64,000 nucleotides of DNA from Pelovirga terrestris. GTDB taxonomy: Bacteria; Desulfobacterota; Desulfuromonadia; Desulfuromonadales; Geopsychrobacteraceae. The DNA is taken from the NCBI RefSeq assembly GCF_014773365.1, contig NZ_JACWUN010000006.1:62001-126000 (forward strand), given 5' to 3'. The position numbers and the translations under genes are program-made. Under the pieces are notes generated by a model that was not told the origin of the DNA, made no database searches, and was given only the letters and a program-made list of their open reading frames with translations. Position 1 is the stretch's first letter, and every line of letters starts with the position of its first letter. Below are positions 1 through 64,000 of the stretch, in pieces.

Positions 1-27
1 ATCCGGGGATTCCCGGCGAAAGTACAA

Positions 28-894
28 ATGATTATTGACTGGTATCCCGGCCACATGAAGAAGGCCCGGGCGCAGATTATTGAGATCCTGCCGAAGGTTG
101 ATCTGGTTCTCGAGGTCCTTGATGCACGCCTGCCTGTTAGCAGCTCCAATCCGCTGCTGGAGCGTCTGCGCGGGCAGAAGCCGTGCATCAAGATTCTTAA
201 CAAGAAAGATCTGGCTGATCCGAACATCACCCGCGCCTGGTTGCGCCTGCTGGAAAAGCAGCAGCAGGTCAAAGCCCTGGCGCTGGAGGCCAAGGACCGG
301 CGTGATGTTGGTTTGATTCCCAAACTCTGTCGTAGCGTGCTGGCGCAACGATTCAAAGCCGGCAAGCCCCTGAGGGTGATGGTGGTGGGAATCCCCAATG
401 TCGGCAAGTCAACTTTGATTAATACCCTGGCCGGTAAAAAAATGGCCCGAGTCGGAGATAAGCCGGCGATTACCACCACCACCCAGCAGATCGACCTGCG
501 CAACGGGATCCTGCTGCTCGACACTCCCGGCATCTTGTGGCCGGTCCTCGACAACCTTGGCGGAGCCGGTCGACTGGCCGCCAGCGGGGCCCTTGGTGAA
601 GCGGCCTACGCGACCCTTGAGGTGGCGCTGGCGACCCTGGACTATTTGCGGGAACACTACCCGCAGCAAGTAAAGAATCGCTATCAGCTGGAGGACTTAT
701 CGGGAGCTGCGCTGTCCCTCCTGGAGCAGATTGGCCGTGGCCGTGGTTGCCTGGTCAGCGGGGGCGAGGTCGATCTGCATCGTGCTGCAGAAATGTTCTT
801 GCGCGATCTGCGCGCAAATAAAATTGGCCGTATCAGTCTGGAACGTCCGACTGAAGATGCGAGCGCTTTTGACCAGTATCAGGAGTCTGAATGA
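28..894 (+). CDS. rbgA: Ribosome biogenesis GTPase, YlqF/RbgA family
   Basis: Circularly permuted GTPase of the YlqF/RbgA family, known in Bacillus for late assembly of the large ribosomal subunit. The order of motifs seen is G4 (NKKD, about residue 58), then G1 P-loop GIPNVGKST (about 120-128), then G3 DTPG (about 163), which is the permuted order diagnostic of the family. Length (288 aa) fits. The C-terminal part, which holds the RNA-contacting region in the family, is present. It overlaps the next gene by 4 bp (ATGA), so the two are probably co-translated. Little sequence precedes the start, so the promoter cannot be seen. Confidence 0.93.
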   Translation: MIIDWYPGHMKKARAQIIEILPKVDLVLEVLDARLPVSSSNPLLERLRGQKPCIKILNKKDLADPNITRAWLRLLEKQQQVKALALEAKDRRDVGLIPKLCRSVLAQRFKAGKPLRVMVVGIPNVGKSTLINTLAGKKMARVGDKPAITTTTQQIDLRNGILLLDTPGILWPVLDNLGGAGRLAASGALGEAAYATLEVALATLDYLREHYPQQVKNRYQLEDLSGAALSLLEQIGRGRGCLVSGGEVDLHRAAEMFLRDLRANKIGRISLERPTEDASAFDQYQESE

Positions 895-1232
895 AACGCA
901 ACACCGCCTATCGGGATATTTTCGTCAGTGACCTGCCCTACGAAATTAGTGAGGAAGAAATTAAACAGCTGTTCGCCCTGTGCGGCAGCGTCCAGTCGGT
1001 GCAACTGGTACGTGATGCCCGCGGTGAGTTCAAGGGACTGGCTTATGTGCGCATGGCCAGTGCCAAAGAAACCCGCGAAGCTATTAATACCCTCGATGGC
1101 ACCAATTTGTCTGGTCGTTACATCAAAGTCAGCGAAGCGCGTACCAAGGAAGAGCGCAGTGAAGAAAGTGCGGTAATGCCGGAAAAAGCACGGCGGCGTC
1201 GTCCTATCCCGGGGCGTAAAAAGGTGCGTTAA
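891..1232 (+). CDS. RRM-domain RNA-binding protein
   Basis: Small single-RRM protein (113 aa). RNP2-like IFVSDLP lies near residue 10 and RNP1-like KGLAYVRM near residue 47, giving the usual beta-alpha-beta RRM layout. The tail after about residue 80 is basic (ending ARRRRPIPGRKKVR), as in bacterial and cyanobacterial Rbp-type proteins. It is translationally coupled to the RbgA-like GTPase upstream, so a role in RNA or ribosome handling is a reasonable inference. The RNA targets cannot be told from sequence. Confidence 0.88.
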   Translation: MKRNTAYRDIFVSDLPYEISEEEIKQLFALCGSVQSVQLVRDARGEFKGLAYVRMASAKETREAINTLDGTNLSGRYIKVSEARTKEERSEESAVMPEKARRRRPIPGRKKVR

Positions 1233-1262
1233 ACCGCTTTTTGCTGATCAACAAGGTGATCC

Positions 1263-1865
1263 ATGAATGACAGCAGGTACAGCCGCGAAAAGTGGGATCA
1301 GCGTTGGCAGGAAAAGGCGGCCTTGCCTGCAGGGCAACCGGACGACTGGTTATTGCGGGTTCTGCCGCATCTACCGGACTTGGGGGAAGCTCTTGATCTT
1401 GCCTGCGGTATGGGGCGCAATGCACTGGTTCTGGCGCGAGCTGGTTATCAGGTGACCGCGGTCGATTTTTCCCCGGTCGCCCTCGATCTGCTCAGTGGGG
1501 TGGCGGCGCAGGAAGGCCTGCCGGTTGCGGTGGAGTGCGCCGATCTGGAGACCGGTGACTATCGGGTTGCCCCGGCTTCCTATGATCTGGGGTTGCAGTT
1601 CTATTATCTCCACCGCCCGCTATTGCCCCTATTGCAGGATGCTGTACGGCCCGGGGGCTACATGGTTGTACGTACCTTCAGTCAGGCGGGGGAGGAGCGT
1701 TTCGGGCCGGTTAATCGGGAGATCTCATTTGCCCCGGGTGAATTGCTCAACCTTTTTTCCAACTGGGAGATCTTGCTCTACGAGGAAGGGCTTGAGCCCT
1801 CACGCAAGGGGGGATCCTTAGTCGGGCTGTTCGCTCGCAAACAAAACGGCAGTGCTGATACTTGA
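1263..1865 (+). CDS. Class I SAM-dependent methyltransferase
   Basis: Rossmann-fold methyltransferase of about 200 aa. Motif I is LDLACGMGRNAL (about residues 40-51) and the acidic end of beta-2 is VDFSP (about 64-68). The N-terminus (YSREKWDQRW) resembles the TehB/thiopurine-methyltransferase-like group of small cytosolic enzymes. The substrate cannot be assigned. A 30 bp gap separates it from the RRM gene and its stop lies about 18 bp before the next start, so it looks like part of the same transcript. Confidence 0.85.
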   Translation: MNDSRYSREKWDQRWQEKAALPAGQPDDWLLRVLPHLPDLGEALDLACGMGRNALVLARAGYQVTAVDFSPVALDLLSGVAAQEGLPVAVECADLETGDYRVAPASYDLGLQFYYLHRPLLPLLQDAVRPGGYMVVRTFSQAGEERFGPVNREISFAPGELLNLFSNWEILLYEEGLEPSRKGGSLVGLFARKQNGSADT

Positions 1866-1882
1866 CCCTGGAGGTTGCGTCA

Positions 1883-3328
1883 ATGTCTGAAGAGGCAACA
1901 TTTTTTTTGCCGGTGCGGGATTACTGTCACCACAACCTGATTACCTGCAGTATCAATGACTCGGTCATTGCCGCAGCCCAGTTGATGCGTGAACGCAAGA
2001 TTTCCAGCCTGATAGCCTGTGACGATCAGGGCCAACCGGTCGGCATTATGACCGATCGCGATCTGCGCGGTAAAGTGGTTGCTGATGGCCTCGACCCACG
2101 TACCCTCAAGGTCAGTGCTATTATGACGTCACCGGTCATCTCGGTCAAAGAAGATGACACTCTCTTCGAAGTCCTCTATCGCATGTCTCGTCACCGTATT
2201 CATCGCATCGGGGTCGTCGATGAAGATAATACCCTGGTCGGGTTTATCAATGAATCCGACATTATTCGCCTGCAGAACCGTTCCCCGCAGCACCTCTTAA
2301 GATCCATCGATGAAGCCGGCAATATCGAGGAGTTACGCCGGATCAACGCGGAAGGGGAGCAGTTGATCGTTTTCCTCCGTCGCAATGGGGTCGGCACCAC
2401 CAACCTGGTACAGTTGATCGCCCTGATTAACGATCAATTGACCGATCGTTTGATTCAATTGCTCAAACAGCAGCGGTTTCCTGATATGGGGAGAAACAGC
2501 ACCTTCATGGTCCTTGGCAGTGAGGGGCGCCGAGAGCAGACCTTAAAGACTGACCAGGATAATGCGATTATCTACGCTGACCATGTAACAGCTGAGGAGC
2601 TCAGAGAGATAGAAGATTTTTCCCGGGAATTGATCAACGCCCTGATCGCCATCGGGGTGCCTGAGTGTCCGGGTGGTATCATGGCCAGCAATGATTTCTG
2701 GCGCCGCAGCTTAAGTGATTGGAAGCGTACGGTCAACGTCTGGATAGAAAATCCCCGTAGTGAAAATATCGTCAATTTCGGGATGCTGTCTGATATGCGT
2801 GGACTCTGTGGTGATCGCCAGCTGGAACAGGAACTGCGTCAATTTATTCTGGAAAAAGCTCAGAATAATAGCATTTTTATGACGCGTATGGCACAGAATG
2901 TAGTCAATTTTTCCCAACCGCTGGGCTGGTTCGGGCGCGTCAAAGTGGAACGCAAAGGCCCCCATGCCGGCAAGATAGACCTGAAAAAAGCTGGTATTTT
3001 CACCATCACCGAAGGGATAAAAACCCTGGCCTTGAGTGTCGGTATTTTTGGGGGCAGTACCCTGGAAAAATTAAGTCAGTTGAAAACCCGAGGGGTTCTC
3101 GATAAAAAACAGACGGCCGATCTTGAGGCGACTTTTTCCCTGCTGACGGGGATGCGCTTGCGGTCTCAGATCGACGCTGCCGATGCCGGTGAAGAGATTA
3201 CCAACTATGTCGCGCCGGAAACCCTGGATCGGGTTGAGATGGGGCGCTTGAAGGAAGCACTGGAGGTGGTGATGGCACTTATTTCAACCCTTCGGCAGCA
3301 TTTTCGGGTCGACATGTTGCGCGGTTGA
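1883..3328 (+). CDS. CBS-pair / DUF294 putative nucleotidyltransferase
   Basis: Two CBS domains occupy roughly residues 10-135; VGIMTDRDLRGKVV and LVGFINESDII are typical CBS ends. They are followed by a DUF294 nucleotidyltransferase-like domain with GSEGRREQTLKTDQDNA (about residues 215-231), the GS/R/D pattern of GlnD/GlnE-type cores, and then a DUF294 C-terminal helical domain. The family often carries an N-terminal cyclic-nucleotide-binding domain, which is absent here. The start is taken at the ATG at 1883 because GGAGG at 1870-1874 precedes it; a TTG at 1862 would overlap the methyltransferase gene. A role in adenylate-sensing signalling is inferred from the CBS pair. Confidence 0.85.
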   Translation: MSEEATFFLPVRDYCHHNLITCSINDSVIAAAQLMRERKISSLIACDDQGQPVGIMTDRDLRGKVVADGLDPRTLKVSAIMTSPVISVKEDDTLFEVLYRMSRHRIHRIGVVDEDNTLVGFINESDIIRLQNRSPQHLLRSIDEAGNIEELRRINAEGEQLIVFLRRNGVGTTNLVQLIALINDQLTDRLIQLLKQQRFPDMGRNSTFMVLGSEGRREQTLKTDQDNAIIYADHVTAEELREIEDFSRELINALIAIGVPECPGGIMASNDFWRRSLSDWKRTVNVWIENPRSENIVNFGMLSDMRGLCGDRQLEQELRQFILEKAQNNSIFMTRMAQNVVNFSQPLGWFGRVKVERKGPHAGKIDLKKAGIFTITEGIKTLALSVGIFGGSTLEKLSQLKTRGVLDKKQTADLEATFSLLTGMRLRSQIDAADAGEEITNYVAPETLDRVEMGRLKEALEVVMALISTLRQHFRVDMLRG

Positions 3329-3352
3329 AAAAGGCGTGCTTGTGCGCCCTCA

Positions 3353-4444
3353 TCATCCCTTGATGTTGATCAATGGGTGAACGCGGTGAAGGATGGTGAC
3401 CAGATCCTTTTGCCGCGCCATCACCGTATCGAGGTTCTTGTAGGCTGCGGGCGCTTCATCCAGGGTTGTCCGATCAATGCGGGCCACAATACCGTCCATG
3501 CTGTCGTTAAAATGCGTCATTGAGATCTGGCGCTGGGCCTGTTTTCGCCCCAGAGCGCGCCCGGCACCATGCGAGCTTGACCACAAGGCTTGCGGATTTC
3601 CTTTGCCAACCACAATGTAGGAGCCGTCGCGCATGTTACCGGGGATCACCCCGCGCATCCCTGCTTCGGCATGGGTTGCTCCTTTCCGATGAATCCATAA
3701 ACCGTCTTTTTCTTCGGCATGATTATGGTTGCGATTAATCAATTCCGACCAGCGCGCATCACCATCACAGTGCTGTTGCATTTCCGTCACCACCCGCCGC
3801 AAGATCTCAAAACGATTTTGTCGGGCGAATTGCAGACAGAAGTTTAAGTCCTTGATGTATCGGCACCCGGTTTCGCTGCTGACGGCAAAACCGAAATGGC
3901 CTTCCCGCGCTTTGCCACCACCGGCGAGTTTCATATAGTGGCTGGCAACACTGTGGCCAAGGTTGCGCGAGCCGGAGTGGATAATAACCCAGACCCGCTG
4001 GGATTCGTCGCTACCAATTTCGATAAAATGGTTACCCGACCCCAGGGAACCGAGCTGTTTTAAGCCATTTTTGGCCAATAACCGGTCAACCACAGGCGTT
4101 CGTGGAATATGTTGGCAGTCCCACGGCGTGTCGCTGCGGTTGTGGGAAAAGCCGACCGGGACAGCGCGGTAGATGGCGGTAAAGATATGTTTTGCTTGCC
4201 GCCGCACCTGATCCCCGTCAAAACTGGTAGACACAGCGCACATGCCACAGCCGATATCATAGCCGACCCAGGATGGGAGAATCACCCCGGAGGTTGCTAT
4301 AACCGCGCCGATCGGCAAACTGTAACCGAGGTGAGCATCCGGCATGAGGGCGCCGCGAACACTGAAATCCTGTTCAAGGGCACGATAAAATTGATCGAGG
4401 GTTGCGTTGTCTAGATCGGTGGCGTAAATTTTGTGCGACTTCAT
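3353..4444 (-). CDS. RtcB-family RNA ligase
   Basis: RtcB-type 3'-phosphate RNA ligase, which joins 2',3'-cyclic phosphate or 3'-phosphate ends to 5'-OH ends using GTP and manganese. Family motifs seen: PDAHLGYSLPIGAV, GYDIGCGMC (metal-binding Asp and Cys), GSGNHFIE, HSGSRNLG, NHNHAEE, and the SSHGAGR segment carrying the guanylated histidine. At about 363 aa it is shorter than E. coli RtcB. The usual SR after HGAGR is GR here. No rtcA or RtcR-type regulator is adjacent. The start at 4444 is preceded by AAGGAAGGG on the minus strand, which favours it over upstream starts. Confidence 0.88.
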   Translation of the reverse strand: MKSHKIYATDLDNATLDQFYRALEQDFSVRGALMPDAHLGYSLPIGAVIATSGVILPSWVGYDIGCGMCAVSTSFDGDQVRRQAKHIFTAIYRAVPVGFSHNRSDTPWDCQHIPRTPVVDRLLAKNGLKQLGSLGSGNHFIEIGSDESQRVWVIIHSGSRNLGHSVASHYMKLAGGGKAREGHFGFAVSSETGCRYIKDLNFCLQFARQNRFEILRRVVTEMQQHCDGDARWSELINRNHNHAEEKDGLWIHRKGATHAEAGMRGVIPGNMRDGSYIVVGKGNPQALWSSSHGAGRALGRKQAQRQISMTHFNDSMDGIVARIDRTTLDEAPAAYKNLDTVMARQKDLVTILHRVHPLINIKG

Positions 4445-4563
4445 CGTGACCCTTCCTTGTTTCACAATGGAGATTTTACTTGCCTGATGATGACAGAATC
4501 CCTGCATCACTGTAAAGACGCTGCCCTTTCACCTCCTGTCCTCAAGTGAGCGGGGATTGTTTT

Positions 4564-5415
4564 ATGCGCAAAACCAAGCCAGTTCAGCCAACGTTTGCCT
4601 GGTGCTCAGTCATGCTGACAATGGTGCTACTCGTTCTTGTCCTGTTACTGCTGGGCGGTTGTTCTCGATCAACCGGACCGGAGGTTAGGGGATCCCAGGA
4701 GACGGATCCGATTGCCGCTTTGCTGGCCGGACCGGCCGGCGCAGATGAACCCCCCGCCGGCGGGGAAGAATTAAGGCGCATGGGGTACGCAGTGCAGGTT
4801 GGGGCATTTGCGGTGCTGGAAAATGCCGTTGGACTTGAAGCCTCGCTGGCAAGGCGAGGGATTGATGCCTATTATTTCCGTGCTGAAACCGGACTCTACA
4901 AGGTCCAGTTCGGCAATTATACGACCTATGAGGCCGCGCGTACTGAAGCGCAGCAGTTTCGACAGCAGAGCCTGATCGACAGCTTTTTTATTGCTGTTCC
5001 GGATCAATACAGCGTTGCCAGAATTCAGCGCAGCGGGCGCGGAGATATTCGTGAAGAACTGGTCATAACGGCACAGCGTTTTCTTGGTGTGCCTTACCGT
5101 TGGGGCGGGGAAGACAAGGGTGGGTTTGATTGCAGCGGCCTGACCATGGTCAGTTACCGCCTGAACGGACTCGACCTGCCGCGTAATTCCCGGGCCCAGT
5201 TTGATGCCGGGCGGGCGGTGGCGCAGCAGGCCCTGCAGCGAGGGGATCTGGTGTTCTTCGCTACCCAAGGGGGGCGGCGGGTAACCCATGTGGGAATCTA
5301 TATCGGTAATGACCAGTTTATTCACGCCCCTCGCGCCGGTCAGACGGTGCGGGTTGCCAACTTGTCCAGCAATTACTTCAAAAAAACCTATGTTGGGGCC
5401 CGAACCTATTTGTAG
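4564..5415 (+). CDS. SPOR-NlpC/P60 cell-wall lipoprotein
   Basis: Envelope peptidoglycan hydrolase. An N-terminal hydrophobic segment ends in the lipobox LLGGC (Cys about 33), so it is a lipoprotein. A SPOR domain (about residues 74-147, beginning YAVQVGAFAVLENA), which binds denuded glycan strands at division sites, is followed by an NlpC/P60 cysteine peptidase domain (about 165-283). The catalytic Cys is in FDCSG (about 190), the His in THVGIY (about 242), and a third polar His in FIHAP (about 254). A GTG at 4546 is an alternative start, but the ATG at 4564 gives a normal lipoprotein signal. Confidence 0.9.
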   Translation: MRKTKPVQPTFAWCSVMLTMVLLVLVLLLLGGCSRSTGPEVRGSQETDPIAALLAGPAGADEPPAGGEELRRMGYAVQVGAFAVLENAVGLEASLARRGIDAYYFRAETGLYKVQFGNYTTYEAARTEAQQFRQQSLIDSFFIAVPDQYSVARIQRSGRGDIREELVITAQRFLGVPYRWGGEDKGGFDCSGLTMVSYRLNGLDLPRNSRAQFDAGRAVAQQALQRGDLVFFATQGGRRVTHVGIYIGNDQFIHAPRAGQTVRVANLSSNYFKKTYVGARTYL

Positions 5416-5436
5416 CTGCCGATGAGCTAAGAGGGA

Positions 5437-5877
5437 TCAGGGATAGGTCTTTGCCCATTGGACAGCAGGTTCAAGCTCGGTAAACAGGCGGATATTGACC
5501 CCCTTTTGGTAGAGAGCCTGAAGCAGTAACTGTTCGTTCTTTTTGTACTCGATGGTGGTGACAATGGCAATTTTGCGCAACAGGGCACGATGGCTATAGT
5601 GCAGAATCGTTTCAGCAATCAGATTGATGCTCTTGGTCTCGCGCGAACAGAGAATCTGACGTTTATCAATCACCAGGCCGGTGTAGTCCGAATCTTCCAT
5701 TTTGTTCATGATCGGACGATAAAGCATATCGATGCAGTTACGGCAGTTAGAGGGTCCGGCGCAGGTAATGATCAGGCACTCCTCGTCCTGCTGCGAACTG
5801 ATGGAAAGAGCCGGCACCTCTTGCCCTTCGAGCTTTGGCGGCAACTCAGCTTCTGAGATCATTGGCTGTTTCTCCAT
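5437..5877 (-). CDS. Conserved small protein of unknown function
   Basis: A soluble 146 aa protein that I do not recognise with certainty. It has an alternating alpha/beta look with no signal peptide or membrane segment. A cysteine-containing stretch (ITCAGPSNCRNC, about residues 37-48) precedes a region (YTGLVIDKRQIL, then HYSHRALLRKIAIVTT) whose hydropathy resembles STAS/SpoIIAA-like domains that recruit to membranes. That similarity is only an impression. It is convergent with the lipoprotein gene and stands alone on the minus strand. Confidence 0.6.
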   Translation of the reverse strand: MEKQPMISEAELPPKLEGQEVPALSISSQQDEECLIITCAGPSNCRNCIDMLYRPIMNKMEDSDYTGLVIDKRQILCSRETKSINLIAETILHYSHRALLRKIAIVTTIEYKKNEQLLLQALYQKGVNIRLFTELEPAVQWAKTYP

Positions 5878-6063
5878 CAGCGGTTATTTGTGCTATTGAA
5901 CAAGAAAGGTCATTCTTCCCTTCAACGGCCATACTAACAACCCTGAGATGGGATGACAATTGATAAAATTGCTGCTTTTTTTGATGTGTAAAAAAAAATT
6001 CTGATCGGTCTATTGGACCTTTCAGCATGGATATCGCAGCGTCGGGTTTTCAGGAGTGAAGCA

Positions 6064-7389
6064 ATGAGCACCGCTTTGGCAACCAGAAAAGAAATTTTTG
6101 GCTGGGCCATGTTCGATTTTGCCAATCAGGGGTATACCTTGCTGATTATTACCGTTATTTACGGTGATCTCTTTACCCGCATCATTGTTGGCGATGCCGC
6201 CGGCGATTATCGTCTCGGCAACCTGCTCTGGAGCCTGGCTCTGGCCGCCAGTTACGCTCTGGTGGTGCTGACCGCTCCGGTCTTTGGCGCGATTATCGAT
6301 TTTTCTGCCACCCGTAAGAAGTTTTTATTTGTCAGTTATCTGCTGACAGTGATCACGACCTCCATGCTTTACTTCATTGCCCCAGGTTCTATCGTGCCGG
6401 CAATGGTACTACTGATCATTTCAAACTACGCCTACTCCATCGGCGAATCTTTTATTGCCAGTTTCCTGACCGACCTGGGTAAACCCGAAGATCTCGGCAA
6501 AATTTCCGGGTTTGGTTGGGCCCTGGGTTATGTTGGCGGTCTGGTCGCTACCGCTGTGGCCCTGCTGTTTTTGGGAGAAGTGAGTCAGGATAATTTTGAA
6601 AGAATACGCTGGGTCGGCCCTTTTGCCGGCGGGTTTTTCCTGGTAGCCGCCATTCCCACCTTTATCTGGCTCAAAGAACGCGGGCGTGGGCGTAGATTGG
6701 CCCACCCGCCACAATATCTGTTCCTGGGATTTCGTCGGGTGCGCAAGACCTGGGTCAAGTTAGTTCAGTTGCGCGATCTGGCCCTGTTGTTCGGCTCAAT
6801 TTTTTTCTCCATGTGCGGCATCTACATTATCATTGCATTTACCTTTATCTATGGTGCTCAGGTGATTCGTTGGGATGAATCTGTGCGGGTGTTGATGTTT
6901 GTCATTGTGCAGATCACTGCTACCCTGGGGGCCCTTGGTTTTGGGTTTATCCAGGATCGGATCGGCGCCAAAGTCACCTATGTCATGACCTTATTGCTGT
7001 GGATTCTTGCCATTATCCTGATTTATCTGACCCCGGACCTGGCAGACTGGGCAACCTCGTTATTCGCCTGGAACTGGCAGGCACAGTATGTGTTTCTGGG
7101 CGTGGGTTGCATTGCCGGCACCTGTCTGGGGGCAACTCAGTCTGCCGGTCGCGCTCTGGTTGGGCTGCTTTCACCCCATGGCAAAGTGGCTGAACTGTTT
7201 GGTTTCTGGGGGATGTTCAGCAAGGCGGCTGCGATCGTCGGGCTGGTCGGCATTGGTCTACTGCAGGTCGCCTTTGGGTTGCAGGCTGCCATCCTGTTCT
7301 GTGCCTTGTTGTTTGCCGCCGCCTTTATCGTTGCTCTGGCGTTGAACGAGGAGCGGGGCAGGGCGCAAGCGGCTGGACCAGTTAAGTAA
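6064..7389 (+). CDS. UMF1-family MFS transporter (Atg22-like)
   Basis: Polytopic inner-membrane protein of about 441 aa with around 12 hydrophobic segments. The N-terminus (WAMFDFANQGYTLLIITVIYG) matches the unknown-major-facilitator/Atg22-like group, in which the WxxFDxANS-type motif is typical. Later segments include LGYVGGLVA and the late loop GATQSAGRALVGLLSP, both characteristic of UMF1 proteins. The substrate is unknown. The start at 6064 follows AGGAG at 6052-6056; an upstream in-frame start would add a non-hydrophobic tail. The stop codon is immediately followed by a dispersed repeat element (7391-7450). Confidence 0.87.
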   Translation: MSTALATRKEIFGWAMFDFANQGYTLLIITVIYGDLFTRIIVGDAAGDYRLGNLLWSLALAASYALVVLTAPVFGAIIDFSATRKKFLFVSYLLTVITTSMLYFIAPGSIVPAMVLLIISNYAYSIGESFIASFLTDLGKPEDLGKISGFGWALGYVGGLVATAVALLFLGEVSQDNFERIRWVGPFAGGFFLVAAIPTFIWLKERGRGRRLAHPPQYLFLGFRRVRKTWVKLVQLRDLALLFGSIFFSMCGIYIIIAFTFIYGAQVIRWDESVRVLMFVIVQITATLGALGFGFIQDRIGAKVTYVMTLLLWILAIILIYLTPDLADWATSLFAWNWQAQYVFLGVGCIAGTCLGATQSAGRALVGLLSPHGKVAELFGFWGMFSKAAAIVGLVGIGLLQVAFGLQAAILFCALLFAAAFIVALALNEERGRAQAAGPVK

Positions 7390-7390
7390 T

Positions 7391-7450
7391 GTATCTGTTC
7401 CGTACCGGATCCAAAGGCCCTGCGCACGGATAGCGCTGCATAGTTACTAA
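7391..7450 (+). repeat. Dispersed 3'-end repeat, copy A
   Basis: Begins one base after the stop codon of the UMF1-type transporter. It opens with GTATCTGTTCCGTACCGGAT and closes with a GCATAGTTAC-type end. The first 20 bases match copy D (43551-43608) at all but one position, and the end is shared with copies B, C and D. No coding role is seen. Confidence 0.7.
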
Positions 7451-7569
7451 GTAATTTGCATCCTTGCGTGAGTGCCCCAATAAAGAGATTGAAGCGGCCA
7501 AAACAATATAGTAGTTTGATGAAAATCAAAAAAATACCCTTTTGCCTGGATGAGTTGGAGCAGGTGAGC

Positions 7570-8160
7570 ATGCTGCAAAAAGTTAGAACGATCGATCCGG
7601 AAACTAAATATCATCAGGTGCTCGACTGTGCCCTGCGATTGTTTGTCAAAAAAGGGTATCACCGGGTATCGATCCCGGATATAGTCGGGGCCTCCGGGGT
7701 CAGTACCGGCGCAATTTATAATTTGTTCGGCAGTAAGGAAAATCTGGCCCGGACCCTGCACCAGCAGATTCTTACAGGCTTTCAGAATGACTTTGTTGCA
7801 CGTTTGGTCGACTGTGAAACGGCCTATGACAAGCTGCGGGCTTTTGCTGAACTGGTTTACGAAAAGACCGACCATGACCCGATCACCATGGAATACCTGC
7901 TGTTCATGAAACATGCTGAGTTTATGGGTGATATGGCACCAATTTGTATGACCGGCCCCTTTCGTCTGATCCGCCAGATCGTTACAGATGGCATGGCCGG
8001 TGGTGAAATCCGTCAGGGAGACTATTTTATCTCTGCGGTGTCCTATACCGGTGCCATCCTGCGTCCGGCACAGCTCAAACTGGAATGCGTTCTGGAAGGT
8101 TCTCTGTGCGACATGGCTGATGAGCTTATCGCCAACGCCTGGGCCGCCATCAAGGCCTGA
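7570..8160 (+). CDS. TetR/AcrR-family transcriptional regulator
   Basis: About 196 aa, the usual TetR length. The N-terminal helix-turn-helix runs from CALRLFVKKGYHRVSI through ASGVSTGAIYNLFGSKENL (about residues 15-55), the standard TetR_N signature; the rest is a ligand-binding helical domain. The start is taken at the ATG at 7570, preceded by GGAG; an ATG at 7519 would add a basic 17-residue tail. It sits 139 bp ahead of the SLC13-type permease, which it may regulate, but no operator could be identified and the ligand is unknown. Confidence 0.85.
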   Translation: MLQKVRTIDPETKYHQVLDCALRLFVKKGYHRVSIPDIVGASGVSTGAIYNLFGSKENLARTLHQQILTGFQNDFVARLVDCETAYDKLRAFAELVYEKTDHDPITMEYLLFMKHAEFMGDMAPICMTGPFRLIRQIVTDGMAGGEIRQGDYFISAVSYTGAILRPAQLKLECVLEGSLCDMADELIANAWAAIKA

Positions 8161-8299
8161 TCTTTTTCTTTCCCTTTGCCCCCAGCTGTCGCCAATCTGC
8201 TAAACTTTCCCATAGTGTTTTAATGATTTTTATCTGGAGACTCCCTCAGGTCGTATGAACTGATAGCGGGGTGTTGTCTGTGTCACTGGAGATGTCGGT

Positions 8300-10144
8300 A
8301 TGACTTACGATCAGGGCCTTTTATTTGCGATCTCTATCACCACGGTGGTGTTTTTTGTCTGGGGGCGCTGGCGTCACGATGTGGTCGCCCTCGGCGCTCT
8401 GCTGACTTGTGTCTTTGCCGGTCTGGTTCCGACTGAAGTGGCCTTTGCCGGGGTTGGCCATCCGGCGGTTATTACGGTTGCTTGCGTATTGATCTTAAGT
8501 GCCGGTTTACAAAGCACTGGCGCAGTAGATGCTCTGGTACAGCGTATCATGCCGAAAACCGGAGGGATATTATTAAGTCTGACTTCTCTGGTCGGCCTTG
8601 GTGCACTGTTGTCAGCGTTTATGAATAATGTTGGTGCCATGGCGCTGCTCATGCCGATTGCTGTCCAGGTTGCCAAAAAACATGGCCTGCCCGCGGGCAA
8701 GGTGCTGATGCCCCTGGCCTTTGGTACCATCCTCGGGGGCATGATGACCTTGATTGGTACCCCTCCAAATATGATCGTCTCCGGTTTTCGTGCTGATATT
8801 GGCAGCGGTGGTTTTGCGATGTTTTCCTTTTTGCCGGTTGGTGGTGCCGTCGCCGGGGCTGGGGTGCTGTTCCTGCTGCTGATCGGTTGGCGGCTGGTTC
8901 CTTTGCGCGAAGAAGCAGGCGCAGCAGGTTTTGAAACCGGAAACTACCTGACTGAAGCTCGGGTCTCAGAAAAAGGAAAAGCGGTTGGTAAAAACCTGTG
9001 GGAAATTGAAGAAGCCCTTGGGGACGTTGATGCCCAGGTGGTTGGCCTGGTACGTAATGAACTGCGGATTACCGCTCCCAATCCCTTGAGGGTTGTTAAA
9101 GCTGACGATATCTTGATTATTGAGGCGGATCCGGATGCCCTGTCGGCGGCATTAACCGCTCTGGATTTGACCCTCGAAGAAGAAGTCCCGCTGACCGTTG
9201 CTGAAGATGGTGAGGAAGAAACGCCGGCGGCTACCGTTGATGAGAGCAGGAACATTGATCATGGGGAGGCCAAGGAGGTCACGGACAAGCAGACTGATAT
9301 TCAGGAATTTGTTGTGATGCCGGCAACTGCCCTGATTGGTCGTACCGCCAGTAGTATTCGTTTGCGCAGTCAATATGGCATCAACCTGCTGGCTATTTCC
9401 AGACAGGGCAAGCGCTCGATCAAGAGGCTGCGAATCTCCCCGATTCACGCCGGCGATGTGCTGTTGATGCAGGGGAACCCCAGTTCTCTTTCCGGCTTTG
9501 CCTCGACCTTTGGCTGTGTTCCTTTAGCGAAGCGGTCGATCAGCCTTCCCGATAAACGCCACGCGCTACTGGCTTCGGGGATTATGGTGTTGGCGATTGG
9601 TGCCGCAGCGTTGGGTCTTGCTCCTGCTGCTATCAGTTTCGCAACCGGAGTACTGGCTTTTATGCTGCTGCGCATCGTGCCGGCGCGCAAAGTCTATGAA
9701 AGCGTTGACTGGTCGATCATCGTGTTGCTTGGCGCACTTATCCCTGTTGCCGGTGCTATGGCAACCACCGGCGCGGCAGATCTACTGGCCCGCACCCTGC
9801 TGGAGAACGTCGCTCAAGGACACCCGATCCTGGCACTGGCAATGATGCTGATATTGACCATGACTCTGTCGGATTTTATGAATAATGCCGCCACGGCTGC
9901 GGTGATGTGTCCACTGGCCATCAGCCTGGCGATGGAGTTGCAGGCTAATCCGGACAGTTTTTTAATGGCAGTTGCCATTGGCGCCTCCTGTGCCTTTCTG
10001 ACCCCCATCGGTCATCAGAATAACACCTTGATTCTAGGCCCGGGAGGGTTTCGTTTTGGGGATTACTGGCGACTGGGATTGCCAATGGAAATACTGGTTA
10101 TTGGCGTCAGTCTGCCTGTCCTGCTCTGGGTTTGGCCCCTTTAA
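8300..10144 (+). CDS. SLC13/DASS-type permease with central RCK-C domains
   Basis: About 614 aa. Membrane segments at both ends (residues about 1-200 and 410-614) flank a soluble centre. The two repeats carry the family signatures: AFMNNVGAMALLMPIA plus LIGTPPNMIVSGF in the first, and DFMNNAATAAVMCPLA in the second. The centre contains two TrkA-C (RCK-C) modules; PLRVVKADDILIIEADPDAL and SPIHAGDVLLMQGNP are typical. Such proteins move dicarboxylates, sulfate or other anions with sodium. The genes downstream serve cysteine and methionine synthesis, so sulfate uptake is a possible but unproven role. Confidence 0.87.
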   Translation: MTYDQGLLFAISITTVVFFVWGRWRHDVVALGALLTCVFAGLVPTEVAFAGVGHPAVITVACVLILSAGLQSTGAVDALVQRIMPKTGGILLSLTSLVGLGALLSAFMNNVGAMALLMPIAVQVAKKHGLPAGKVLMPLAFGTILGGMMTLIGTPPNMIVSGFRADIGSGGFAMFSFLPVGGAVAGAGVLFLLLIGWRLVPLREEAGAAGFETGNYLTEARVSEKGKAVGKNLWEIEEALGDVDAQVVGLVRNELRITAPNPLRVVKADDILIIEADPDALSAALTALDLTLEEEVPLTVAEDGEEETPAATVDESRNIDHGEAKEVTDKQTDIQEFVVMPATALIGRTASSIRLRSQYGINLLAISRQGKRSIKRLRISPIHAGDVLLMQGNPSSLSGFASTFGCVPLAKRSISLPDKRHALLASGIMVLAIGAAALGLAPAAISFATGVLAFMLLRIVPARKVYESVDWSIIVLLGALIPVAGAMATTGAADLLARTLLENVAQGHPILALAMMLILTMTLSDFMNNAATAAVMCPLAISLAMELQANPDSFLMAVAIGASCAFLTPIGHQNNTLILGPGGFRFGDYWRLGLPMEILVIGVSLPVLLWVWPL

Positions 10145-10188
10145 TAGGCATATCCACTGTAACTAGATGTAGTATTGTTAAGTTTTTC

Positions 10189-10217
10189 TTGACACAGAAG
10201 ATAGTGTTTACTATTGT
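10189..10217 (+). promoter_or_regulatory. Sigma-70-type promoter of cysK with palindromic operator
   Basis: A consensus -35 TTGACA (10189-10194) is separated by 17 bp from -10 TATTGT (10212-10217). The spacer and -10 contain the perfect inverted repeat ATAGT-GTTT-ACTAT (10201-10214), and a second inverted repeat, ACTA-GATG-TAGT, lies upstream at 10162-10173. Palindromes overlapping a strong core promoter suggest a repressor of cysteine synthesis, for example Rrf2/CymR-like. The regulator itself is not in the window. Confidence 0.65.
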
Positions 10218-10303
10218 GCTTACCATCGGTCATGTTTATTTCTTTTGTCGCTATTTGATCTCGAAGTGGAAATCCTATCGACACAAAACCCTGGGAGAAC
10301 AAG

Positions 10304-11257
10304 ATGAGCCAAATCTACACAGACAATTCCCTGAGTATTGGTGGCACCCCGCTGGTCCGCCTTAACCGCATTGCCCCCGGTAAAGCTACCGTTTATGCCA
10401 AGATCGAGGGACGCAACCCGGCCTACAGCGTCAAGTGTCGAATTGGTGCGTCAATGATCTGGGATGCAGAAAAAAGCGGGAAATTGCGACCGGGTTCCGA
10501 GTTTGTTGAGCCAACCAGTGGCAATACCGGCATCGCGCTAGCCTTTGTTGCGGCGGCGCGGGGGATTCCTATCACCTTGACCATGCCGGAAACCATGAGC
10601 ATGGAACGGCGCAAGGTGCTCAAGGCTTTTGGCGCCAACCTGGTATTGACTCCCGGCAATAAGGGGATGGGCGGAGCCATTGCAGCAGCGGAAGAAATGG
10701 CCGCAAGTGATCCCGCCAGATATGTGTTGCTGCATCAGTTCAAAAATCCCGCTAATCCGGCGATTCACGAGCAGACCACCGGCCCGGAGATCTGGGAGGC
10801 GACCGGTGGCAAGGTGGATATCTTTGTGGCCGGAGTGGGTACCGGTGGTACCATTACCGGGGTCTCGCGTTATTTCAAAAAGATCCGCGGCCAGGCGTTG
10901 CATTCGGTTGCGGTGGAACCGACGGACAGTCCGGTTATTACACAGCAGTTGGCCGGGCAAAGCCTGCAACCGGGTCCCCACAAGATTCAGGGGATCGGTG
11001 CCGGTTTTATCCCCGACACACTTGATCTGGACGTTGTTGATCAGGTTGAGCAGGTCAGTAATGACGAGGCCATCGACTATGCCCAGCGTCTGGCCCGGGA
11101 AGAAGGCATTCTTGCCGGAATTTCCTGTGGCGCGGCGGTTGCTGCTGCAGCCAGACTGGCGGCTCTGCCGGAGTCGGAGGGGAAAACCATTGTGGTGATC
11201 CTGCCCGACTCGGGTGAGCGTTATCTGTCGAGTGTTCTATTTGAAGGCATTGTATAA
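10304..11257 (+). CDS. cysK: Cysteine synthase A (O-acetylserine sulfhydrylase)
   Basis: Fold-type II PLP enzyme making cysteine from O-acetylserine and sulfide in the cytosol. The PLP lysine lies in [12 protein letters not shown] (about residue 43), the substrate loop is [12 protein letters not shown] (about 68-79), and the phosphate-binding glycine loop is [14 protein letters not shown] (about 175-188). Overall similarity to enterobacterial CysK is strong along the full length (317 aa), including [16 protein letters not shown] near the start. It has its own promoter with palindromes and is followed by a repeat and a SAM riboswitch controlling two further sulfur amino acid genes. Confidence 0.95.
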
Positions 11258-11263
11258 ATTGCT

Positions 11264-11418
11264 GGTATTTGTGCAGCACCGACTCTTTGGATCCTATGTC
11301 AAGGGACGCGATTGTTTCCCGTTGGGTCATCCCTGACCGCTTGTTGTCGCCGTCCATGGCGACAAACACCCTTGCCACAGGAACCCCGGTCCTGCGCAAG
11401 GACAGCAGTGAATAGTTA
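11264..11418 (+). repeat. Dispersed 3'-end repeat, copy B (split)
   Basis: Starts seven bases after the cysK stop with GGTATTTGTGCAGCACCG, a diverged version of the copy A/D left part, and ends with GGACAGCAGTGAATAGTTAC. Between the two halves is about 100 bp of extra sequence containing a perfect hairpin, TTGTCGCC (11344-11351) and GGCGACAA (11358-11365), with no T-run after it. It therefore looks like a repeat copy with an insertion. Confidence 0.5.
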
Positions 11419-11459
11419 CAATTGGTGTAACGCCTGTCGGTGGTTTGACCCCGGCAACA

Positions 11460-11570
11460 TCTCATCAAGAGTGGTGGAGGGACAGGCCCTGTGAAACCAC
11501 AGCAACCGGTTCGTTCTGATCGAATGTCAGGTGCTAAATCCTGCCCTGACGTTTTCAGGGGAAGATGAGA
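11460..11570 (+). promoter_or_regulatory. SAM-I (S-box) riboswitch aptamer
   Basis: The S-box core is clear: CTCATCAAGAG, GGTGGAGGGACAGGCCCTGTG, AAACCACAGCAACC and GTGCTAAATCCTGC occur in the right order. P1 pairs TCTCATC (11460-11466) with GATGAGA (11564-11570). The 3' P1 strand extends to GAGAAAG (11567-11573), which is exactly complementary to CTTTCTC in the 5' arm of the downstream terminator. This predicts antitermination when S-adenosylmethionine is low and termination when it is high. Confidence 0.95.
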
Positions 11571-11601
11571 AAGTGACCCGGTTTCGCGCTTTGATAGAAG
11601 G

Positions 11602-11635
11602 GACCCTTTCTCAAGATTAGAGAAGGGGTCTTTTT
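11602..11635 (+). terminator. SAM riboswitch expression-platform terminator
   Basis: An 11 bp stem pairs GACCCTTTCTC (11602-11612) with GAGAAGGGGTC (11620-11630; one G-U pair) around a 7-base loop and is followed by five T residues. Its 5' arm competes with the riboswitch P1 3' strand. It lies 18 bases ahead of the metB-type start codon. Confidence 0.93.
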
Positions 11636-11653
11636 GCGCAAAGGAGTGTAAGC

Positions 11654-12808
11654 ATGAGTAGTCAGCTTAATTTTTCGGCGCTCAGCCGTACCGTTCAGAT
11701 CGGAACCGGGGTCGATGAGCGCACCGGAGCCGTGAGTTTTCCCATTTATCCGAGTGCCACCTATCGCCACCCGGGGGTCGGCCAGAGTACCGGCTATGAT
11801 TATACCCGCTCAGGCAATCCGACCCGAGAGGTGCTGGAGGAGGCGCTGGCGGATCTCGAGACCGGGGCCCGAGGCTTGGCCTTTTCGTCAGGGATGGCGG
11901 CCCTGACGACCCTGTTTTTGCATTTTTCCGCAGGTGATCATCTGATCGTTTCTGAGGACCTTTACGGCGGTACCTACCGGGTGCTGGATCAGGTGTTTGG
12001 GAAATTTGGCCTGCAGGTCAGCTATGTCGATACCACGGCGGTAGCGGCAGTGGCAGCAGCGCTGCGGCCAGAGACCAGGGCGCTGCTGGTAGAGAGCCCG
12101 GGTAATCCGTTGTTGGGCATCGCCGATCTGACAGCGCTGGGAACCCTGTGTCGTGAGCACAACCTGCTATTTGTCGTCGACAACACCTTTGTGACCCCGG
12201 TGTTGCAACGCCCTTTTGACTATGGTGCCGATATCGTCGTTCATTCAGCGACCAAGTATCTGGGTGGCCACAGCGATCTCTGTGCCGGGGTGCTGGTTGC
12301 CCGTACCCCGGAGTTGGGCGAACGCCTTTATTTTCTTCAAAATTCTACCGGGGCGGTGTTGCCTCCCCAGGATTGCTGGCTGTTGATGCGCTCCCTCAAG
12401 ACCCTGCATCTGCGGCTGGAGCGCCATTGTCAAAGCGCCGCTGTCGTTGCCGAATGGCTTGTCCGTCACCCACGCGTGGCCAAAGTGTTTTATCCAGGGT
12501 TGCCCGACCATCCGGGCCATGCCCTGGCGGCTACACAAATGCACGGCTATGGCGGGATGCTGTCTTTCAGGGTCGACGATGCCGCGCTCGCTCGTCAGGT
12601 GTTGGAGCGCTTGCAGTTGATTTCTTTTGCCGAAAGCCTTGGCGGGGTAGAAACCTTGATGACCCTGCCGGCGGTTCAGACCCACGCCGATATTCCCGCC
12701 GCGGATCGACAGCGACTGGGGATTGATGAGGCACTGCTGCGCCTGTCGGTAGGATTGGAAGACCCGCAGGATATTATTGCCGATCTGGCGCAGGCGTTGG
12801 CATCCTGA
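11654..12808 (+). CDS. metB: Cystathionine gamma-synthase-type PLP enzyme
   Basis: Cys/Met-metabolism PLP enzyme (fold type I, 384 aa). PLP contacts include YTRSGNPTREVLEEALADLE (about residues 50-69) and FSSGMAALTT; the Schiff-base lysine is in HSATKYLGGHSDLCAG (about 201). It probably joins an activated homoserine ester with cysteine or sulfide in methionine synthesis. The SAM-I riboswitch in its leader strongly supports a methionine-pathway role. MetB, MetY/MetZ and gamma-lyase functions are hard to separate by sequence, so the symbol is a best guess. A weaker gap of 59 bp leads to the paralogue. Confidence 0.88.
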   Translation: MSSQLNFSALSRTVQIGTGVDERTGAVSFPIYPSATYRHPGVGQSTGYDYTRSGNPTREVLEEALADLETGARGLAFSSGMAALTTLFLHFSAGDHLIVSEDLYGGTYRVLDQVFGKFGLQVSYVDTTAVAAVAAALRPETRALLVESPGNPLLGIADLTALGTLCREHNLLFVVDNTFVTPVLQRPFDYGADIVVHSATKYLGGHSDLCAGVLVARTPELGERLYFLQNSTGAVLPPQDCWLLMRSLKTLHLRLERHCQSAAVVAEWLVRHPRVAKVFYPGLPDHPGHALAATQMHGYGGMLSFRVDDAALARQVLERLQLISFAESLGGVETLMTLPAVQTHADIPAADRQRLGIDEALLRLSVGLEDPQDIIADLAQALAS

Positions 12809-12867
12809 TGACTGATGTTGTGATATCAACATATTTGTTTGATAGTTAACTTTGTGGGAGTTTGCTG

Positions 12868-14019
12868 ATGACCCTTTCTGACAAGCGTATCGCGACCTTA
12901 CTGGTCCACCAGGGGCAGGATCGCGATCCGGCTACCGGGGCCTCGACCGTTCCGATTTATCAGGCTTCGACCTATCATCACCCCGGTGGGGTCGGGCAGG
13001 AATTTGATTACGCCCGCAGTGGCAACCCCAGTCGCCAACAGGTTGAAGAGGCGATTGCCCTGCTCGAAGGCGGGGTCCGGGGTTTTGCCTTTTCCTCGGG
13101 AATGGCGGCCATCGGCAGTGCCCTGTCCCTGCTCGAAGCCGGTGACCACCTGATTGCACCGGACGATCTTTACGGTGGCAGTTATCGCTATCTGACGATG
13201 CTGTTACCGCGCCAGGGAATTGAGGTCAGCCTGGTCGATCAGTCAGATCGCGCCCAGGTGGCCGCAGCTATCCGTCCCACCACCCGGGCGCTGTTTCTCG
13301 AAACCCCGTCCAATCCCCTGTTCAAGATCACCGATCTGCGCGCCATGGTTGACCTGGCGCGTGAGCATCGCTTGCTGACTCTGCTCGACAATACCTTCAT
13401 GACCCCACTGTTGCAGCGCCCCCTCGATCTGGGTATCGATGTGACGATCCATAGTGCCACCAAGTTTCTCGGCGGTCATAGCGACATCCTCGCCGGATTG
13501 GTTGCCGTTGGTGATAACGAGATTGCCGGTCGAATCAAGCGTATTCAGAATTCATTTGGTGCGGTACTCGGGCCGTTCGACAGTTTTCTGCTGTCACGCG
13601 GGATCAAGACCCTCAAGCTGCGCCTTGAAGCCTCTCAGGCCAATGCCCAGGAACTGGCGACGCGGCTGGCCCGACATTCGGCAGTGGCCCGGGTGATTTA
13701 TCCCGGTCTAGACGATTTTGTTGGACGTGATCGCCATTTTTCCCAGGCCGGCGGCGCCGGTGCGGTACTCTCCTTTGAATTAACGGATGCCGCTGCAGTA
13801 AAGTCTCTGCTCGAACGCGTGCAACTGCCGATTGTCGCGCCCAGCCTGGGTGGCGTCGAAACCATCCTGACCCATTGCTGGAGCATGTCTCATGCCGCGA
13901 TTCCGGCAGCGATCAAGGAGCAGATGGGGATCACTCAGGGATTGCTACGCATTTCGGCCGGTATCGAAGATGTGGAGGATCTGTGGGAAGACCTGGATCA
14001 GGGATTGCAACAGTGTTGA
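12868..14019 (+). CDS. Cystathionine beta-lyase-type PLP enzyme (tandem paralogue)
   Basis: Second Cys/Met PLP enzyme, clearly homologous to the one upstream: YARSGNPSRQQVEEAIALLE, FSSGMAAIGSALSLLEAG and the lysine motif HSATKFLGGHSDILAG align along its whole length. A likely division of labour is cystathionine gamma-synthase first and cystathionine beta-lyase second, giving homocysteine, both under the SAM riboswitch. That split is inference. The start is at the ATG at 12868 with GGGAG seven bases upstream. No separate terminator or riboswitch is seen between the paralogues, so they are probably one transcript. Confidence 0.87.
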   Translation: MTLSDKRIATLLVHQGQDRDPATGASTVPIYQASTYHHPGGVGQEFDYARSGNPSRQQVEEAIALLEGGVRGFAFSSGMAAIGSALSLLEAGDHLIAPDDLYGGSYRYLTMLLPRQGIEVSLVDQSDRAQVAAAIRPTTRALFLETPSNPLFKITDLRAMVDLAREHRLLTLLDNTFMTPLLQRPLDLGIDVTIHSATKFLGGHSDILAGLVAVGDNEIAGRIKRIQNSFGAVLGPFDSFLLSRGIKTLKLRLEASQANAQELATRLARHSAVARVIYPGLDDFVGRDRHFSQAGGAGAVLSFELTDAAAVKSLLERVQLPIVAPSLGGVETILTHCWSMSHAAIPAAIKEQMGITQGLLRISAGIEDVEDLWEDLDQGLQQC

Positions 14020-14121
14020 AAAGACCGGGCGTCGGCGCTAGAGATTGACATTTTATCGGAATATCAATAGCCTAGCACTGATAGTCACTTGTTGAATTAC
14101 TGCGGCACAGGGATTATGCTC

Positions 14122-15348
14122 ATGAGAAAACTGGCAAACCTGTTTCTGATCCTTTTTATCGTTTCAGCGTTCTCCGGTATTTCCATGGTGTTGGCTCAAC
14201 ACGAGGGGTTGTTTCCCTTTGCTGCGCAGATGCACTATATCCTCCGGGGAGCCTGCCTGATCAGCGGTTTTCTCGTCTATATCGGTTTTGGTTTTAACCG
14301 TCATCTGCCCAAACGGGTGCTGATTCCGCTGTTACTGTGGTTGTTCTGGAGTCTGGTGGCGTACTGGCCACTGGATTATTTTGCCCTGGGGTGGGGGCAG
14401 TTGGTGGCCTATATTGCGCAACTGGTCTTTGGTATCCTGTTGCTTAAAGTCAATTCTCTGTTAAACAACAAGAGCCTACTGCTGGTGCCCGAGCAGTTTA
14501 TCGGCTCGTCCTTCAGCTTGACCACCCTGGTCAAGTTTTCCCTGATCAGCCTGATTGTCCTACCGCTGTCCTTGCTGCTGATCCTGTTTTCCCTTGTCAG
14601 CGGAGTGCTCGAGCGCAGTACCGGTGGTTTTGTTCAGCTGCGACCCGACGGCCTTTACATGCAGGAGAAGGTCTATCACCTTGATGGCAAGGATATCCGT
14701 CTGGCAGGAATGATTCATCTCGGGCACGGGAGCTATTACCGCGATCTGATTGCCTCAATCCCCACTGAGCGCACCCTGATCCTGGCTGAAGGGGTCAGTG
14801 ACGACACCGGTTTGATGGGTGAACGCTTCAGTTACGGCAATATTGCGGGTAATCTTGGCCTGTCGAGTCAGGAGCAGTTTCATTTTGTCGGCCGCCGTAT
14901 CAGTCTGGCCGATCTGCGCCAGCCTTATCGCGAGCGCTATGATGGTCCGCATATTCTCAACGCTGATATTGATCTGCAGCAGTTCGATCCCCGCAGCGTC
15001 GAGGTGCTTAATGCCCTGGCCCGATATTTTTTACATGCCGATTCCCTGTGGCACGGATATCTGCAGTTTAATCGTTGGGCTGAGGAGAATATCACCGTCG
15101 ATACCAATCGGGTGCTGATGAATGATCTGATTGATAAACGTAACCAGGCGGTCATTGCGCTGCTCCCCCAGGCCCTGGATCGTTACGATGTGGTAGTGAT
15201 TCCCTGGGGAGCGTTGCACATGAAAGGGATTGAGGTGGCGGTGCGCGCGGCAGATTTTTATCTTCACGACAGCTATCTGCGCCGCAGCATCAGCTTTTTT
15301 GATCTGCCTTTTGGTCGTATCTTTCAGCAATGGCGTAGTCACAGCTAA
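14122..15348 (+). CDS. Membrane protein with TraB/GumN (TIKI)-like domain
   Basis: The first about 190 residues hold five or so hydrophobic segments. A soluble domain (about 200-409) follows, beginning LAGMIHLGHGSYYRDLI, with ERTLILAEG about 30 residues later and VVIPWGALHMKGIEVA near the end. The pattern of a His-containing first strand, an acidic residue in the next and a GxxHxxG-like late motif recalls the TraB/PrgY/GumN family, proposed to be metalloproteases. Full catalytic identity cannot be shown. Starts at 14116 and 14122 are both possible. The gene faces the convergent flavoprotein gene with a 16 bp gap. Confidence 0.65.
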   Translation: MRKLANLFLILFIVSAFSGISMVLAQHEGLFPFAAQMHYILRGACLISGFLVYIGFGFNRHLPKRVLIPLLLWLFWSLVAYWPLDYFALGWGQLVAYIAQLVFGILLLKVNSLLNNKSLLLVPEQFIGSSFSLTTLVKFSLISLIVLPLSLLLILFSLVSGVLERSTGGFVQLRPDGLYMQEKVYHLDGKDIRLAGMIHLGHGSYYRDLIASIPTERTLILAEGVSDDTGLMGERFSYGNIAGNLGLSSQEQFHFVGRRISLADLRQPYRERYDGPHILNADIDLQQFDPRSVEVLNALARYFLHADSLWHGYLQFNRWAEENITVDTNRVLMNDLIDKRNQAVIALLPQALDRYDVVVIPWGALHMKGIEVAVRAADFYLHDSYLRRSISFFDLPFGRIFQQWRSHS

Positions 15349-15364
15349 AAACTGACGGTTCTGT

Positions 15365-16630
15365 TCACGGTTTTTTTGCGGCAGTGGCAGCACTGATTCC
15401 CGCCAGATACCCGGTCGACCAGCACAGCTGCAGATTGAATCCCCCGGTCGGGCCATCCAGATCGATCATTTCCCCGGCAAAATACAGATTGTCGACCACC
15501 TTGGAGCGCATCGTGCGCATGTCAATATCAGCAAGACTGACCCCCCCGGAGGTAATGATCGCGCGCTCCGGCGTATCGAGAGCGGTCACCTTCAGGCGCC
15601 AGTCTTTAAACAGACGGCCCAGACGTTGCCGCTCTTGTTTGGTGATGGAGTGGCACTTTTTCTCGGCTGGAATCTCGCTTAATTGCACAAACAGCGGAAT
15701 AAGGAGTTGAGGCAGTAGTCCGGACAGGGCGTTAGCGAAGTTTCTGTTGCTGTGGCCAGCGAGTTCTCGCTGCAGTCGCTGATCGAAAAGTTCGACACTG
15801 ACTGCCGGTTTCAGGTCAAGCTGAAGTTCGACCGGGCCGCGTTGCAGGGCATCACGAACCAGCGCACTCAGATCGAGGACAATCGGGCCACCGATGCCGT
15901 GACGGGTAAAAAAGGCTTCGCCAAAGCGTTCGGCAATCGGTTTGTTGTTGTGCCAGGCGGTGATGTTGACATTTTTCAGATTCAGGTTGAGTAAATCCTG
16001 GGTCCAGTCGGCATCAAGCTGTAATGGTACCAGCGCCGGCTGGGGCGGGGTCAGCCGATGTCTGCTATCTGTTGCCCAGCGGTACCCATCGCCGCTGCAG
16101 CCGGTCTCCGGGTAGGATAACCCCCCGGTGGCAACAATTACTGTCGCGGCAGCAAAGGTGCCATACGCTGTTTCGACCGCTCGAACGCATCCCTCTTCGT
16201 ACTGCAGACCGTTAACCCGACAGCTGGTTTTGGTCTCTACCCCTGCCTGTCGAATATACTTCAACAGCAGCTTAAGGACTTCGCTCGCACCACCCTGTGC
16301 CGGGAATATCCGCCCACCCCGTTCGCGTTGTAATGGCAAGCCCCGCTGTTCAAAAAAATCGACGGTAGCGGCGGTACCGAGGCTGTAGAGTGCCGTCAGC
16401 AGGGTTTTGCCCTGCCGGCCGAAATATTCGCAGAACCGCCGTGGATCCTCTTCGTCATAGGTGATATTACAGCGCCCCTTGCCGGTGATCAGCAGTTTGG
16501 CCCCACAGCGGCGGTTCTTCTCCAGGAGCAGCACCCTGGCTCCCTGCTCAGCGGCAACCCCGGCGGCAAAAAGCCCGGCCGGTCCACCACCAATGACAAT
16601 CACATCATAAACAGACACTCGTGCTCCCAT
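15365..16630 (-). CDS. BaiN/YhiN (HI0933)-family flavoprotein
   Basis: FAD-binding oxidoreductase of 421 aa. The dinucleotide fold is at the N-terminus (VIVIGGGPAGLFAAGVAAEQ), followed by the family-specific LLITGKGRCNIT (about residues 46-57), a second FAD contact (VIVATGGLSYPETGCSGDGY, about 137-156) and the C-terminal YFAGEMIDLDGPTGGFNLQ (about 386-404). Homologues are annotated as aminoacetone oxidase or BaiN, but the physiological substrate is unsettled. ATG at 16630 is used; a GTG 12 bases downstream behind GGGAG is an alternative. Confidence 0.9.
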   Translation of the reverse strand: MGARVSVYDVIVIGGGPAGLFAAGVAAEQGARVLLLEKNRRCGAKLLITGKGRCNITYDEEDPRRFCEYFGRQGKTLLTALYSLGTAATVDFFEQRGLPLQRERGGRIFPAQGGASEVLKLLLKYIRQAGVETKTSCRVNGLQYEEGCVRAVETAYGTFAAATVIVATGGLSYPETGCSGDGYRWATDSRHRLTPPQPALVPLQLDADWTQDLLNLNLKNVNITAWHNNKPIAERFGEAFFTRHGIGGPIVLDLSALVRDALQRGPVELQLDLKPAVSVELFDQRLQRELAGHSNRNFANALSGLLPQLLIPLFVQLSEIPAEKKCHSITKQERQRLGRLFKDWRLKVTALDTPERAIITSGGVSLADIDMRTMRSKVVDNLYFAGEMIDLDGPTGGFNLQLCWSTGYLAGISAATAAKKP

Positions 16631-16683
16631 TTTCCCTTCGCGGAATGAATTATTGCTTCAGTGCTGAGACACAAAAACTTTTA

Positions 16684-16787
16684 GGCCACCAAGCTACCAA
16701 GAACTCCAAGAAAAACAGGGCAAGGCCTTTGTTGTTTTACCTAATTCTGGTTTTTTCTCTCTTGGTGCCCTTGGAGTCTTGGCGGCT
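16684..16787. repeat. CCAAG-unit palindromic repeat, copy 1
   Basis: The left arm (16684-16716) contains CCACCAAG, CTACCAAG and CTCCAAG units in series. The right arm (16750-16786) contains the reverse complements (CTTGGTG, CTTGGAG, CTTGGCGG). The arms frame about 35 bp of AT-richer sequence, so the whole can fold into a long imperfect hairpin. The same structure occurs at 52408-52500. It lies in the gap between the pncB and BaiN-like genes. Confidence 0.75.
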
Positions 16788-16824
16788 GATTTAGATCTTC
16801 TCTTAACCCCGGACAAAATCGCTG

Positions 16825-18021
16825 TTACAATTTGATGTTGTATGCCGACGCCAGATAGTGAAGATAGTCCTGGTCTTCACAGATACTTTTCCCCGGTTCG
16901 TCGGAAATCTTGGCAACCGGCCGTCCGTTGGCCGCCACCATCTTGATGACCATGTCGAGGGCGGGTGTTCCCGTATCGTTGGTCAGATTGGTGCCGATAC
17001 CGAAGGCCACCTTTGCCCGTCCATGAACATACCGGTAAATCTCGATCATTTTGGGAAAGGTGAGGCTATCACTGAAAACCAGGGTTTTGGTTGCAGGGTC
17101 AATCCCCATCTGCCGGTACATGGCAATCGCTTTTTCACTCCAGTCAAAAGGCGAGCCGCTGTCGTGGCGAAGACCATCATACAGCTTGCCGAAGTAGGGG
17201 TCGGTGAAATCCCGCATGAATGAATCCATTGAATAGCAATCAGTCAGTGCAATGCCGAGCCGGCCACGAAACTCACGAACCCACCCCTCCAGAGCTGCTT
17301 TCTGGGCATCTGCCAGCCGGGTGACCGCCTGCCACGCCTGGAACCATTCATGGGCCATGGTGCCGATCGGGGTGGCGCCAAGGCGCCTGGCCAGATCCAG
17401 ATTGCTGGTACCGACAAAATAGTGGGGGACGTTATCGAGCAGCAGGGTCAATGCTTTCTCCTGCCATTGCTGTGACGCTCGCCGACGGGTACCGAAGTCG
17501 GCAAAACCAAATCCTGCCAAGGGTTCCTGATTCTGCAGATAGGCGATTTTTTCGTTGAGTCTGGCGCTGGCGACCCTCTCATCAACCTTGCCACAAATGA
17601 CCCTGGTATGTATTTCACTAATAATCGCGAGGGTGTAGATCTCAAAAAGAGCAACATGAATCAAGGGCCCGCGAATCCGCAGATCAATATCTTCACCCAT
17701 GGGTCGAATCGTAACAAACCGCATGTCGAGCTGATAAATCCTTAGAAACTCGATAAAATCAGGGGTAAAAAAAGGGAAGGTGGCGAGGTAATCGAGCTCT
17801 TCATCGGCAAAACGCAAGCAACAGACCTGTTCCAATTGCTGCTTGATTGCGTAAATCCGGGCGGCCAGATCAAAGCCGTGGCGATTACGACAGTGAAATT
17901 TCCACTCAGCTTCAACGGTACGAAACTCGGGAGCATGATAAAAGGCCTGAAGCATGGTGAGCTTATAAAGATCGGTATCCATCAGGCTGGTGATCAGCGG
18001 TGGATGGTCCATGAGCGTCAT
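16825..18021 (-). CDS. pncB: Nicotinate phosphoribosyltransferase
   Basis: Converts nicotinate, PRPP and ATP to nicotinate mononucleotide in NAD salvage. Full-length PncB (398 aa) with the N-terminal SLMDTDLYKLTMLQAFYH (about residues 12-29), the active-site region FADFGTRRRASQQW (about 176-189), the histidine-containing GTSNLDLARRLGATPIGTMAHEW (about 208-230), HDSGSPFDW and SDSLTFPKM. It overlaps pncA by 4 bp, so the enzyme that makes its substrate nicotinate is co-translated. It is the last gene of the seven-gene run. Confidence 0.95.
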   Translation of the reverse strand: MTLMDHPPLITSLMDTDLYKLTMLQAFYHAPEFRTVEAEWKFHCRNRHGFDLAARIYAIKQQLEQVCCLRFADEELDYLATFPFFTPDFIEFLRIYQLDMRFVTIRPMGEDIDLRIRGPLIHVALFEIYTLAIISEIHTRVICGKVDERVASARLNEKIAYLQNQEPLAGFGFADFGTRRRASQQWQEKALTLLLDNVPHYFVGTSNLDLARRLGATPIGTMAHEWFQAWQAVTRLADAQKAALEGWVREFRGRLGIALTDCYSMDSFMRDFTDPYFGKLYDGLRHDSGSPFDWSEKAIAMYRQMGIDPATKTLVFSDSLTFPKMIEIYRYVHGRAKVAFGIGTNLTNDTGTPALDMVIKMVAANGRPVAKISDEPGKSICEDQDYLHYLASAYNIKL

Positions 18022-18665
18022 TTTGTCCGGCTCAGTTCACGGCTGCTATCAATCAGAACGGCTCCTTGTTGGCGCATGGCGGCTATGGCTTCTCTGGTGG
18101 TATCAGGGGAGATGCCTCGGCAGGCGGCGAGATTGACGATCACCGTGAATCCCGCCCGCAGCAACTGCAGAACGGAGGTTTTGACACAATAGTCGGTGGC
18201 CAGGCCGCCGACGATCAGGGTCGTGATGTTGTGCTCCTGCAACCACTCAATGGCCCCGGTACTCTCGGTTTCCTGCAGGTCATGATAGCAGGCACCGTAA
18301 GGATGCTTGAGAGGATCGACCCCCTTTTCAATCACCAGGTCGTAATCGGTTTCAGCGGGCAGTCCCGGCAATAACCGGTTCCCTTCGGTTCCAACCACGC
18401 AGTGGGGTGGCCATTTCACATCAAGACCGGGAAAATTACCGCTGACCGGTTGCAGGGTTTCCTCCGGGGTAGCGGCAACCCAGGGTGCTTCGGCGGGATG
18501 GCAATCCTTGCTGACCAGGCGGACGGCACCAAAGGCAGCCTGTGCGTTCAACTCGCTGACGATCTGCTCCCCTTCGGGAACCGGCAGTTCCCGTGGGCAC
18601 AGAGGTGAAAATCCACGTTGCGGATCCACATCAAAACTCGCAGTCACTGTCGGATCGATCATCAT
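18018..18665 (-). CDS. pncA: Nicotinamidase
   Basis: Isochorismatase-fold hydrolase converting nicotinamide to nicotinate. The catalytic triad is visible: Asp in SFDVDPQRGF (about 12), Lys in VIEKGVD (about 114) and Cys in GLATDYCVKTS (about 160). The metal ligands would be Asp54 and His56 in SKDCHPAEA and His88 in WPPHCVVGTEG. The segment after the metal motif (APWVAATPEE) departs from the common HxSF form. Coupling to pncB by a 4 bp overlap supports the assignment strongly. Confidence 0.93.
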   Translation of the reverse strand: MMIDPTVTASFDVDPQRGFSPLCPRELPVPEGEQIVSELNAQAAFGAVRLVSKDCHPAEAPWVAATPEETLQPVSGNFPGLDVKWPPHCVVGTEGNRLLPGLPAETDYDLVIEKGVDPLKHPYGACYHDLQETESTGAIEWLQEHNITTLIVGGLATDYCVKTSVLQLLRAGFTVIVNLAACRGISPDTTREAIAAMRQQGAVLIDSSRELSRTK

Positions 18666-18674
18666 CGCTATACC

Positions 18675-19448
18675 TCACTGCTGGTTGCGTGCCGGAGAAA
18701 TTAATTCAAAAACCATGGTAACTGTGGCCTGAATATCGACATTGCCGGGAGTGATTGGTACCGCATCGCTGGTGGTCATCATGCGCGCTTCAGCCATCAA
18801 GGGTGCGCCACCGCTGAAACCGCCGGGAGTATCAAGGGTCAAAGAGAGAATGTTCCCCACCTCGGCACCGGCCGCGGTGGCGAGTGCCTGCGCTTGTCTG
18901 AGAGCTTTCTGGGTGGCCAGAGTCATGGCCTGTTGCTGGTAGTCGTCCTGGTCAGCAATGGTAAACTGAAGATTGCCGACCTGGTTGACCCCGGCCTGAT
19001 GGGCCAAACCAAGGAGTTGTCCAGCCAGATCAATCCGGGAGGTGCGGATCCACAGGTCATTGCTGACCCGGTAGCCGATAATTTCGCGCTGCCAGTTGGC
19101 CGGGGTTGGTCTGGGCGGTTGGCTCCATTGTGGCTGAATCTGAAACTGTCCGGTGGCCAGATCCTTGCGCTCAAGGCCGAGTTCAGCAAGCATTGTCATG
19201 ACTGCACTCATACGCTGGTTGTTGTCGTTCACCGCCTGACCGGCGTCAGCCGCTTCGGTGATGACGCCAAGGCGTAAACGCAGTTGGTCGGGGGTGGCTT
19301 CGACCCGTCCTTCTGCCTGTACCCGCAATAGCTGTGGCGTCTGGTCAGAGACTGTTGTGACCAGGCTGCGTTCGGGATGGAATGGGTGGGGCATGCAGGC
19401 GGAAAGAACAAAGAGTAACAGCAGGCCGGGCAGGAATCGGTAGCTCAT
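18675..19448 (-). CDS. SIMPL-domain (DUF541) lipoprotein
   Basis: About 257 aa with a lipoprotein signal ending FVLSACMP (Cys about 18). The rest is a SIMPL domain: VQAEGRVEATPDQLRLRLGV near the start, YRVSNDLWIRTSRID in the middle and KALRQAQALATAAGA before the final strand. SIMPL proteins are periplasmic or outer-membrane proteins of uncertain role, linked in some species to oxidative stress. It sits between folA (4 bp overlap) and pncA. Confidence 0.85.
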   Translation of the reverse strand: MSYRFLPGLLLLFVLSACMPHPFHPERSLVTTVSDQTPQLLRVQAEGRVEATPDQLRLRLGVITEAADAGQAVNDNNQRMSAVMTMLAELGLERKDLATGQFQIQPQWSQPPRPTPANWQREIIGYRVSNDLWIRTSRIDLAGQLLGLAHQAGVNQVGNLQFTIADQDDYQQQAMTLATQKALRQAQALATAAGAEVGNILSLTLDTPGGFSGGAPLMAEARMMTTSDAVPITPGNVDIQATVTMVFELISPARNQQ

Positions 19449-19963
19449 AAGGATACTTCCTTCATCTTAAATGACAAGGGTTGCGGTTGATGTTTACGCT
19501 GAAAAAGCGAAAAACGGTAATGAAAAGGTTCAACCTGGTGTTCCTGTAAGACGATCTTAAAAGCATCTTCATCGAACTCAGGAAAAAAGGTATCACCTGA
19601 GACTTCAATATCAAGCTCGGTCAGATAAATACGCTCTGCCTGGTCAAGGGTTTGCCGATAAATCTCGCCACCACCACAGACAAACAGCTGTTCAGCGGGT
19701 TTAGCTGTCGCAATAGCTGCCGCAATATCGGTCGCCACCATGCAACCGGGAGCCTGGTAGTCCGGTTTGCGGCTGAGAACAATGGTGCGGCGTCCGGGCA
19801 GGGGGTGGCCGATAGCCTCAAAAGTACGCCGTCCCATGAGCAGGGTGTGCCCCATGGTGTGACGTTTGAACCATTGCAGATCGGCGGGCAGATGCCAGGG
19901 CAGTTTTCCGGCATGACCGATGGTGCGGTTGCGATCCATGGCAGCAATCAGGGCAATGATCAT
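19445..19963 (-). CDS. folA: Dihydrofolate reductase
   Basis: Reduces dihydrofolate to tetrahydrofolate with NADPH. Motifs: IIALIAAMDRNRTIG at the N-terminus, LPWHLPADLQWFK with the substrate Asp at about residue 28, TLLMGRRTFEAIG (about 40-52), RTIVLSR and FVCGGGEIYRQTL (about 94-106). Length (172 aa) is typical of the chromosomal enzyme. It overlaps both neighbours by 4 bp. folK is elsewhere in the window (48.6 kb), so folate genes are scattered. Confidence 0.95.
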   Translation of the reverse strand: MIIALIAAMDRNRTIGHAGKLPWHLPADLQWFKRHTMGHTLLMGRRTFEAIGHPLPGRRTIVLSRKPDYQAPGCMVATDIAAAIATAKPAEQLFVCGGGEIYRQTLDQAERIYLTELDIEVSGDTFFPEFDEDAFKIVLQEHQVEPFHYRFSLFQRKHQPQPLSFKMKEVSL

Positions 19964-20961
19964 CCCACCACCCTGTCAGCCGAGTTGGCAGTAATGACCG
20001 GCACCGGGCGCACCAGATAGAGGTCAAACAGACGCTCCGGCAGTTTGTTGACCAGCCGTACCAGCAGAAAGATCGCCACCAGGGAAAAGAGCAAGCGGCC
20101 CCAGAAAATGCCCGACACATGGGCGCCAAGAACCATCATCAGCAGGGTGTCTTCAAAAATACTGTGACATAGTCCCATCAGGGTGACCGAGGCAAATAGA
20201 TCCCGTTTGCTTAAACGACCCGATTGCGCTTCCTGGATGATCAGCCCACCGCCGTAACTCAGGCCCAGGGTCATGCCGATAATGGTGACCGGTGCGGCTT
20301 CTCGACTCATGCCGAGGAGTTTGAGCAGTGGTTCCAGCAGCCTGGTCATCAGGGTGGTGATCCCGATTTTTTTCATGATCTGCAGCACCGCCATCAGGGT
20401 CAGGATAATCAGAAAAATAATCAGCATGTTACGCAGTTCCGCCAGCAGCCAGGCGCTCCAGGTCGGATCGATGGCTGGGGGGCTCCAGAGGGCCTGATTG
20501 GCGTGCTGAAGAGTGCCGCTCAGCTGGTAGGATACATGCAGCAGCCAGCCAAGCAGCAGGGCGCCGAACACGCGGATCAACACGCTGGCGCGAAAACGGG
20601 TGCCGGCCTTCTGGGCGATGCGCAATTCTACCGGCAGGCTGTGGGCGACCAGGATCATGGTACTTAAGACCGTCACCTGGGCAACACTCAGATTGAGCCC
20701 CGGCGCAACGGTAGCAAAAACCACCATCCCGCCATAAATGTTGGTCGCCATGGCGGTGGCCCACACCAGCCCCATCTGGCCTGGCAGGCCGACCAGCTCC
20801 ATGACCGGTCCGAGCAGCAGACCGAATTGATCAACGACCCCCCATTGCTGCAAAAAACGGGTGGCGATGCTGATCGGAATGATAATCTTGAACAGCATCA
20901 AGCTGGTATGCAGCGCGTTGCGAAACAGGTCGTTAACTGCCGGAAAAGAGCGTTTGAACAT
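19960..20961 (-). CDS. Nucleoside-recognition (Gate) domain membrane protein
   Basis: Polytopic membrane protein (333 aa) with two nucleoside-recognition/Gate repeats. The first has IIIPISIATRFLQQWG and later ATAMATNIYGGMVV; the second has MLIIFLIILTLMAVLQIMKK, then GMTLGLSYGGGLIIQEA and LMGLCHSIFEDTLLMM. The family includes SpmA/SpmB and YjiG/YjiH-like proteins and is thought to form transporters for nucleosides or related compounds. The substrate is unknown. It overlaps folA and lies 8 bp from the PPOX-like gene. Confidence 0.8.
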   Translation of the reverse strand: MFKRSFPAVNDLFRNALHTSLMLFKIIIPISIATRFLQQWGVVDQFGLLLGPVMELVGLPGQMGLVWATAMATNIYGGMVVFATVAPGLNLSVAQVTVLSTMILVAHSLPVELRIAQKAGTRFRASVLIRVFGALLLGWLLHVSYQLSGTLQHANQALWSPPAIDPTWSAWLLAELRNMLIIFLIILTLMAVLQIMKKIGITTLMTRLLEPLLKLLGMSREAAPVTIIGMTLGLSYGGGLIIQEAQSGRLSKRDLFASVTLMGLCHSIFEDTLLMMVLGAHVSGIFWGRLLFSLVAIFLLVRLVNKLPERLFDLYLVRPVPVITANSADRVVG

Positions 20962-20969
20962 CGGTTTAT

Positions 20970-21434
20970 TTACCCACGAGATTGCTTGCCGCTCATGGAT
21001 TCGATGACCAGTTTGAAAACCAGGGTCGCATCTATTTGAGCTGGTTCGAAGCTGAAAGTTTGATCCGTATATTGTGCCATCAGGATATGCAGTGCTGCCT
21101 GTTTTGCTTGTGAATCCTCGACAAGCTCAATCCGCCCGAAGCCCATCACACTGGTGAAACGGGCCCCCCAGTTGCAGGCGCGTTCAGCTTCGATGATGCC
21201 GTAATCGATGGTGACACTGAAACAGGCCCGTTGCTGTTTTTTTAACAGCTCGATTTTGCGTCCCTGGGGAGCGGAGTGGAAATACAGGACCCCCTCCTGA
21301 TAACCATAATTGAACGGCACCAGGTACGGCAGGGGGTCATCCGGGATGGCCAGATGGCAGACCCGTCCCTGCCATAATACCTGTTCCAACTCGCCGGTAG
21401 CTGTAATCTCTTTTTCATGTCGTCGCATACCCAC
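20970..21434 (-). CDS. Pyridoxamine 5'-phosphate oxidase-like FMN-binding protein
   Basis: 154 aa split-barrel protein of the NimA-like PPOX group. The N-terminal part MRRHEKEITATGELEQVL and the barrel strands VCHLAIPDDPLPYLVPFNYG, LYFHSAPQGRKIELL and ACFSVTIDYG are typical, and a pair of conserved late strands (TSVMGFGRIELVEDSQAK) follows. Such proteins bind FMN or F420/heme and are often linked to nitroaromatic or flavin chemistry; the reaction is not known here. It is 3 bp from the DUF2905 gene. Confidence 0.85.
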   Translation of the reverse strand: MGMRRHEKEITATGELEQVLWQGRVCHLAIPDDPLPYLVPFNYGYQEGVLYFHSAPQGRKIELLKKQQRACFSVTIDYGIIEAERACNWGARFTSVMGFGRIELVEDSQAKQAALHILMAQYTDQTFSFEPAQIDATLVFKLVIESMSGKQSRG

Positions 21435-21437
21435 CTC

Positions 21438-21638
21438 TTATTTTCGCAATAGCCACATAATCACTGAAACAACACCACTAACCAGCAGCATGCTGGTAAT
21501 GGGGAAAAACATGTTGAAGCCCGGCTTGTCAATGACAATATCTCCCGGCAAGCGTCCCAGGGGGAGCTTGCCGAGCCAGGGCCAGAGCAGGCCGACGATG
21601 AGAATAAACAGGCCGATAGTAATAAGGATTTTCTGCAT
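21438..21638 (-). CDS. DUF2905 small membrane protein
   Basis: A 66 aa protein with two hydrophobic segments (about residues 4-22 and 44-64) separated by LGRLPGDIVIDKPG, the signature of DUF2905. Function unknown. It is the first gene of the seven-gene minus-strand run, so its upstream region (21639-21800) probably holds the divergent promoters for this run and the DUF748 gene. Confidence 0.85.
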   Translation of the reverse strand: MQKILITIGLFILIVGLLWPWLGKLPLGRLPGDIVIDKPGFNMFFPITSMLLVSGVVSVIMWLLRK

Positions 21639-21802
21639 GTCACCGGGTCCCTTTTACACGTCACATGATGTCTCCCAGTTTAGCATAAGATGACCGAGGA
21701 GTGACCAGAGGAAGAAGGATAGAGCGACAGGAAATTTTTTTGCCGGTCTGCTATTATTGGGAGTGTCACAGGATTTTTTCACTAGCTCCTGAAGAGGATA
21801 CG

Positions 21803-24800
21803 ATGCCCCGCTGGTTAAAAATAACATTGATCACTGTTGCTGTTGTTATCGGTTTACTGCTGCTGTCAATGCTGATCGTTCCCTGGCAGCTGCAAAAACA
21901 GTCGCAGCAGTGGATTGCTACCCACACCGAGCGAACCTTACGTTATGAACGGGTCTATTTCAACCCCTTCACCCTCAAGCTTGAGTTGGGTGGCGTTGTC
22001 CTGACCGAAGCCGACGGGGACGATCCCTTTGTCTCATTTGAGCGGGTGATGATTGCGGTCAGCCCCCATTCTGTGTTGCGGCGGGCGCTGATTCTCGGGC
22101 GCGTGGAGATCGACCGCCCCTATCTGAATATCGCGTTGCTGGGAGAGCAACACTATAATTTCTCTGATTTTATTCCCCTGTTTGCGGCAGAGGAAGAGGG
22201 GTCGCCGGAACCGGTGGTGGAGAAGCGCCCTTTTCATTTTTCGTTGAACAATATCGTGGTGACCGGTGGTGCCCTCGACTTTGTTGATTACACCTCTGTT
22301 ACCCAACCCCACCACCGGATCCGCCAGCTGGACCTGAGTGTGCCTTTTGTCGGGAATATTCCTTTTCTGCTTGACCAATACGTTGAGCCGAGCTTAAGCC
22401 TGCAGCTCAATGATGCTGATATCTCAGCCCATGGCCGACTTAAGCCCTTCCATGATTCCCTCGAAACCCAGCTGTTTGTCAACTTAAGTGATCTTGATCT
22501 GCCCTTTTATGCGTACCACTCCCCTGTGCCCCTGCCGGTGGTGGTCAAAGGTGGGAGCCTTGATATCGACCTGGATCTGTCTTATCGGATTTCCCGCAGC
22601 GCAGAGCCGCAGTTGCTGGTGGGAGGGCTGCTGCTGCTTGGCGATCTGCTGGTGCAGGATCGGGACCAGGAGCCGCTGCTCGATCTGCCGCTGCTGGTGA
22701 TCGATCTCGATTGGGCCCATCTGTTGCGCCGGGATATGAGCCTCGCCATGGTGGAACTCCATGACCCGCAACTATGGATCAGCCGCAACTCTGCCGGCAA
22801 CTGGAACCTTGAATCCGTGATGAGCTCAACCACGGAAAAGAACGCACAGGGTAAGACCCCACAGGATGCCGAGGAAGCACCGCCCTTTTTGGTCAATGTT
22901 GAGCGGGTAACAATTTTTGACGGCATGCTGCACTTTCATGATGACTTTGTTGCGGAATCGGTGACTGAAACCTTGCAGGCGATCAATCTGGATATCAGGC
23001 AGTTGAGTAATCACCCGCAGCAGCAAAGTGCTATCGACCTAACCCTGCAGAGTGCGCGCCAGGTCCAGCTTGATGTCCGTGGTGAAGTGACGCTCCAGCC
23101 TTTGTCCGCTGCCTTTACTGTCGGGGTTGATGATATCCCCTTGCAACCCTACTACCCCTATCTGGAACCCTGGCTGATCCGGCCACCCCTGGGAATTGTC
23201 GATCTTGCCACGCGTTTTTCTTATTCCCCGCAAACCGATGTGCAGCTAGTCGATACCCATGTGCGTTTGCATGATCTCGTGATTCCCTTCACCGCTGAGG
23301 ATCAGTTTAAACTGGCCCAACTGAACCTGATTGGTGGGGCTCTTGATCTGCTTGAACAACGGATGACCGTTAAAACTATTGAGCTCACCGGCGGCGAGAT
23401 CGACTTCAGCCGTTTGGCCGATGGTCGTTTTTCGCCGGAGTTATTACTGCGTGAACAGCAGCAACGCGAAAGGGCCGAGAAGGTACCTGAAGAGCACGGC
23501 GATCAGCCTCCCGAGGGGCAGTGGGCGCTGGCGTTGGGGCGCTTCGTCATCGATAATGCCCGTATCAGCTTTACCGATGAGACCATGGCGGCAACACCGC
23601 GGGTGGAGTTGATGAATATCGATCTGGAACTGGAGGAACTGCACTATCCGACGGCGCAGACCAGCCCCTATCGATTTGCTTTGCAGATCGGCGAGCGGGG
23701 ACGGATTGAAGCTCAAGGGCAACTGGTCTATTCCCCCTTCGACGTGGCAGCGCAGATTCATATGGATGATTTCCCCTTGGCTGGTTTTAATGATTTTGTT
23801 CCACCGGAGTTGAATCTTGCCCTTGCGGATGGTTATCTGCATACGGATCTCAAGCTTGAGGTCAAACGATCTGGCGACCATCTCAGTGGAAGTTTCTCCG
23901 GTGATCTTGACCTGACCCATTTTGCCTTGCGCGATCCTGTCGGCAGCGGCAACATGATCTCCTGGGAGGGGTTCGCCATTAAGGGGATGGGTGGAGATAT
24001 CGACCCGTTGCGTCTGCATATCCGTGAGCTGGTGTTGAATAACTATCTGGCCACCATTCAGATCACCCCCGATGGACAGTTGAACCTGACCGGTTTTGGC
24101 TCGCCGCCGGACAATGAAGTCCTAACGGTTGCTGTCGAACCCCTTCAGGTCGAAATCGACTCGGACCGGACCCCGGCAGATATCCGCATCGATGAGGTCA
24201 CCCTGCAGGGGGGAACAGTTTCCTTTGTCGACCGTCATGTGCCACGGGTGTTTTCAACCACCATGTATGATTTGGGTGGACGGATCAGCGGTATGCGCTC
24301 GAGCGCCGACATGCTTGCTGATGTTGATCTGCGCGGGCGACTGGAAAATCACTCACCGCTGACCATCAGTGGCAAGATCAACCCCTTGAGCGAAGATCTG
24401 TATCTTGACCTGACCTTGAGTTTCAAGGATATCGATCTAACCCCCATGACCCCCTATGCGGGAACCTATCTGGGTTACACCATCGATCGCGGCAAGCTCC
24501 ATCTCGATCTGAATTATCAGATTGAGCAGCAGCAAATCCGCGCCGCTAACCGGGTCCTGTTCGATCAGTTCAATCTGGGTGAAACGGTGCAGAGCGATAA
24601 GGCGGTCAACCTGCCGATTCGCCTTGCTATCGCCCTGTTGAAAGACCGTAATGAAGAGATTCATCTCAATATTCCGGTTTCCGGCGACCTGAACGACCCG
24701 AATTTCAGCTTGGCCGGCACCATTTTTACCGTACTGCGCAACCTGCTGGTGCGGGCGGCAACGGCGCCTTTTTCGTTACTGACCGCCATGCTCGGCAGTG

Positions 24801-25369
24801 ATAAAGACTACAGTGGCGTTGCGTTTGACCATGGCATTGCCCGTCTGGATGAGGAGCAACAAAAGAAGCTGACAGAACTGGCCGGTGTGCTGCAGTCGCG
24901 CCCGGCCTTCAATCTCGAAATCAGCGGTTTTGCCGATCGTGACAATGACCCGGAAGCCTATCGTCAGGATCGCCTCGAGCAGATGCTCAAAGAAGCGCTG
25001 CTGCGCAATCTGCAACGGCGGGGCCAACCGCTTGTGGCGGAAGAACCGCCGATTATTAATGAGGAAAATTATTCTGAACTGCTGTTGCAGGTATATGAGG
25101 AGGCGACCTTCCCGCGCCCGCGTAATCTGCTCGGCATGCTTACCAAACTGCCTGATGAGGAGATGGAGAAGCTATTGCTGGCCCATATTGTTGTTGAAGA
25201 AGAGCAACTGGCTGAGCTGGCCCGTGATCGTGCGTTGGCAGTGCGCAATGCCCTCGAAGTGATTAACGAAGAACTGACCCCGCGGCTCTTTCTGAAAAAA
25301 ACTGATATTTTTGCCGCCCCCAAAGAAGGCCCGGTAAGCAGGGTTGAACTGGGGATTGTCCCGAGGTAG
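21803..25369 (+). CDS. DUF748 / AsmA-like giant envelope protein
   Basis: About 1189 aa. A single N-terminal membrane anchor (residues about 4-26) is followed by long beta-rich repeats of the AsmA/DUF748 type. YERVYFNPFTLKLELGGVVL near residue 50, and several LxxGxxxFxDxx units such as VTGGALDFVDYT and LQGGTVSFVDRHVP, are typical. The end carries an OmpA-like stretch (FNLEISGFADRDNDPEAYR). AsmA-like proteins are thought to bridge the periplasm and move lipids to the outer membrane. The start is the ATG at 21803; upstream codons lack a signal-like sequence. The M23 gene follows 3 bp after the stop. Confidence 0.82.
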   Translation: MPRWLKITLITVAVVIGLLLLSMLIVPWQLQKQSQQWIATHTERTLRYERVYFNPFTLKLELGGVVLTEADGDDPFVSFERVMIAVSPHSVLRRALILGRVEIDRPYLNIALLGEQHYNFSDFIPLFAAEEEGSPEPVVEKRPFHFSLNNIVVTGGALDFVDYTSVTQPHHRIRQLDLSVPFVGNIPFLLDQYVEPSLSLQLNDADISAHGRLKPFHDSLETQLFVNLSDLDLPFYAYHSPVPLPVVVKGGSLDIDLDLSYRISRSAEPQLLVGGLLLLGDLLVQDRDQEPLLDLPLLVIDLDWAHLLRRDMSLAMVELHDPQLWISRNSAGNWNLESVMSSTTEKNAQGKTPQDAEEAPPFLVNVERVTIFDGMLHFHDDFVAESVTETLQAINLDIRQLSNHPQQQSAIDLTLQSARQVQLDVRGEVTLQPLSAAFTVGVDDIPLQPYYPYLEPWLIRPPLGIVDLATRFSYSPQTDVQLVDTHVRLHDLVIPFTAEDQFKLAQLNLIGGALDLLEQRMTVKTIELTGGEIDFSRLADGRFSPELLLREQQQRERAEKVPEEHGDQPPEGQWALALGRFVIDNARISFTDETMAATPRVELMNIDLELEELHYPTAQTSPYRFALQIGERGRIEAQGQLVYSPFDVAAQIHMDDFPLAGFNDFVPPELNLALADGYLHTDLKLEVKRSGDHLSGSFSGDLDLTHFALRDPVGSGNMISWEGFAIKGMGGDIDPLRLHIRELVLNNYLATIQITPDGQLNLTGFGSPPDNEVLTVAVEPLQVEIDSDRTPADIRIDEVTLQGGTVSFVDRHVPRVFSTTMYDLGGRISGMRSSADMLADVDLRGRLENHSPLTISGKINPLSEDLYLDLTLSFKDIDLTPMTPYAGTYLGYTIDRGKLHLDLNYQIEQQQIRAANRVLFDQFNLGETVQSDKAVNLPIRLAIALLKDRNEEIHLNIPVSGDLNDPNFSLAGTIFTVLRNLLVRAATAPFSLLTAMLGSDKDYSGVAFDHGIARLDEEQQKKLTELAGVLQSRPAFNLEISGFADRDNDPEAYRQDRLEQMLKEALLRNLQRRGQPLVAEEPPIINEENYSELLLQVYEEATFPRPRNLLGMLTKLPDEEMEKLLLAHIVVEEEQLAELARDRALAVRNALEVINEELTPRLFLKKTDIFAAPKEGPVSRVELGIVPR

Positions 25370-25372
25370 ATC

Positions 25373-26179
25373 GTGAGAAAGTTATTATTGTTGCTGCTGT
25401 TGATTGCCGTGCCGGTGGGCGCAGGTGACCTTGACCTGCATGGTCATTTCACTCCTGGTGGGCTGGTATTTGGGCGTACCTGTGCCGATTGTCAGGTGGT
25501 GTTCCAGGGGCGTCAGGTGCCGGTGACAGCGACCGGAGATTTCATTATCGGTTTTGCTCGTGATGCGGCCCTGACAAAAGAACTGCTGGTGCAAACTCCG
25601 GATGGACAAGTGCGGCAACAGCCGCTTCAACTTGAACCACGGGACTATCGGATGCAGCGGATTGACGGCATCAGTCAGCGGCTCATGGAACCGTCGCCGG
25701 AAGATCTTGAGCGGATTGGCCGTGAAGCCGTGGAGATTGCTGCTGTCCGTCAACAGTTCAAGGTACACCGTAATTTCCTGGAGGCGTTCAGTTGGCCGCT
25801 GACCGGTCGCATCACCGGGGTTTATGGCAGTCAGCGGATTTTTAATGGCGAGCCGCGGCAGCCCCATTTCGGCATCGACATCGCCGCCCCAACGGGGACC
25901 CCGGTCAAGGCACCGGCCGGTGGGGTCGTAACCTATGCCCATCCCGGGATGTTTTTTGCCGGCACCACCCTGGTGGTTAACCACGGCCATGGGCTTTCCT
26001 CAACCTTCCTGCACCTGCATGAGATTCTGGTCGAGGTCGGTCAAGAGGTGACACAAGGGCAAATCATTGCCACTGTCGGTGCTACCGGTCGGGTGACCGG
26101 CCCGCATCTCGACTGGCGCCTGAACTGGTTCGATGTCCGTCTCGATCCGGCGCTGCTGGTTGGTGCCATGCCCAACTGA
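25373..26179 (+). CDS. M23-family peptidoglycan metallopeptidase
   Basis: 268 aa with a signal peptide (RKLLLLLLLIAVPVGAG). The LytM/M23 domain covers about residues 140-262. Zinc and catalytic motifs are HFGIDIAAPTGTPV (HxxxD, about residues 163-176) and the HLH triplet in STFLHLHEI. The start codon is GTG at 25373, preceded by GAGGT. It is coupled to the DUF748 gene (3 bp gap). Both are predicted periplasmic, so they may act together on the envelope. A full set of ligands is visible, so it is likely an active endopeptidase. Confidence 0.9.
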   Translation: MRKLLLLLLLIAVPVGAGDLDLHGHFTPGGLVFGRTCADCQVVFQGRQVPVTATGDFIIGFARDAALTKELLVQTPDGQVRQQPLQLEPRDYRMQRIDGISQRLMEPSPEDLERIGREAVEIAAVRQQFKVHRNFLEAFSWPLTGRITGVYGSQRIFNGEPRQPHFGIDIAAPTGTPVKAPAGGVVTYAHPGMFFAGTTLVVNHGHGLSSTFLHLHEILVEVGQEVTQGQIIATVGATGRVTGPHLDWRLNWFDVRLDPALLVGAMPN

Positions 26180-26185
26180 GCGGGC

Positions 26186-27049
26186 TTAGTAAATCTTCCT
26201 TTTTGAGAAGGTTGACCCCAGCACGCTGAAGGTATTTTCCACAATAAACAGGGCATGTTCGTCGGTGGTAAAAACGATCTCTTCCAGCCGCTTCAGCTGG
26301 ATGTTGTTAATCACCACCATCATGACCGTACGACCCTCCTTGCGGTAGGCACCGATCGCCGGCAGCAGGGTGGTGCCGATTTTCAATGTCGTCATGACCC
26401 GGTCGGCAATCGCCTCTGACTTTTCCGAAATAATAAAGGCCAGTTTGCGCTGATTGAACATGGACAGCGTGTAGTCCAGGGTCACTGAGGTGACAAAGAC
26501 GGCGATCATGGATGCAATGACCAGATCGTTATCGAGACTTATAAAACTCAAGCTGAACAGGATCAGATTAAAACCGAAATAGGTCTTGCCGATACCGATG
26601 TTGTATTTCTGATAAAGGATGATCGCGATAACATCAAGACCACCGTTGGAACCAAGGGAGCGTAGAACCATGCCGGCACCGAATCCGAGCATGACGCCCA
26701 GGGTCAAGGCAGCATAGAGCTGGCTTTCAATATGGATTTCAAACTGGATCAGCTGGTAAAAGATCGAGATTTGTGCCATCGCCAGGGCGCTGTACCACAG
26801 GAAGCGGCGGGAAATGAAGATGTAGCCGAGGATAAACAGCGGGATGTTCAGCAGCAGGTAGATCAGGCCTGGATTGAGCAGATCCGCCAGATAGTAAATC
26901 AATGAACTAACCCCGAACAGGCCGCCGGGGACAAAGTTATGGGGAATCGCAATCCCTTTGAGAGCCAGGGTCTGAATCAGTGAGCCGACGGTGATCAGTG
27001 CGCAGTTCCAGAAAATTGAGTAAACAAATTTGCTTTTTTCTTTGGTCAT
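26186..27049 (-). CDS. YitT-family (DUF161/DUF2179) membrane protein
   Basis: About 288 aa with five to six membrane segments in the first 200 residues (IPHNFVPGGLFGVSSLIYYL is typical) and a soluble DUF2179 domain at the C-terminus (RKLAFIISEKSEAIADRVM, GAYRKEGRTVMMVVI). The function is unknown; homologues in Bacillus are linked to membrane stress. The start at 27049 follows GGAGG on the minus strand, whereas the longer reading to 27121 has no good ribosome site. It is divergent from uvrB with an 83 bp gap. Confidence 0.85.
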   Translation of the reverse strand: MTKEKSKFVYSIFWNCALITVGSLIQTLALKGIAIPHNFVPGGLFGVSSLIYYLADLLNPGLIYLLLNIPLFILGYIFISRRFLWYSALAMAQISIFYQLIQFEIHIESQLYAALTLGVMLGFGAGMVLRSLGSNGGLDVIAIILYQKYNIGIGKTYFGFNLILFSLSFISLDNDLVIASMIAVFVTSVTLDYTLSMFNQRKLAFIISEKSEAIADRVMTTLKIGTTLLPAIGAYRKEGRTVMMVVINNIQLKRLEEIVFTTDEHALFIVENTFSVLGSTFSKRKIY

Positions 27050-27132
27050 CCCGTATCCTCCGCAGATTGCGTTCGAACCGACCACACTAACGCTTTGACG
27101 CAAAAAAACAACCTTTTTCAAAAGAAATTCTC

Positions 27133-29124
27133 ATGGCGCAATTTGAACTGCTATCTCCCTACTCCCCCTGTGGTGATCAGCCTCATGCTATTGACGAATT
27201 GGTTGCCGGGATCGAACGCGGCGACCGTCATCAGGTACTGCTGGGGGTTACCGGTTCAGGTAAAACCTTCACCATGGCCAACGTGGTGGCGCGGACCCAA
27301 CGTCCAACCCTGGTGCTGGCCCATAACAAGACCCTGGCAGCGCAGCTTTATGGAGAATTCAAGGAACTGTTCCCCCATAACGCGGTTGAATATTTCGTCA
27401 GTTATTACGATTACTACCAACCCGAAGCCTATGTGCCGTCGACCGATACCTTCATCGAAAAAGACAGCTCCATCAATGAAGAAATCGACAAACTGCGCCA
27501 TAGCGCGACTCGGTCCCTGTTGTCGCGTCGCGATGTGCTGATCGTTGCTTCGGTCAGTTGTATCTACGGCCTCGGTTCACCGGAAGCCTATTATGGGATG
27601 CTGGTCGATCTGCGCAGCGGGATGGAACTCAAGCGCAACGATTTTCTTCACCGGCTGGTGGAAATCCAGTACGAACGCAACGATATCGACTTCCACCGGG
27701 GCACCTTCCGGGTACGTGGCGACAGTGTCGAGGTGTTTCCCGCCTACGAGGAAAAGCGGGCCCTGCGCATTGAGTTTTTCGGGGACGAAATCGATGCCAT
27801 CAGTGAGATCGACCCTCTGCGCGGCCAGGTGATTGATCGCCTTGAGCGCACCGCGATTTTCCCCGCCAGCCATTATGTGGCGACCAAGCCTACCCTCAAG
27901 CGTGCCATCGGTGAAATCCAGGATGAATTACAGCGGCAGATTCAGCATTTTCGCGAGCAGAATATGCTGCTGGAGGCCCAGCGCATTGAGCAGCGTACCC
28001 TCTTTGATATCGAACTGATTGAAGAAATGGGCTACTGCCAGGGGATCGAAAATTACTCGCGCTTTCTTGACGGTCGCAACGTTGGTGAACCGCCGGCGAC
28101 CCTGTTATCCTACCTGCCCGATGATGCCCTGATGTTTATTGATGAGAGCCATGTCAGCGTCAGTCAGGTCGGGGCCATGTATCGTGGTGACCGCTCGCGC
28201 AAGGAAACCCTGGTCAACTATGGTTTCCGTCTGCCGTCAGCGCTGGATAACCGGCCGCTGATGTTTGAGGAATTTCAGCAGTGCCAGCCACAGACGGTGT
28301 ACGTGTCAGCAACCCCCGCTGATTACGAACTGGCACAAGCCGAAGGAGTGTTTGTCGAACAGGTTATCCGACCGACCGGGCTGGTCGATCCCCCCATCGA
28401 AGTGCGCCCGGCCCTCAATCAGGTTGACGATCTGATCGAGGAAATCAGGGTGACGGTGGAAAAGGGCGCGCGGGTGCTGGTCACCACCCTGACCAAGCGC
28501 ATGGCTGAAGATCTCACCGGCTATCTCAAGGAAGCGGGAATCAGGGTGAACTACCTGCATTCTGATATTGACACGGTCGAGCGGGTGCAGATTATCCGCG
28601 CTTTACGTGAAGGAGAGTTTGATGTGCTGGTCGGCATCAACCTGCTGCGCGAAGGGCTCGATATTCCTGAAGTGGCCCTGGTCACAATTCTCGACGCCGA
28701 CAAGGAAGGTTTCCTGCGCAGCGAGCGTTCCCTGATCCAGACCTGTGGCCGCGCTGCGCGCCATATCGACGGCCGGGTCATCATGTATGCGGATCGTGTG
28801 ACCCGCTCAATGCAGGCCTGTCTCGATGAAACCGAACGGCGGCGGGTCAAGCAGCTGCAATACAATCAGGAACATGGCATCACGCCGGTATCGGTCACTA
28901 AGTCCCTCTTTTCCATTGTCGATAATTTTATCGGGCGCAAGGATAAGGAATTACCCCTGTGTGCTGAAGAAGAGGCCCTCTATGCCAACCCCGAGGCGCT
29001 GAAAGCTAAAATGACCGAAATCAAGGCCCAGATGCTCGAAGCGGCTGCCGAACTGGAGTTTGAAAAAGCGGCTGTTTTGCGCGATCAGTTGCTGGCGCTG
29101 GAAAAGCGTGCCCTGCTGCTATAA
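27133..29124 (+). CDS. uvrB: UvrABC excision repair subunit UvrB
   Basis: Damage-verifying helicase-like subunit of nucleotide excision repair. Walker A is GVTGSGKTF (about 38-46). The beta-hairpin region is [17 protein letters not shown] (about 91-107). DEAD-like DESH is in [11 protein letters not shown], and helicase motif VI is in [15 protein letters not shown]. The C-terminal UVR domain that docks UvrC is present ([14 protein letters not shown]). Length 663 aa is standard. No LexA-type box could be recognised upstream. Confidence 0.97.
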
Positions 29125-29163
29125 GCAGGAGGTAAGAGGATGTTGCCAGATCATTCTAACGGC

Positions 29164-29183
29164 GGGCACAATGAATTGTGCCC
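29164..29183. repeat. Perfect short palindrome between uvrB and the LysE gene
   Basis: GGGCACAAT-GA-ATTGTGCCC is a 20 bp perfect inverted repeat 39 bp after the uvrB stop, followed by CCTACAAT and no T-run. Sequences of this form (GTAGGGGCACAATTCATTGTGCCC-like on the other strand) recur in many genomes as intergenic repeats. Only one copy is seen here. It lies just upstream of the LysE-type start and could fold in the mRNA leader. Confidence 0.55.
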
Positions 29184-29203
29184 CTACAATCATCGGTCAA
29201 CCC

Positions 29204-29830
29204 ATGATTCCTGTTGAAACCATCATCACGTTTTTCTCGGCCGCAGTGCTTCTGGGTCTGGCGCCGGGGCCGGATAACCTCTTTGTCCTGACCCAGTCGG
29301 CCTTGCGTGGTCGTGGCCCGGGGCTTGTTGTTGTTCTCGGTTTGTGTAGCGGTTTACTGGTACATACGGCGGTTGTCGCTTTTGGGGTGGCGATTATTTT
29401 TCAGAGCTCTGCCGTTGCTTTTACCCTGCTCAAATTGATCGGTGCCGGCTATCTGGTTTATCTCGCCTGGCAAGCTTTTCGGGCACCGCCGGAGACCCTC
29501 CAGGGTGAAGCAGGTGTGGCGCCTGGTTACTGGCGTTATTACCGCCGTGGGGTGATCATGAATCTCACCAATCCCAAGGTGTCGATCTTTTTTCTCGCGT
29601 TTTTGCCCCAGTTTGCCGATCCGAGTTACGGCGCCGTTGTATATCAATTGCTATTACTCGGCGGCTTGTTCATTCTGGCGACCGTTCTGGTGTTCGGTGG
29701 TATTGCTCTGCTGGCCGGCAGTATCGGCCAATGGCTGAACCGCTCGCAGCGGCTGCAGTTGGTTCTCAATCGCCTGGCGGGCGCGGTGTTGGTTGCCCTG
29801 GCCATCAGGCTGGCCACAGCTCAGCGTTGA
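29204..29830 (+). CDS. LysE/RhtB-family amino acid exporter
   Basis: About 208 aa with six hydrophobic segments. AAVLLGLAPGPDNLFVLTQS (about residues 14-33) is the LysE signature, and IMNLTNPKVSIFFLAFLPQF in the second half is also typical. Exports amino acids or related small molecules; the exact substrate is not predictable. The ATG at 29204 gives the usual family N-terminus. An ATG at 29171 inside the palindrome would add 11 residues. Its ribosome site is weak. Confidence 0.88.
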   Translation: MIPVETIITFFSAAVLLGLAPGPDNLFVLTQSALRGRGPGLVVVLGLCSGLLVHTAVVAFGVAIIFQSSAVAFTLLKLIGAGYLVYLAWQAFRAPPETLQGEAGVAPGYWRYYRRGVIMNLTNPKVSIFFLAFLPQFADPSYGAVVYQLLLLGGLFILATVLVFGGIALLAGSIGQWLNRSQRLQLVLNRLAGAVLVALAIRLATAQR

Positions 29831-29844
29831 GGAGAGGGTCACGG

Positions 29845-30483
29845 ATGCAGGAAATTCTTGCTGAATATCGCCGGTTGTTGGGTGGCATTGACGACTGGTA
29901 CGCCGGATGCATTGAGCGCTCAGGGGGGCAGATTGTCTGCCGCCCAGGATGCTCTGGCTGTTGTCGTGGCCTGTTTGAGATCAGTCTGCTCGATGCGGCT
30001 CTGCTCCAGTCCGGTTTTGCTGAGCTGGCCGAATCCGTCAAAGAACAGGTGCTGGTCAACGCCCGCTTGCGGGTGAACGACTTGCAGCAGCGGTGGCCGG
30101 AATTTCAGGCCCCTTACATCCTCAACCCTCTGCCCAACGATGAGTGGCAGAATATGCCAGAGAATGACCTGACCCCCTGTCCGTTGCTTGGTGCGGATGG
30201 TAACTGTCTGGTTTATCAGTCACGTCCCTTGACCTGCCGGTTGCACGGATTGCCGAATATCGATTGTTCAGGGGAGTCTTTTTCCGATGACTGGTGTACC
30301 CTGAATTTTGTCGGCAGCAATCCACTGCACAGGGCCGAATTGCGTTACCCGTTCCGTGACGCTTTTGCCCGCGAGTTCGAGCTGCTCGGGTTGTTTGCGC
30401 AGCAGCTGACCGGGCGGCGGCAGTTGGAACTGGACACCTTCGTCCCATCCGGGTTATTGATCAATTTTTCCACCGATTTTTGA
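29845..30483 (+). CDS. YkgJ-family cysteine-cluster protein
   Basis: About 212 aa with a CxxxCxxCC-type start (VCRPGCSGCCRGLFEIS, about residues 31-47) and later CPLLGADGNCLVYQSRPLTC (about 110-129) plus further Cys (IDCSG, DDWC). This is the zinc/iron-chelating CxxCxxCC family pattern, likely binding a metal or Fe-S centre. Function unknown. The start follows GGAGAGGG at 29831-29838, 14 bases from the LysE stop, suggesting co-transcription with it. Confidence 0.82.
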   Translation: MQEILAEYRRLLGGIDDWYAGCIERSGGQIVCRPGCSGCCRGLFEISLLDAALLQSGFAELAESVKEQVLVNARLRVNDLQQRWPEFQAPYILNPLPNDEWQNMPENDLTPCPLLGADGNCLVYQSRPLTCRLHGLPNIDCSGESFSDDWCTLNFVGSNPLHRAELRYPFRDAFAREFELLGLFAQQLTGRRQLELDTFVPSGLLINFSTDF

Positions 30484-30517
30484 TGTTGCATGTCCTGCCC
30501 GACAGTGAGATCCCCGC

Positions 30518-31897
30518 GTGAGTACAACAACCACAGCAGAACTGAATACCCCCGGTGGTTTTCGTGAAATGCTCGCTATTTCCACTCCGATGGTGGTGTC
30601 TCACGCCTGTGAAACCCTGCTGATCTTTATTGATCGACTGTTTCTCTCGCGCATCGGACCGGAGCCAATGAATGCGGCTATGGCCGGTGGTCTGTCGAGT
30701 TTCATGCTGATGACCTTTTTTGTCGGTCTGATCGGCTACACTACCGCCCTGGTTGCCCAGTATCTCGGTGCCGGGCGCAAATCCCAATGTACAGTGGTGG
30801 TTACCCAGGCGATGCTGCTGGTACTCCCCGCCACCCTGCTGGTTTTTGCCTGTCGACCGCTGGTTTATTCGCTGTTCGGTCTGATGGACATCCCAGCGGT
30901 ACAGCGCGAACAGCAGCAGCTCTACTTCGATATTCTCCTCTATGGAACACCATTGGTGCTGCTGCGTACCAGTTTATCCGGGTTTTTCTCCGGGATTGGC
31001 CGTACCCGCATTGTCATGATCTCCGCCATGGTCGCTATGGTGGTCAATGCCGTCGCCAATTACGTGCTGATCTTCGGGCACCTTGGTTTCCCCGCCCTTG
31101 GCCTGCGCGGCGCCGCCTATGGCACCCTGTTCAGCAGCTCCTGCGCCCTGCTGGTATTGCTGACCGCCTATGTGCGGCGCACGAATCGTGATGAGTTTAC
31201 CATCGGTGCCGGCTGGTTATTTCACCGGACGATTATGGCCAAGCTGTTGCGCTATGGTTCGCCGGCCGGGGTTGAGATGTTTTTGAACCTGCTGGCTTTC
31301 ACCCTTATTGTCCTGATTTTTCACAGCCATGGCGTGGTGACGGCGACGGCAGTGACCATTGTCTTTAACTGGGACCTGGTGTCCTTCGTGCCGCTGCTCG
31401 GCCTGCAGATCGGCGTTGTCAGTCTGGTTGGACGGTACATGGGCGCGGGAAGCCCGGAGGTCGCTGAACGCGCGGCCTTTTCCGGTTTGAAGATGGGGTG
31501 GATCTACTCATCGCTGGTGCTGCTGCTGTTTGTTACCTTGCCGCAGCAGATGGTCGATATTTTTGCCCCGTCTGCAACCAACGAACTGTTCCTGGCAGCA
31601 GCCCCCCTGGCGGTGGACATGTTGCGGCTGGCCGCGCTCTATGTGCTGGCAGATGCTACGATCGTCGTTTTCAGCGGCACCTTGCGCGGTGCCGGCGACA
31701 CCCTCTGGGCCATGGGGCTATCGGTCGCCATGCACTGGATCATGGTGCCGATCGTTTTTGTTTTTCTTAAGGTGTTGAATTTCAGTCCGATTGCTGTGTG
31801 GCTGGCCTTTATTGTTTTTTTCCTGATCAGTGGCGGTTTGTTTTATCTGCGCTTTCGCCATGGTCACTGGAAGACCCTGGTGGTGGTTAAAGATTGA
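30518..31897 (+). CDS. MATE-family efflux transporter
   Basis: About 459 aa with 12 hydrophobic segments in two related halves (LAISTPMVVSHACETLLIFI near the start; LLRYGSPAGVEMFLNLLAF for the second half). This layout is that of MATE/MatE cation-coupled drug and toxin extruders. The start is GTG at 30518, just 34 bases after the cysteine-cluster gene. The substrate is unknown. Confidence 0.87.
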   Translation: MSTTTTAELNTPGGFREMLAISTPMVVSHACETLLIFIDRLFLSRIGPEPMNAAMAGGLSSFMLMTFFVGLIGYTTALVAQYLGAGRKSQCTVVVTQAMLLVLPATLLVFACRPLVYSLFGLMDIPAVQREQQQLYFDILLYGTPLVLLRTSLSGFFSGIGRTRIVMISAMVAMVVNAVANYVLIFGHLGFPALGLRGAAYGTLFSSSCALLVLLTAYVRRTNRDEFTIGAGWLFHRTIMAKLLRYGSPAGVEMFLNLLAFTLIVLIFHSHGVVTATAVTIVFNWDLVSFVPLLGLQIGVVSLVGRYMGAGSPEVAERAAFSGLKMGWIYSSLVLLLFVTLPQQMVDIFAPSATNELFLAAAPLAVDMLRLAALYVLADATIVVFSGTLRGAGDTLWAMGLSVAMHWIMVPIVFVFLKVLNFSPIAVWLAFIVFFLISGGLFYLRFRHGHWKTLVVVKD

Positions 31898-31972
31898 CGG
31901 GATGCCGTACTATGTTGATAAAGTCGCCACTTGTTGATTAATGCTGAACCTGTTAACGGGAAGGAAGGAAGA

Positions 31973-32791
31973 ATGACCAGCGAGCAAAAGTATGAGCAGT
32001 TACAAGCGACTATTGCGGCAATGGAATCGGTGTTGGTGGCCTTTTCCGGTGGAGTGGACTCCACCTTTTTGTTGCGCGTTGCCGTCGATGTGCTGGGTGC
32101 CGACCGGGTCCTGGCCCTGACCGCAACGTCGCCGACGTATCCGCACTATGAATTTGAAGAGAGTCGCAAACTGGCGGCAGCCATGGGAGTGCGCCAACTG
32201 GTTGTTGAAAGCAATGAGCTGAAGGTAGCTGATTTTACCCGCAATGACCGGCGGCGTTGTTACCATTGCAAAAGTATTCTTTTCAGCCTGTGTCGCGCCC
32301 AAGCAGCGGAACTCGGCTTCAGCCAGGTCCTCGACGGCTCGAACCTGGATGACCTCGATGACTTTCGCCCCGGCAGCGATGCGGTAAAAGAGCAACAGAT
32401 CCTTTCACCCTTGCAGCAGGCCGGTTTGACCAAAGAGGACATCAGAACCTTGAGCCGCCGACTCGGCTTGCCGACGGCCGACAAGCAGGCCTTTGCCTGT
32501 CTCTCATCCCGCTTCCCCTATGGCACTGAGTTGACGCCGGAACGGCTGCTGCAAGTCGAACGCTGTGAGGCTTTTTTACGGGATCAGGGTTTTGTCAATT
32601 ATCGGGTCAGATATCATCACGATGTCGCCAGGATAGAGGTCTCTCCCAGCGAGGTACCGCGCCTGCTTGATCCAGACCTGCGTGATGCGGTGGTTGCCGC
32701 CTGTAAAGAGGCGGGCTTCTCCTATGTTGCTCTCGATCTGCAGGGATACCGCACTGGCAGCATGAACGAGGTGCTGACCGGAACCGCGTAG
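31973..32791 (+). CDS. larE: ATP-dependent sacrificial sulfur transferase LarE
   Basis: PP-loop enzyme of the LarE family, which donates the sulfur of its own cysteine to the nickel-pincer nucleotide cofactor of lactate racemase-type enzymes. The PP-loop is AFSGGVDSTFLLR (about residues 23-35) and the sacrificial cysteine falls at residue 176 in AFACLSSRFPYGTEL, the same number as in Lactobacillus LarE. RCYHCKSILF (about 95-104) is also conserved. The start follows AGGAAGGAA (31962-31970). No larA, larB or larC is in the window, so the client enzyme lies elsewhere. Confidence 0.92.
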   Translation: MTSEQKYEQLQATIAAMESVLVAFSGGVDSTFLLRVAVDVLGADRVLALTATSPTYPHYEFEESRKLAAAMGVRQLVVESNELKVADFTRNDRRRCYHCKSILFSLCRAQAAELGFSQVLDGSNLDDLDDFRPGSDAVKEQQILSPLQQAGLTKEDIRTLSRRLGLPTADKQAFACLSSRFPYGTELTPERLLQVERCEAFLRDQGFVNYRVRYHHDVARIEVSPSEVPRLLDPDLRDAVVAACKEAGFSYVALDLQGYRTGSMNEVLTGTA

Positions 32792-32832
32792 TTAATCCTT
32801 ATCCTTGTTCGTGTAGTTCTCGGGGTTTGTCC

Positions 32833-32861
32833 TTGAATAAGGGCACGAATCAACGTAGAAT
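32833..32861 (+). promoter_or_regulatory. Predicted promoter of tRNA-Sec
   Basis: -35 TTGAAT (32833-32838), a 17 bp spacer and -10 TAGAAT (32856-32861), about 22 bp ahead of the mature tRNA 5' end. Spacing and position fit an independent selC transcript. Confidence 0.6.
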
Positions 32862-32882
32862 ACGCGTATCTGAACGACGTGC

Positions 32883-32978
32883 GGAGGCAGTCAGTAGCCT
32901 GGTGGCGCTCACGGTCTTCAAAACCGATGGGGGGCGTATCCCGTCCCCGGTGTGTTCGATTCACATCTGCCTCCGCCA
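32883..32978 (+). tRNA. selC: tRNA-Sec (anticodon TCA)
   Basis: Selenocysteine tRNA of 96 nt including the encoded CCA. The 8 bp acceptor stem GGAGGCAG / CTGCCTCC is perfect, as expected for bacterial tRNA-Sec. The anticodon stem CGGT/ACCG closes a loop CTTCAAA with anticodon TCA at 32918-32920. A long variable arm (GGGGGGCG...CCCC) and the T-arm loop TTCGATT follow. It shows that the organism inserts selenocysteine at UGA. selA, selB and selD are not in this window. Confidence 0.97.
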
Positions 32979-32991
32979 ATTAATAAAAACA

Positions 32992-33027
32992 AGGGGTTAT
33001 GGATTCGTCCATAGCCCCTTTATTTTT
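32992..33027 (+). terminator. Intrinsic terminator after tRNA-Sec
   Basis: An 11 bp stem (AGGGGTTATGG at 32992-33002 with CCATAGCCCCT at 33009-33019) around a six-base loop, followed by TTATTTTTG. It begins 13 bases after the tRNA CCA. The transposase remnant on the other strand runs into it. Confidence 0.9.
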
Positions 33028-33263
33028 GTTCGTAGGGGCCGACGCCTAAATGGTGCTGACGTTCCAGGCGGACGGCCTCACCAAGGCTATCGAAGCCATC
33101 ATGTGCCAACAGTTCCACAATATCTTGAATTGCGTTACACTCTGTCAGGTGGGTCACGGTTTCTCTCCTCTCTGGATGGGTTTGGCGATTCAACCAAAGA
33201 GGATAACCGTGGCCTGTCGTTTTGTCAGGCCTAAATGAATTTACAGAAACAATGATGCACTAA
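33020..33263 (-). mobile_element. Truncated IS256-type insertion sequence (one end)
   Basis: On the minus strand, an open frame from GTG at 33157 to a stop at 33020 reads THLTECNAIQDIVELLAHDG, then FDSLGEAVRLERQHHLGVGPYE (in two parts). This resembles the N-terminus of IS256/Mutator-family transposases (ECxxIQDIVELLA..GFD, then ..LGVxPYE), with an internal deletion of around 10 residues. The start has GAGGAG upstream. The outer edge near 33236-33263 (AATTTACAGAAACAATGATG, then CACTAAC) resembles an IS256-family terminal repeat. The rest of the element is lost at the tRNA-Sec terminator. Recognised from memory, without a database search. Confidence 0.55.
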
Positions 33264-33285
33264 CACCGAGCAGGCGATGGTTTAG

Positions 33286-33546
33286 TGCCTGCACCGTCTG
33301 TATGGCTATGATGCGCTGGATCAGGTGTGCGACCGACGTCCGGCCATGGCCACCACAGGTGGCGTGATGGAACCGGGCACCCTCGCCTACGAACCCCCTT
33401 TCGGCAAGCTGCACTCCGGCGGCCCAGATGGGCTATTCACCGGTAAGGACAATGTGATCGAAGGGATCTTCCAGACCATGGAGGAGGTTCATACAGGGTG
33501 CTGGGACAATGGGGAAGCTGATCGGGATGACCGTGCTGCGGTTTAA
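33286..33546 (+). pseudogene. Remnant resembling a type I restriction R-subunit C-terminus
   Basis: A frame opened after a TAG (33283-33285) has no proper start and reads GGVMEPGTLAYEPPFGKLHS followed by GGPDGLFTGKDNVIEGIFQT. The pattern of MxPxxLYEPPFxxLHxxGPDGLF resembles the extreme C-terminus of some HsdR/EcoEI-type restriction subunits. The preceding residues (CLHRLYGYDALDQVCDRRP) are not recognised, and the frame ends without clear conservation. It is best read as a decayed fragment with no function left. The family call is tentative. Confidence 0.4.
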
Positions 33547-33565
33547 TGATGGAGAGTTTGCAACC

Positions 33566-34093
33566 ATGTTGAAAAAAATAACATCAGTTCTTTCGCTGCT
33601 GCTTACCGGTTGTGTCGGTATGCCCGCCGGGATCACCCCGGTGGAACCGTTCGACCTGGATCGTTATCTTGGGCGCTGGTACGAGATTGCCCGGCTTGAT
33701 CATTCCTTCGAACGGGGCCTGTCGGAAGTGACCGCTGACTACAGTCTCAGGGATGATGGACTGGTGCGGGTGGTGAACCGTGGCTATGACCAGACTGCGG
33801 ATCGTTGGAAGCAAGCCGAGGGGCGGGCACGATTTGTCCGTGAACCGACCCAGGGGTTCCTGAAGGTGTCATTCTTCGGGCCGTTCTACGGTTCCTATAT
33901 TATCTTTGAACTTGATCAGGAGAACTACAACTACGCCCTGATCAGCGGTCCGGATACCTCCTACCTCTGGATTCTGGCCAGGCAACCCTATTTATCCGAT
34001 GGGGTCAAACAACGGCTGATTGCTGCTGCCCGAGACAAAGGGTTTGCCGTCGACAACCTCATTGTTGTCGAGCACGGGGTGGCTGATCAGTAA
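33566..34093 (+). CDS. blc: Outer-membrane lipocalin (Blc-like)
   Basis: About 175 aa lipoprotein with signal MLKKITSVLSLLLTGC (Cys 16). The lipocalin start is PVEPFDLDRYLGRWYEIARL (the GxW motif, about residues 25-44), followed by Blc-type strands (VTADYSLRDDGLVRVVNRGY; FFGPFYGSYIIFELDQENYN; TSYLWILARQP). It binds lipids at the outer membrane. It sits directly beyond the decayed hsdR-like fragment and faces the convergent small secreted protein gene. Confidence 0.93.
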   Translation: MLKKITSVLSLLLTGCVGMPAGITPVEPFDLDRYLGRWYEIARLDHSFERGLSEVTADYSLRDDGLVRVVNRGYDQTADRWKQAEGRARFVREPTQGFLKVSFFGPFYGSYIIFELDQENYNYALISGPDTSYLWILARQPYLSDGVKQRLIAAARDKGFAVDNLIVVEHGVADQ

Positions 34094-34129
34094 GGAGATT
34101 CCCGTAAATCCAGTTCCCGGGATAACGCC

Positions 34130-34477
34130 CTATGGCCTCAGTGAGGATGTCCAGGGTATCAAGGCGCATGGTTCTATGTTGTTCCCGGCAGGAAAGGATT
34201 CCTGTTGTTTGATCTGCTCTATCAGGGCATCTCGAAACCGTTCAAAGATCCGGTTCGCCTGTATCGTCGTCAGTTGTCGTGTCTCGACCTTGGCACACAG
34301 GCCGATCCACAGGGCGTGGATGGTGGCGAGTGGTTCGGAGTCAGGGTCGTTGGTCAGCATCTGCTCCCACTTCTGCAGTTCAGCCGGGTCATGGCAGTAA
34401 TCGGTATTGTACTCATGGGCAATGCCGAAGGATGGAACGAAAATCGTCAGGAGTAACCAGAGCATCAAGATTTTCAT
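34130..34477 (-). CDS. Small secreted protein of unknown function
   Basis: About 115 aa with a signal peptide (MKILMLWLLLTIFVPSFGIA) and a mature part of about 95 residues with three cysteines (DYCHDPAELQKWEQM, IGLCAKVETRQ, EPCALIP). It is mostly helical and charged, and I recognise no family. The ATG at 34477 is chosen because it makes the signal peptide N-terminal; the frame extends upstream without reason. It lies 14 bp after the SMR gene and may be co-transcribed with it. Confidence 0.6.
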   Translation of the reverse strand: MKILMLWLLLTIFVPSFGIAHEYNTDYCHDPAELQKWEQMLTNDPDSEPLATIHALWIGLCAKVETRQLTTIQANRIFERFRDALIEQIKQQESFPAGNNIEPCALIPWTSSLRP

Positions 34478-34491
34478 GATGAACACCCTTG

Positions 34492-34824
34492 TTACTGTGG
34501 TGCCGCGTTTGAGAAGACATTCAACACCATAACGCCTGCAACGATCAGCACTATCCCAATAATCGCGGCAGCATCCAACTTCTGACCAAAAACCAACCAG
34601 GCAATCAGGGAAATCAACGCAATGCCTGCTCCTGACCAGATGGCATAGGCAATACCCACCGGGATAGTCTTGAGGGTTAAGGAGAGAAAGAAAAAGGCGG
34701 TTGAGTAGCTGATGACGACAATCAGTGACGGCCACAGGCGGGTAAACCCTTCTGCTGACTTTAATGCTGACGTTCCAATGACTTCACTGACGATGGCTGC
34801 TGAGAGAAAAACCCACTGTTGCAT
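34492..34824 (-). CDS. Small multidrug resistance (SMR) efflux protein
   Basis: 110 aa with four membrane segments. The essential membrane glutamate is at residue 14 in [10 protein letters not shown], and [20 protein letters not shown] is the usual fourth-quarter signature. Proteins of this EmrE/QacE/Gdx group exchange quaternary ammonium or guanidinium compounds for protons as dimers. EmrE- and Gdx-type function cannot be separated here. No guanidine riboswitch was recognised upstream. Confidence 0.93.
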
Positions 34825-34884
34825 GATCGCATACCAATTTGTGATTAGAAGGTTATCCGCCTGAATGAAACGGATCGGTAAATA

Positions 34885-34928
34885 AAAAAACCCCTCGTGC
34901 GGAGGGGGGGTGCACGAAGGGTTTTTGG
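34885..34928. terminator. Orphan bidirectional terminator
   Basis: AAACCCCTCGTGC pairs with GCACGAAGGGTTT (one mismatch) around a G-rich loop, with a T-run on both strands (TTTTTGG forward; GGGGTTTTTTTA on the minus strand). It lies between two divergent genes (SMR and umuD), where no gene needs a terminator. An unannotated short transcript or a deleted gene would explain it. Confidence 0.75.
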
Positions 34929-35089
34929 GGAAGCCATGTAGCCCCTTGATTTGAAGGTTACTCCAACTCAGGAATTGGGGGCAAGCAAAAATCGCCAGAA
35001 AAGATCACACCAATATTCGGCACTGGAATGACTTATTGTGTCACCTTGGCAGCTTATCCTTCGTGCTGCAATGTCGTCAGGAGATTAAT

Positions 35090-35527
35090 ATGACAGCGAT
35101 TCTACTCGGTCGGGCCGATCAGGTCCCGCCGGAAAACTTAAACATCCCCCTGTTCCTTGATCGGGTGCCCGCCGGGTTTCCCTCGCCGGCGTCCGACTAT
35201 TGCGAGGGCAGTCTGGATCTGAACGAGCTGTGTATCACCAAGCCCGCCGCCACCTACTTTGTTCGTGCTTCGGGCGATTCCATGATCGATGCCGGGATTT
35301 TCGCCGGTGATGTGCTGGTGGTGGACCGGTCTTTGGAGGCCCGGCATGGCGATGTGGTGATTGCCGAATACGGAGGAGAGTTGACGGTGAAAAGGCTGGA
35401 GCTCAAACCGACGGTGCGGCTGATGCCGATGAACAGGAACTACCTGCCGCTGGTAATACCCGAAGGGGAGGAACTACAAATTTTCGGCGTCGTTACCACC
35501 GTCATCCATTCCCTGCGCAAACCATGA
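35090..35527 (+). CDS. umuD: SOS mutagenesis protein UmuD (S24 peptidase)
   Basis: 145 aa S24 self-cleaving protein, regulatory partner of DNA polymerase V. The cleavage site lies in VPAGFPSPASDY (A28-G29), the catalytic Ser is in ASGDSM (Ser64) and the Lys in VKRLE (Lys101), each offset by +4 from E. coli UmuD. The ATG at 35090 follows AGGAG. It overlaps umuC by 4 bp. No LexA box was recognised in the 265 bp upstream, so SOS control is inferred from the family only. Confidence 0.95.
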   Translation: MTAILLGRADQVPPENLNIPLFLDRVPAGFPSPASDYCEGSLDLNELCITKPAATYFVRASGDSMIDAGIFAGDVLVVDRSLEARHGDVVIAEYGGELTVKRLELKPTVRLMPMNRNYLPLVIPEGEELQIFGVVTTVIHSLRKP

Positions 35528-36789
35528 CCGATAACGTCTTCGCCCTGGTCGACTGCAACAACTTCTATGTCAGTTGTGAGCGGGTGTTCCGTCCCGATCT
35601 AAAAAATGTCCCAGTGGCGGTGTTGTCCAATAACGACGGTTGTATCATTGCCCGCAGTAAGGAGGTCAAGGATTTGGGAGTCAAGATGGGGACCCCGCTG
35701 TTCAAGGTCAGGGATCTGATCAAGGAGCACAAGATCCGCATCTTCTCCAGCAACTACAGCCTCTATGACAACATCTCTACCAGAGTGATGCAGACCCTGG
35801 AAACCTTCTCCCCACGGGTTGAAATCTATTCCATTGATGAAGCTTTTCTGGATGTGAGCGGTCGCCCCCATCGTGAAACCTATGGCCACCGGATCAGGCA
35901 GACGGTGATCAAGGACGTGGGTGTTCCAGTCTGTGTCGGTATGGCCACCACCAAGACCCTGGCCAAGCTGGCCAACTATGCCGCCAAAAAATTCACGCAG
36001 ACCGGCGGCGTGGTGGATTTGACCGATCCCCAGCGCCGGCAGCGTTTACTCGACATTACCCCGGTATCCGAAGTCTGGGGGGTCGGCCGTCATCATACCG
36101 AAAGTCTCGCTCGCATCGGTATCACCACCGCCGGACAATTGGCCCGGATGGATAGCCGCTTCCTCCGCAAGAAATACTCCGTGGTCATGGCGCGCACCCT
36201 CATGGAGCTGAACGGCGAATCCTGCCTGGATCTGGAAGAGATCACCCCAGTGAAAAAACAGATCGTCTGTTCCCGCTCCTTTGGCGAAAAGATCACCGAC
36301 AAAAGCCAGGTCCGCCAGGCCCTCTGCGAGTTTGCCGCCCGTGCCGCCGAAAAACTGAGAAAAGAGCAGCAACGGGCAACCGTCATGACCGCTTTTATCC
36401 GTACCAGCCCGTTTGATAAAAACGCACCTCACTACGGCAATGCCGCTACCGGGCGTTTTTTTCAATCCACCTCCGATACCCGGCAGCTGGTCGGCATGGC
36501 CACCAATCTGTTTGAACGGATCTGGAAAGAAGGCCATCGCTATGCCAAAGCCGGTGTCATGCTGGGCGACTTTACCCCCGAACAGCAGATGCAATACCCC
36601 TTGTTTGGTCAACCCGAGGATACCGACACCGCTGACCGTCTGATGCTGGCCATCGATAACATCAATAAGGGCGTCGGCAAGATCTGGTTCGGCGGGCAGC
36701 GCCCGAAGAAAGACTGGTACATGAAACAGGATCTCAAGTCACCAGCCTATACGACGCGCTGGGATTGTTTGCCGGTGGTGCGGGGGTGA
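35524..36789 (+). CDS. umuC: DNA polymerase V catalytic subunit UmuC
   Basis: Y-family translesion polymerase (421 aa). Catalytic motifs are FALVDCNNFYVSCERVFRP (residues about 5-23) and YSIDEAFLDVSG (Asp-Glu pair about residue 101). The little-finger region and the UmuC-type C-terminal extension are present. It overlaps umuD by 4 bp. A repeat (copy C) is convergent just downstream. Confidence 0.96.
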   Translation: MTDNVFALVDCNNFYVSCERVFRPDLKNVPVAVLSNNDGCIIARSKEVKDLGVKMGTPLFKVRDLIKEHKIRIFSSNYSLYDNISTRVMQTLETFSPRVEIYSIDEAFLDVSGRPHRETYGHRIRQTVIKDVGVPVCVGMATTKTLAKLANYAAKKFTQTGGVVDLTDPQRRQRLLDITPVSEVWGVGRHHTESLARIGITTAGQLARMDSRFLRKKYSVVMARTLMELNGESCLDLEEITPVKKQIVCSRSFGEKITDKSQVRQALCEFAARAAEKLRKEQQRATVMTAFIRTSPFDKNAPHYGNAATGRFFQSTSDTRQLVGMATNLFERIWKEGHRYAKAGVMLGDFTPEQQMQYPLFGQPEDTDTADRLMLAIDNINKGVGKIWFGGQRPKKDWYMKQDLKSPAYTTRWDCLPVVRG

Positions 36790-36823
36790 AATCCATCAAA
36801 GTTGGATCAACGATAAAAATTGA

Positions 36824-36867
36824 GTAACTATTCAGCTCTATCTCTGCCCCGGGTCGGGAATCCTTTG
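36824..36867 (-). repeat. Dispersed 3'-end repeat, copy C
   Basis: On the minus strand, immediately after the stop of the hydrolase-like gene, the sequence reads AAAGGATTCCCGACCCGGGG and then CAGAGATAGAGCTGAATAGTTAC (in two parts). The right end matches copies A and B (GCAtAGTTAC / GTGAATAGTTAC) and the GGAT-CC core matches copy A. Orientation relative to the preceding gene is the same as in the other copies. Confidence 0.55.
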
Positions 36868-37689
36868 TCACATGGCCGGCACCAGTTCTTCCGGCTCTTC
36901 CACCTCGACCTGGTTGCGTCGCGGGGCGATGCGACGGAAAAAATCAACCAGCTTACGGCTGAGCTCCTGTGGCAGTTCCAGTGAGAGCAGGTGCCCACCA
37001 TCCAGCTGGTCCGAGCAGAGGCAGCGCGGTAATATTCCCGCCATAACCCCAATGTGATGAGGGTGGCAGATGTTGTCATGCTCGCCGCTGACAACCATGG
37101 TAGGCAGTTGCAGGTTGGCAAGCAGTTGAGTGTAGTCGCGGCGATGAATCATCGCTTTGAGGCCATTGATCAGGGCATCGCGATCATAGTTATTAACCAT
37201 CTGCCGCACCGAGTTGATCAGGTGCGCGGGAAGCTGCTGCTCGCGACCCGCAAAGAGCATGCTCACCAGTTGTTCGCGCGCATTCTCCCCTTCGCTTTGC
37301 ATCAGCTGATTGATCAGTTCGGCACGGCGGGCACGCTCCTGCACATCGTCCTGAACCGGACGCGTGGAAATGAAGCAGGCTCCAGCAATCCGTTTGGGGT
37401 GGCGCTCCAGTAAATCGAAGAGGATGGCTCCGCCCATTCCCATGCCGCAGGCGGCAAAGCGGCGCAAGCCAAGGCGGTTGAGCAGGCGCAGGATGCTGTG
37501 GCTGTAATCAGCGATGGAGTTGTATTCACGGCATTGGGAAAAGTCGGGAAGAATGACGCGAAACCCGGCATGTTGCAAAGGGTCAATCTGCTCGTTCCAG
37601 ATTTCTGCGGTTAAGGGGAGGTCATGGATGAGGACAACGGCCGGACCCTGACCGATATCCTTGAAGGGGATGGAGTTTTTCTTCTGCAT
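36868..37689 (-). CDS. Alpha/beta-hydrolase-fold protein lacking the nucleophile
   Basis: About 273 aa with a clear alpha/beta hydrolase layout: AVVLIHDLPLTAEIW (oxyanion region, about 17-31), FAACGMGMGGAIL at the nucleophile elbow (about 78-90), VVSGEHDNICHPHH for the acid and DQLDGGHLLSLELP for the histidine. The elbow normally reads GxSxGG but is GMGMGG here, so residue 84 is glycine and the serine nucleophile is missing. It is therefore probably not a standard hydrolase and may be a binding or scaffold protein. The start at 37689 follows AAGGAG. Confidence 0.82.
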   Translation of the reverse strand: MQKKNSIPFKDIGQGPAVVLIHDLPLTAEIWNEQIDPLQHAGFRVILPDFSQCREYNSIADYSHSILRLLNRLGLRRFAACGMGMGGAILFDLLERHPKRIAGACFISTRPVQDDVQERARRAELINQLMQSEGENAREQLVSMLFAGREQQLPAHLINSVRQMVNNYDRDALINGLKAMIHRRDYTQLLANLQLPTMVVSGEHDNICHPHHIGVMAGILPRCLCSDQLDGGHLLSLELPQELSRKLVDFFRRIAPRRNQVEVEEPEELVPAM

Positions 37690-38100
37690 TGCATTTTCTC
37701 CTTGTAGTGACAGATGATGAGATGCGTCCATTGATTTATGTTGTAAACGGTAATCACAATTTTCATTGCAAGGGGGGGCGGTTCATGTTTCGACTGTTAC
37801 AAGGATGAGCAATTTGTATACCGATGTTTTACTTCTGTAAAAATATAAATAAATGATAAAAAACAGATATATAGAGCTTTATGGTAATTACTATAAGATA
37901 TGTATTTTCGCAAAAACGCAAACAACATTCTAGTCCGCCAACCAGCTGCATGCTGGTTGAGTGGTGGCAAAACGTTGAAATATAAGGAAATTTCCATTTT
38001 CGCAGGATTGCGAAAGATCTTTTCTTTACTTTGGCATTTGGGCAATAGGCTGGGAGATAGCAGCGAGGGTGCAGCTATCCGTTGAGGATGGAGGTCGATG
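37690..38100. other. Intergenic region with hairpins upstream of the SDR gene
   Basis: About 410 bp without a gene. It is AT-rich from 37850 to 37920, then contains CAACCAGC (37939-37946) pairing with GCTGGTTG (37952-37959) around five bases, and near its end GATAGCAGC...GCAGCTATC with one mismatch. It is a divergent promoter region and may hold a structured leader for the SDR gene, but I could not match it to a known riboswitch class. Confidence 0.5.
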
Positions 38101-38844
38101 ATGACCAAGATTGATAAGGTGCCGCCCGTTGTCCTGGTGACCGGGGGTGCGCGCGGAATCGGCAGGGGGATTGCCCTGCGTCTGCTTAAGGACGGGTTTC
38201 GGGTGGTGATTGCCGACATGGATGATGAGGCCGGCCGCCGGCTGGTCATCGAATCTGCCGGCGAAATCGCCGCGATAAGGACGGATGTTGCCGCTGAAGA
38301 GTCGGTCAAGGCGCTGTTTGAGCAGATCAGTGCGGATTTTGGTCGTTTGGATGGGTTGATCAATAATGCCGGAATTGCCCGTGCTCATGCGGTCCCCCTT
38401 GAACAGCTGGAACTGGCCGACTGGAACCGCCTGCTGGCGACTAATCTGACCGGCGTTTTTCTGTGCAGCAAGTACGGGATTCCCCTGTTGCGGCCCTGCC
38501 GGGGAGCCATTGTCCATATTGCCTCCACCCGGGCCTTACAATCGGAAGCCGATACCGAGGCCTATTCTGCCGGCAAGGGAGGCGTGGTGGCGTTAACCCA
38601 CGCCATGGCCATCAGCCTCGGGCCGCAGATCCGGGTCAACTGCATCAGCCCCGGTTGGATTCATGTCACTAATGATACCCTGCAGCCCCGGGATCACGCG
38701 CAACATCCGGCCGGCAGGGTCGGGACTCCGGAGGACATTGCCGGCCTGGTGGCGTACCTGATTTCTGAGCAGGCCGGGTTTATTACCGGCCAGAATTTTG
38801 TTGTCGATGGCGGTATGACGCGCAGGATGATGTATGTCGACTAA
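38101..38844 (+). CDS. Short-chain dehydrogenase/reductase
   Basis: Classical SDR of about 247 aa. The cofactor motif is VLVTGGARGIGRGIA (about residues 10-24), NNAG is in LDGLINNAGIARA (about 82-94), and the catalytic Ser, Tyr and Lys are in VHIASTRALQ and EAYSAGKGGV. The end has GQNFVVDGGMT, typical of ketoreductases. The start is ATG at 38101, six bases after GGAGG, although the ATG at 38098 is also possible. Substrate unknown. It faces the sugar dehydrogenase gene, convergent by 3 bp. Confidence 0.92.
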   Translation: MTKIDKVPPVVLVTGGARGIGRGIALRLLKDGFRVVIADMDDEAGRRLVIESAGEIAAIRTDVAAEESVKALFEQISADFGRLDGLINNAGIARAHAVPLEQLELADWNRLLATNLTGVFLCSKYGIPLLRPCRGAIVHIASTRALQSEADTEAYSAGKGGVVALTHAMAISLGPQIRVNCISPGWIHVTNDTLQPRDHAQHPAGRVGTPEDIAGLVAYLISEQAGFITGQNFVVDGGMTRRMMYVD

Positions 38845-38847
38845 AAG

Positions 38848-39996
38848 CTAGGGCGTCGCCGGTTCCAGTCGCAGCAGGGCCCCGTTACGGGCATCAGTCA
38901 GCAGGTAGATAAAGCCGTCCGGCCCCTGGCGGACATCGCGGATACGCCCGACCCGGTTCTGCAGCAGGCGTTCTTCAGCGACGATCTCTTCCCCCTCAAG
39001 GGTCAGGCGCACCAGCATCTGGCCGCGCAAGGCGCCAACCAGCAGATTCCCGCGCCAACCGGGAAACTGATCGCCGGTATAAAACGTCATACCTGCGGGA
39101 GCAATGGAAGGATCCCAGTAATACAGAGGTTGCTCCATCCCTTCTTTGTGGGTGCCGATACCGATTCTGGTACCGATGCCGTAATTGACCCCGTAGGTAA
39201 TAACCGGCCAGCCGTAGTTATGACCGGAGCGGATAATGTTGATTTCATCTCCCCCCTGGGGGCCGTGCTCATGGGCCCAGAGCTCTCCGCTGAGCGGGTG
39301 CAGGGCGGCGCCCTGAATGTTACGGTTGCCGATACTGAATAATTCCGGCAGCCAATCCGGCTGCTGCTGGTACGGGTTGCCGGCAGGAATACGACCATCA
39401 TCGTGAATCCGGATGACCGAGCCGGCATGGTCATCGGTGTCTTGAGCGCGCTCCTTCTGCCCATGGTCGCCCAGGCTGATATAGAGAAAACCCTTGCCGT
39501 CGAAGACCAGGCGGGAGCCGAAGTGACGACCGGTTGAGGTGCCCTTGTTGCCGCGAAAGAGCACCTCAACCTCCTTAAGCTGGTTGCCGATGAATGTACC
39601 ACGGGCGACATCGGTACTAATGCCGCGGCTGCGGGTCGAGGTGTAGGCAATATAAATCAGCTGATTGTCGGCAAAGCGGGGATGCAGAGCAACATCAAGC
39701 AGACCGCTCTGCCCCTGGGCAACAATGTTGGGCAGGCCCGATACCGGTTGGGGCAACAGCTGACCATTTTCTACCAGGCGAAGCCGCCCCGGACGCTCGG
39801 TGACCAGGATGCGACCATCGGGAAGAAAAGCCATCCCCCACGGGTGTTCCAGCCCTCTGGTGATCTCGACGATGCGGATTTGCTCGCTGGAGGTCGTGAC
39901 AACCTGCGCAGCAGCACTGAAAGGCGAACTGATAAGCAGTAAAAAAGCAAGACTAACGGCCAGGGTGCAAAAGCTGAATATTTTGCAGTTTGTCAT
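38848..39996 (-). CDS. PQQ-dependent soluble aldose/sorbosone-type dehydrogenase
   Basis: About 382 aa periplasmic six-bladed beta-propeller with a signal peptide (TLAVSLAFLLLISSPFSAAA). GLEHPWGMAFLPDGRILVTE near residue 50, HPRFADNQLIYIAYTS, and SLGDHGQKERAQD, IGNRNIQGAALHP and HEHGPQGGDEIN are the Yli/Asd family motifs that bind PQQ and calcium. It oxidises aldose sugars with PQQ. The cofactor's biosynthetic genes are not in the window, so whether the protein is loaded with PQQ is unknown. Confidence 0.9.
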   Translation of the reverse strand: MTNCKIFSFCTLAVSLAFLLLISSPFSAAAQVVTTSSEQIRIVEITRGLEHPWGMAFLPDGRILVTERPGRLRLVENGQLLPQPVSGLPNIVAQGQSGLLDVALHPRFADNQLIYIAYTSTRSRGISTDVARGTFIGNQLKEVEVLFRGNKGTSTGRHFGSRLVFDGKGFLYISLGDHGQKERAQDTDDHAGSVIRIHDDGRIPAGNPYQQQPDWLPELFSIGNRNIQGAALHPLSGELWAHEHGPQGGDEINIIRSGHNYGWPVITYGVNYGIGTRIGIGTHKEGMEQPLYYWDPSIAPAGMTFYTGDQFPGWRGNLLVGALRGQMLVRLTLEGEEIVAEERLLQNRVGRIRDVRQGPDGFIYLLTDARNGALLRLEPATP

Positions 39997-40151
39997 GATG
40001 TGCCTCCCTGTGTTTTTTGGGAAAAAGGTAGCGAGTAAGTAGAACTTCCTGAAAAACCAGGTTTCTTCGGTATATCCTCTATTGCTCCAGTGAGCGAAGC
40101 AAACGGGTGGTGAGAACCAATATTATAACACAGTGCTGCCGGGCAATGGCT

Positions 40152-40179
40152 TTGGCAACCGCTGGGTCCGTGGTATACT
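40152..40179 (+). promoter_or_regulatory. Predicted promoter of the YhdH-type gene
   Basis: -35 TTGGCA (40152-40157), a 16 bp spacer and -10 TATACT (40174-40179), then a 52 bp leader with GGGAGG (40216-40221) ahead of the ATG at 40232. Confidence 0.6.
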
Positions 40180-40231
40180 TTGTTTTTGCAGATTCTCTTG
40201 ATCCACATTGCAGCAGGGAGGTTTAACCTTT

Positions 40232-41227
40232 ATGAAATTTAAAGCATTAGTCGTAAGTCAGCCGGAAAAAAAGGTGTTTGTCCGTTCAATTGAAACCCGC
40301 AGCCTTGATGAATTGCCCACTGGTGATCTGATCGTTAAGGTCCATTATTCCTCCCTTAACTACAAAGATGCCCTGTCGGCAACCGGTAACCCGGGGGTGA
40401 CCCGTGAGTTTCCCCACACTCCAGGGATCGATGCTGCCGGCGAGGTTGTCAGCTGCACTGAAGGCAGTTTCCAGCCCGGCGACCCGGTGATTGTTACCAG
40501 TTATGACCTCGGGATGGAAACCGATGGCGGTTTTGGCCAGTTGATCCGTGTGCCAGCCAGTTGGGCGCTGAAATTGCCGAAAGGGTTGAGTCTCAAGGAG
40601 AGCATGATGTATGGCACCGCAGGCTTAACCGCCGGGCTGTCGGTTGACCAGCTGATCGCCAATGGGGTGACGCCGGACTCCGGTCCGATCCTGGTGACCG
40701 GTGCGACCGGCGGAGTGGGGAGTCTGACGGTCGCGATTCTGGCCAAGCTCGGTTATCAGGTGACGGCAGTTACCGGCAAGCTTGATGAAGAATCCTACCT
40801 TAAACGCCTCGGAGCCCAACAGGTGCTCAGTCGAGAAGCCTTTATGACCGGCAGTGACCGCCCGATGCTGAAAACCACTTGGGGTGGTGTTGTCGATTGT
40901 GTCGGTGGCGAGATGCTGGCGACGGCGATCAAGTCTACCCGTTACGATGGGGTGGTTACCTGTTGTGGCCTGGTGGCCTCGCCGGAACTGCCGATCAATG
41001 TTTTCCCCTTCATTCTGCGCGGGGTGCGCCTGATCGGTATCGATTCCGCCGAAGCTCCCATGGCGCGTCGGCAGCAGGTCTGGACCAAGCTGGCGGACGA
41101 GTGGAAACTCGCTGATCTCGACCGGATGGTCGAAGAGGTGGCGCTGGAGCAACTGGAAGAAAAAATCAAGCAGATGCTGGCGGGAGAACTCAAGCGCCGG
41201 GTGCTGGTTTCCCTGATTGAGGGCTGA
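40232..41227 (+). CDS. YhdH/AcuI-family NADPH-dependent enoyl reductase
   Basis: Zinc-free medium-chain dehydrogenase/reductase of about 331 aa. The N-terminal fold has VKVHYSSLNYKDALSATGNP (about 35-54) and FPHTPGIDAAGEVV (about 62-75); the cofactor fold has GPILVTGATGGVGSLTVAIL (about 150-169). This YhdH/AcuI group reduces acryloyl-CoA or related enones. The ATG at 40232 follows GGGAGG. It has its own promoter and is followed 39 bp later by the M48 protease gene. Confidence 0.9.
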   Translation: MKFKALVVSQPEKKVFVRSIETRSLDELPTGDLIVKVHYSSLNYKDALSATGNPGVTREFPHTPGIDAAGEVVSCTEGSFQPGDPVIVTSYDLGMETDGGFGQLIRVPASWALKLPKGLSLKESMMYGTAGLTAGLSVDQLIANGVTPDSGPILVTGATGGVGSLTVAILAKLGYQVTAVTGKLDEESYLKRLGAQQVLSREAFMTGSDRPMLKTTWGGVVDCVGGEMLATAIKSTRYDGVVTCCGLVASPELPINVFPFILRGVRLIGIDSAEAPMARRQQVWTKLADEWKLADLDRMVEEVALEQLEEKIKQMLAGELKRRVLVSLIEG

Positions 41228-41269
41228 AAATAATTTGACCGCCGGTGAACAGGTGAGCGGGAGGTAATG

Positions 41270-42811
41270 ATGTTACGACAGCTGGGATGGATGTTGCTGC
41301 TGCTGGTGCTGACCGGGTGCGCCGTCAATCCGGTCACCGGGCGCAATGAACTGGTGCTGGTCGGAGAAGGAACCGAGCTGCAGATCGGCGCTGAGCAGTA
41401 TGCGCCGCTACGGCAGATGCAGGGGGGGGATTACGCTGCCCAGCCGCAGATTACGGCCTACGTCAAGGAGATTGGCGGGCGTCTGGCCGCCGTCAGTGAT
41501 CGTCAACTGCCCTATGAGTTTCAGGTGATTAACGATTCGACGCCGAATGCCTGGGCGTTGCCCGGCGGCAAGATCGCCATCAATCGCGGCCTGTTGACCG
41601 AGATGCAGAGCGAAGCGGAGCTGGCAGCGGTGCTTGGTCACGAAATTATCCACGCCGCCGCGCGTCACAGTGCCCAGAGTATGCAGCGCGGAATGCTGTT
41701 ACAGGGAGCGGTGGTTGCCGCAGCGATGGCGGCGGGCAACAGTGAATATGCCGGGCTGGCGATGGGCGGCGCGTCCATTGCCGCCGGTTTGGTCAGCCAG
41801 AAATACAGTCGCGAAGCGGAGAGCGAGGCCGATTACTACGGCATGCTTTATATGTCACGCGCCGGTTATGATCCCAGCGCGGCGGTCGATCTACAGCAGA
41901 CCTTTGTGCGCCTGTCGGAAGGACGCCAGGGTAACTGGCTTGAAGGCCTGTTTGCCAGCCACCCGCCATCGCAGGAGCGGGTTGATGCCAACCGCCGCAC
42001 CCTGGCAAGCTTGCCCCCTGGAGGTGAAAGAGGGGTGGAGCGCTACCGTCAGATGATGGCTCCGCTGCGTGCTGCCCAAAAATCCTATGATGCCTATGAT
42101 GAAGGGCGCAAGGCCTTAAATGACAATCGTGCCGCACGCGCGCTGGTTCTGGCCGACCAGGCGATTGCCGGTGAACCCAAAGAAGCCCTTTTTTATGGTC
42201 TGCGCGGTGATGCCCTGCGTAAGCAGGGGCGTGATCGCGAAGCGATAGCGGCCTTCGATCTGGCCCTGCAGCGTCAGCCGGACTATTTTCACTACTATCT
42301 GCAGCGTGGTCTGGCCTATCAGGCGTTGGGGGAGACCGGCTCAGCAAACGCTGACCTGGAGCGTAGCGTCGCTTTGTTGCCGACTGCCCCGGCCATGAAC
42401 TCTCTGGGTCAATTGGCTCTCAAGCAGGGCGACAGCACGCGCGCGATGGAATATTTCTCCGGAGCGGCTGCGTCTGATTCTCCCGCCGGGCGCCAGGCCT
42501 ATGCATCTCTGGTGCGACTTGATCTGTCCACCAATCCTGCAACATATCTTAAAATCGACTATGCTCTCGATCGCCAGGGACAACTGCTTGTCCGTCTGGC
42601 GAATCAGACCCCGGTTAGTATTGGTGATATCACCCTTGAGGTTGGTTACGACGATCCGGCCGGCAAACGCCAACAGACTCGGCTGCGCATTGCCGGACCG
42701 GTTGCCGCCGAAACGACTTACCAGGCTGCTACCGGACTTGGACCTATCGCTGATCCGGGAAAAGTAAAGAATCTGGGAAGCCGGATCATGGCAGCACGGG
42801 TCCTTGATTAG
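41270..42811 (+). CDS. M48 metalloprotease lipoprotein with TPR repeats (BepA/LoiP-like)
   Basis: About 513 aa lipoprotein with signal MLLLLVLTGCAVNPVTG (Cys about 17). The M48 domain has the zinc motif HEIIH in AVLGHEIIHAAARHSAQ (His124-His128) and the third ligand near EAESEADYYG (about 185). TPR-like helices occupy roughly residues 280-400 (AREAL.., DYFHYYLQRGLAYQALGETG), and a C-terminal beta domain follows. BepA-like proteases assemble and clear outer-membrane proteins. The ATG at 41270 is better spaced from GGAGG (41260-41264) than that at 41267. Confidence 0.9.
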   Translation: MLRQLGWMLLLLVLTGCAVNPVTGRNELVLVGEGTELQIGAEQYAPLRQMQGGDYAAQPQITAYVKEIGGRLAAVSDRQLPYEFQVINDSTPNAWALPGGKIAINRGLLTEMQSEAELAAVLGHEIIHAAARHSAQSMQRGMLLQGAVVAAAMAAGNSEYAGLAMGGASIAAGLVSQKYSREAESEADYYGMLYMSRAGYDPSAAVDLQQTFVRLSEGRQGNWLEGLFASHPPSQERVDANRRTLASLPPGGERGVERYRQMMAPLRAAQKSYDAYDEGRKALNDNRAARALVLADQAIAGEPKEALFYGLRGDALRKQGRDREAIAAFDLALQRQPDYFHYYLQRGLAYQALGETGSANADLERSVALLPTAPAMNSLGQLALKQGDSTRAMEYFSGAAASDSPAGRQAYASLVRLDLSTNPATYLKIDYALDRQGQLLVRLANQTPVSIGDITLEVGYDDPAGKRQQTRLRIAGPVAAETTYQAATGLGPIADPGKVKNLGSRIMAARVLD

Positions 42812-42818
42812 TATCGCC

Positions 42819-43604
42819 ATGCACTTTTGTGATACGCACATTCATCTGGTGGCCGCTGGCACCAAAGAGAAGGCCGACGTATGGGTTGAATCCGCCGCCG
42901 CGGCGGGGATCGACTGTCTGATTCAGCCCGGCGTCAGAATCGGTGATTGGGATGCGATGGTCTCTTTGGCACAGCGCCATCCGAGCGTCTATGCCGCCCC
43001 GGGAATTCATCCCATGTGCGCGGATCAATGGGATGACGAGGCGGCCCGGCAGTTAAAGGAACTGACCTGCCATCCAAAGGTTGTGGCTATCGGTGAAATC
43101 GGTCTGGATGCTGTTGTCGGGCCTGCCCAAGAGGTTCAGGAGCGGGCCCTGCGCGCCCAGTTGCAGATTGCTCTGGATCATGACTTGCCGGTACTGCTTC
43201 ACTGTCGTCAAAAAAAAGGTGCCCTGCTGGCGATATTGCGTGAGTTGGATATCGGGCGGCACATTGGCGGGGTCTGGCATGGTTTTTCAGGCAGTTTGCC
43301 CTTTGCTCGCGAGTTGGTTGACCTGGGCTTTGTCATCGGGGTTGGACCGGTTCTGTTGCGGCACAATGCGCGCAAGCTGATCGAGGTGGTCGCGGCCCTG
43401 CCAACATCATCTTTCGTCGTGGAGACGGATCTGCCGGATATGGCACGGACACCGGAGGAATTAATCAATGTGGCGAAAAAAATTGCTGAAATTAAAAGCC
43501 TGTCACTTTACGGTGTAGCTAGAGTAACGACAGAAAATACTTTAAAATTGGTATCTGTTCCGCACCGGATGCCTGCTCCTGGGCGAAGGACAGCAGTTGA
43601 ATAA
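42819..43604 (+). CDS. TatD-family metal-dependent hydrolase with repeat-encoded tail
   Basis: About 261 aa. TatD motifs: CDTHIHL (metal HxH, about 4-10), VVAIGEIGLD (Glu), LLHCRQK (His), VWHGFSGS (His) and VETDLPDM (Asp). These proteins act as deoxyribonucleases or D-amino-acid/peptide processing enzymes in related species. The start is taken at the ATG at 42819; a TTG at 42804 overlaps the M48 gene. The last 18 or so residues (after TTENTLKL) are coded by repeat copy D and are unlike other TatD proteins, so the normal C-terminus is probably near residue 243. Confidence 0.87.
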   Translation: MHFCDTHIHLVAAGTKEKADVWVESAAAAGIDCLIQPGVRIGDWDAMVSLAQRHPSVYAAPGIHPMCADQWDDEAARQLKELTCHPKVVAIGEIGLDAVVGPAQEVQERALRAQLQIALDHDLPVLLHCRQKKGALLAILRELDIGRHIGGVWHGFSGSLPFARELVDLGFVIGVGPVLLRHNARKLIEVVAALPTSSFVVETDLPDMARTPEELINVAKKIAEIKSLSLYGVARVTTENTLKLVSVPHRMPAPGRRTAVE

Positions 43605-43608
43605 TTAC
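43551..43608 (+). repeat. Dispersed 3'-end repeat, copy D
   Basis: Begins GTATCTGTTCCGCACCGGAT and ends CAGTTGAATAATTAC, matching copy A at the left and copies A-C at the right. Unlike the other copies it lies inside the open frame of the TatD gene, whose stop codon (43602-43604) falls in the right end. Confidence 0.7.
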
Positions 43609-43643
43609 TATCAATTGTTTGGTAAATTTCAGGAAGGTAGCAA

Positions 43644-44435
43644 ATGAATGAACATCGCTTCAGCCGGATGCAGTTGTTGGTCGGTGCGTCGGCAATGGAC
43701 AGTCTGGCGGGAGCCTCAGTCGCTGTCTTCGGTATTGGCGGCGTAGGCAGCTACGCGGTGGAGGCTTTAGTAAGAGCAGGTATTGGAAGCCTGACCCTGG
43801 TAGACTTCGATGAAATCTGCGCAACAAACATCAATCGCCAGATCCATGCGCTGGATAGTACCATCGGCCGCTCCAAGGTCGAGGTGATGGCTGAGCGCTG
43901 TCACCAGATCAACCCCGCTTGCCGAATCATTCCCAGGCACGCATTTTATCAGGCCGCAACCGCGCCGGAGCTATTGCCGGCGGGCTACGATTATGTTCTT
44001 GACTGCATCGATCATATCACCGCTAAACTGCACCTGATCGAGAACTGTGTAAAACAGCGGATTTCGGTCATCAGTTCGATGGGCGCCGCTAATAAGCTCG
44101 ACCCGACCCAGATCACGGTTGCTGACATCAGCGCCACAGAAAAATGTCGTCTGGCCCGGATTATCCGCAAGGAGCTGCGGCGGCGCGGGATCGATCAGGG
44201 GGTGCAGGTGGTCTACTCGACGGAAGAATTTCGTCCTTTAAGTGACGAAGCCCATATTTGTGCCGACAACTGCATCTGCCCCAATCGCGAGGAACAACGC
44301 TGGAGTTGCAGCGACCGGCGGGTCATTCTTGGCAGTTCGTCTTATATTCCCCCGATCTTCGGTTTGACCATGGCAGGCGTTGTTGTGCAGACACTGATCG
44401 GCGAGATCAGGTCAGCTACTGACGGCCAGAGCTAG
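43644..44435 (+). CDS. tcdA: tRNA threonylcarbamoyladenosine dehydratase
   Basis: E1-like adenylating enzyme (263 aa) that converts t6A37 to cyclic ct6A in ANN-decoding tRNAs. VFGIGGVGSYAVEALVRAGI (about residues 29-48) is the nucleotide-binding core. LVDFDEICATNINRQIHAL (about 53-71) and VLDCIDHITAKLHLIENC follow. The catalytic-type cysteine region CADNCICPNREEQRWSCSD is near the C-terminus. It starts 40 bp after the TatD stop, beyond the repeat. Confidence 0.93.
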   Translation: MNEHRFSRMQLLVGASAMDSLAGASVAVFGIGGVGSYAVEALVRAGIGSLTLVDFDEICATNINRQIHALDSTIGRSKVEVMAERCHQINPACRIIPRHAFYQAATAPELLPAGYDYVLDCIDHITAKLHLIENCVKQRISVISSMGAANKLDPTQITVADISATEKCRLARIIRKELRRRGIDQGVQVVYSTEEFRPLSDEAHICADNCICPNREEQRWSCSDRRVILGSSSYIPPIFGLTMAGVVVQTLIGEIRSATDGQS

Positions 44436-44437
44436 CC

Positions 44438-45331
44438 ATGCCCGGCGCTGCCCCTTTGTGGCAAATTTACCTGAAACTGACTTTTGCCGCCGTGTTCTGG
44501 GGAGGAACATTTATCTCCGGCAAGTTGCTTGCCGCTAGTTTGTCGCCCGCAGTGGCCGCATTTTTGCGCTTTACTCTGGCGGGTGCGGTGCTGCTGGGGC
44601 TTGTCTGGCGGCACCATGGCCATCTGCCACGGATTAATCGGGACGATCTGTTGCCGTTGCTGCTCCTGGGTTTAAGTGGGGTCTTTGCCTACAATGTCTT
44701 TTTTTTCAGCGGGTTAAAGCAGATTGAAGCGAGCCGTGCGGCAGTCATTATTGCCAATAATCCGGTGATGATCGCTATTGGCGCCGCGATCTTTTATGGT
44801 GAGGAGCTTAGTCCGAAAAAGATCATCGGGATTATCCTGTCGGTAGTCGGCGCGATCACGGTTGTCGTGCGCGGAGAATTGAGCCAGTTGTTGACGGGTG
44901 AGGTCGGTTGGGGAGAACTGATGATTTTCGGCTGCGTGCTCAGCTGGACCACCTACTCATTGGTCGGTCGGCGAGCCATGCGCAATTTTTCTCCATTGGT
45001 GGCAGTGACCTACTCAGCCGTTGCCGGGGCTCTGCTGCTGTTGCCTCTTGCGCTACTGTCCGGTCTGGGGCCGCAGGTTGTCGCCGGCAGTTTGACCACC
45101 TGGGGACATATCGGCTATCTGGCGCTGTTCGGCACGGTGCTCGGGTTTGTCTGGTATTATCAGGGGATCGTCCGGATCGGCTCGACCCGCGCCGGGCAGT
45201 TTATCAATATTGTGCCACTGACCGCCGTGTGCCTGTCGGTCCTGTTGCTGGGGGAGCCATTAACCTGGTCACTGTTGGTTGGTCTGCTCCTGGTCAGCGC
45301 CGGTCTTTATCTGACTAACAGATCGTCCTGA
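44438..45331 (+). CDS. EamA/DMT-family transporter
   Basis: About 297 aa with ten hydrophobic segments in two EamA repeats (FAAVFWGGTFISGKLLAASL first; MIFGCVLSWTTYSLVGRRAM second). These drug/metabolite transporters export amino acids, sugars or other small molecules; the substrate cannot be predicted. It starts two bases after tcdA and ends one base before the convergent MFS gene. Confidence 0.88.
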   Translation: MPGAAPLWQIYLKLTFAAVFWGGTFISGKLLAASLSPAVAAFLRFTLAGAVLLGLVWRHHGHLPRINRDDLLPLLLLGLSGVFAYNVFFFSGLKQIEASRAAVIIANNPVMIAIGAAIFYGEELSPKKIIGIILSVVGAITVVVRGELSQLLTGEVGWGELMIFGCVLSWTTYSLVGRRAMRNFSPLVAVTYSAVAGALLLLPLALLSGLGPQVVAGSLTTWGHIGYLALFGTVLGFVWYYQGIVRIGSTRAGQFINIVPLTAVCLSVLLLGEPLTWSLLVGLLLVSAGLYLTNRSS

Positions 45332-46561
45332 TCAAGACTGCCGCCGGCGGCTCCAGAAGAACCACAGGCAGCTGATTCCCTGCAATATTAAGAGGGTAGC
45401 AAAGGCGGCGCGGTATCCTGCAGGAGCATAGCCACCACTGGCGGTGAGGGGAAAGAGGCCGATGATAATACCGACCAGCCACTGGGCACCAAAAGCGCCG
45501 GCAAAGACGAGCAAGTTCAGAACGGAATTGCAGCGGCCGAGAAGATGTTGCGGAAAGCGTTGGGCAAGGATGGCATAGGCCAGAATACCGACGGTGCCCA
45601 GCAGACCGAAACAGATCCAGGAAACGATAGGATAGGCCGGTGTGAGCAGCAATATCAGCTGGCTGACCATAAACAGCAACATGCCGACGGCGGCTATCTG
45701 TTCGGTCGGGATGCCACGGCGATTGAGTCGTTCTGCCAGCATCCCGCTGGTAAAATAGCCAATAATCATCGCTACGGCAATCCACCATAGTCCCAGTGCC
45801 ACATCCCCCCGCTTAAGTCCGGCCACATCGCGTAGCCAGGGCCCGGCCCACAACCCCTGTAACGACAAATAGGCCGCCTGGCTGGTCATTGCCCAGGGGA
45901 CAATCTGCCAGAACGATGGTGTCAGTACGACACTTTTTAACCCCTGGAGCTGTTGTAACAAGGTTTCGGGCACCTGTTGTCGTGGCTGTTCCGGGACAAC
46001 AAAAAAGACGATCAGGGCGACCATAAGGGTTGAAAGAGCGAGCACCAAAAACAGCCCGCGCCAGTCGGTCAGGGCCATGGCCGCTTCCACTGGAGTGGTC
46101 GCAAGCAATGCACCAATCCCACCGGATACCATCTGCACCCCGTTGGCAAAGGCCAGACGTTCTCGCGGGAGCCAGCTGGCGAAAGCTTTGAATGCTGCCA
46201 TCAGGCAGGCGCAGACCCCCAGGCCAATCAGCGCGCGTCCGATCAATAAGCCGGTAAGGCTGTGGGATAACGCAAAGATCAGGGCGCCGGCAGCAGCAAA
46301 CAGCAGCAGAATCCCTTCGACCCGCCGGGAACCATAGCGATCAAGCAGGATGCCCAGGGGGAGCTGAAAGGCGGCGAAGCAGAGAAAATAGATCGATGTC
46401 AGCAGTCCCAGATCGGCAGCGGTAAGACCGAGGTCGGCGATCAGATCGGGGGCAATAACGGCGTTGACGCTGCGAAACAGATAGGAGATGGCGTATCCCA
46501 GTCCGAAGGGGACAAAAAGGCGCAACAGCAGTCTGATGGAGATGTTCTCCGGGCGGGTCAT
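45332..46561 (-). CDS. MFS transporter
   Basis: About 409 aa with 12 hydrophobic segments. The conserved loop after segment 2 (LPLGILLDRYGSRRVEGILL) and TM4-5 RALIGLGVCACLMAAFKAFA are MFS signatures. The start is ATG at 46561; the neighbouring glgC gene is divergent. The substrate class is not evident (the SPNS/sugar-phosphate-like look is only an impression). Confidence 0.87.
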   Translation of the reverse strand: MTRPENISIRLLLRLFVPFGLGYAISYLFRSVNAVIAPDLIADLGLTAADLGLLTSIYFLCFAAFQLPLGILLDRYGSRRVEGILLLFAAAGALIFALSHSLTGLLIGRALIGLGVCACLMAAFKAFASWLPRERLAFANGVQMVSGGIGALLATTPVEAAMALTDWRGLFLVLALSTLMVALIVFFVVPEQPRQQVPETLLQQLQGLKSVVLTPSFWQIVPWAMTSQAAYLSLQGLWAGPWLRDVAGLKRGDVALGLWWIAVAMIIGYFTSGMLAERLNRRGIPTEQIAAVGMLLFMVSQLILLLTPAYPIVSWICFGLLGTVGILAYAILAQRFPQHLLGRCNSVLNLLVFAGAFGAQWLVGIIIGLFPLTASGGYAPAGYRAAFATLLILQGISCLWFFWSRRRQS

Positions 46562-46751
46562 GGCAGCTCATGATTGAAAAATCAAAAAAACTGTGTCAGG
46601 AATTGCGCCCATTAAAGCCGATGAACAGTTTACGGGCAACTGCTTTCTTTTCGACCGGAAAGCGTCCAATCCAAGAGACAATTCTGCAAGGAACGTGTAC
46701 AATGGAATTTTATTCCACCAATGAAGGTTTTGCACCGGAAGGGAGTTGTCT

Positions 46752-48035
46752 ATGAGTTCACAGCCCGAGCCTCATATCGTCTATCGTTACGTCAGCCATC
46801 TCGTCAAGGACACCTTTGCCCTGGTTCTGGCCGGTGGGCGTGGTAGTCGATTGCATGAATTGACGGAATGGCGTGCCAAGCCCGCTGTTTATTTCGGCGG
46901 GAAGTACCGGATTATAGATTTTCCACTGTCCAACTGCGTTAATTCAGGGATTCGCCGGATCGGGGTGTTGACCCAGTATAAATCCCATTCCCTGATCCGC
47001 CATCTGGTGCGCGGCTGGAGTCATTTTAAAAAGGAATTAGGCGAATTTGTCGAGATTCTGCCCGCGTCTCAGCGTTTTTCCGAGGAGTGGTATCAGGGAA
47101 CGGCAGATGCGGTTTATCAGAACATGGATATTATCCGTGCGGAAAAACCCAAATACGTTCTGATTCTTTCAGGAGACCATATTTATCGTCAGGATTATCG
47201 CGATATGCTCTTGCATCATGTTGAAAGTGGCGCAGATATGACGGTCTCCTGCATGGAGGTTCCGGTTGCGGAAGCGGCCGGCGCTTTCGGCGTCATGACG
47301 GTGGATGACGACATGCGGATTGTACGGTTTGACGAAAAACCCGAACATCCCTCGGAGATTCCCGGTCAACCGGGAATGACCCTGGCATCGATGGGGAACT
47401 ACATCTTTAATACCGAATTTCTCGAAGAAGTATTAACCAGGGATGGCAAAAATCCCGACTCTGAGCATGATTTTGGCAAGAATATCATCCCTGCCATTAT
47501 TAAGAGCCACAATGTCATTGCTTATCCTTTCCGCAATCCGGAAACCAACAAACTGGCCTACTGGCGCGATGTTGGTTCGCTTGACGCCTTCTGGGAAGCG
47601 AATATGGAGCTGATTTCGCCGACTCCGGAGCTGAATCTCTACGACCCTAATTGGCCGGTCTGGACCTATCAGGTGCATTTGCCCCCGGCCAAATTTGTGT
47701 TCAATGACGATGATCGTCGTGGCATGGCGGTTGACTCAACCGTTTCAGGAGGGTGTATCATTTCCGGTTCGCGCCTGAATAAAACCCTGCTGTTCTCCAA
47801 CGTGCGGGTGCATTCCTATTCGACGATTGATGAAACCGTGATTCTGCCCGAGGTTGTTGTTCATCGTAACTGCCGCATCCGTCGGGCGATTATTGATCGA
47901 GGTTGTGAAATTCCGGCGGGTACGGTGATCGGCTACGATTCCGAGCAAGACAAAAACAATGGTTTCCGGATTACCTCCAAGGGGATCGTTCTGGTGACCC
48001 GCGAAATGCTCGGGCAACAGGGTGGATACGCCTGA
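46752..48035 (+). CDS. glgC: Glucose-1-phosphate adenylyltransferase
   Basis: Makes ADP-glucose from ATP and glucose 1-phosphate, the committed step of glycogen synthesis. The nucleotidyltransferase P-loop [16 protein letters not shown] (about 24-39) is followed by [19 protein letters not shown], the regulatory/substrate region [12 protein letters not shown], and a left-handed beta-helix at the C-terminus ([20 protein letters not shown]). About 427 aa, as in the bacterial homotetramer. The ATG at 46752 follows GGGAG (46740-46744). No glgA, glgB or glgP is adjacent. Confidence 0.95.
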
Positions 48036-48056
48036 TTCGGCAGCTGGCTGCTGCGA

Positions 48057-48461
48057 TTATAGACCTGTTCCGGGCTCTTCATTGACAGCAAGAAGATAGC
48101 CATTCGGATCCTGTAACCAGAGTTCGCGGCGCTGGTGCTCGCGATCATCCAGTTCATAGAGGATCGGCCAGTTGTGATGACGGGCAGTGCGGTAAATATC
48201 ATCAAGTTCGCTGCATTCCAGCTCAAGGACAACCCCGGCGCCGAGCAGAGTGCGACTTAGATGCTGGAACAGTGCCGGGTGTTGCTGTTCCAGACTGGAT
48301 AATGACTGGAACACCAGGCGCAGGTTGTCGCTGCAGATCAGCAGGGCGGTTACGGTGTTTCGTGAATCGGTCAGTCGTTGGATCGAGAGTCCCGGTAGTT
48401 GGCGATAGAAGTCATAGGTGGTATCCAGATCAATTGCCGCAAAGGTCATATTTAGCTGCAT
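48057..48461 (-). CDS. VOC (glyoxalase/bleomycin-resistance fold) protein
   Basis: About 134 aa with the paired beta-alpha-beta-beta-beta layout of the vicinal oxygen chelate superfamily (LNMTFAAIDLDTTYDFYRQL at the start; ELWLQDPNGYLLAVNEEPG at the end). No confident set of metal ligands can be assigned, so catalysis is uncertain. The ATG at 48461 gives the standard N-terminus; the longer frame has no support. It is convergent with glgC. Confidence 0.8.
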   Translation of the reverse strand: MQLNMTFAAIDLDTTYDFYRQLPGLSIQRLTDSRNTVTALLICSDNLRLVFQSLSSLEQQHPALFQHLSRTLLGAGVVLELECSELDDIYRTARHHNWPILYELDDREHQRRELWLQDPNGYLLAVNEEPGTGL

Positions 48462-48556
48462 GGTCAGACTCCATAAAAAATTCAATGAACGGCTCTGTGC
48501 TGTTTTGCGGAGGGACACTCAAGTCTGATTGATTTTATTTTTGCCTCTGTGTTTTA

Positions 48557-49081
48557 ATGCCGCAGGTTATGACAGAACAAGGTATGTGTCGAGTATTCAT
48601 TGGTCTGGGTGGCAATCTGGGAGAACCGTTGGCGCGATTTTTAGAGGTCCGCCAGGCGTTTGCAGATCATCCGCAGATAACCGTTGTGGCCAGTTCCCCC
48701 TTGTACCGAACAGCGCCGGTCGGTGGTCCGGCAGGGCAGCCTGACTACCTCAATGCCGTACTTGAGTTGGCAACGCGTCTCCCTCCGCTGGAGCTGCTTG
48801 AGTACTGCCTTGAACTGGAACGTCGGGGCGGTCGCCGACGTGAGGTGCGCTGGGGTGCCCGAACCATCGATATTGATCTGCTGCTGGTAGACAACCTGAT
48901 TTGTTCAACATCCCGGTTGACGCTCCCCCATCCACACCTGCATGAGCGTTCATTTGTTCTGCAGCCGCTGGCTGATCTGGCCGCAGATCTGATCCATCCC
49001 CGTTCTGGTCGCATGGTATCAGAGATACTGACCTCCCTGCCCCGTGCGGCTGGCGACATTCAATTACAAGGTGCCTGGTAA
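48557..49081 (+). CDS. folK: Hydroxymethyldihydropterin pyrophosphokinase
   Basis: Transfers pyrophosphate from ATP to 6-hydroxymethyl-7,8-dihydropterin in folate synthesis. FIGLGGNLGEPLARFLEVRQ lies at the N-terminus, and the conserved RWGARTIDIDLLLVDNLIC and LPHPHLHERSFVLQPLADLA motifs follow (about residues 96-150). Starts at 48557, 48569 and 48584 are all in frame, and none has a strong ribosome site; the one at 48584 would give the family-normal N-terminus. It overlaps the start of no other gene, but the PP0621-like gene begins four bases after its stop. Confidence 0.93.
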   Translation: MPQVMTEQGMCRVFIGLGGNLGEPLARFLEVRQAFADHPQITVVASSPLYRTAPVGGPAGQPDYLNAVLELATRLPPLELLEYCLELERRGGRRREVRWGARTIDIDLLLVDNLICSTSRLTLPHPHLHERSFVLQPLADLAADLIHPRSGRMVSEILTSLPRAAGDIQLQGAW

Positions 49082-49085
49082 GCTG

Positions 49086-49355
49086 ATGATCAAGTTGTTG
49101 CTGCTAATCCTGTTGGGTTTTGTCCTCTATTCTTTTTTTCTGTCTCTGACCCGCCCGAAGGCTAATCTTCCCCCCAAACATCATCAGAACCGGCAGGTTA
49201 AGGGTGATGTCATGGTGGAGGATCCGGTCTGCGGAACCTGCCTGCCGCAGGAGGATGCAATCACGGCGCGGATCAAGGGCAGCGATTACTACTTTTGCTC
49301 CAAGGACTGTCTTGAGCGTTTCAAGGACAGTGATAACGATCCCCCCCAATCCTGA
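49086..49355 (+). CDS. PP0621-like small membrane protein with metal-binding motif
   Basis: About 89 aa. One N-terminal membrane segment (IKLLLLILLGFVLYSFFLSL) is followed by a short linker and a CxxC-type pocket (DPVCGTCLPQ, then YYFCSKDCLERFK). The late CxxxC spacing is that of YHS/TRASH domains that bind heavy metals. PP0621-family proteins have this layout. It begins four bases after folK. Confidence 0.75.
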   Translation: MIKLLLLILLGFVLYSFFLSLTRPKANLPPKHHQNRQVKGDVMVEDPVCGTCLPQEDAITARIKGSDYYFCSKDCLERFKDSDNDPPQS

Positions 49356-49371
49356 TTGAAGGAGTCATTTA

Positions 49372-50016
49372 ATGAAGTTCTTTATCGATACCGCAGAAGT
49401 AGCGGAAATCCGTGCCGCCCATGAACTGGGACTGGTTGACGGTGTCACCACTAACCCCTCACTCATTGCCAAGAGTGGCCGTGATTTTACCGAGGTTATC
49501 ACCGAAATTGCCGGCTTTGTTGATGGCCCGATTTCGGCCGAGGTGATTGCCCTCGATGCCGAAGGGATGATCAAGGAAGGCAAAGAGCTGGCCAAGATCC
49601 ACCAGAATATTGTCATCAAGGTGCCCATGACCACTGAAGGTCTCAAGGCCACCAAGGAGTTCAGTCGACTGGGGATCAATATCAATGTCACCCTGATTTT
49701 TTCACCGTTGCAGGCGCTGCTGGCCGCCAAGGCGGGTGCGACCTATGTTTCCCCCTTTGTCGGGCGGCTCGATGATGTGGGTCACGAAGGGATGGAAGGG
49801 GTCGAGCAGATCCGCACCATCTATGATAACTATGGTTACGATACGCAGATCATCGTGGCCTCGGTACGCTCTCCCTTGCACGTTCTCCATGCCGGACTGA
49901 TCGGCGCCGATATCTGCACCATCCCCTTTGCGGTGATGAAGCAGCTGGCCCATCACCCTCTCACCGATGTCGGCATCGAAAAGTTTCTGGCTGACTGGAA
50001 CAAAGCCAAGGCGTAA
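49372..50016 (+). CDS. Transaldolase-like / fructose-6-phosphate aldolase
   Basis: 214 aa, the length of the short FSA/TalC subfamily. Motifs: [11 protein letters not shown] at the start, [17 protein letters not shown] (about 20-36), the Schiff-base lysine in IVIKVPMT (about residue 84), and [20 protein letters not shown] (about 105-124). The same fold performs either transaldolase or fructose-6-phosphate aldolase chemistry, and sequence alone does not settle it. In organisms of this kind it usually serves as the pentose-phosphate transaldolase. It is followed by a clear terminator. Confidence 0.9.
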
Positions 50017-50042
50017 TTCGCCCAACAAGCAGTGATCACCGG

Positions 50043-50082
50043 CGCCGGTAATCTGACAGTTGCTCAGATACCGGCGTTTTTT
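50043..50082 (+). terminator. Intrinsic terminator after the transaldolase gene
   Basis: CGCCGGTAATCTG (50043-50055) pairs with CAGATACCGGCG (50065-50076), with one bulge, around a nine-base loop, followed by six T residues. It separates this gene from sucCD. Confidence 0.9.
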
Positions 50083-50251
50083 AGTTTCCAGCTCTTGATC
50101 CCATTTTTTCAGCCAAACTAAAAAATTCATCGACAATATGGTCAGACCACTTGACAGTATGCCGGTAGTTCAGGTAGATGTTGGTTGTTTTGCTAGTCCT
50201 TTGTTTCAGCGCTAGTTTCACATCCGTTTTTTCTAACCAGGTGAGGTCACG

Positions 50252-51415
50252 ATGAATATTCACGAGTATCAAGCCAAGGCAATCCTGCGCAATTTCGGAG
50301 TTCCGGTTCCGGATGGGCATGTAGTCTACAACAGTAACCTGGCCCGCGACTGGGCCCGGCGGTTGGGCGACGGCCCTTGGGCGGTCAAGGCCCAGATCCA
50401 TGCCGGCGGGCGGGGCAAGGGTGGCGGTGTCAAGATTGCCAAGACGGCTGACGAGGTCAGGCAATACGCCAAGGATATGTTCGGAATGACTCTGATTACC
50501 CACCAGACTGGCCCGGAAGGGAAAACCGTTAAACGGGTTTTGGTGGAAAATGCCAGTAATATCGCTGATGAGTTTTATATTTCCTTTCTGGTCGATCGCG
50601 CCACCGATCGCGTGACCCTGATGGCGTCGGCGGAAGGGGGTATGGATATCGAAGAGGTCGCCGCCAAAACCCCGGAAAAGATTTTCTTTGAGGCCGTCGA
50701 CCCGGTCGTTGGCCTGACCGCCTTCCAGGCCCGTAAAGTGGCTTTCAAGCTCGGTTTTGCCATGCCTCAGGTCAAGCAGGCAGTGCCGTTATTCCTGAAC
50801 CTGTACAAGGCCTTTGTTGAAGCGGACTGCTCTTTGCTTGAAATCAATCCGATGATCCTCACGGCAGAAGGGGATCTGCTCTGCATCGATGCCAAACTGA
50901 ATTTCGATGATAACGCTCTCTTCCGCCACCTGCGGATTCGTGATCTGCGTGATTACGATGAAGAAGATCCGATGGAAATCGAAGCCTCCCAGTACGACCT
51001 CTCCTACATTGCCCTAGATGGCAATATTGGCTGTATGGTCAACGGTGCCGGGTTGGCCATGGCAACCATGGATATTATCAAACATACCGGGGGTGAGCCG
51101 GCCAACTTCCTCGATGTCGGGGGCGGCGCGACGATTGAACGGGTAACCGAAGCCTTCAAGATTATTCTCTCTGATGACAAGGTTAAAGGGATTCTCGTCA
51201 ATATTTTTGGTGGCATCATGAAGTGCGATGTTATCGCCACCGGCATTATTGAAGCGGCTAAGCAAGTCGGAGTCAGCATTCCTCTGGTGGTGCGTCTTGA
51301 GGGCACCAATGTCGAAAAAGGACGCCAGCTGCTGGCTGAGTCGGGGTTGAACATTGTCAGTGCCGAAGGGATGGCTGACGCGGCCGAAAAAATTGTCAAA
51401 GCTGTCAACGGCTAA
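50252..51415 (+). CDS. sucC: Succinyl-CoA synthetase beta subunit
   Basis: Nucleotide-binding subunit of the TCA cycle enzyme that interconverts succinyl-CoA and succinate with ATP or GTP. ATP-grasp parts seen: [20 protein letters not shown] at the start, [15 protein letters not shown] (about 50-64), and [20 protein letters not shown] (about 198-217). The ligase core [20 protein letters not shown] is near 255-275. Length (387 aa) is standard. It lies 14 bp ahead of sucD. Confidence 0.97.
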
Positions 51416-51429
51416 GGAGAATAAACGCG

Positions 51430-52302
51430 ATGAGTATTCTGATCGATAAAAATACCAAGGTGATTACCCAGGGGATTACCGGTGCAACAGGCCTTTTTCA
51501 TGCCCAGGGCGCCCGTGATTACGGCACCCAGATGGTGGGGGGGGTAACCCCCGGCAAGGGCGGGACCAAGGTTGACGGCTTTCCTATTTTTAATACCGTA
51601 GAAGATGCGGTCAAAGAGACCGGCGCCACCGCATCGGTTATCTACGTCCCACCGATCGGTAGTGCCGATGCCATTATGGAAGCCGTTGATGCCGGCATTG
51701 AGCTGGTGATCTGTATCACCGAGGGTGTCCCGGTTCTGGATATGGTCAAGGTGCGTAAATATATGGATGGGCGCAACTGCCGTCTGATCGGTCCCAACTG
51801 CCCCGGCGTGATTACCCCCGGCGAATGTAAGATCGGCATTATGCCCGGCTATATCCACAAGCCCGGACCGGTTGGTGTTGTCTCCCGTTCCGGTACCCTG
51901 ACCTATGAAGCAGTATGGCAGCTGACTAGCCGTAACATCGGTCAGTCAACCTGTGTCGGTATCGGTGGTGACCCGGTCAACGGCACCAGCCATCTGGATG
52001 TATTGAAGATGTTTGAAACCGATCCCAAAACCAAGGCGGTTATCATGATCGGTGAGATCGGCGGTAATGCTGAAGAAGAGGCTGCGGCCTATGTGCGCGA
52101 TCACATGACCAAGCCGGTCGCTGCCTTTATTGCCGGTGCCACGGCGCCTGCAGGCAAGCGCATGGGCCATGCCGGCGCGATTATCTCCGGGGGTAAGGGT
52201 GATGCCGCCAGTAAAAAGGCTTTTCTGGCCGAGTGCGGTATCAGCGTAGCTGACTCGCCGGCCGATATGGCAACGGCCCTGCTGAAAATCTGGACCCCCT
52301 GA
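51430..52302 (+). CDS. sucD: Succinyl-CoA synthetase alpha subunit
   Basis: 290 aa CoA-binding subunit. The N-terminal CoA fold begins [40 protein letters not shown] (about 118-137) is the ligase signature. The phosphohistidine is in [19 protein letters not shown] (His about 240). It pairs with sucC and is followed by a strong terminator. Confidence 0.97.
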
Positions 52303-52328
52303 TAGATTTTAAGCAGGCATTTTGATGA

Positions 52329-52367
52329 ACGCCAAAGGGACGGGCCGCCAGCTCGTCCCTTTGGCGT
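52329..52367 (+). terminator. Intrinsic terminator after sucCD
   Basis: ACGCCAAAGGGACG (52329-52342) pairs perfectly with CGTCCCTTTGGCGT (52354-52367) and is followed by TTCATTCG. It is bidirectional in form. Confidence 0.85.
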
Positions 52368-52407
52368 TTCATTCGTTTGTTCGGCGCTGTCAGGTCAACA
52401 TCAATTA

Positions 52408-52500
52408 GCCACCAAGGCTCCAAGAAGAGAAAAAGCAGTTTTGGTTAAAACAAGACACATTTGCTTTGTTTTTCTTGGAGACCTTGGCGTCTTGGAGGCC
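52408..52500. repeat. CCAAG-unit palindromic repeat, copy 2
   Basis: The left arm (52408-52434) reads GCCACCAAGGCTCCAAGAAG; the right arm (52471-52500) reads CTTGGAGACCTTGGCGTCTT and GGAGGC. This is the same arrangement as copy 1 at 16684-16787, with a shorter loop. It is in the 364 bp gap between sucD and the NtrC-type gene. The rest of that gap (52501-52666) shows no gene; a short open frame there overlaps the repeat and is not convincing. Confidence 0.75.
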
Positions 52501-52666
52501 TGATGTTTTGCCCGGAATCCTGAACCCTGATCAGGGGCTGACCAGTCATATCAGATTTCTTTTGATTGCCCATCTGCTAAAACAGGGCTATCCTTTTTGT
52601 CATGGACAGGCACGGAGTCTGCCGGAAGAAAAACGTTCAATGTTGGTTCACCAATAGAGGAGGGTT

Positions 52667-54028
52667 ATGGCGGGAATTTATCGGAATCTGTTGATCATTG
52701 ACGATGAAGCTGCCATGCGTCATATGCTGCGTCTGGTTCTTGAAGAGCAGGGCTATCGTATTACCGAGGCCGCTAATGGTGTTGAAGCGTTAGCACGGCT
52801 AGGTAAAGAAAAATTTGATCTGATCCTCTCTGATATCCGCATGCCCGATATGGATGGTCTGACCTTCCTCAAGCACCCGGAAGTGGCGGTGCTGGACGCC
52901 ACCATCATCATGATGAGTGCGTATGGTAGCATCGACACGGCCCTTGAATGTATCAAGTCCGGTGCTTACGATTATATCTCCAAACCGTTCAAGCCCGATG
53001 AAGTCATCCTGACCTTGCGCAAGGCAGAAGAACGTCTGCAGTTGCAGCACGAGAACGTCAGCCTTAAACAAGCCCTGTCCCGTTATCATACGGGGTTTTC
53101 GATTGCAGATATTATCCATACCAGCCCCAAGATGACGCTGCTGCTTGACCAGGTGCGCAAGGTTGCTGCGACTGATTCGCCGGTGCTGATCAAGGGAGAA
53201 ACCGGTACCGGCAAGGAGTTGATTGCCCGCGCCCTGCACAGTGAAAGTGGCCGGAACGGGGAATTTCTTGCGATCAACTGTAGCGCCCTGACCAGCGGCC
53301 TGCTCGAAAGTGAGCTCTTTGGCCATGTCAAGGGTGCTTTTACCGGTGCCGACCGGGAAAAGCAGGGACTGTTTGCCATTGCTGCAAATGGCACCCTGTT
53401 ACTCGATGAAATTGCTGATCTGCCGTTGGAGTTACAGCCAAAGCTGCTGCGGGTGCTGCAGGAGGGTGAAATCCGTAAGGTCGGAGGAACCCGCACGGAA
53501 AAGGTGTCAGCACGGGTGGTCGCGGCGGCCGGTCGCGATTTATGGGAGGCAGTACAAGCCGGAGATTTTCGCAGTGATCTTTATTACCGTCTGGCGGTGG
53601 TCGATCTGCATATTCCCCCTCTGCGCGAGCGCCCGGACGATATAGCGGTGCTGGCGCGGCATTTTCTGCAGCGTATTTGCGCCCGTGAACATCGGTCGGT
53701 ACCCTTGCTGACCGATATTGCCATTGGGCAGCTTCGCCGTCATAACTGGCCGGGAAATATTCGTGAACTGGAAAACTATCTGGAAAAGGCGCTGATCTTC
53801 AGCGTTGCTGACGAACTGGAGTTGCCGCCTCTGGGGCCGGCGGCGCGACCCAGGGATGCGTCGCCGGCAGAGGATCTGTCCCTCAAGAGCGCTGCGCGGC
53901 GACTGGAGGAAGAATACATCCGCCAGGCGTTGGAGCGAACCGGCGGCAATCGCACCCAGGCGGCGCAACTGCTGGACCTCAGTCTGCGGGCGCTGATGTA
54001 CAAAATCAAGGATTACGGTATCAATTGA
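52667..54028 (+). CDS. Sigma-54-dependent response regulator (NtrC family)
   Basis: 453 aa. A receiver domain (residues about 5-120) has its phospho-Asp at 56 (ILSDIRMPDMDG) and Lys at 106. The AAA+ domain has Walker A GETGTGKE (about 177-184), the sigma-54 contact loop GAFTGAD (223-229) and Walker B LLLDE (244-248). A Fis-type helix-turn-helix (EYIRQALERTGGNRTQAAQL) closes the protein. It activates genes with -24/-12 promoters. No sensor kinase is adjacent, so its signal is unknown. The start follows GAGGAGGG. Confidence 0.93.
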   Translation: MAGIYRNLLIIDDEAAMRHMLRLVLEEQGYRITEAANGVEALARLGKEKFDLILSDIRMPDMDGLTFLKHPEVAVLDATIIMMSAYGSIDTALECIKSGAYDYISKPFKPDEVILTLRKAEERLQLQHENVSLKQALSRYHTGFSIADIIHTSPKMTLLLDQVRKVAATDSPVLIKGETGTGKELIARALHSESGRNGEFLAINCSALTSGLLESELFGHVKGAFTGADREKQGLFAIAANGTLLLDEIADLPLELQPKLLRVLQEGEIRKVGGTRTEKVSARVVAAAGRDLWEAVQAGDFRSDLYYRLAVVDLHIPPLRERPDDIAVLARHFLQRICAREHRSVPLLTDIAIGQLRRHNWPGNIRELENYLEKALIFSVADELELPPLGPAARPRDASPAEDLSLKSAARRLEEEYIRQALERTGGNRTQAAQLLDLSLRALMYKIKDYGIN

Positions 54029-54037
54029 ACTGCCCAG

Positions 54038-54721
54038 CTACAACTCTCCCCGATCTGCCAGACTGATATAGGCCCCGTTACCGATAATGATGTGATCCAG
54101 CACGCGGATGCCGAGCAGTTCACCGGCACTTTTCAGGCGACCGGTGATCTCGATGTCTTCGCGGCTTGGCGTCGGATCGCCGGACGGATGGTTGTGAACA
54201 AACAGCACCGCCGCCGCCGATTCCTTAAGGGCCGGGGCAAAAACCTCACGCGGATGAACAATGCTGGCGTTGAGACTTCCTTCGGAGATCTGAACTTCAC
54301 GGATCAGACGGTTCTTGGTGTCGAGCAGCAAAGCGATAAATACCTCTTTGCGATAGTCACACAGACGTTCGTGGAAATGATAGAAGGCGTCGGTGGAGCT
54401 CCGGTAGGTGTTCCCCGGTTGCAGGCGCTGGTCGGAAAAGCGCCGGGCAATCTGGAACATTGCCTGGATTTCAGCCGCTTTGGCCGGGCCGATACCCGGT
54501 TGCTCGCAGAGTTCAGTGATGGTGGCGGCAGCCAGTTGGCGTAACGACCCAAAGCGCCGCAGTAATCCGCGTGCCAGGTCAACTACGCTGTTTTTACTGG
54601 AAGAATCGCCGGTACGGATAATCAATGCCAGCAATTCGGCATCGGTCAGATGATCGGCGCCACGCGCCAGTAGTTTCTCCCGCGGACGCTCGTCGGCGGG
54701 CCAGTCCTTGATGCGTTGCAT
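54038..54721 (-). CDS. radC: RadC/MPN-domain DNA-associated protein
   Basis: About 227 aa. An N-terminal helix-hairpin-helix-like region (WPADERPREKLLARGADHLT; TELCEQPGIGPAKAAEIQAM) is followed by a JAB/MPN+ domain with the metal motif VHNHPSGDPTPSRED (about 170-184) and its upstream Glu. The name reflects history; the biochemical role is unproven in most bacteria. The start at 54721 follows GGAGGGGG. A longer in-frame reading extends into the MITE-like repeat at 54740-54892 and is rejected. Confidence 0.9.
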   Translation of the reverse strand: MQRIKDWPADERPREKLLARGADHLTDAELLALIIRTGDSSSKNSVVDLARGLLRRFGSLRQLAAATITELCEQPGIGPAKAAEIQAMFQIARRFSDQRLQPGNTYRSSTDAFYHFHERLCDYRKEVFIALLLDTKNRLIREVQISEGSLNASIVHPREVFAPALKESAAAVLFVHNHPSGDPTPSREDIEITGRLKSAGELLGIRVLDHIIIGNGAYISLADRGEL

Positions 54722-54739
54722 GTTTCCCCCTCCATTGTA

Positions 54740-54892
54740 GATGGCGTCGCAAAAACTCACCAACTGCTGCGTTGCCGCCATCGTTTCACTGCTTCGACGT
54801 ACGTAAGTATGCCTCATTGTTCAACAATGGCGCGCCTTGCATTTGGCGCTTTTTGCTTAGCCATCCAACCTGATGCTTTTTGCAAAAACATC
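54740..54892. repeat. MITE-like intergenic element upstream of radC
   Basis: Ends GATGGCGTCGCAAAAA (54740-54755) and GCTTTTTGCAAAAACATC (up to 54892) form terminal inverted repeats (GATG...GCAAAAA / TTTTTGC...CATC). The inside contains a further inverted pair (GCTTAGCCATC / GATGGC-like). It fills the gap between radC and the esterase gene. An element of similar sequence seems familiar from other Desulfuromonas-type genomes, but that is recollection, not a search. Confidence 0.55.
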
Positions 54893-54902
54893 ATATTTAA
54901 CT

Positions 54903-55514
54903 TCAGATAGCGCCCTTCAGCTTGAGAAAATCAGCAATCTTGCGGGCCAGGGCTTCGTAGCCGGACGCGTTAAGATGGACAGCATCACTTTTAAGAGAAC
55001 TGTTTTTCATCAGTTCAGTTAAGGCCCCTTCAAGCAGTGGAACTTTCAATTCGTCGGCCAGTTCCTGGTACAGGGGGGCATCCTGAATGATCAGCCCGGG
55101 CTTGGGAACGGCGATAAAAACCACCGGAATGCGGCGTTGGTGGGCTGCTTCGTGCATGCGCCGCAGATTCTCTTTGAGTTGTTGTTCGTCGCGTTTTTGC
55201 AGCAGGTCATTGCCGCCGTGCATAATCAGCACCAGGTGCGGTTTGTGGGTGTCGAGCAGACCGGGCAAGCGACTGGCACCGTCGGCGCTGACCTCGCCGG
55301 GAATACCTGCGTTGATGATGTTACGGCCGATCAGGCGATTCAAATAGGCAGTATAGTTGCTGTCGGCTTCGGCACCGGTTCCAGCGGTCAGACTGTCACC
55401 AAAAGCGAGGATTTTATCGTAAGGGCGTAACGGAGTGAGTCCCGCCGGATTATCACAGGCGCCCAACAGGCCAAGCAGTACCAGTAGCAGGATTGATCTT
55501 AAGAGAACGTTCAT
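54903..55514 (-). CDS. SGNH-hydrolase lipoprotein (TesA-like arylesterase)
   Basis: 203 aa. A lipoprotein signal (LLVLLGLLGAC, Cys about 20) is followed by SGNH blocks: ILAFGDSLTAGTG (block I Ser), GIPGEVS (block II Gly), MHGGNDLL (block III Asn) and SDAVHLNASGYEAL (block V Asp-His). It likely hydrolyses esters or thioesters in the periplasm. It overlaps the DinG-type helicase gene by 4 bp. Confidence 0.92.
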   Translation of the reverse strand: MNVLLRSILLLVLLGLLGACDNPAGLTPLRPYDKILAFGDSLTAGTGAEADSNYTAYLNRLIGRNIINAGIPGEVSADGASRLPGLLDTHKPHLVLIMHGGNDLLQKRDEQQLKENLRRMHEAAHQRRIPVVFIAVPKPGLIIQDAPLYQELADELKVPLLEGALTELMKNSSLKSDAVHLNASGYEALARKIADFLKLKGAI

Positions 55515-58054
55515 CGTGTTTCCTTTGTTGATACAGGGGATTGAAAAAACTGCCGCAGTGTAGCAAAAACCTGCTCGGTTGAGCCACGAATTATTGGTGC
55601 CGGCGGCAGAGATTTAAGAAAAATCCGCCCGTAGCCGCGTTTGACCACCCGACTGTCAAGGATCAGCACGACGCCGCGATCGCTGCGATGGCGAATCAGG
55701 CGGCCAAACCCCTGTTTAAAACGGATAACGGCCTGAGGCACGGTATACTCCATAAAAGGATCGCCGCCGGCAGCGGTGATGGCCTGACAGCGGGCCTCCA
55801 GGACCGGTTCCGTGGGTACCTTGAAGGGAAGCCGGGTGATGATGACCTGTTCCAGTGAGGAGCCGGGCACATCGACCCCTTCCCAGAAGGAGTCCGTACC
55901 GAACAGGGTACTGGAAATCTCTTCGGCAAAGCGTTTGAGCAGGTGATGGCGGTTTTCCTCCCCCTGACGCAGGCAGCGCAGGCGTTGAGCTTCGAGGATG
56001 GGGGCGAGTTGCTCATGGACATCACGCAGCAGGGCATAGGAAGTAAAAAGCACAAAACTGCGCCCCTGGCTGATACGCAGCGCTTTTTCGACAGCATCAC
56101 GGACCCCTTCGGCAAAACCGGGGCGGCCCGGTTCCGGGATATCGGTCGGCACAACCACCAGCGCCTGGTGCTGATAATCGAAGGGAGAGTGCAGGGCCAG
56201 TTGTTTTTGCCGCCCCGCTTCGGTGTGATTCAGTCCGATGCGCGAGCAGAAATAGGCAAAGGAGTCAGCGACAGTCAGGGTTGCGCTGGTCATGACCAGG
56301 GTCTGGACCCGGTCGTAAAGGGCGTTTTTCAGGCTGGCTCCGACATCGAGGGGCGCCTGACAGAGGCTGGTCAGAAGCCCCTTGCCGCGCCCGATCCGCC
56401 CTTCACGGATGTCAATCCACAGGCAGTTGGCGGGGGTGGCGGCCTGAAAGGATGCCAGCTCGCCGGCGATAACACTTAAGCGACCAGTCATGCCCCGCAG
56501 ATCAGTCAGGGTCGGATTCACTTTTTCCGCAATGTTATCGGGCAGCGTTGTCGCCAGTCGGAGCAGAGCAGTCAGCCCTTCTTCCAGCCGTACGGTTTCG
56601 TTGCGTAACCCTTCGAGCCGTCGGCACAGGCGTTGCCACAACTCTGTTGATAAAAAATCACCGAGGATACGATGTTTCAGCTCGGCCCCGCTGCCGACAC
56701 TTTTGCCCAGGGCTGCCGGTAATTCTGAGGCAATCGCCTGCATTTCACCAATGGAGAGCTCATAAAGGCGCTGGCGGCGGTTGGTTAACTCCTCAATTGT
56801 TTCATGGAAATTGCGGTAGAGGGTGTCAGCACTGTCCGGCAGTGCCCGTGTCAGTTGATCGAGCAGGCGTGGCAGCAGCCCCTGCTCCGGTTTGCGCGGA
56901 TGGCGCAGGCGACCTAAAACCCGTGAAAAGGTGAAGCGGGTGATCTGGGCAGAAAAATAGCTGGTGGCGACATCTTCGAGATGGTGGGCTTCATCAAGAA
57001 TGACCCGCTCGAAGGGAGGCAGGACAGCGGTGGCTGAATAATTATCGGTCTGTTCGCGCAGCGCCAGGTCGGATAGCAACAAAGCGTGGTTGACCACCAG
57101 CAGGTTGGCACGTGCCGCCTGACGCCGGGCGCGATGGAAAAAGCAGCGACTGTAGTGGCTGCAACGAACCCGCGCACACTGATCCGGTTCGCAGCATACT
57201 TCCTCCCAGGCCTGGTACGATGGGATAAACGAGAGATCCTCGCGTGAGCCATCTTCGGTGGCGGCCGCCCAGCTGAGGATCTGTTGCAGCTCGGCACTCT
57301 GCTCCTGGTCGAACAGACCCAGTTCGGCACCGGCGGTTTCACCGCGACGCAGGCAGAAATAATTGCTGCGCCCCTTAACCAGCACCGCCTGAAAGTTGAT
57401 ACCGGTGGCGCGCTGTAAAAAGGGAATATCCTTACGGATCAGCTGTTCCTGCAGGTTGATGGTGCGGGTTGAAATCACCACCCGTTCGTGATTGTCACGA
57501 GCGAACAACAGGGCCGGCACCAGGTAGGCCAGACTCTTGCCGGTACCGGTGCCGGCTTCAATAATCGCCAACTGGCGCTGGTTAAAAGCATCGGCCACCG
57601 CAAAGGCCATGCGCAGCTGTTCCGGGCGTTCTTCGTAGTCGGGTAGCTTGCCGGCTATGACCCCGTCGGGACCGAGCAGATCCTGAATCTGCCCATAGTC
57701 GAGATGTTCGCTATTTTTTGCCGCAAAAGGTTCCACCACCCGATAGAGATCATCGACCCGGTTGTTGACGATGAAAAAGCCGACCCCCAGATCGCCTAAC
57801 AGACCGGCGACATCGATATCGGCCGGTGATGGCTCAAGGTTGCCTGAAGGATGGTTGTGGATAACAACATCGCCGTGGGAGCAGGTGTTAAGGATGGCAG
57901 GAACTGCCTTTTTCGAGCCACGGGCCAGCACCTCAACCTGGACAACCCGTAGTGTTACGTCGGTCTGGCCGAGAAAAAATACTTCACGGCCACGGGCTTG
58001 GGCAATGGCGTAGCGCATCTGGTCGAGGCAATCTGGTGAGAAGTCAGCAAACAT
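55511..58054 (-). CDS. DinG-type helicase with N-terminal RadC-like JAB domain
   Basis: 847 aa fusion. Residues about 1-110 form a JAB/MPN+ domain with E41 (VEVLARG), H66 and H68 in VVIHNHPSG and D79 in EPSPADIDV: the RadC pattern HxHPSG(x8)D. A DinG/XPD-like superfamily 2 helicase follows, with Walker A EAGTGTGKS (166-174), DEAH (354-357) and four Fe-S-type cysteines (C234, C288/C293, C298, C304), plus a C-terminal helicase half ending QGFGRLIRHRSDRGVVLILD. Helicases of this type unwind DNA:RNA hybrids or D-loops. It has no LexA-like site that I could see. Confidence 0.93.
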   Translation of the reverse strand: MFADFSPDCLDQMRYAIAQARGREVFFLGQTDVTLRVVQVEVLARGSKKAVPAILNTCSHGDVVIHNHPSGNLEPSPADIDVAGLLGDLGVGFFIVNNRVDDLYRVVEPFAAKNSEHLDYGQIQDLLGPDGVIAGKLPDYEERPEQLRMAFAVADAFNQRQLAIIEAGTGTGKSLAYLVPALLFARDNHERVVISTRTINLQEQLIRKDIPFLQRATGINFQAVLVKGRSNYFCLRRGETAGAELGLFDQEQSAELQQILSWAAATEDGSREDLSFIPSYQAWEEVCCEPDQCARVRCSHYSRCFFHRARRQAARANLLVVNHALLLSDLALREQTDNYSATAVLPPFERVILDEAHHLEDVATSYFSAQITRFTFSRVLGRLRHPRKPEQGLLPRLLDQLTRALPDSADTLYRNFHETIEELTNRRQRLYELSIGEMQAIASELPAALGKSVGSGAELKHRILGDFLSTELWQRLCRRLEGLRNETVRLEEGLTALLRLATTLPDNIAEKVNPTLTDLRGMTGRLSVIAGELASFQAATPANCLWIDIREGRIGRGKGLLTSLCQAPLDVGASLKNALYDRVQTLVMTSATLTVADSFAYFCSRIGLNHTEAGRQKQLALHSPFDYQHQALVVVPTDIPEPGRPGFAEGVRDAVEKALRISQGRSFVLFTSYALLRDVHEQLAPILEAQRLRCLRQGEENRHHLLKRFAEEISSTLFGTDSFWEGVDVPGSSLEQVIITRLPFKVPTEPVLEARCQAITAAGGDPFMEYTVPQAVIRFKQGFGRLIRHRSDRGVVLILDSRVVKRGYGRIFLKSLPPAPIIRGSTEQVFATLRQFFQSPVSTKETR

Positions 58055-58162
58055 GGTGCGGGATTATAGAGGAAGCGGGATGAGAAGGGGAAGGATTGTC
58101 TTGCGGCAAAGACATTTTTGCAGTAAGTCTTTGCCTTTCACTGGAGAAAGATAAGGTTTTTT

Positions 58163-58819
58163 ATGCCGACAATCCTGGAAATATATCGGCACCTGGGGCA
58201 GGAGTATTGTCTTGATAGCTGGTGGCCGGCGCAAAGCCCTTTTGAGGTGGCGGTCGGGGCTTTTCTGACCCAGAATACCAACTGGCATAATGTCGAGAAG
58301 GCGCTGGCAAATCTCAGAGAGGCCGAGGCTCTGGATTTAGCGCTGCTGGCGGATATGCCTCTGGCGCAACTGGAACAGCTGATCCGCCCATCCGGCTTTT
58401 TTCGCCAGAAAGCCCAGCGCCTGCAGCATTTCTGTCGTTATGTCCTGGATCAGCACGGTGGATCCCTCGAAGATCTGCTGCAACGCGATCTTGAACAAAC
58501 CCGTAACGAGCTTCTGACCCTCTCCGGTATCGGCCCGGAAACGGCAGATTCGATCCTGCTCTACGCCGGTCAGCGCCCATCCTTTGTCGTCGACAGCTAT
58601 ACCCGGCGCTTTTTTGGGCGTTTGGGGCTGCTGACCGGCACAGAAAACTATGATGATATCCGTACTCTGTTCATGGCAGAAGTGAACCGGGAGGTTCCCC
58701 TCTATCAGCACTATCATGCCCTGATTGTGACCCATTGCAAGGAGCGTTGCCGAAAATCCCCCCTGTGCTCAGCCTGTTTTTTTAAAGATATCTGTGATTA
58801 TGCCACTCAGGCGGCTTGA
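58163..58819 (+). CDS. MagIII-like DNA glycosylase (endonuclease III superfamily)
   Basis: 218 aa HhH-GPD protein that resembles Helicobacter MagIII (3-methyladenine glycosylase): SWWPAQSPFEVAVGAFLTQN, LIRPSGFFRQKAQRL and the hairpin LSGIGPETADSILLYA (about 120-135) align well. The catalytic Asp is at 144 (FVVDSYTRRFFGR). The lysine that gives EndoIII its lyase activity is replaced by Glu126, so it should be monofunctional. An Fe-S cluster motif CX5CX2CX5C (C196, C202, C205, C211) is at the end. It stands alone between divergently read genes. Confidence 0.87.
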   Translation: MPTILEIYRHLGQEYCLDSWWPAQSPFEVAVGAFLTQNTNWHNVEKALANLREAEALDLALLADMPLAQLEQLIRPSGFFRQKAQRLQHFCRYVLDQHGGSLEDLLQRDLEQTRNELLTLSGIGPETADSILLYAGQRPSFVVDSYTRRFFGRLGLLTGTENYDDIRTLFMAEVNREVPLYQHYHALIVTHCKERCRKSPLCSACFFKDICDYATQAA

Positions 58820-58887
58820 ACAATTCCGGTTTCTGCGCTAAGCTCCCGCTGTTTTAAGCTTTTTTTGCCTTGTCTGGATACTGACCG

Positions 58888-59664
58888 ATGGATCATCTGT
58901 TGTTTCTGTTGAAAAAAATCCTGGGAGATTTTCTCACCCCGGTTCCCTTAACCCTGTTATTGCTGCTGCTGGCGGTTCCTTCCCTGCTGCGTCGTAAAAA
59001 CCGCTGGTTTGGAATTCTTTGCGTGGTTGTTGCTACCACCCTGTTGTTTGTCAGTAGTTACGCGCCCTTGAATAACCGCTGGCTAGCTGATCTGGAAACA
59101 CGCTACCCGGCCTACGAACAGGGCAGTGGCGCACCGGATTACATTGCGGTTCTCGGCAGTTGGCACCAGACGGTAGCTGATCAGCCTCTGACCAGTGAGT
59201 TGAGTGCATCTGCTATTGTGCGGCTGGCGGAAGGCATGCGTATTTATCGGTTAAATCCCGGCAGCCGCCTGATCTTTACCGGTTATCAGGGTATTAACGC
59301 CGATCCGGTGGCCTATCCGGAAAAACTTAAGGAACTGGCCCTTGCTCTGGGTGTTCCCGATCAAGATATCCTGACCTTTGTCGGTCCGCGCGATACCGCC
59401 GAAGAAGCACAATTGATAGCGGAACTGTTTGCTGATGCAGAGTTGGTGCTGGTGACCTCAGCGACCCATATGCCGCGTTCCATGGAACTGTTTCGCGGCG
59501 CCGGGCTTGATCCCACTCCGGCGCCGACCGGGCACTTCAGCAAGCCGACCCGGCGGTTATGGAGATTCCCCGACGGAGAAGCTCTGGCCCGCACTGATGC
59601 TTTGATTCATGAGCATCTGGGGATGTTGTGGGCGCGGCTGATGGGACAAAGTGCGCAGGAGTAG
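58888..59664 (+). CDS. YdcF/ElyC-family envelope protein (DUF218)
   Basis: 258 aa. Two N-terminal membrane segments (about residues 15-35 and 43-62) are followed by a DUF218 domain: YIAVLGSWHQ (first Asp/Gly strand), RLAEGMRIYRLNPGSRLIFT, GPRDTAEEA and LVLVTSATHMPRSMELFRGA. ElyC-like members affect peptidoglycan and lipid carrier handling. It ends 53 bp before ileS; the intact motifs argue for function. Confidence 0.9.
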   Translation: MDHLLFLLKKILGDFLTPVPLTLLLLLLAVPSLLRRKNRWFGILCVVVATTLLFVSSYAPLNNRWLADLETRYPAYEQGSGAPDYIAVLGSWHQTVADQPLTSELSASAIVRLAEGMRIYRLNPGSRLIFTGYQGINADPVAYPEKLKELALALGVPDQDILTFVGPRDTAEEAQLIAELFADAELVLVTSATHMPRSMELFRGAGLDPTPAPTGHFSKPTRRLWRFPDGEALARTDALIHEHLGMLWARLMGQSAQE

Positions 59665-59717
59665 GCTGGACAACACTATTATATCAGGGCATTTCAAGCC
59701 CCGTGGAGAGACAACTC

Positions 59718-62498
59718 ATGGACTATAAAGACACCCTCAATTTACCTGTCACCGATTTTCCCATGCGCGCCAATCTGCCGGTGCGTGAGCCGGAAATCCT
59801 CGCCCAGTGGCAGCAGGCCGATCTCAATCGCCAGCTCGAAGAGGCCAATAGCGGCAAGCAGAAATTTATCCTGCATGATGGCCCCCCTTATGCCAACGGC
59901 CATATCCACATGGGCCACGCCCTGAACAAGGTGCTCAAGGATATCATCGTCAAGAGCAAGCGGATGGAAGGGTTCCATACTCCCTACGTCCCCGGCTGGG
60001 ATTGTCACGGTTTGCCGATTGAGCTGATGGTTGATAAAAAGCTCGGCAAAAAGAAGCGCGAGATGAGCAAAACCGAATTTCGCCGCGAATGCCGTGAATA
60101 TGCCAAGGTGTGGGTTGCCACCCAGTCAGAGGAATTCCAGCGCCTGGGGATTTTTGGTAATTGGGCCGACCCTTACCTGACCATGACCACCGGCTATGAA
60201 GCAACCACCGCCCGTGAGCTTGCACGTCTGGCCGAACGCGGTTCCCTGTTTAAAGGGAAAAAGCCGATTCACTGGTGTGCCTCCTGTGTCACCGCTCTGG
60301 CTGAAGCCGAAGTCGAGTACGCCGACCACAGCTCCCCTTCGATCTATGTCAAATTCCCCTATGCTGATGCCTTGCCGAAGTCGTTGGCGCAGCTGACCGA
60401 TAAACCCTTGAGTTTTGTCATCTGGACGACAACTCCCTGGACCATTCCCGCCAATCTTGGCATCAGCCTGAATCCGGAGCTGCCCTATGTGGTGATTGAC
60501 ACGGGGACGGACTACCTGGTGGTTGCCGAAGGATTGCGCGAAAAGGTAGAAGCCGCCCTTGGCCTCGAAGGTGCCCGGGTCGTTGCGCCTCTTGACGCGG
60601 CGGAGTTCGATCAAAAAAATTGCCGTCATCCCCTCTATCAGCGCAATTCCCTGATCATGCTTGGTGATCATGTTACTCTCGAAGCCGGAACCGGTTGTGT
60701 TCATACCGCTCCCGGGCACGGTCATGATGACTATGTGATCGGCCTTAAGTACGGCCTGGAGATCTACAATCCGGTGGATGATTATGGCCGCTACCGCGAA
60801 GAACTGGGGCTGTTCGGCGGTATGAAGCTGACTGAGGCCAACCGCGCGGTCAACGATAAGCTCCTTGACGTTGGGGCGCTGTTGCATGAGAGTGACCTCA
60901 GCCACAGCTATCCTCACTGCTGGCGCTGTAAAAAGCCGGTTATTTTTCGCGCCACCGAGCAATGGTTCATCAGCATGGAACACAACAACCTGCGTCACAA
61001 GGCTCTCGCAGCGATTGAGCAGGTCGAGTGGATTCCGGCCTGGGGGCGTGACCGCATCTATAATATGATTGAAGCCCGTCCCGACTGGTGTGTCAGTCGG
61101 CAGCGCAGTTGGGGGGTGCCGATCACCATCATGTATTGTGAGAAATGTGGCGAAGCCCTCAACGATGGTGCCATCATGCACCATATCGCCGACCAGTTTG
61201 ACGAGGCGGGCAGTGATGTCTGGTTCGAGAAGGACGCCGCCGAACTGCTCCCGGCCGACACCCGCTGTCCGGCTTGCAACCATGACCGCTTCACCAAGGA
61301 AACCGACATCCTCGATGTCTGGTTTGATTCCGGCGTGTCCCATGCGGCTGTTTGTGAGTTGCGGGATGAGCTTCACAGCCCCGCCGATCTCTACCTCGAA
61401 GGGTCAGATCAGCACCGCGGCTGGTTTCACTCCAGCTTGCTGGAATCGGTTGGTACCAGAGATTGCGCCCCCTACAAGGCGGTACTGACCCACGGTTTTG
61501 TGCTCGACAAGGCCGGACGCCCCATGTCCAAGTCGATGGGCAATGTCATTGCTCCGGATGAAATCATCAAGAAGTACGGTGCTGAGATTCTGCGCCTGTG
61601 GGTCGCCGCCACTGACTATCGCGACGATATCCGTCTCGGCGATGAAACCCTGCAACGCTTGTCCGACGCCTATCGGCGCATCCGTAATACCGCCCGTTAT
61701 CTGCTCGGTAACCTGAACAACTTTAACCCTGCCGCCGATCAGGTTGATTCATCACAGCTGCTGGAGCTGGATCGTTGGGCCTTGTCACGACTGGTCCGGT
61801 TGACCCAGCGGGTGCGTCAGGCTTATGAGCGTTACGAGTTTCATACGCTCTATCATGCCGTCCACAATTTCTGCAGTATCGATTTAAGTGCTTTTTATCT
61901 TGATATCTTAAAAGATCGTCTGTACGCCAGTGCCCCGTCGAGCATCGAATACCGCAGCGCCCGGACCACCTTGTACCGTATTGTTGAGACACTGACCCGG
62001 TTGATCGCGCCGGTCTTGAGCTTTACCGCTGATGAAATCTGGCAACGCCTGCCCGGTGAACGGCCGGTCAGTGTTCATCTGGCATCTTTTCCCGAGGTTG
62101 CCACGGCGGATCTGGATGATGCCCTGGAAGCCACCTACGAGCGGCTGCTCAAGGTGCGTAACGAGGTCTCACGCCAGTTGGAAAAGGCGCGAACGGAAAA
62201 ACTGATTGGCCAGTCGTTGGAGGCCAAGGTCGTGCTTCAGGTTCCCGCTGAATATCGTGAATTACTGAGCCAGTATCTGCCGCTGTTGCCGGCCTATTTC
62301 ATTGTATCGCAAGTGGCATTGACTCATGACACGCTTGAGGTCGAGGCCTCTCCCCAGGTGCCGGGACTCAAAGTGCAGGTTGTTGCCGCCGAGGGCAGTA
62401 AATGTGAACGCTGCTGGAATTATGCCACCAGTGTCGGTGATCATGCCGAGCATCCAAGCCTTTGCTCGCGCTGTGTCGCGGCCCTGGCGGCGGAGTGA
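59718..62498 (+). CDS. ileS: Isoleucyl-tRNA synthetase
   Basis: 926 aa class I synthetase. HIGH-type motif in PYANGHIHMGHALNK (about 58-72), KMSKS-type motif in GRPMSKSMGNVI (about 601-612), and the isoleucine specificity/editing domain between. A C-terminal zinc ribbon (CERCWNYATSVGDHAEHP, then CSRC) is present. The start at 59718 is the first ATG after a plausible leader; the longer frame runs back into the YdcF gene. No T-box leader was recognised. Confidence 0.97.
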   Translation: MDYKDTLNLPVTDFPMRANLPVREPEILAQWQQADLNRQLEEANSGKQKFILHDGPPYANGHIHMGHALNKVLKDIIVKSKRMEGFHTPYVPGWDCHGLPIELMVDKKLGKKKREMSKTEFRRECREYAKVWVATQSEEFQRLGIFGNWADPYLTMTTGYEATTARELARLAERGSLFKGKKPIHWCASCVTALAEAEVEYADHSSPSIYVKFPYADALPKSLAQLTDKPLSFVIWTTTPWTIPANLGISLNPELPYVVIDTGTDYLVVAEGLREKVEAALGLEGARVVAPLDAAEFDQKNCRHPLYQRNSLIMLGDHVTLEAGTGCVHTAPGHGHDDYVIGLKYGLEIYNPVDDYGRYREELGLFGGMKLTEANRAVNDKLLDVGALLHESDLSHSYPHCWRCKKPVIFRATEQWFISMEHNNLRHKALAAIEQVEWIPAWGRDRIYNMIEARPDWCVSRQRSWGVPITIMYCEKCGEALNDGAIMHHIADQFDEAGSDVWFEKDAAELLPADTRCPACNHDRFTKETDILDVWFDSGVSHAAVCELRDELHSPADLYLEGSDQHRGWFHSSLLESVGTRDCAPYKAVLTHGFVLDKAGRPMSKSMGNVIAPDEIIKKYGAEILRLWVAATDYRDDIRLGDETLQRLSDAYRRIRNTARYLLGNLNNFNPAADQVDSSQLLELDRWALSRLVRLTQRVRQAYERYEFHTLYHAVHNFCSIDLSAFYLDILKDRLYASAPSSIEYRSARTTLYRIVETLTRLIAPVLSFTADEIWQRLPGERPVSVHLASFPEVATADLDDALEATYERLLKVRNEVSRQLEKARTEKLIGQSLEAKVVLQVPAEYRELLSQYLPLLPAYFIVSQVALTHDTLEVEASPQVPGLKVQVVAAEGSKCERCWNYATSVGDHAEHPSLCSRCVAALAAE

Positions 62499-62499
62499 A

Positions 62500-63003
62500 A
62501 TGAAAAAATACAGTATCTTCTGCGGTATCGCCTTGGTTGTGCTGATTCTTGATCAGCTCACCAAGGTCTATTTTGAGCGTAACTACACCCTTGGGCAATT
62601 CAAGGTGCTGATCGAGAATCACCTCTACCTGACCCATGTGCGCAACCCCGGTGCCGCCTTTGGCATTCTCGCCGACAGCCCCTGGCGCTTGCCGTTTTTC
62701 TTGACCGTAGCATTGATTGCGGTGGTGGGGATCCTCTGGTACCTGCGGAGCCTGCCGGCGACGGCCAGGGGGATGCACTTCTCCCTCGGGCTGATTTTCG
62801 GCGGTGCGATTGGCAACGTTATTGACCGCATCCGTCTGGGCGAGGTGGTCGACTTTATCGGCGTCCACTGGTATCAGTACCATTGGCCGGCTTTTAATGT
62901 GGCTGACAGTGCGATCAGTGTCGGCGTTGCGATCCTGCTTATTGTTTCACTGCAGGAAGAGTTGGCGCAAAGGCGTCAGCGCAACGCAACCCCTCAGGAT
63001 TGA
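62500..63003 (+). CDS. lspA: Lipoprotein signal peptidase II
   Basis: About 167 aa with four membrane segments. The catalytic aspartates are in the conserved motifs NVIDRIRLGEVVDFIG and WPAFNVADSAISVG. LILDQLTKVYFE opens the protein. It follows ileS by one base, the widespread ileS-lspA order, and is co-transcribed with it. Several lipoproteins in this window (SPOR-NlpC, SIMPL, lipocalin, M48, SGNH) are its likely substrates. Confidence 0.96.
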   Translation: MKKYSIFCGIALVVLILDQLTKVYFERNYTLGQFKVLIENHLYLTHVRNPGAAFGILADSPWRLPFFLTVALIAVVGILWYLRSLPATARGMHFSLGLIFGGAIGNVIDRIRLGEVVDFIGVHWYQYHWPAFNVADSAISVGVAILLIVSLQEELAQRRQRNATPQD

Positions 63004-63008
63004 TCGTT

Positions 63009-63884
63009 TCAGCAGCCGGAATCTGCCACGGGTTCCGGTTTTTTCACCCAACACTCATGTACCAGCAGTGATACCAGCAGTACCCCACCTCCAATGCTTA
63101 AACGTATCAGATCAGCATCACGATTCCAGATCAACAGGTTGACAATCAGCCCGGCGGGAATCAGCGCATTGTTCATGATCGCCAGGGTGCCGGCATCCAC
63201 CAGGGTAGCCCCCTTGTTCCAGAGAAAATACCCCAGTCCCGAAGCAATCACTCCCAGGTAAACCAGTATTCCCCATTGCAGATGGGTTGTCGGTAACTTG
63301 TCCATGTTGCCAAAGGCCAGCCACAGGACCAGGGTCACCGCCAGGGCGCCGAGGTAAAAATAACCGAACAGATAACGTTGCGGCAGGTTCGTCGCCGTTC
63401 TTTCAATCAATGTCTTGTAGCCAACCTGCCCCAGGGCAAAGCAGAGATTAGCCCCCTGAACCACCAGGAATCCAGCAAAAACCTGACTTTCCACCGGACT
63501 GTAACGGATGATCGCCGCGCCGATAACGGCCAGCAACGCAGTTAGCAGGTAGCCCAGGCGGAAACGCCGCTTCAGCAAATCATGGATCAGGGTGACATAG
63601 ATGGGGGTTAAAATAGTGAAGATCAGTACTTCGGGGACGCTGAGCAGGGTAAACGAGTGGAAGTAAAAAACATACATCAGCCCCAGCTGAATCGCGCCCA
63701 GAGCCATCAATTGACCGGCGAGTTTAAGCGGGATCGGTCGCAGCAGGGGGAGAAACACCAGGGCCGCCAGCGCCACGCGCATAAATACAGAAAAGTAGGA
63801 ATCGACCTGACCGGCCAGATAAACGCCGATAAGACTGAAAGAAAAAGCCCAGAGCAGGGTAATGCCGACAAGATAAACCATCAT
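63009..63884 (-). CDS. EamA/DMT-family transporter
   Basis: About 291 aa with ten membrane segments in two EamA repeats (LWAFSFSLIGVYLAGQVDSY first; VQGANLCFALGQVGYKTLI second). It ends five bases from lspA, convergent. Substrate unknown. This is a second member of the same broad family as the 44.4-45.3 kb gene, but the two are not close in sequence. Confidence 0.88.
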   Translation of the reverse strand: MMVYLVGITLLWAFSFSLIGVYLAGQVDSYFSVFMRVALAALVFLPLLRPIPLKLAGQLMALGAIQLGLMYVFYFHSFTLLSVPEVLIFTILTPIYVTLIHDLLKRRFRLGYLLTALLAVIGAAIIRYSPVESQVFAGFLVVQGANLCFALGQVGYKTLIERTATNLPQRYLFGYFYLGALAVTLVLWLAFGNMDKLPTTHLQWGILVYLGVIASGLGYFLWNKGATLVDAGTLAIMNNALIPAGLIVNLLIWNRDADLIRLSIGGGVLLVSLLVHECWVKKPEPVADSGC

Positions 63885-64000
63885 GAACCCCTTGTTTATG
63901 TTGATGTGGAAAAAACAGGGGGACGATACTCAAACATGTCACACTAGTCAACCCATAAACTGGAATAGGGTTTACTAGTAGGGTTAGCCTGAGGCTGAGG

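Follow-up and report, generated by a model that had tools for sequence, protein, structure and literature searches.

A RadC-like JAB domain fused to a YoaA/DinG-type helicase in Pelovirga terrestris: candidate metal site, spread and possible function

Introduction

DinG-type helicases may carry a further catalytic domain at their N-terminus. In ExoDinG of Bacillus and Staphylococcus this domain is a DEDDh exonuclease (PMC11981726, section 3.5). Section 3.8 of the same paper names a 'RadC-like DinG' (example, Desulfuromonas soudanensis), in which a JAB domain with an E/H/H/D centre precedes a YoaA-like helicase with a C-terminal helix. According to the available text of that paper, a DALI search with this JAB gave metalloproteases and no nucleases, no experiment had yet been done on the fusion, and the organisms possessing it were observed, without this being made a criterion, to have no HolC homologues. 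The available part of PMC5512222 takes the same fusion as a hint of nuclease activity in RadC and suggests a nucleic-acid role; the nuclease proposal is also made in PMC3482391, as far as its text was available. In the literature searched, which covered few subscription papers, we found no experiment on the fusion and no work that links a bacterial JAB domain to a DNA–protein crosslink.

The helicase part has its own well-described relative. E. coli YoaA is an XPD/Rad3-type partner of HolC; the accessible text of PMC8378479 reports that R619 and T620 of YoaA are needed for HolC binding, and that W57 and F64 of HolC are needed for HolD and YoaA alike. The role of RadC is disputed. Here we describe the fusion protein encoded in a 64,000-nucleotide stretch of the P. 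terrestris genome (contig NZ_JACWUN010000006.1, positions 62,001 to 126,000; 'the window'), together with its relatives.

Results

Architecture of the locus and the fusion protein

Table 1. Features of the fusion locus, in window positions.
Feature	Position	Strand	Basis
JAB-DinG fusion (RadC-like DinG)	55511..58054	-	847 aa, one open frame
N-terminal JAB of the fusion, residues ~1-111	57722..58054	-	structure model, fold matches, alignment
DinG/YoaA-type Fe-S helicase part, residues 135-847	55511..57652	-	domain profiles, motifs
GDSL/TesA-like lipase-esterase	54903..55514	-	ORF and domain profiles
RadC (UPF0758_N + HhH + JAB)	54038..54817	-	ORF and domain profiles

The initial annotation had placed the fusion, the esterase and RadC in one block, and this block is real: the three ORFs share a strand (Table 1) and the esterase and helicase frames overlap by 4 bp. 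A gene for an HhH-GPD glycosylase is divergent from the fusion, its start 108 bp away. RadC-family matches in the genome number three, namely the neighbouring RadC (JAB at residues 139-257, Pfam, 157 bits), a second one on contig C17 (215-aa open frame) and the fusion itself.

Pfam locates a RadC-like JAB at residues 14-83 of the fusion (27.5 bits, cut-off 22.1, E 3.1e-6), followed by DEAD, DEAD_2 and Helicase_C_2; no HhH or other DNA-binding addition was seen in the domain profile search. The helicase motifs are complete (Walker A, DEAH, V/VI, conserved cysteines and the C-terminal helix), with C234, C293, C298 and C304 conserved in 52/52 aligned sequences and C288 in 50/52. By sequence, the closest solved helicases are E. 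coli DinG (6fwr, E 1.6e-46) and exonuclease DinG (8zef, E 1.6e-44). YoaA is the top NCBIfam model (594.5 bits; the NF053712 cut-off of 680 is missed), and the protein stays under the NCBIfam cut-offs for RadC (NF000642, 25.0 of 180 bits; TIGR00608, 18.0 of 133.85 bits). It gives the single PF13307 (Helicase_C_2) match in its genome and is the sole DinG/XPD-family helicase found there.

Pfam, the structure model (below) and the helicase motifs thus bear out the proposal that a JAB is joined here to an Fe-S helicase. The gene is real and its architecture conserved. With an N-terminal RadC-like JAB that carries E24, H66, H68 and D79, a YoaA-like DinG helicase and a C-terminal helix, the protein is a member of the RadC-like DinG subgroup as set out in the available text of PMC11981726.

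Fold and candidate metal site of the JAB

The isolated JAB was modelled with a pLDDT of 88.6 and a pTM of 0.81. Foldseek returned RadC (2qlc, E 9.7e-6) as the best match, and VIA-align to JAMM/MPN structures gave Z 9.7 for Rpn11 (4ocl), 8.8 for AfJAMM (1oi0) and 8.8 for RadC (2qlc). The region first read as a JAB therefore has a JAB fold in the model, besides a Pfam match above cut-off.

Residues were compared across 57 JABs (34 in alignment A2, which covered 34 of the 50 JABs first collected, and a further 23 drawn from Gemmatimonadota and additional families; the duplicates L090 and L110 and the unrelated frame L100 were dropped). E24, H66, N67, H68, P69, S76 and D79 are kept in all 54 intact JABs and R45 in 53 of them; E41 is kept in 31, with R at its position in 14. 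An earlier alignment of 52 sequences had H66, H68 and D79 invariant and E41 in 47. The metal pattern initially proposed, E41/H66/H68/D79, therefore stands in its last three members, whereas E41 is rejected as a ligand in favour of E24 because of their conservation (31/54 versus 54/54). E24 also aligns with E158, the KEVF glutamate of the window's RadC (profile comparison, probability 96.9), and is the residue that matters for mutation.

The model places the candidate ligands as in JAMM enzymes: E24 comes before strand 25-31, H66 and H68 lie at the end of strand 63-68, and D79 is near the start of helix 77-88. The sequence E...HxHPx6SxxD, which we take to be the JAMM/MPN+ motif, is matched with S76 included; this proposed oxyanion-type serine completes the predicted JAMM(+) set, with E24 replacing E41.

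RadC (UPF0758, 2qlc) and the fusion both have a JAB of the RadC clade, with HNHPSG...PS..D and a glutamate that opens the first long strand. The initial statement that the two sites are identical in form holds for this common motif but goes too far elsewhere, as eight RadC residues, HPRE included, are absent from the helicase JAB. In addition, RadC has a UPF0758_N/HhH part that the fusion lacks, and R45 of the fusion corresponds to a glutamate in the window's RadC. The helicase JAB is net acidic in 34/34 sequences (mean -6.9); the RadC JAB is acidic as well (mean -3.6, 18 sequences). Net charge is a crude test of substrate.

Distribution of the fusion

A query with the full protein matches 145 of 146 genomes of the host class (completeness ≥90%), and the listed match ranges include the JAB part in at least 139. 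Among the remaining seven, five are cut or apparently cut at contig ends (G025 and G092 at contig ends; G118 and G080 begin at contig bases 4 and 26; G069 is taken as cut by comparison with L023), G050 has no JAB and G145 has no match. Across the host phylum, 23 of 247 genomes match the JAB profile strongly (≥120 bits), 10 of them class members and 13 from five further families. The other matches listed reach at most 39.5 bits and lie in RadC-sized frames, except for G217, which holds a degenerate JAB (L099, see below), and G379. The weak profile match in G379 falls in a 554-aa frame (L100), one of several long frames that overlap there; we took this frame to be spurious, with a RadC-like motif inside it, and rejected it.

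Strong JAB-profile matches (E 4.9e-14 or better) were obtained in 113/150 genomes of a sample of Gemmatimonadota, the phylum of the Gemmatimonadaceae record L056, and only weak ones in a further 4; most of the matches are in frames of >800 aa but a few in short ones, with DinG identity confirmed for the fetched ones only. The fusion is also present in a Candidatus Auribacterota genome (L048), its JAB scoring 19.6 bits, below the Pfam cut-off of 22.1.

The architecture is usual in the host class and common in the Gemmatimonadota sample. The main text of PMC11981726 contains no word beginning 'Gemmatimon'. Since the fusion is common and its architecture already appears in the available text of PMC11981726 and PMC5512222, it is not remarkable in itself, contrary to what had at first been supposed, and interest based on rarity falls. 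The details that are new here are the degenerate and lost JABs, the arrangement in G050 and the presence of HolC beside the fusion.

Degenerate and missing JABs

Three of the 57 JABs lack the full ligand set, L096 and L097 from the Gemmatimonadota sample and L099 from the host phylum; as they were fetched for their low scores, this proportion is not a frequency. Pfam reports no JAB in them at E 0.01. Their helicases have Walker A, SAT and motifs V/VI intact, and DEAH too, but DETH in L096. We found no mention of degenerate JABs in the available text of PMC11981726.

Outright loss was also seen. Of 33 Gemmatimonadota genomes without a JAB match, 20 were checked: six have a DinG without JAB, and 14 no DinG at E 1e-20. 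In G050, one draft genome from another order, a JAB-less DinG follows a complete radC of the same orientation at a distance of ~55 bp (locus L123; RadC ends at 2625, the likely dinG ATG is at 2681), and a single RadC-family match is listed for this genome. Judged by sequence, some proteins have an inactivated JAB or none at all, yet retain the helicase motifs.

On a quick tree, computed without a mixture model, the JAB-bearing proteins do not form one group: five changes are needed, at least three of which are forced by starred branches. JAB presence or absence needs three changes and the degenerate JABs two; Chlamydiota proteins, which have no JAB, are nested within a JAB-bearing group (branch 97). 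The branching order is unsure because of long branches, and a single origin of the fusion is neither shown nor excluded by this tree.

HolC and HolD in fusion-bearing genomes

The P. terrestris genome encodes HolC (G000:C11:153746-154144, E 7.5e-27). HolC occurs in 64/146 class genomes, 63 of which have the fusion while G145 has no fusion match; one match in these counts (G093) is partial. All are from the host order (64/75, versus 0/71 in the rest of the class). HolC was further found in 4/12 genomes reached through named loci, including Geothermobacter hydrogeniphilus (via L030), which has both. RadC-like DinG as described is without HolC, whereas the window's genome has it; we take the HolC statement in the available text of PMC11981726 to be at fault, not the membership of the fusion in RadC-like DinG. 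A published statement used to separate this subgroup from YoaA is thereby corrected.

A HolD profile matched 0/78 genomes in the host order. HolD diverges fast and the search used one profile, which among 14 control genomes matched only E. coli, so this null is not proof of absence. In four fusion-bearing genomes HolC keeps W57 and F64 (4/4). The fusion is like E. coli YoaA in its best NCBIfam model and its C-terminal helix; it differs in falling under the 680-bit cut-off, in carrying a JAB and in that R619/T620 were not seen at its C-terminus when the C-termini were compared by eye. A similar C-terminal segment, again by eye, is retained where HolC is lacking, for example in Desulfuromusa kysingii and Geobacter types. 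Dependence of the segment on HolC was therefore rejected, and the segment gives no support for HolC binding. A link between the fusion and HolC is possible.

Linkage with radC

Among the flanks of the fusion loci, radC was found only beside close relatives (among L004-L018, L023, L049 and L063), and the GDSL gene likewise accompanies the fusion only in close relatives; within the flanks of the other loci, many of them cut by contig ends, no radC was seen. In the host family radC lies within 5 kb of the fusion in 16/19 genomes and on a different contig in the other three (family sample 21; G032 and G103, with no separate RadC listed, were left out). Adjacency to radC is thus mostly confined to the host family, G050 with its JAB-less DinG being an exception of another kind. 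That the two genes form a conserved pair in general is not supported.

Discussion

We tentatively read the JAB as a putative Zn-dependent hydrolase that serves a replication-repair helicase, with a protein substrate slightly favoured. The helicase, assigned because its motifs are complete and YoaA is its best NCBIfam model, would be a YoaA/DinG-like 5'-3' Fe-S enzyme with the task of opening blocked replication forks or gaps; this polarity and role are those of its relatives. The N-terminal JAB is a candidate JAMM(+) hydrolase, with predicted metal binding, because the JAMM(+) set is kept in 54/57, E24 falls on E158 of RadC and the fold is that of JAMM. The helicase would expose or deliver a substrate, and the JAB would hydrolyse a bond in it. 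Degenerate JABs with an intact helicase, the six JAB-less Gemmatimonadota DinGs and G050 suggest that the JAB is an accessory dispensable for unwinding. With the JAB near-universal in the class, those relatives that have an inactivated one or none are natural mutants in which the role of a RadC-type JAB at a helicase could be probed. As the target, a protein encountered on DNA and cleaved at a peptide or isopeptide bond, though short of an even chance, appears slightly likelier than a phosphodiester or nucleotide, which we nevertheless consider a serious candidate; a non-catalytic role takes most of the remaining probability.

On the phosphodiester alternative, to which we give appreciable if lesser weight, the JAB would be a metal-dependent nuclease or would process nucleotides, trimming whichever strand the helicase has opened in the manner of the DEDDh exonuclease of ExoDinG. 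The JAB sits where other DinG subgroups carry nuclease domains (PMC11981726, as available), which together with the nucleic-acid role in the available part of PMC5512222 runs counter to a protein preference. A nuclease is what PMC5512222 and PMC3482391 propose, as far as their text was available, and R45, a glutamate in the window's RadC, could bind phosphate. Against a nuclease stands the acidity of the JAB, which with the lack of a DNA-binding addition weakly disfavours a DNA substrate. The invariant set, S76 included, is moreover that of JAMM peptidases. The DALI matches in the available text of PMC11981726 point the same way.

It seems unlikely that the JAB serves chiefly for docking or dimerisation and has no catalytic part (like MPN- partners), possibly pairing with RadC. 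Ligand-less JABs do persist ahead of intact helicase motifs, radC is adjacent in most of the host family, and the G050 DinG follows its only RadC-family match as if RadC had substituted; but docking alone would not demand that all catalytic residues be kept in 54/57, radC is missing from the other fusion loci (many flanks cut), and G050 is a single draft genome. An annotation artefact, in which two genes or a chance motif had been mistaken for a single protein, has a negligible probability and was rejected, for although the JAB Pfam score is modest, the same single frame recurs in Gemmatimonadota and in the majority of class members, and the structure models are confident.

A bolder form of the hydrolase reading, which we hold to be more doubtful still than docking, would make the fusion part of a clamp-loader-linked machine. 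The Zn hydrolase would clear a protein block, or an unusual one, met by the helicase, chi (HolC), with no HolD found, would serve the helicase and not the polymerase, and RadC could replace the fused JAB, as in G050. If so, RadC, long a functional puzzle, would itself act as partner to helicases of the DinG type.

Inspection by eye of the 108-bp divergent promoter gave no clear match to a LexA box, using a pattern for Geobacter-like LexA. Over the whole window this pattern (≤2 mismatches) has 227 matches, 200 of them listed by position as far as 56594, against 193 expected, a count as high being reached in 4/100 shuffles.

Genomic context of the fusion

HolC occurs in the genome that encodes the RadC-like DinG (JAB-DinG fusion), outside the window. 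This co-occurrence is contrary to a statement in a review (PMC11981726) that organisms with the fusion lack HolC homologues. HolC is present in 64 of 146 class genomes, and the HolD profile matched none of the 78 genomes of the order. The starts of the fusion and glycosylase genes are separated by 108 bp.

Coordinates of features
Feature	Location	Remark
HolC	G000:C11:153746-154144	genome of the window
Second RadC-family gene of the genome	G000:C17:10146-10481	open frame 215 aa
HhH-GPD DNA glycosylase gene	window 58163-58819	divergent from fusion
radC, DinG	L123:1933-4900	class genome of another order

At L123, DinG without JAB lies directly behind radC (the sole radC of its genome among the matches listed), as if RadC stood in place of the fused JAB. 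In DinG proteins L096 and L097 (Gemmatimonadota sample) and L099 (phylum of the window), the JAB domains are degenerate and have lost metal ligands, a parallel to pExoDinG.
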